A DNA stretch of 21,205 bases from Chromera velia. Taxonomy: Eukaryota; Sar; Chromeraceae. The notes beneath the pieces are model-generated. The model had not been told where the DNA came from and searched no databases. It saw only the letters and a list, made by a program, of their open reading frames with translations. The DNA is taken from assembly GCA_018398765.1 (NCBI GenBank), contig JAHBMJ010001288.1, positions 11,566 to 32,770 of the forward strand. Reading direction: 5' to 3'. Made by a program: the position numbers and the translations under genes. Below, piece by piece: positions 1 through 21,205 of the stretch (the stretch's first letter is position 1; each line of letters begins with the position of its first letter).

Positions 1-19
1 CCCTCCTGCCTGCCTGCAG

Positions 20-1993
20 GTACCACCCAGCACTCCACGCAGGCGACGACGAGAGCTGGAACTTTCAGTGGATCGACTGCGACAACAGAGACGACTGCCT
101 CCTTGCCTTTTTGAGGAAGTGGGGGGAGTGGTACAATGATATCCTCGTCGTCATCAACTGGTCTGGCAAGGCGTACTGGAGGTAGGTAGGTCTGTTTGGC
201 TGTTGGTCCGTTTGTCTTTTTTTGCCTTCTTGTTTTTTTGTTTGTTTGGACGTCTCTAGGCGGTGTGGAGGGCAGCGGTCCCCGCGCACAGACAGACACT
301 CTCTCTTTCTCTCTCTCTCTCTCACACACACACACCCGTGGAGAGAGAAGGTAGAGAAAGCGGAAGTGAGGGCCTCTTCCTTCTGTTTGTTTTTGCTCAA
401 CAGACAGACACCGTCTCTCGTCACCTCAGTCAGACCCGTCACGTCCTTCCTTCCAGAAGTTTTCCTTCCTGAGACGGATAGATCGCTGCCCCCCCCCCGG
501 GGACTTACTCTGTTCTCACTCACGACGAAGTGGATTGATTATCCTCCATGCAGATTTGCCCCACAGACACACACTTGCTCCCTTTGTTCCTGTTCTCTTC
601 CTTTCCCCCCTCCTCATGTTCTCTCCCCCCCCCTTCTTGCCTGCCTGCCCGCCTGCAGATACCCTATCGGGGTTCCTCATGGGGGCGAGTGGGAGGTGCT
701 CCTGAACTCTGATGACTGGAGGTGGGGGGGAGGGGGGGGCAGTTGAACTTTTCTGGGGGGGGGGGGCAGTTGGAGAAGATGGGGGAAGCAGACAGACGCA
801 AAGGTGGAGAGAGGAGAGAGAGCGTTGAAAGGAAAAACGGAGGAGAATGGAGAGAGAGATCGTCTGGGGTTTTGGTGTTCATTCAGTGACAAAATAAATT
901 GTTGTTGCCATTTTTTTTTTGTCAAGAGAGGTGGCGCTCCCTCCTCTTGAGACCGTCCCTCCCCTTCCCCCCTGTATCCTCTATTTTTGATGCTTTTGTT
1001 TCGTTCGCCCTTCTCTGATTGTCTTCCCTTCCTGTGACGACATTCTCTTGACTGAAAAGAAAAGAAAGGAAAAGAAAGGAAAGGGGACCGTTGACCTCTC
1101 CAATGGCTTCCTTTCCTTTTGCCCCCATCGCCGCGTCTTTCCTCCCTCTCTGTATATCCGTCTGTTTCTGTCTGTCTGAGTGTCTGTCTGTTTGCCCATG
1201 TTGACATTGAGTGAAGAGAAGGAAAAGCAAATGTAGTCTGTTGAGTCGCTCCCTCCCTCCCTTCGCTCCTCCCTTGCAGGTACGGAGGGACCATGTACGG
1301 GCCCGGTAACCTCTCGCGGATCGGAACCACACAGGGAGGCAGGTGGGCAGGGATGGGCACCGGTTTGTTCGTTCGTTCGTTCGTTCGTTCGTTCAGTCTG
1401 CCGGCCAGCATGCCCGTCTGCCCGGCGGCCTTGCGGGGCCACAGAGGGAGGGCAGCAGGCGGGGTGGGAAGGAAGGAAGGAAGGCATTCTTGTGGGATTG
1501 CGCGGCAGGATTCGTTCTCTGTTTTGCGTCTGTCTGCGTTTGTTTGCACCTGCTTCTCCTCCTACCCTCCCCTGTCTGTCTGTTTGTCCGTCTGTGAGTC
1601 TGCAGACTGGGTTGGCCCTACTGCCTCTGGATGGACATCCCCCCTTTCTCGGCACTCTTCCTGAGGGCCCCCCAGCCCCCCGAGGCCGAGAAGGCAAGGG
1701 AGGAAGAGGCCGCGGCCCTCGAGCAAGCCTCAGAGCTCAGGAAGGCGAAGGTCGCTGCAATGAAGGCGAAGGATGCCTCTTCCTCTTCCACCTCCGCCCC
1801 TGCTGCCGTCTCAACTGCCGCCAACGGAAAGGCAGCAGCAGGTCAGGGACAGTCAGTGAAGGCCAACGGCACCCACGCGCCTCCTGCGTTGAAGGGAGAG
1901 GGTTCGAAGGCAAATGGGGAGCCCTCTGGACAGCGCGCGAACGGCGATGCGCAGCTGAACGGCACAGCGGAGAAGACCACAAAGGCATCTTAA
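20..1993 (+). CDS. glgB: 1,4-alpha-glucan branching enzyme (bacterial GlgB type), C-terminal four exons, 5' partial
   Basis: The enzyme family makes alpha-1,6 branches in glycogen or starch. Only the C-terminal all-beta domain is in the window. Exons read 20–181, 659–721, 1280–1342 and 1606–1993 (stop TAA 1991–1993). All internal junctions are phase 2 and rebuild an Arg codon (AG|A or AG|G); introns are 477, 558 and 263 nt and end in GCAG. The joined protein has the family order: ALHAGDDESWNFQWID, then LLAFLRKW, ILVVINWSG, YPIGVPHGGEWEVLLNSD, YGGTMYGPGN and a closing MDIPPFSALFL. This matches bacterial GlgB (ALHE..., FLR, VVxNF, GVPxxGxWxExLNSD, YGG, GN, PP) better than plant-type branching enzymes. 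After about residue APQPPE comes an odd tail of about 100 residues rich in Ala, Lys, Ser and Gly, with a short charged helix. A related GH13 enzyme is the main alternative. The catalytic barrel lies upstream of position 1. Confidence 0.78.
1367..1394. repeat. (GTTC)7 microsatellite in intron
   Basis: Seven tandem GTTC copies lie just after the donor of the third visible intron of the branching-enzyme gene. Other introns in this window are also rich in four-base pyrimidine repeats. Confidence 0.9.
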
Positions 1994-2541
1994 AAGGGAG
2001 GGAGGAGAAAAGGACAGGCGCGAGGAGATATAAAAAGAGAAACAGATTTTTCTTCCTTCCTTTTTGACTGAAAGAAAGAAAGAGGGGGGCGCTTCTCTCT
2101 GATACACGAAGAAAAGAAAAAGAGAAGAGAAGAGGAACGACTTCAGCTGTATCTGGGGTGATCTTCGTTGGGTTTCGGATGGAGGGTGTGAGTGAGAGCT
2201 TTTTGTTGTTTGTTTGTTTGATACAAATCCATGTTTGTCTGTCTGTCGGTCATGTGTGTTTTTCTGTCCTTGTTTCTTCAGCTGCATGGTCTGTCAGGGA
2301 GAGGGAGCGAGAGATTTTTTTTGTACTTGTGACCTGTGAGTGAGTGAGTGGGTGAGTGGGCGGGCGGGTGAGTGAGTGACGATTTTTCTTCCTCTTCTTT
2401 TTCTGCTGTCAGCTTGGCGTTTTGTAAAAGAGGACAAACGCGAAGACAAAACGAACCGCTGCTCTCTCTCTTCCTCCCTCGATTTATGCTTGGTCCACTT
2501 GTCTGGTTGGCCTGCAGGGGGGGTGTACCAACAAACGCTCT

Positions 2542-2577
<36 letters not shown>

Positions 2578-2586
2578 TGTATGTGT

Positions 2587-2622
<36 letters not shown>

Positions 2623-4880
2623 CGTGTATGTGTCTGTTGGACGCGTGTAGATTTTTTTGCGTCCTTTCTTCCTCTGTTTCTCTTTCTTTCTGTCTTTCTT
2701 TTCTTTCTTTTCGTCTTTCCTGTCTTTCTTTCTGTCTCTCTTTCTTAGTCTTTGCGTTTGGTTGACTGGAGGATCAGTTTCCTTCACTCACTTAATCGGC
2801 CCGTCTGTCTGCTGCTGTTTAGAACAGATGATCCTACTGGCGGGCGTTCACTCACTTGCATCCACAACCACTCACTCACATGTGAGGCCGGAAGGAAGGG
2901 AAGCACACTGGTGTGTTTGTAGTTTGAAGGGCATTTCATCCATTTTTCTATCGATAGGTGGGTAGACAGGAAGGAGCGTTCGTGTTCATGCAAACCATGC
3001 GATGAAGATGAAAGAAAGAAACAATGAAGGAAGCGAGGAAGGTCGATGTAGATTGATGAACCTGAATGAATGAGTAGGTAGGCAGGCAGTCTGTCTTTCT
3101 CCTTCTTTAGGTCGGTCAAAGGATCACACTGGCAGGAAGGACTTTGTGCAAACACAGCATGCATGCACGTGGATCTGGTTGAGGGGGCCAAAAGTTGCTC
3201 TCTCTCTCTCTCTGTCCTTCCCCCCCCGCTACCGTTCGACTGGTGTACTCGTTTCTCCTTGTCTTCGTCTGCAGCCTGCATAGTTGGTTGGCGGATTTTT
3301 TTGTTGTGTCGATCGATAAATGTATGTCATCATCCGATAGTAGTTAGTAGTAGCGGTCTTGCGGCCGGGTTGCCAGTTTCCCTCCTCCCCTCCCCTGCCT
3401 CTCTCTCTTTCATTTGCATGGCACGCCTTCGTGATCCATCTGTCGGTCTTCTTTTCTCTTTCTAGGTCCATTATGCGACGAAGAAGCGAAAGCAATGCAT
3501 ACCTACCCTTCTACCTCCTGCCTGTTTTGAATTGTGGGGTGGGAGGGTCAACGGTGGAAGCAGAAAACGAGACGGAAGAGGGACTTTGGGTAAATTTTGA
3601 AAACGTGTGAACTGAACGGGTGCATGCACAAAGCCCATTGAAATACAGCAAGCATCGATCGATCATCTGTTGGATGTATGGATGGATGGCTTTTTGAAAG
3701 CCAGACACAGAGAGAAACCCTTCGCGTCGCCTTTTGAAGTGAAACCAAAGCAGAAAGACCTCCACAGATCTGCTCATGCATGTGCTTTTTTTATTTTCTC
3801 TTCTGTCAGCCTGTCTGTGTGTTTGTCTGCCCGTCTGACTGTGTGTCTGATCGCGTGTGAGGCATCTTTCTCTTCCTCTTCTTCATTGCATTCTTCTCTG
3901 TCTTCACCTTTCCTGAAAGTCCGTCCCCTTCTCTCTCTCCTCTCCTCGCCGCCCCGTCGACAGACTCTGTGAGGTGCAAAGGCAAGAAGACAATTGAGGA
4001 TGGGAAAAAGACTCCCTCCCTCCTGAGTTTCTTCTCTTCTTCGTGTCGGGTCGTGTCGGGAAGATGACAGCCGAAGTTCGTTGTTGACTGCATGCAAAAA
4101 AGAAGTGCACAGACAGACACAACAAACAAGAGAGAGACTGGCAAGGTGGTAGGCCTATCTCTCCCTCAGAATTCTCTCTGGCACCGATGCGCTTCCCCTC
4201 CCCTCCGCAAGACTGGCTAACAGGCACCTTTTTTGTTTTAAAAAGAACAAACGACAGAGACACAGAGATGATGCGACTGACACACCCATCCTGATTCAAC
4301 CGCTCTCACTTCAACCCTCCGTCCATTTTTTTTTTCGCCTCTTCAAGCGATTCACCTCTGCCCTTTTCTCCCCTTCTCTCTCCAATCTTCTGTATTCTGT
4401 ATCGGATTGATGTTGCTGCTCTTCCTGTGTTCCGTCTCGCCGTTCCTTCACCGGTCTGTCATTTTTTGGTCTGCCCCCTCAATTTGAGAGAGAGAGTCCT
4501 GTCTGCCTTCGTTGAAAAGTTTTGGCAGCGAAAAGGCTGGCAAGGCAGGCAGGGGGGGTGCAGTTGTCCCACTAGATTCATTCTGTTCATGTCCATTCGA
4601 CTTGACCGACCGACCGTCTCACCTTCAACCGCAACCATGTTTCCTCCTTGGCATCGATCCTTTCTTGTGTCCATGCATGCGGTTTTTGCTTGAAGGCCGA
4701 TGAATGCGTGAAGGCAAGGCAACCAAAGAAAGCATCAAAACATGGATATCAAACTTTAGCGGAAAAAGAAAGAGGACAAAGTTACCTTTGCATGCTTTCT
4801 GTCTATCTTCTTCCAGTTCTGCGATACAAATAGCAAAATGCAATCATGTCATGGCGTCCTTGGACGCGCGTTACCTTTTT
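1994..4880. other. Gene-free stretch, pyrimidine/TG-rich, low complexity
   Basis: This follows the branching-enzyme stop codon and probably begins with its 3' UTR. It holds homopolymer runs, TTTC/TGTC-rich tracts, a long TG tract at 2542–2620 and purine-rich stretches. Open frames here are short, made of simple-sequence residues, and show no domain. I see no convincing exon on either strand. Several TGCATGCA palindromes occur (3157–3167, 3621–3628, 4089–4096, 4674–4680, 4790–4795). Confidence 0.6.
2542..2620. repeat. (TG)n microsatellite, about 79 nt, with ATG interruptions
   Basis: Alternating TG tract interrupted three times by ATG (near 2570, 2580 and 2590). It gives spurious Cys-Val frames on one strand and Thr-His frames on the other. 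Confidence 0.95.
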
Positions 4881-6150
4881 GTCCTTCTCACGCAACTTTA
4901 TTCGACAGTAATTTCAATTTCTTCTCAATTAATATCTTGAATTGCATTGAAATATCGTGATATCTTACATCTTCAAGTTGTCAATATCATGTAACTCAGA
5001 CCGTCTCACAACGCATAAATTTTGAGTTGAGTTCCCAATTGTTTTTCCAGGTTCCGGAAATTTTATTTCATAAGTTCAGAGGAACTAGACTTTATGAAAA
5101 AGTGGGATTTTTTACTAAAATTTGGTCTAAAAATAGAAAAAACTCCAGTATACAGAGTCAGAAGTTCAAATTTGTTATGCTATGACTATGACTATGACAG
5201 GCCATCGTCATCCATATCCAGAGCTAGCTGGATACTTCTAACGTTAGGCAGGGAAAAGTTGTTATTTTTTAGGATGCCACGCTACACTGCCTGAATCAAC
5301 AGTGATTCAACACTTCAAATCAAAAGCTTCAATCTCTGGAGAGGCATGCATGCTTCTTTATCAAAGCTGCTAGCTAAGAGCTAGGCTAAGAGCTTTAAGT
5401 GTGCTTTTGTATGCCCATGAGTATGTGACATGATTTAATTTTTATCATGTTTCATATGACGTACGTTATACTATCAGGATTGTATTATAGGATTACATTA
5501 TATTCAGGGCCGGAGCCCTAGACCTGCGTGCCAGTTATCTGACGTCCGCCTTGAATCATATGTACTATCATATATCACTATAACGCACGAAATTTCAGTT
5601 AACTTCAATAAAAAAAAATTAAAAATTTTGTACAATACTGATTCTACTACTACTAAAGACTACTAAGTATAGCTTTACAGCTTGAGCTTGAACTGAGAGT
5701 GACTCAATCAACGTAGTTGGAGATTCAATGGAGAATTGTTTTTCTTAGGTTTTTGTATACACGTTGAATTGATAAAAAAAAAAAATACTCCGAAGTGTAC
5801 TTACACATTTGAAACACATTAAAGCGCACTCTATAGAACAATCTCTCTACACAATAAATTAAATGTTTTTAATGACTGTCTCAAGCTACCTCAAGCGGTT
5901 TCTTGCTGAAATTAAAAACTGAATGTAAAGATAAAGACTGTCAGCCGTTCTATTGATATGCATGTAGACGGCAACTTAAGTGATTGAGGGTTTTGTTATA
6001 TGTATGCCGCGTCCCCATATACAAGGGGCGGATCTAGCCTAGTTTGTCCGATTGTCTAACAGCGCGTCTGTTCATCGATTACTTTCAATGCGTGGCTCAT
6101 CACTCAGGCCCTCAACTGCAAGATAGCACTTGACCGTTGAATGTGACGAG
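4880..6150. other. AT-rich island, no gene recognised
   Basis: Base composition changes sharply near 4880 from pyrimidine-rich, GC-moderate DNA to AT-rich DNA with many in-frame stops. No protein-coding segment is evident. It contains two sequences resembling hAT-transposon ends (5505–5520 and 6022–6042), a GCATGCATGC palindrome at 5344–5353 and a TGATTGAGGGTTTT motif at 5981–5994. It could be a decayed mobile element, or simply the non-transcribed spacer between two + strand genes. Confidence 0.45.
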
Positions 6151-6575
6151 TGGCGCGATGTGCGACGGGCACCCCGCCCTCGGGAGGACCCAACCTCTGG
6201 ATGGTCTTGCAGTCCTTAATTGGGCCATCCTTGGGCCCCGAAGCTTGCTACTGCATGGTTATACCTCTCGCTTGTATTAATATATATATGATGATTGAGG
6301 GTTTTTTCATGCATGCTTGTATCGATATATTTCTTGAGGGTTATAATTCGGGGTGTCTGGCGCTTTACTACTTCACCCCCCCGAAACGAGGAGGCTCAGA
6401 GCAGACGTATGTGAACAGTGTCACAGCTGACTCTGATCCTTTCGAGACTTCAGAGCCCACTTCGTGTGCGTCCGTATCATTGCTACGACTGTTGTTCACG
6501 TACAGAGTGCTGCCACATCCAAGAAGATGTTCTCCCACTGAAAAAACTGTCAAGCTCCTGCAGAAATAAGGGCAC
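6150..6575 (+). promoter_or_regulatory. Presumed promoter/5' UTR region of the RAP-like gene
   Basis: This is the sequence before the ATG at 6576. It contains a TATA-like run (TTAATATATATATG, 6278–6291), directly followed by TGATTGAGGGTTTTTT (6292–6307) and CATGCATGC (6308–6316). A transcription start near there would give a 5' UTR of roughly 250 nt. The start site itself cannot be read from sequence. An open frame at 6150–6569 shows no domain and is not called a gene. Confidence 0.3.
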
Positions 6576-9208
6576 ATGCAAGCTGGCCAGTTCGTGGGAG
6601 CTGCTGTTTTTTTACTCGTTCCCTTGCTCGTTGATGCCTTTGTCCATCTGCAACCCCGTCTCTGTTCACCGGGTTGTGTCTCTCTGCTCTCTGAAGTGCC
6701 GTCTCCGTCTCCGCTCCTTCCTCCTAGAGGCACATGCGCACTGGGTGTGAAAGCACAGCAGCAGCCCCGATCCATAGTGTCAGCTGCTGTCGCAGGAAAC
6801 AGTGGCAGCTTCAGGAAAGATGAACACGCGGGGGAAGGCCTAAAACACCCGAAGCGTCAGGCCGCTAAGACGAAACAAGTCGAGGAGGAGACGGCCGAAG
6901 AAGAAGAAAGGGAAGGTGAGGCAGAAGACCTCGAGTCCCTCTTCTCTCTTGAGGATCCCCCTTCTCCTATCCCACTTTCTGATCGCCCTACCGTTCCTTC
7001 TTCGCCTATCCCCTCTTTTCTCCGGGAAAAAGGAGGAGGAGAGGATTCTTCTGTCGGAGAGACACAGAAGGAGACGGCGACTGGACGCGTACTCGAGGCA
7101 CTCGTCTGGATGAACCGGGAGAGAGTCAGAGAGAGAGCTGGGGACCTAGATAGGGTCAGAAAGAAACAACGTAAAAAGAGGGAATGGAAGAGAAAGGTAG
7201 TTGCCGAGATTTTTCAAGATTCAAAGTTTTTGAAAGCGTTGCAGCAGGCGCGTGCGGAAGTACAGCAATGGGCGCTCTCTCTTGCTGCACGGGAGGGGGG
7301 CGCCCCCCCAGCTTCCTCTCTCTTCCCTTCATCTAGTTCGCTCGTAGAACTGCTCTCAGAGACCCTCCGTTTCTCTCAGGAGACTGTTCCATCCTTTGAC
7401 GAATCCTTTCGAGTGGGCGAACGCCTGTCTCAACTCTTGAGGCGTTCTTCTTCTCCTTCTTTGAAAGGGGTGCGTCCTTCTTCCCCAGAGGAGAGGGAGA
7501 AAGACAGACTTTTAGCCAAAAAAGAGAGAGAGACTTCAGAGGTGTGGGGTAGAAAGGAAGGTGCAGAGAAAGTGCTGCTCTTTCTGCCGTCTGATGAAAC
7601 AATCGAAGGAGAGAAAGAGAGCGGGAATACTACAGATAAACGGAATGCGGAGGAAGAAGACAAAAACCGCGCTGTTGAGGAAAGGGAAAAAAGAGAAGAG
7701 GGAATAGGAGAAAGTGTAGAAGAAGTTCTCACCTCATTTCTGCTATCCCTTCTGGAAGCAATCGGCCTTTTGGGGCCTTCCGGAGGCCCCGAGGTGGAGA
7801 TGGTTAAGGACGAGACCATCGAAGAACTCTCTGCGCGTCTCCTGACTCTCTTCGAGAGCGCATCCACAGCCCCGGACATGAATTCAACTTCTCCCAAACA
7901 CGCTCAGAACAGTTTGAAGAGACTTTTAAATCCTCTGGCTGAAGTCATTGGAGCGGCTGTGCTGTCACGAGTGAGAGGACGCTTGTCAAGATGGAACGAA
8001 ATTGGCCCGAGGCTTGCCGCCCACTTGCGAGATGGCACGAGTGTCCCTTCTCCCCTTCTGCCCTCTGGCTTCGGCCCTTTCGGGGCCGCTCTGTCTCTTC
8101 GCGTCCTGTGGGAGGGAGGCAGATTGGACCTGCCGGTGCAGCTCCTCTGCACTTTTGTGACACGTGCAGGCAAGGAGGCGTTGCGGTCTCTGACCGACAG
8201 ATTGCTGGACGCACTAGGGTCGGTTGTGTGGGGGAGTGATTGGGAGGAAGGGAGAAAGCGGGTAGAGGATGAGGCGTTTCGTGATTGGGGCCAGGAGGGG
8301 AATCAGAATGAGCCTCCCCTTCTGTCGTACAGTGAACTTGCAGAAGCAATGAGGATGTGCGTAATGCTGCAGGGACTGTTGTTGCGACTTTCGCAGAGAG
8401 GGGTAGAGACGTTCAATCGTTGCGAGAAAATGGTCAGGAGCTTTGAGGAGATTGTTGCAAACGGATTTTCGGCATTGTCCCAAAGCGCACGTCAATCTGG
8501 CAGCAGCAGAAAAAAGAAGGAGGAGAGGGGCTTGGCACACGCTGCCACCCAGGGCGACGACCAATTAGCTCTCCTAGTCGCTTCTCTTTTGTTTTCATTT
8601 TTAAAGATGAAATCCGAATTGCCGATACGTTTTTTGGACTCCCGAGCTGAGGTCTATCCTTTGCTTCGTTGGACGACGGGTGGAAGTTTTCGTCTCTTGT
8701 GCGTATCGGAGGATGTCCTCACGCGCACTTTGCCAATGCTTAATCCATCCGAATGCGCTGAGTACGTGAGCCGGCTGCTGTACGCCTACTGTCCGGGAGA
8801 GGGGCCACGGCTGGAAAGGCGCACGGTGGCCTCCTTACCCCCTGATCTGAAACGGAGAGTCGATCAAAGCTTGCAGAGACAAAGGGGGGAAGCTGGATTG
8901 AAGAAGAAAGGGGGAGAGGAGGAAGAAGAGGAGTCGGGGAGACGAATGGGAGATCTTCTCTCCGGATCCCTCCGTTTCGGGCCTCTCTTGGCTGATCGTT
9001 TGTTTGCTTCTTCTGAGGGTTTGTCTCCTTCTCCTTCTGTGTCTCTGAATGGGAGGGAGAGCTCCCAGCTGCTCTGTGGAATGAAATTCTTCAGAGAAAG
9101 CAGCAGACTGGAGGCAGGACTAACGGTGAGTGCGCGCAATAAGAAGATGTGACAAAAAGTAGGCAGGAAGGCGTGTGTGTGTGTGTGTGTCCACTGGCGC
9201 CTTTCCTC

Positions 9209-9241
<33 letters not shown>

Positions 9242-9462
9242 ACTGGCGCCTTTCCTCCCTGTGTTTACTTTGCGACTGGGCACCTCGAAATTCACCGATT
9301 GGATTGAAAGGGGAAGGCGAGAGCTCACTCTGTGTGTGGAGGCCAGGGAGAAAAAAGGCTGCATGTATCAGAGAGAGCCTGAGGCGGAGACTCTACTTGT
9401 CGACTCTCGACAGACCGAGAGGCCTTTTTTCTCTCTCAGGCTTCTGTGCCTTCTAAAATCCA

Positions 9463-9523
<61 letters not shown>

Positions 9524-10942
9524 CCCTCCTTTCCTGCCTGCAGACTCCGAAAGATCAACTGAAAGCTCTTTCTGATGCGGACCGGAGGGTCTTCTCGCTA
9601 TCTGCGGAGGACAGGTCAAGGGAGGAGAAGATTCTCTATGGACTCCTGCAAAACGTCATGGGGGAGTTTTTTGACTCACCCCCAGATCCACCAGAGGGAT
9701 CAGAGCAGAAGGAGGGGAGAGGGAGTACGGGGGACAAAAAGCGGGAGGCTGACAAAAACGGAAGGAAGAACGAGAGGGGGGCAGATGTTGCCTCTCTTGA
9801 ATCTGTCATCGAGGCCTGTCAGTAAGTCCTTTCTTTTCTTCTTCTCTTTTCATTTCTTTTCTTCTCTTCTCTTCTATTCTATTCTATTCTCCTTTCTTCT
9901 GTTCTCTTTTCTTTTCCGATCTTTTTGTGGAACAAATCAAGTGAAGTTCGTGTTGAGCAGAAGAGAGGAAGGCTTTGGGAAGGAGGGGGGGGGGCAGCCT
10001 GCCTGAACGTGAAGGGCTCCCTCCTCTGGGGAAACTGTGAGGTAGGGAGGGAATGGAGTTGCTTGTCCAAATTTGCTTTAGTAACGTTTAAACCCCTTCT
10101 GCTTGCCCATGTGAGAAACCCTCAATTCAATTGAACTCAAAAATCCATTGTCTGCATGTCTTGTTCTTTCTCTCTCTCTTTCTCTCTCGCGCGCACGCTC
10201 TCGCTCTCTGTCCGTCTGTCTGCGCCTACGTCTGTCTCCTCCGGCCCCCTTCCGCGTTGTCTGACTATCGGAATTTTCTCTTAGTGTCCGTATGATGTTT
10301 CTTCTTGTTGTATTATTCGCCTGAAAAGAAGAAAAAAGAAGAAGAAAGAAAAAAAACAAGAAAGAAAGAAAGAAAAAAGTCGTGTAGTCTGAATGCATCT
10401 CTATTCCTCCTTCCTTCCTTCCTTCGTTCCTTCAGGCTCCTCGGCGGCTGTCCTTGGAGGTCCCTCCGAAGCTCTCTGCCCTCTCGTGGCCTTCCTCTCA
10501 CGGCTCCTCGAAACTCCGGTCTCAGTCTCCGTCGCGGCTGTCTCTGAGGGCCTTCCTGTCTCTGTCGAGACTGCCTCCCCTTCAATGACCCCCCCTACTG
10601 CCCCTCCGAAAGAAGAGGCCGAGATGGCACCTCTGCTGCTCCAAAGCCAGGGAGGGTCTCCGCCTGCCTCGGGAGGCCTTTTGAATTTGACTTTTCAGCC
10701 AGGGGAGGAGATTGTCGCAGAGACGTTCCTGAAGAAGCGGGCTGCTGCTAGGAAGCATGAGAACAAGAGCAGTAGCAGAAGCAGCAGCAGATCGTTGGCC
10801 AAGGTGCTGATCCGATTCCTCAGAGTTTGTGCTTACACAGGCGTGCACAGTCAGAGACTCCTGGTGAGAGTGCTTCTGACGATTGAAAGGGTCCGTCTGA
10901 GGGGTCAGAGAGAGAGAGAGAAAAAGAGACAGAGAGACAGAC

Positions 10943-10982
<40 letters not shown>

Positions 10983-11468
10983 CGAGAGCGAGAGCGAGAG
11001 CGAGAGCGAGAGAAACAAGGTCATTCTTCATCCTCTTTTTCCTGTCCTCTTCTTTCTTCTTACACCCATGTGGCCGGAATGTCTCGTACAATGCAGAGAA
11101 GGGGGGAGAGAGAAGCGTGTGTGTTCTTGTTTCTTCTCTGACAGTACACGCACCGATAGTCTACAGGCAATTTTTCGTTTGGAGTTGTCTTCCTCCGACT
11201 ATTTTAGACAGACACGCGTTCATTCCATTATGACAGCAGCCCAGGTTCTTCTCGCAGCTCTCCGTGCGTGCGTCAATGCATCGACTCGCCTTGAATTGAC
11301 GTTGTCCAGTTAACATCGTTCAAGCAAGTTGGATGGACTCCTTCCGTCCTCGCTGTGCGACTTGCCAAACAGTTCTCCCTTTACCTTCTTTCCGTACTTG
11401 CATTCTCTCTCTGCCGTTTCCTTTTCTTCCATGTGTGACTTCTTTTCTCCCTCACTCTCTTTCTGTGT

Positions 11469-11504
<36 letters not shown>

Positions 11505-11844
11505 TTGCAGGATCTCAGTCTGACTGACGATTGGCAAGAGAACGAATGGGAGAGCTTCTTTGTCGCCTTGATGGTGCTTCGGAGTCCTCTGGTGCCTTCT
11601 GTCGCACTTCTCTCTAGATTTCTTTCCTTCCTTCAGGCCGTCTCCCCGTCTCCCAGGAGTCTCCAAACGGTGGTGGACTCTGAGCGTCGAGTTGTGCGAT
11701 TGATGCGGTCCGTTTGGGCCCTGCTCCTCTTTCTCTCCGGGAACTCCGGAAGGTCGGTTCGTTTCTTCGTTGATTCTTTTTCATGTGGACAGACACAGGG
11801 AGGAAGGGAAATCGGTCCATTTGTCCTCTGATTTGTTTTTTCTC

Positions 11845-11885
<41 letters not shown>

Positions 11886-11924
11886 ATCTCTGTGTCTGTC
11901 TGTCTGTCTGTCTTTCTCTCTATC

Positions 11925-11959
<35 letters not shown>

Positions 11960-14199
11960 CTGTCTGTCTGTCTGGTCTGTGCGATTCGACCATGAGTGAA
12001 CAGAAGGAAAGGAAGAATCAAAACGAACGTGTAATTTCTCTATCTATCTGTTGTGTTGTCTGCAGTTTCGGTCTTCAACGTCTCGATAGTCCCGATCCGG
12101 ATGATGCAGGGGGAGAAGGAGAAAGTGAAAGGGAAAGGGAGGCATTGAAGAGAAGCATCCTCGAGGCGGCTTCTCTATTTGTTCTTTCTAGATCATCATA
12201 TCATTTTGCGGGTCGGGGGGAGAAGGGAAGGGCCAAAAAGAGGGAAGGGACGGTTTCCTTGGAGGCAGAGGTTCTCTGGGCTGACATCCTTCGATTGTTC
12301 CAGAGGGCCCCAAGGGGGCAGAGAGCAAAGCCGTCAGCTTTGGACATTTATTCCTTCCTGGTGTCGGAGCCCCCTGACGGTTTGGGGCTGTATCTAGGCA
12401 GCAGGGGTACAGGTGGAGAAGCGGAGAGGACGAGAGGGGATCAGCCTGCGGGTGAGAAAGAAACAAGGGAAGCTTTCATGAGAGCTTTCGGTTTGTCTGT
12501 TGATGCATCATTGGCGGCAAGGAGTGAGTGCGGCAGAAGCATGGCCGGTTTTCCTCGCGCTTCTTTGTGCAGTCACTCCGTGACGCTCCTCTCCACTGAG
12601 CCTGACGCACGACAGCCACCAATTCAGTGGCGGTACCACCCGCTCACGAAATCCTTCTGCGAGCATGCACACAAATTTCGATGGAAGACTTTCTTAGAAC
12701 GATCGCTCCGCACGTCAGCAGTTGGTGGAGAAGAGGGACCCGGACACAAGGGGGGGGTAGGAAAAAAGTTTCCGCCAGTTGGGGGTCACGAGGGAGAGGC
12801 AACGTGGCAAGTAAACTTGATTCGGAGATTTGTGCGATTACGCTGGCTTCCCTCAGCGTTTTCGGAGATTGAATTCGAGCGTGTTGGGGAAAGGGGAAGG
12901 GGGGGTGCGAGTGAGCAGCCGGAAGGGCCTCGCCATCTGGTCCGAGTGGCCTTTGTGTTTGAGGACTGCCCCCCCGTGTTTGTCTCGTCGGTGCGTGATT
13001 GGGATTTGGACTTCTCCCCTCAGGGAGAGGGGGAAACCTCCGCAGATGGAGGAAGGACGGAAAGTAAGAAGGAGAAAGAGGAAGAGAAGAAGGAAAAGAA
13101 GAATGAAAGCTCAGTAGAGAAGAGGGAGGGGGGGGAGGTAGAGTGGAGCGTCTTTTCTGACCAAACTGCCTTCGCACTCAGGCAGAGAGGTAGGCATGTT
13201 GTCCGACTTTCGCACCGTCTCTGGACGCCCATGTCACCAGCAGAGCGGCGTGCTTGGATCGCCAATTCAATAGCCGATGTTCTACAGAGAGATGCTGCAG
13301 GGCAGCTCTGTGGCCCTGTTTTGAAAGACTTGCAAGCAGACGGGCATATGGGGGGGGGGCTGGAGGAGAGCTTGTTCATGACGCGAGGAAAGGGGGGAGG
13401 GGAAGGAGGGGTGGAAACATCTGCAGGAGGAGACCTTTGGGAGACGGTTGATTTAGAATCAGTCCCTTTGCGTTCTTTAGTATCTGCCTGTGTTGAATGG
13501 CAGCGAAGTTTGAGGCTTCAAGGGGAAATGGGAGGAGCCGCGTTTGCAGAGAAGAAGAGTGAGAGTGCAAGTGGGAAGGAGGTTAACTGGAGTGACAGGG
13601 AGAGCGTGTTCTCGGAACTTTTGCCTGAGTGGGATTGGGGACAGTTCCTCAAAGGGGCGCCAAAACGGTTTTTCGATATTTCCCCCCCCCCTTGGATCTC
13701 AAGCCGGGCTGAGACGGCCGTCTCGTTGAGGTTGCCCCCCCCCACGAAGGTTTCCAAGGAGGGTATGAGGCAGCACACCGAGGCAGAAAATGAAAAAAAT
13801 AGGTCGCTGAGCAGACCCCCGAGAAAGAAAACCTCTCGGGTATATGCGACGTCTCCTGCTTCCCCACTGACTACTCGAAAGAGTGCTTCAAAAGAATCTT
13901 TGAAAAAGGACAAAGGCCCTGAAAAGACTCGAAAAGCAGACGGGATTGAGAAGACAAACCAAAGAACCGAAGCAAAGCGAAAAAGTGTTTCAAAAGAATC
14001 CTTGAAAAAAAAGGAAGGCCTTAAAAAGATTCGAAAAGCAGACAGGGTTGAGAAGAGAAATGAAGGAAGGGAAGCCGACATTCGAAGTGAGGGATCATCA
14101 AAGAAAGAAGCAGAAAAAAATCAAGCGTTCCATGATCAAGGGGATCCACAGAAAAAACTAGCAGTGGCAGAACGTATTGCCGCCTTGTATGGCTGGTGA
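6576..14199 (+). CDS. Large plastid-targeted RAP-like domain protein (putative organellar RNA-binding factor)
   Basis: Five exons: 6576–9125, 9544–9817, 10436–10863, 11511–11752 and 12066–14199 (stop TGA), 5628 nt, 1875 residues. The start has a signal peptide (residues 1–21, hydrophobic AAVFLLVPLLVDA), then FVHLQPRL and a Ser/Pro-rich leader. A Phe just after the cleavage site is typical of bipartite plastid leaders in red-derived complex algae. Residues about 60–250 are charged and low-complexity. Several amphipathic helices follow (e.g. LSYSELAEAMRMCVMLQGLL), loosely like FASTK/OPR-type helical repeats. Residues about 1454–1570 resemble a divergent RAP domain: a hydrophobic strand VRVAFVFEDCPPVF, a charged insertion of about 45 residues, then FALRQRGRHVVRLSHRLW and an ERRAWIANSI helix. 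The tail is Lys-rich with a 34-residue duplication. RAP proteins usually act in organellar RNA processing. The gene model is firm apart from the exon 2 donor; the RAP call is tentative. Confidence 0.72.
9126..9543 (+). other. Intron 1 of RAP-like gene, with duplicated 49-nt TG-flanked unit
   Basis: Donor ACG|GTGAGT and acceptor CTGCAG|ACT keep phase 0. Inside, CCACTGGCGCCTTTCCTCCC occurs twice, at 9191–9210 and 9240–9259, each flanked by TG runs, so a 49-nt unit has duplicated. A (TC)n/(TGTC)n tract follows at about 9463–9521 as the polypyrimidine tract. Confidence 0.75.
9818..10435 (+). other. Intron 2 of RAP-like gene, with ambiguous donor
   Basis: The best-looking donor is TCA|GTAAGT at 9822. 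Joining it to the only good acceptor (TTCAG, ending 10435) shifts frame and stops at 10545–10547. Using GCCT|GTCAGT at 9818 keeps the frame and gives EACSSAAVLGG across the junction. The in-frame version makes the five exons sum to a multiple of three. The intron also holds CT-rich tracts (9831–9915) and AAACCCTC (10117–10124). Confidence 0.55.
10864..11510 (+). other. Intron 3 of RAP-like gene, purine repeat
   Basis: Donor CTG|GTGAGA and acceptor CTTGCAG|GAT keep phase 0. A GA-rich tract, then (GAGAGC)n-like repeats, cover about 10905–11012, and a TG run precedes the acceptor. The exon 3 frame stays open to 11313, so a retained intron would add about 150 residues, beginning with an Arg/Glu/Ser repeat. 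Confidence 0.7.
11753..12065 (+). other. Intron 4 of RAP-like gene, TGTC-rich
   Basis: Donor GGAAG|GTCGGT and acceptor GTCTGCAG|TTTC; the phase 2 junction rebuilds a Ser codon (AG|T). Tandem TGTC/TC/TATC repeats fill about 11840–11974. The next exon continues GNSG–S–FGLQRLDSP in frame. Confidence 0.7.
13882..14085 (+). repeat. 34-codon tandem duplication in C-terminal tail of RAP-like protein
   Basis: Two in-frame copies with a 102-nt period. Copy 1 starts SASKESLKKDKGPEKTRKAD (13882). Copy 2 starts SVSKESLKKKEGLKKIRKAD (13984). Both are Lys/Glu-rich and probably flexible. Confidence 0.85.
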
Positions 14200-14404
14200 C
14201 TCATTACACACTTTTAAATAGGCCTTTGATCTAACTTCATAGTACGTAAATAATCAGAAAAATGTTTTACATCCAACAGATTAGTACGTACTGTATGATT
14301 AACTTGAATAAATTTATAATTTACTATTTTTTGAGATGATTAATTACAGTATACATGCGTAGATGTATCCTAATAATGAAGATGTTTGATAATGATGATG
14401 ACCG

Positions 14405-14439
<35 letters not shown>

Positions 14440-14986
14440 AAATGATGATGATCATGATGATGAGCATGCACTGCGTGCATGCAGTAATGATTCATTCATT
14501 CATGATTCATAAGTTAAGATTTTTTTTAAAAAAACTAGTTTAAAAAAAGTGGGAAAAAAATCAAAATATGTATAATCATTTATAAGCAGTGTGCTGACCC
14601 TCTTACACGATTAACAATTTTTTTCTTTATTAATTCTCTTCAAGATTTTGTCATGTGCACCTATACCTAGACCTATACCAATATATTCGTGCATTAATTT
14701 CTATAGCCTAAATATGTGATTAAACACTAGATTAAATATGAGTTGGAAACTTGTTACATATATTCTATTGCTAACATGGAATTAAAGAGATGCCGTGAAA
14801 ACAGTAAGCATCTACGGTCTGTTTTGGGGCCCTTCTGACCCTTCATAAAATTGGAATAGCCTCACTGGGCCCGCTTCCTCTCTTCTTTTCGGATTTCACA
14901 TCAAAGTTGAGAACAGCGAGTGTTTGAACGATGCGAAGACCTTTTGATACAGAATGTGCTTCTAAGATCGACGCAGAAAGATAGTC
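14200..14986. other. AT-rich convergent intergenic spacer
   Basis: This lies between the 3' end of the RAP-like gene (+) and the possible 3' end of the ankyrin gene (−). It is AT-rich from 14200 to about 14830 and more balanced after that. It contains an AATAAA at 14306–14311 that could serve the + strand gene, an (AAT)n run at about 14407–14436, ATG/GATGAT repeats and a GCATGC…TGCATGCA pair at 14464–14483. No exon is recognised on either strand. Confidence 0.55.
14407..14436. repeat. (AAT)n microsatellite
   Basis: About ten tandem AAT trinucleotides inside the AT-rich spacer, followed by ATG/ATGATG repeats. Confidence 0.9.
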
Positions 14987-15026
14987 TCATCCGCTGCGGG
15001 TCGTGTATGAAGCCCTCCAAAAGAGC
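14987..15026 (-). CDS. Possible last short coding exon of the ankyrin/HET-like gene
   Basis: Acceptor TTACTTGCAG ends at 15027. Joined to the GTGAGT donor at 15296 (phase 2) it gives an Ala codon, then LFWRASYTTRSG and stop TGA (14989–14987). The frame closes correctly, but the piece is short and has no family support. If this intron is not used, the previous exon simply stops at TGA 15295–15293. Confidence 0.22.
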
Positions 15027-15296
15027 CTGCAAGTAAACCATCACTGCAAATACGTGTACAGACGGTTCCCAAATTCAAAAGTGTACACGTAGAAGAATGG
15101 AAGTATGAGTAGAACGGGAGCTGCTCATTTGTGTCCTCCGGCAAAAACACACGTACGCAACCGTGTCCTTTCAGTGAGAGACAGACAAATACTCTTCAAA
15201 TAATGCTGTCCGTTGGCAGACTACAACTTTAATCCAAGACCTTTTAAGTCTGTCGAACAGTCAAGAGATACAAGAGCATGCACTGAGAGCACTCAC

Positions 15297-15496
15297 GCAG
15301 CTTCGATCTGTATCCGCATTTCATCTGCACTGATCTCATCCTTTATCTCACATCCCCTGGCAGTCGGTCTCCAAACCACGCAATCATAGACGAGCCTGAG
15401 AGTCGCTGCCAAGTTGCATTCAATGAGCAAAGGAGTTTGATTGATTTGCACACGAACACCTCCTGTCTGAGACTTCAGCTTCCGTCCCTTTACTGG
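15297..15496 (-). CDS. Possible 3' coding exon downstream of ankyrin array 2
   Basis: This is an open stretch of 66 codons too short to stand out as an ORF. Its translation has a natural protein look: GGVRVQINQTPLLIECN, then LAATLRLVYDCVVWRP, then a charged KDEISADEMRIQIEAA end. It is bounded by an acceptor GATACAG (ending 15497) and a strong donor GC|GTGAGT at 15296; without that donor it ends in TGA at 15295. A phase 0 donor AAG|GTCGCT at 15582 in the last ankyrin repeat would join it in frame across an 86-nt intron. That donor is weak, so the exon could instead lie in the 3' UTR or belong to another gene. I do not recognise the family. Confidence 0.4.
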
Positions 15497-15561
15497 CTGT
15501 ATCTAGCTTTCAAGTTCTGCCTTGATCCAACCGTACGTCTCTAAGGTCGGCTCACCTGGAG

Positions 15562-18500
15562 TTAGGAGAAGGCTGGAGCGACCTTTAGCAGCCGCACAAT
15601 GTTCGTGTGGCCTTTGTCAGAGGCTACAATCAGGGCTGTCTTTCCCGTGCGCGTATCCTGCATGTCCACGTTGGCCTTCGCATCGACGAGCAGCCGCACA
15701 ATGTCCATGTGGCCGTCGAGAGAGGCTAAAATCAGGGCTGTCTTTCCGTTCTTGTCCTGCATGTCCACGTTGGCGTTTCCATCGACCAGCAGCTGTACAA
15801 TGTCCGTGTGGCCGTTTTCAGAGGCCAACATCATGGCTGTGCTTCCGTAACTGTCCTGCATGTCCATGTTGGCCTTTGCATCGACCAGCAGCTGCACAAT
15901 GTCCGTGTGGCCTTTGTCAGAGGCCCAAGTCAGGGCTGTCTTTCCCGTGTATGTGTCCTGCATGTCCACGTTGGCGTTTGCATCGACCAGCAGCCGCACA
16001 ATGCCCGTGCGGCCGTTTTCAGAGGCTAAAATCAGGGCTGTCTTTCCGTTCTTGTCCTGCATGTCCACGTTGGCGTTTCCATCGACCAGCAGCTGTACAA
16101 TGTCCGTGTGGCCGTTTTCAGAGGCCAACATCATGGCTGTGCTTCCGTAACTGTCCTGCATGTCCACGTTGGCCTTTGCATCGACCAGCAGCCGCACAAT
16201 GTCCGTGCGGCCGTTTTCAGAGGCTAAAATCAGGGCTGTCATTCCGCTCTTGTCCTGCATATCCACGTTGGCGTTTGCATCGACCAGCAGCCACACAATG
16301 TCCGTGTGGCCTTTGCAAGAGGCCAACATCAAGGCTGTCTCTCCGCTTTCCTCATCCCTCACATCGACATTCACAGTCTTGCTTTCGCGAATCAACCGAC
16401 CAATCACCTGCACGCACATGCAGTGCAGGAGTGTTCAGGATCCATAAGGTTGCGTGCAGTCGATTCCTTGTCAAAGATGACTGATCAATCAGGCAAAACA
16501 GGGGGACTGAGAGAGGAGATAGAGGAGAGAGAGGACAGAGAGGAAAGAGAGAGAAACGGCACTCTATGATTTCTCCTGAAGGCTCTCAGTCCAGCCATGC
16601 GGCCCCTTCCCGTGAGGACGAAAGTCGTTCCGCAGACAAAAAAAAGAATTAAATCGCCGTAAGCATACTGACCTCTGTCATTCCAGCCGAAGCCAGAAGG
16701 CGCAGGTTGGCATCAAGAGGACAGGGTCCCTCTGCTGGAAAGAGACCAGCCAGCCCTCTTTGCAGCCCCTCCATGTAGACCTTTTTCGAATCGTCATCGC
16801 CTCTAAGAGAGACGTCTAGAGCTTCGAAGCTGACAGCAGTGATGCTTCCCAGTTTGCCGAAAGCGCAAAGCAAGCGCTCAGAGCTGAGTGCCAGCTCTGA
16901 AGACTCTTCTAGAGAGGGAAAAACTCCAAAATTCCGACGAAGTGCTGCATCGTTGAACGGTGACCCCCTCAGGTCGAGCACTTGAAGTTGCAGTCTGGCT
17001 GCTAACGACGGGTCAGCAACAACATACTCGACTAGGGCAGCCAGTTGGAGAGCTGCTTGGGGGTCCATTTGCTCTCGAGCTTCTCGGGAGGAAGCCCAGG
17101 ATCCGTCTGCAAACACCCGCAGTTTGTGTATGGATCGGTGGAGAAAGTTTTTGTACAGCGCCTTCACACCTTCCGCATCGGCTTTTCCATTTGTGAACTT
17201 TTTCGTGTCAAGAGTCTCACCGAATCTCAGCGGAGTGGCGGGGATACGGAGGGAAGGTCTTTCCTGTTTGCTGTCGTCACTCAGAACCTGAGCGAGGGGC
17301 TTGAAGGCTGTGACTGCAGACTCGAACCAGCACCACCCCCTCTCGATGTACTTTGTGGGGTTTGCAGCGCTTTCAGGTACTGCTGTAGAGCGGATGACGT
17401 GTGTGTGCGGGCTGCTGTAGATGAGGTCCATTTTGCTCAGACCTTCTTTGAATAGCGCGTCTTGAGCATCTGTGCGTCTTCCCCCTGGGGGGTGTTGGAA
17501 GAGGGACAGGTAGTCCCAAAATACAAAGACAGTCACAGGAGAGCCTTCCTGGGCCCACCAGTGCTTCTCTAGTTGCTCGAGGACACTTCGGAGACGGAAG
17601 CCCTCTGGGTCGGGGTGCTCTTGCGACAGCCACGGATAACTGACTGCCAGAAGCTTGAAAGGAGCTCCAACAGGGTGTCGGAGGTCGGCTGCAAGTGTGC
17701 GAGCGGAAAAGGGCTCACAAACTACCCCAAGATCTTTCGCTGCTTCTGCTACCTTTTGACAGTAAGGCAACTTCGCACCTTTCTTCAGCAGGGATCTGAG
17801 GAAGTGCAAAGGCCAGAAGGCGACTGCTTCGTTATCAATCAGGGACCTCAAATCATTCCACTCCGACACCATTTCTGTCGACCAAAGATCAACCATTTGC
17901 TCTCCACTCTTCAGTCTCTCTACCACCTGCATCTTTCCCGCCTCTTCGGCAACTGCAAATGCTGTGTTTCCGCTAGCGTCCTTCAAAGAGGGGTCTGCTC
18001 CCCGTCTGAGCAGAAGCTCTACGAGAAGAATGTGCCCTCCTGCCGCAGCGCGAAAGAGGGGCGTCCGGCCCTGTGAGTCAGGAATATTCACGACAGTTTG
18101 GGTTGTGTTGCCCGGCCGTGCAAGGAGATACTCCACCATTCCGACATTTTCCTTCAGTATTGCAAGCATCAAGACGGAATTTCCTTCTTTGTCCTGCATG
18201 TCCACGTTGGCCTTTGCATCGACCAGCAGCCGCACAATGTCCGTGTGGCCGGCGAGAGAGGCCCACATCAGGGCTGTGTTTCAGCGCTCGTCCTACATGT
18301 CCACGTTGGCCTTCGCATCGACCAGCAGCCGCACGATGTCCATGTGGCCGTCGAGAGAGGCTAAAATCAGGGCTGTCTTTCCGTTCTTGTCTTGTATGTC
18401 CATGTTGGCCTTCGCATCGTCCAGCAGCCGCACAATGTCCGTGCGGCCGTTTTCAGAGGCCCAAATCAGGGCTGTCTTTTCCGTATTCTTGTCCTGCATG

Positions 18501-19268
18501 TCTACATTGGCCTTCGCATCGACCAACAACCGCACAATGTCCGTGTGACCGATGCAAGAGGCTAAACTCAGGGCTGTCTTTCCCGGGTACGTGTCCTGCA
18601 TGTCCACGTTGGCCTTCGCATCGACCAGCAGCCGCACAATGTCCGCGTGGCCGTTTTCAGAGGCTAAAATTGGGGCTGTCTTTTTCGCGTTCTTGTTCTG
18701 CATGTCCACGTTGGCGTTTGCATCGACCAGCAGCCGCACAATGTCCGTGTGGCGGTTTTCAGAGGCCCAAATCAGGGCTCTCTTTTCGTTCTTGTCCTGC
18801 ATGTCCACGTTGGCCTTTGCATCGACCAGCAGCCGCACAATGTCCGTGTGGCCATTTGCAGACGCTACAATCAGGGCTGTCCATCCATATTCGTCCTGCA
18901 TGTCCACGTTGGCCTTTGCATTGACCAGCAGCCGCACAATGTTCGTATGGCTGTAGAGAGAGGCTAAAATCAGGGCTGTCTTTCCGTTCTTGTCCTGCAT
19001 GTCCACGTTGGCCTTTGCATCGACCAGCAGCCGAACAATGTCCGTGTGGCCGTTTTCAGAGCCTAAAATCAGGGCTGTCATTCCGTTCTCGTCCTGCCAG
19101 TCCAAGTCGAGCTTGGCCCTTCCGCCCTCAATGATGTGCCTCACCTTCAGGAGATCCCCCTTTCTTGAGGCGTCTTTGGGGGCCTGTGGGCTAGCCTGTG
19201 GGTCTGTCTCCTCTGTCTCCATTTCTTTTTGTTCCCGAGGGAAGGATGCTGGACGGGAACCCTTGACG
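15562..19268 (-). CDS. Ankyrin array – HET/TIR-like domain – ankyrin array protein (core of gene; two in-frame stops)
   Basis: Read right to left, exon 19268–16673 is joined to 16407–15562 by an intron with matching phase 0. A conservative start is ATG 19222 (AGAAATGG context). Numbered from it: residues 1–43 are a short polar leader; about 36–442 hold about eleven ankyrin repeats; about 523–643 hold a HET/TIR-like domain (LLAVSYPW, HPDP, VFVFWDYLSLFQ, IERGWCWFE); about 747–755 a single LRR-like LQVLDLRGS; then from 851 eight more ankyrin repeats to stop TAA 15564–15562. HET domains belong to fungal allorecognition and are thought related to TIR; ankyrin repeats bind partners, so a cytosolic recognition or signalling role is inferred, not shown. 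Oddities: TAG at 18295–18293 and TGA at 18283–18281 interrupt one repeat while the frame holds on both sides. It may be a pseudogene, or that repeat may be spliced out. Confidence 0.72.
15583..16407 (-). repeat. Ankyrin repeat array 2 (eight repeats, 99/102-nt period)
   Basis: Eight consecutive 33- or 34-residue units of the form DKNGKTALILASENGHTDIV…LLVDANANVDMQ. The first is more divergent (VNVDVRDEESGETALMLAS). The last breaks off after HTNIVRLL. A three-repeat block is duplicated with a 300-nt offset: 15721–15866 and 16021–16166 are identical over 146 nt. Confidence 0.93.
16408..16672 (-). other. Intron joining the HET-like exon to ankyrin array 2
   Basis: Donor ACAGAG|GTCAGT (exon ends 16673) and acceptor GTGCGTGCAG (exon resumes 16407), both phase 0, 265 nt. 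The join makes LRLLASAGMTE–VIGRLIRESKTVNVDV, which reads as one ankyrin-type helix pair leading into array 2. Without splicing the upstream frame would stop at 16651–16649, and array 2 would need its own weak ATG at 16419. This makes one gene from what otherwise looks like two. Confidence 0.65.
17294..17656 (-). other. HET/TIR-like domain
   Basis: About 120 residues. Strand 1 is LLAVSYPWLSQEHPDPEG (compare the HET opening [YV]xAxSYxWG). A helix follows, then strand TVFVFWDYLSLFQ (compare WIDxLCIxQ), RRTDAQDALFKEGLSKMDLIY (compare the E/Q…M..IY helix), strand HTHVIRST, and YIERGWCWFE (compare RGWxxQE). The order and spacing fit a HET-like fold. The residues that would decide catalytic activity cannot be assigned from sequence alone. 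Confidence 0.55.
17897..19117 (-). repeat. Ankyrin repeat array 1 (about eleven repeats)
   Basis: Nine near-identical repeats (TALI.AS.NGHTDIVRLLVDAKANVDMQ), then more divergent ones (KEGNSVLMLAI; DSQGRTPLFRAAAGGHILLVELLLRRGADPSLK; DASGNTAFAVAEEAG). The period is 99 nt, or 102 nt in three repeats that each gained one codon, so the frame is kept. The divergent repeats lie next to the HET-like domain and the homogeneous ones toward the N terminus. Confidence 0.93.
18281..18295 (-). other. Two premature in-frame stop codons in an ankyrin repeat
   Basis: The usual GTGGACATGCAGGAC reads GTGGACATG-TAG-GAC here (CAG to TAG at 18295–18293). Three codons later the usual GGA is TGA (18283–18281). Flanking repeats are intact and in the same frame. 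Confidence 0.9.
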
Positions 19269-19493
19269 CTGCAGCAGTCATGCAAAACTGCATGGAGGCA
19301 AGAAGATGTTTCGAGTAGGTCGATACCCGTTGTCATGAAGACAATTATTACCTTGAAGCAAAAGAAATGAGACAGAAGACACATGGCCTGACGCGGAACC
19401 TTCAAGATTGCAGGGGGGAAATCTAAGTGATAAAACGCTTGGGACAATGCAACTCGGCATGGACGTTCCATGGGACGGTCGATCGACAAGCTT

Positions 19494-19522
19494 GGTAGGT
19501 AGGTAGGTAGGTAGGTAGGTAG
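19494..19522. repeat. (GTAG)n microsatellite
   Basis: About seven tandem GGTA units, upstream of ankyrin array 1 and within the proposed first intron of that gene. Confidence 0.92.
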
Positions 19523-20061
19523 ATTGACTGAATTGCATGAAAGGGAGGAACTGCAGGATCACTGACCGCTGATTCGAGTCAGCTTGTGTCGTGTGTGAAG
19601 TTGACGTCCTCCCTTCCCCTCCTCCTCCATTTCCTCCTCCGACTTTCTGCCTATTCCTCCCGGTCCCGGTCCCCGTTCATAACATCCCCCCTCCCCATCC
19701 CCTCCCCTCTCGAGCATTTTCGACAATTCTGCAGAGATGCACGAATACAGGCAGGACACGGCAATGACCGGCTACAAGCTGTCTACGCAAAGTCGGTTCA
19801 GGTGCACAAATGGAGACAGAAAAGCCTGTACACGCGTGAAGGGATACATACATCAATACACAACCCCACGACTGCCCACGACAGCAATGCATTCGTTCGG
19901 AATTTTCGGCGTGACACCTTTAGAATGCACCCGCAGTCTTGAATTAACTGAGCGTGGCAACTCGTGTCAGACTGCGAGCGGCATGATTGCCAGTAGCGCG
20001 AGTCAAATGGACTGGTCCACACGTACACACCAAAAAGGAGTCATGCGTGCAGGAAGGTTAC

Positions 20062-20201
20062 CTGACAAGAGCAATTGCAGGTGTCTGACCTGTCGGCGGC
20101 GGTCTGGTGTTGCGAAACAGAACTCCAGCCCCCCGCAGCGGAGCCCTCTCCTTCTTGCGCTTCTCGAGAATTGCAACGACGTCAGCAAAGTACTCCTCCA
20201 T
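20062..20201 (-). CDS. Possible first coding exon of the ankyrin/HET-like gene
   Basis: ATG at 20201–20199 in a good context (CAAAAATGG) opens MEEYFADVVAILEKRKKER and runs 46 codons plus two bases to a strong donor TGTCAG|GTAACC (intron begins 20061). The acceptor GACTGCTGCAG (ending 19269) takes the same phase and yields a Ser codon, then VKGSRPASFPREQKEMETEE into the ankyrin exon. Phase agreement and the helix-like, charged start support it. An alternative inner donor (ACAG|GTCAGA, 20091) could join a Gly/Glu-rich exon around 19576–19743, and then an acceptor at about 19291, also in phase. If neither is used, translation starts at 19222. Confidence 0.5.
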
Positions 20202-20825
20202 TTTTGAGACAGATCGATGAATAAATCAATATGAGGTTCCTGCAAGCGGGAAGAAAGGCGCAACAATTATATAAGAATGCCTCGTGAAAAAATCTTCTGC
20301 TACAAAACCGGAAATTCAAATTATAGAATCTGCGCTTGTGTGGTGTGTGCTCGCATCGTGTGTATAGGATCACACGCATGCCGATACACTTCCTCTCAAG
20401 GTCAGAGCAATGGACGGCCTGTTTATAAAGAGTGCTTGCTGTACTACGAAGGTCAGACAAACTCGAAAGAATACCGATTGACGTTTTGAACCGGCTTTGA
20501 CTTTCATTGAACGTACCTGTACCCTGCCTTTCCCTCCAGTGGAAGGTTGAAGGCAGTCTGCGAAGGTAAGAGTGACGGTTTTTTGGCACTCGCAGGTGAA
20601 CACAGACAGATGCTGCGCAGATGCCAGTCTGACAGAATGCGGCTCCACAATGCTCCAAGGTTTGGCAAGGCGGAGCAGCCATGCAGACAGAAAGCGTTTG
20701 CACCTCTCAAGCAGAAGGGGGAAGCACAGGTCGAAAAAGGCGAATACAACAGGTTTTCTGCACTAGCAAACGAACACAGACAGAACAAATTGAAACGATG
20801 ATTGAGGGTTTTGTTGAAACTGTTG

Positions 20826-20851
20826 CGAGGGCTATAAATAGAACGCCCTCG
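20826..20851. promoter_or_regulatory. Inverted repeat CGAGGGC/GCCCTCG enclosing TATAAATA
   Basis: A perfect 7-bp inverted repeat (20826–20832 and 20845–20851) flanks a 12-nt loop TATAAATAGAAC. It could be a core promoter element or a chance hairpin. On the − strand the loop reads GTTCTATTTATA, so direction is uncertain. Confidence 0.35.
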
Positions 20852-20926
20852 GGGGCCGGGCATGCAGCTCAGCTTAATTTGGAGCTATATAAGCCCCTGC
20901 CCTTGAATTTTGTACGGTCAAAATAC

Positions 20927-20954
20927 ATAAAATTTTGATGATAAAATTTTGAAG
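20927..20954. repeat. Tandem 14-nt repeat ATAAAATTTTGA(T/A)G
   Basis: Two adjacent copies, 20927–20940 and 20941–20954, differing at one base. The core TAAAATTTTG is nearly palindromic. It lies immediately after the stop codon of the right-edge gene. Confidence 0.85.
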
Positions 20955-21205
20955 TTAGGCTTTGTACCAAGCAGGCTGTGCGGGTACATGTCGGTAGGCA
21001 TCGTGCTTGTGCACATGATGGCAATACTGACAGATCAATTCAACATCATCTGGGTGATTGGTGTTAAAAACAGTATCGATCCACTGGTCTTCATTTCCGG
21101 GCCTAATTTTTTTTATTGTGATCTTCCCGAGGGAGAACTTCCGGTGGGTGCCCAGACGATAGTTGTTATGATGCATATCATACGGGTTGCGCCCACCAGG
21201 AAGAT
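20955..21205 (-). CDS. C-terminal end of an HNH-nuclease-like protein, cut by window edge
   Basis: The frame is open from the right edge (21203) to TAA at 20957–20955, about 82 residues. An internal ATG at 21176 need not be the start, because LPGGRNPYD precedes it in frame. The motif order looks like an HNH endonuclease: MHHNNY (HH pair), then NHPDDVELICQYCHHVHKH (Asn followed by CxxCHxxH). An upstream CxxC pair, if present, lies outside. The composition is less biased than nearby DNA. It could be a mobile-element or virus-derived nuclease, or a host gene; I cannot tell which. A generic zinc-binding domain is the alternative. Confidence 0.45.
   Translation of the reverse strand, partial: LPGGRNPYDMHHNNYRLGTHRKFSLGKITIKKIRPGNEDQWIDTVFNTNHPDDVELICQYCHHVHKHDAYRHVPAQPAWYKA

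Follow-up and report, generated by a model that had tools for sequence, protein, structure and literature searches.

A probably damaged member of an ankyrin, HET-like and ankyrin gene family with hypervariable repeat surfaces in the alga Chromera velia: a candidate recognition receptor family

The window, the whole 21,205-nucleotide stretch of Chromera velia DNA analyzed here, carries a gene on its minus strand that is spread over three exons and comprises an ankyrin array, a HET-like core and a second ankyrin array. Exon 1 (20090–20201) starts at the ATG at 20201, where the span drawn in an earlier note on this DNA had also ended. It contains 112 bases, ends in phase 1 at a donor (ACAG followed by GTCAGACACC) that is the same in all six aligned copies (the seventh, L035, lies outside the alignment), and joins exon 2 in frame. 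Intron 1 (19288–20089) is predicted from the conserved donor, a CAG acceptor and the continuity of the frame. An exon upstream of exon 2 is needed because the frame of the paralogue L004 holds no methionine between the last stop and the repeats; a start at METEETD was dismissed since the paralogues lack that methionine and exon 1 is conserved. Exon 2 (16673–19287) encodes ankyrin array 1, the core and a degenerate tail, and ends where blastn alignments to L007–L011 stop. Intron 2 (16408–16672), 265 bases long and in phase 0, had been proposed in the earlier note and is borne out by a frame that joins across it and by borders that recur in paralogues: read by eye, the donor is GT in 15 of 15 loci covering that place (19 loci viewed), and GCAG stands at the matching acceptor place in 17 of 19. 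Exon 3 (15562–16407) encodes array 2, built of 99-base units, and runs to the terminal stop. Homology to other copies reaches upstream as far as 20776–20797 in five of the six that were compared, whereas in L035 it starts some 80–100 bases further in. A scan of the window for Rfam families and tRNAs found nothing.

Array 1 (17945–19093, minus strand) consists of near-identical units followed by more divergent ankyrin repeats that adjoin the core. Pfam Ank matches this region with 189.5 bits (18296–19222) and 76.2 bits (16652–18280), and exon 3 with 213.9 bits. The ankyrin–core–ankyrin order described earlier stands, with near-identical repeats of about 33 residues on both sides of a non-ankyrin core, inside which the motifs quoted at that time are located. 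The HET-like domain (17300–17671, minus strand) contains the blocks AVSYPW, FWD(x5)Q, MDLIY and RGWCWFE, and is followed by a weak, degenerate LRR-like tail, estimated to span 16744–16993. Pfam LRR_6 matches four of 23 core members, the window copy having no such match. When the PDB was searched by profile, the A1 core profile returned 34 chains with E≤10, led by LRR proteins that the core tail matches (best E 2.1e-5); the A2 profile gave two chains at chance level, and a sequence search of the PDB with the core found none.

As assembled, the reading frame of the window copy is not open. Two in-frame stops that the earlier note had missed, TGA at 18281–18283 and TAG at 18293–18295 (minus strand), lie within exon 2 and fall in one array 1 repeat, at codons 369 and 373 of exons 1 and 2 combined, which makes a pseudogene or an assembly error the probable explanation of this copy. 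Alternatively, if the stops are real and the gene is expressed, the product would be a truncated, ankyrin-only protein. A short GT–AG intron removing both stops was considered and rejected: the GT..ACACAG candidates, read by eye among the short introns only, measure 23, 31, 49 and 61 bases and are not multiples of three.

The earlier note had proposed counting paralogues across chromerid genomes; within this single genome, the core is present at 71 places. The same genome gives 58 light-harvesting-family matches, which supports an algal source, and relatives of the core sought in viral contigs, prokaryote genomes and a HET-rich MAG were not found there. Twenty loci make up group 1. By the ankyrin model, array 1 precedes the core in 18 of them and array 2 follows it in 19, with one unit only in L019 and L009 ending with its contig. 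Fifteen group-1 rows form one clade with support of 100/99; the broken loci L002, L005, L011, L017 and L018 were left out of both this tree and the A1 profile. Exon 2 is open in 10 of the 20 loci and interrupted by stops or frame breaks in the other 10. The core is under purifying selection, with dN/dS of 0.18–0.48 in all 28 pairs of eight genes, including two (L002 and L005) that have stops in the core.

The core had been called HET/TIR-like, and comparison with the Pfam HET and TIR models was proposed as a check; neither matches. At E≤10, Pfam HET (PF06985; cut-off 22.5 bits) recognized none of 23 core members, nine distant members and two consensus sequences, while three HET domains used for comparison passed with 98–120 bits. 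A genome search with this model at E≤1 also gave no core match, though the search controls gave none either. Sequence comparison nevertheless supports the core as a remote relative of HET. The conserved blocks SYxW, D-x5-Q with M..IY, and RxWxxxE are present in order and collinear, with equal D-x5-Q and W-x3-E spacing, and 12 invariant columns are held in common with nine HET domains. None of 200 shuffles (maximum 11) or 171 non-HET decoys (maximum 9) reaches 12. The decoys, segments free of HET-HMM hits, replaced a first set of 55 (mean 6.2, maximum 20) that was set aside because it probably contained HET domains without the CINQ motif. One of the 12 columns depends on a gap: at the place of the HET W that precedes D by two residues, the window core has F, and the W is matched only via that gap. 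Neither the glycine that ends SYxWG nor the first three residues (CIN) of CINQ are kept, and eight of 18 family rows aligned alone have only 8–9 columns in common with HET, not above the best decoy. Aligned by hhalign, the core profile scored 23.9 against HET versus 11.8 ± 2.2 for permuted profiles, a value reached in none of 300 permutations, at a probability of only 11%. Earlier profiles gave probabilities of 2.6% and 0.9%, then 6.0% and 3.0%; at the latter stage, 6 of 300 permutations equaled or exceeded the A1 score, and reversed HET came near A2 (20.06 versus 22.16). Three of the 12 HET rows (L051, L052 and L059) were omitted from one HET profile and from the A4 alignment. AlphaFold models of the core had mean pLDDT of 36.6 and 49.4, too low to judge the fold. 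The TIR half of the earlier assignment is sustained solely through the published link between HET and TIR: the Pfam TIR models matched no core member or consensus sequence, unlike the genome's own TIR, and a search for TIR relatives in plasmids gave no result.

Variation among the ankyrin units was analyzed in the 165 of 316 domain rows that had three gaps or fewer, of which 160 belong to group 1 and five group-2 units were set aside. Across 73 units from seven close paralogues, variability along the 33 ankyrin positions is highest at 13, 3, 5, 14 and 2, set in a near-identical scaffold. These are the five positions randomized in DARPin libraries, and from that design we take them to lie on the surface. 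The repeats are near-identical, with variability that appears focused on the likely binding surface. The ratio of pN at six surface positions to whole-unit pS is 2.9 (95% interval 2.4–3.6), compared to 0.43 for the scaffold. Within the surface codons of the close set, dN/dS is 1.05 for positions 2, 3, 5, 13 and 14, and including position 10 lowers it to 0.66; gene by gene, the five-position value lies between 0.38 and 3.27 in 10 genes, and two further genes gave no computable value. Synonymous difference between pairs with the same residue is also raised at the surface (0.187 versus 0.084). Units resemble one another slightly more within a gene than expected (distance 0.0659 versus 0.0712 shuffled, with 0 of 1000 shuffles as low), a small effect that is absent in older genes such as L010–L014.

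Such rapid change of a likely binding surface suggests that the family recognizes varied partners, and both this position-specific hypervariability and the family size strengthen the earlier proposal of a recognition receptor, a role that we consider likely. We infer diversifying selection as the cause of the variation, and an intracellular site of action. We think it somewhat probable that a large ankyrin–HET-like core–ankyrin family of this alga, to which the locus belongs as a damaged copy, consists in its intact members of recognition receptors. In these intact members, both arrays would most likely bind partner molecules through the concave face, whose residues would diversify under selection. 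Once bound, the arrays would activate the constrained HET-like core, and this would in turn set off a response, for instance regulated cell death, in the way that HET domains act in fungal non-self recognition.

Other readings must be weighed against this one. It is rather unlikely that decaying duplicates or assembly artefacts account for the locus and for much of group 1, with repeat order, unit number and stops arising from misassembled near-identical repeats. The two stops in the window copy and the interrupted half of the group-1 loci agree with such an origin, as does the published C. velia assembly, which started from velvet with a k-mer of 71 (PMC4501334); the open exon 2 in the remaining loci, the constrained core and the conserved intron borders argue against it. 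We regard as a shade less likely again the proposal that the surface positions vary because they are free of constraint, gene conversion and purifying selection keeping the scaffold alike, so that these proteins are ordinary ankyrin adaptors rather than receptors under diversifying selection. Ankyrin proteins in general vary at surface positions, and the dN/dS values within the surface codons are compatible with this account. Mere freedom from constraint, however, is expected to leave pN no higher than neighboring pS, whereas surface pN is 14.6-fold above scaffold pS in the 256 closest pairs. Moreover, in 171 full-length unit pairs with at most two scaffold differences (pairs with gaps at surface codons being excluded), differences affect 677 of 1026 surface codons, with two or three bases changed in 381, versus 264 of 4565 scaffold codons.

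Convergence of an unrelated alpha/beta domain on HET-like motifs is improbable: the missing HMM match, the low hhalign probabilities (0.9–11%) and the low-confidence core models are in keeping with it, but the collinear, equally spaced blocks and the 12 columns reached by no shuffle or decoy are not. Very improbable is a mutagenic mechanism, comparable to a diversity-generating retroelement, that singles out and rewrites the surface codons. It would account for multi-base codon replacements next to identical scaffold, yet the changes extend beyond adenines (TTA/TGG/GGG at position 10, GAA/TTC/CTC at position 13), and adenine-only mutagenesis was rejected on this basis.

Compared to known systems, the proposed receptor family resembles the fungal hypervariable HET receptors, minus a detected nucleotide-binding domain. 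The HNWD/NWD genes (Podospora het-e, het-d and het-r) likewise combine a HET effector with near-identical repeats and include broken copies, and a few of their binding-surface codons are under diversifying selection (PMC1805685), as we propose for the alga. They differ in carrying NACHT and WD repeats, where the algal genes have ankyrin arrays on both sides of a core that fails the Pfam HET model; neither NACHT nor NB-ARC appeared among Pfam matches at E≤1 to three pieces of the window gene. In one group of fungal NLRs the ankyrin repeats are highly conserved internally, and positive selection falls largely on their concave side (Dyrka et al. 2014, PMC4986451). The algal repeats share the internal conservation and may share the selection, but the fungal proteins contain NACHT or NB-ARC and differ in kingdom and domain order. 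The brown-algal LRR-ROCO proteins are likewise candidate immune receptors from algae, and the concave face of their repeats is under diversifying selection (PMC11378527), as we propose here. In them each exon holds a single repeat, exons are shuffled, and the core is of the ROC-COR type, in contrast with the whole arrays in single exons and the HET-like core found here.

Our literature search found no report of a HET-like receptor with hypervariable repeats in an alga and with no nucleotide-binding domain detected. It is possible, though we advance it tentatively, that the fungal receptors have a counterpart of its own kind in an alveolate alga, lacking a nucleotide-binding switch. In it, a HET-like effector would sit between two ankyrin arrays that diversify rapidly, with individual surface codons exchanged beside DNA that stays identical. 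Such a family would bear on how single-celled alveolate algae recognize parasites, viruses or unlike partners. It would place the fungal scheme, in which repeats attached to a TIR/HET-type effector diversify, in a distant lineage, minus the usual nucleotide-binding module, and its focused hypervariable surface provides named genes and codon positions for testing. Within the same genome, a further gene (C643, L029) also joins a TIR-family domain to ankyrin repeats. It differs from the HET-like family in that its TIR is genuine by Pfam (31.0 bits), with no second match to PF01582 anywhere in the genome, and its ankyrin repeats carry on in a different reading frame.

The ankyrin–core–ankyrin gene lies on the minus strand of G000:C1286:11566-32770, where the end of the contig is also the end of the window. 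An upstream exon (20201-20090, minus strand) begins with an ATG at 20201, the position at which the earlier note had placed the end of the gene, and is joined in frame to exon 2 through a conserved donor that is identical in 6/6 aligned copies, out of seven. Ankyrin array 1 is encoded by exon 2, together with a core region of 424 residues, and ankyrin array 2 by exon 3, both exons on the minus strand. The phase-0 intron that the note had proposed between them (16408-16672, minus strand; 265 bases) is borne out by the paralogues: judged by eye, GT stands at the equivalent donor position in all 15 paralogous loci whose stretches reach it, and GCAG at the equivalent acceptor position in 17 of 19, the exceptions being L012, whose stretch stops short of the site, and L020, which is ambiguous. 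Because blastn alignments of the window copy with L007 to L011 end where exon 2 ends, the intron bodies have diverged with their borders kept. Ankyrin families were the strong Pfam matches; HEM4 (30.6 bits) and VWA_3_C (29.3 bits) also exceeded their own cut-offs in array 2 and are taken to be spurious, arising from repetitive sequence. With the gene scanned in three pieces, no nucleotide-binding module was found among the Pfam matches.

A single protein search of the genome (177.8 Mb) with the core returned at least 85 matches at no fewer than 71 separate places. In group 1 (the window copy and L002-L020), array 1 precedes the core in 18/20 loci and array 2 follows it in 19/20. In group 2 (L021-L028), at least one ankyrin unit precedes the core in 8/8, and no ankyrin was detected after it within the stretches examined. 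A tree of 31 core rows united the 15 group-1 rows in one clade (100/99), and, among the matches listed, all those to array 2 at 55% identity or above lay on group-1 contigs. LRR_6 (Pfam) matched 4 of 23 core members, and a profile of the core rows of this set met LRR proteins in the PDB. At ten more distant places fetched (L036-L045), the core match was present in all; Pfam, run on nine of them, detected ankyrin in one only (L041), in stretches that are short and outside which further exons may sit, and LRR matches in L041, L042 and L043 fell below the cut-off. The core at these places, mostly without detected ankyrin, points to a wider HET-like family in the genome. The duplicated copies nearly coincide in where their upstream likeness starts (window 20776-20797 in five of six compared copies; L035 some 80-100 bases further in) and vary in where it ends downstream, L003, L005/L049 and L017 stopping no more than about 110 bases apart and L002, L004 and L006 earlier.

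Exon 2 of the window copy is interrupted by an in-frame TAG (18293-18295) and TGA (18281-18283), both within one ankyrin repeat, where paralogues open at that place, such as L005, carry sense codons. Exon 2 is open in 10 of the 20 group-1 loci (L003, L004, L006, L008, L009, L012, L013, L014, L015 and L019, with exon 3 broken in L006) and carries stops or frame breaks in the other ten, the window copy included. Some of these breaks may be unrecognised introns. Since assembly of the published Chromera genome is described as starting with velvet at a k-mer of 71 (PMC4501334), both the stops and the near-identical repeats of 99 bases could be misassembled, if the genome is the published one.

Variation in the ankyrin units is concentrated at few positions. 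From 316 rows, 165 units were kept, 160 of them from group 1, and in these 160 entropy was maximal at positions 2, 3, 5, 9, 10, 13 and 14 of the 33-residue unit. Positions 2, 3, 5, 13 and 14, the five most variable of the 33 in 73 units from the seven closest genes, are those randomised as the binding surface in DARPin libraries. At the six surface positions (including 10) residues differed in 71.1% of pairs, versus 12.6% elsewhere, and pN at the surface relative to pS of the whole unit was 2.9 (gene bootstrap 2.4-3.6), versus 0.43 for the scaffold. In 171 full-length unit pairs with at most two scaffold differences, 677/1026 surface codons differed, 381 of them by two or three bases, versus 264/4565 scaffold codons. 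Counting against selection, dN/dS within the surface codons of the close set was 1.05 over the five positions, or 0.66 once position 10 was included; per gene, the five-position value ranged from 0.38 to 3.27 in ten genes and was not computable in two. Synonymous difference between same-residue pairs was itself 18.7% at surface positions versus 8.4% at others, and the synonymous count in surface codons is an unclean neutral yardstick because it comes partly from multi-base replacements. Homogenisation of repeats within genes was detectable and slight. In contrast to the repeats, the core is conserved, with dN/dS of 0.18-0.48 in 28/28 pairs of eight genes.

The core had been called HET/TIR-like in the earlier note. 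Pfam HET and TIR gave no match in 23 core members, nine distant members and two consensus sequences. A motif pattern yielded 15 loci for comparison, of which a single MAG labelled Deltaproteobacteria accounts for 14; three of the fetched HET domains that were scanned scored 98-120 bits to PF06985. This MAG (NYXK01, 'Deltaproteobacteria CPC1'; L051-L055, L057-L065) is labelled bacterial yet holds 41 HET-domain matches, which are probably fungal contamination. Aligned with nine of the fetched HET domains, the window core shared 12 invariant columns, one of them (W before D) matched via a gap; the best of 200 shuffles reached 11 (mean 5.3) and the best of 171 non-HET decoys reached 9 (mean 5.2). 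Eighteen family rows aligned singly gave 8-13 columns, and eight of these reached just 8 or 9, not above the best decoy. A profile built on 41 family rows taken from two alignments (A1 and A2) with overlapping loci scored 23.9 against 27 HET domains (hhalign probability 11%; 0.9-6% with earlier profiles), versus 11.8 +/- 2.2 in 300 permutations (maximum 19.8) and 14.7 reversed. A2 alone exceeded 300/300 permutations, yet reversed HET came close (20.06 versus 22.16); the A1 score was reached by 6 of 300. AlphaFold confidence was low in both runs (mean pLDDT 36.6 for the core alone and 49.4 with nine HET rows, which is not independent). A HET-like core outside the Pfam HET assignment is supported by these sequence comparisons.

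On the model of fungal HET receptors, the ankyrin arrays would recognise partners and the HET-like core would give the response, a division that is likely by analogy. In fungi, a HET domain is described as enough to bring about cell death, and HET as distantly related to TIR (PMC10197012, PMC4986451), with algae among the holders of homologues beyond fungi (PMC4986451). For fungal repeats of this type (ankyrin, TPR and WD), positive selection is described at binding-face positions (PMC4986451, PMC1805685). Because it holds 58 light-harvesting-family matches, the genome is an alga's, as the earlier note had it. Within the literature searched we found no report of this ankyrin–HET-like family, and the words 'ankyrin' and 'heterokaryon' are absent from the main text of the Chromera genome paper (PMC4501334). 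Genome-wide, seven NB-ARC, one NACHT and one PF01582 TIR match and two sub-threshold PF13676 matches were found; NB-ARC, NACHT and TIR matches are fewer than those of the HET-like core family. The TIR (L029:1309-1776, on G000:C643; 31.0 bits) is genuine and has ankyrin repeats in a neighbouring frame, making this TIR-ankyrin gene, from its sequence, a candidate receptor in the same genome.

Two long plus-strand frames in the window, 6570-9152 (860 codons) and 11704-14199 (831 codons), matched no Pfam family above the cut-off. The end of the latter may resemble a RAP domain, and near it lies a 102-base tandem duplication (13876-14060).
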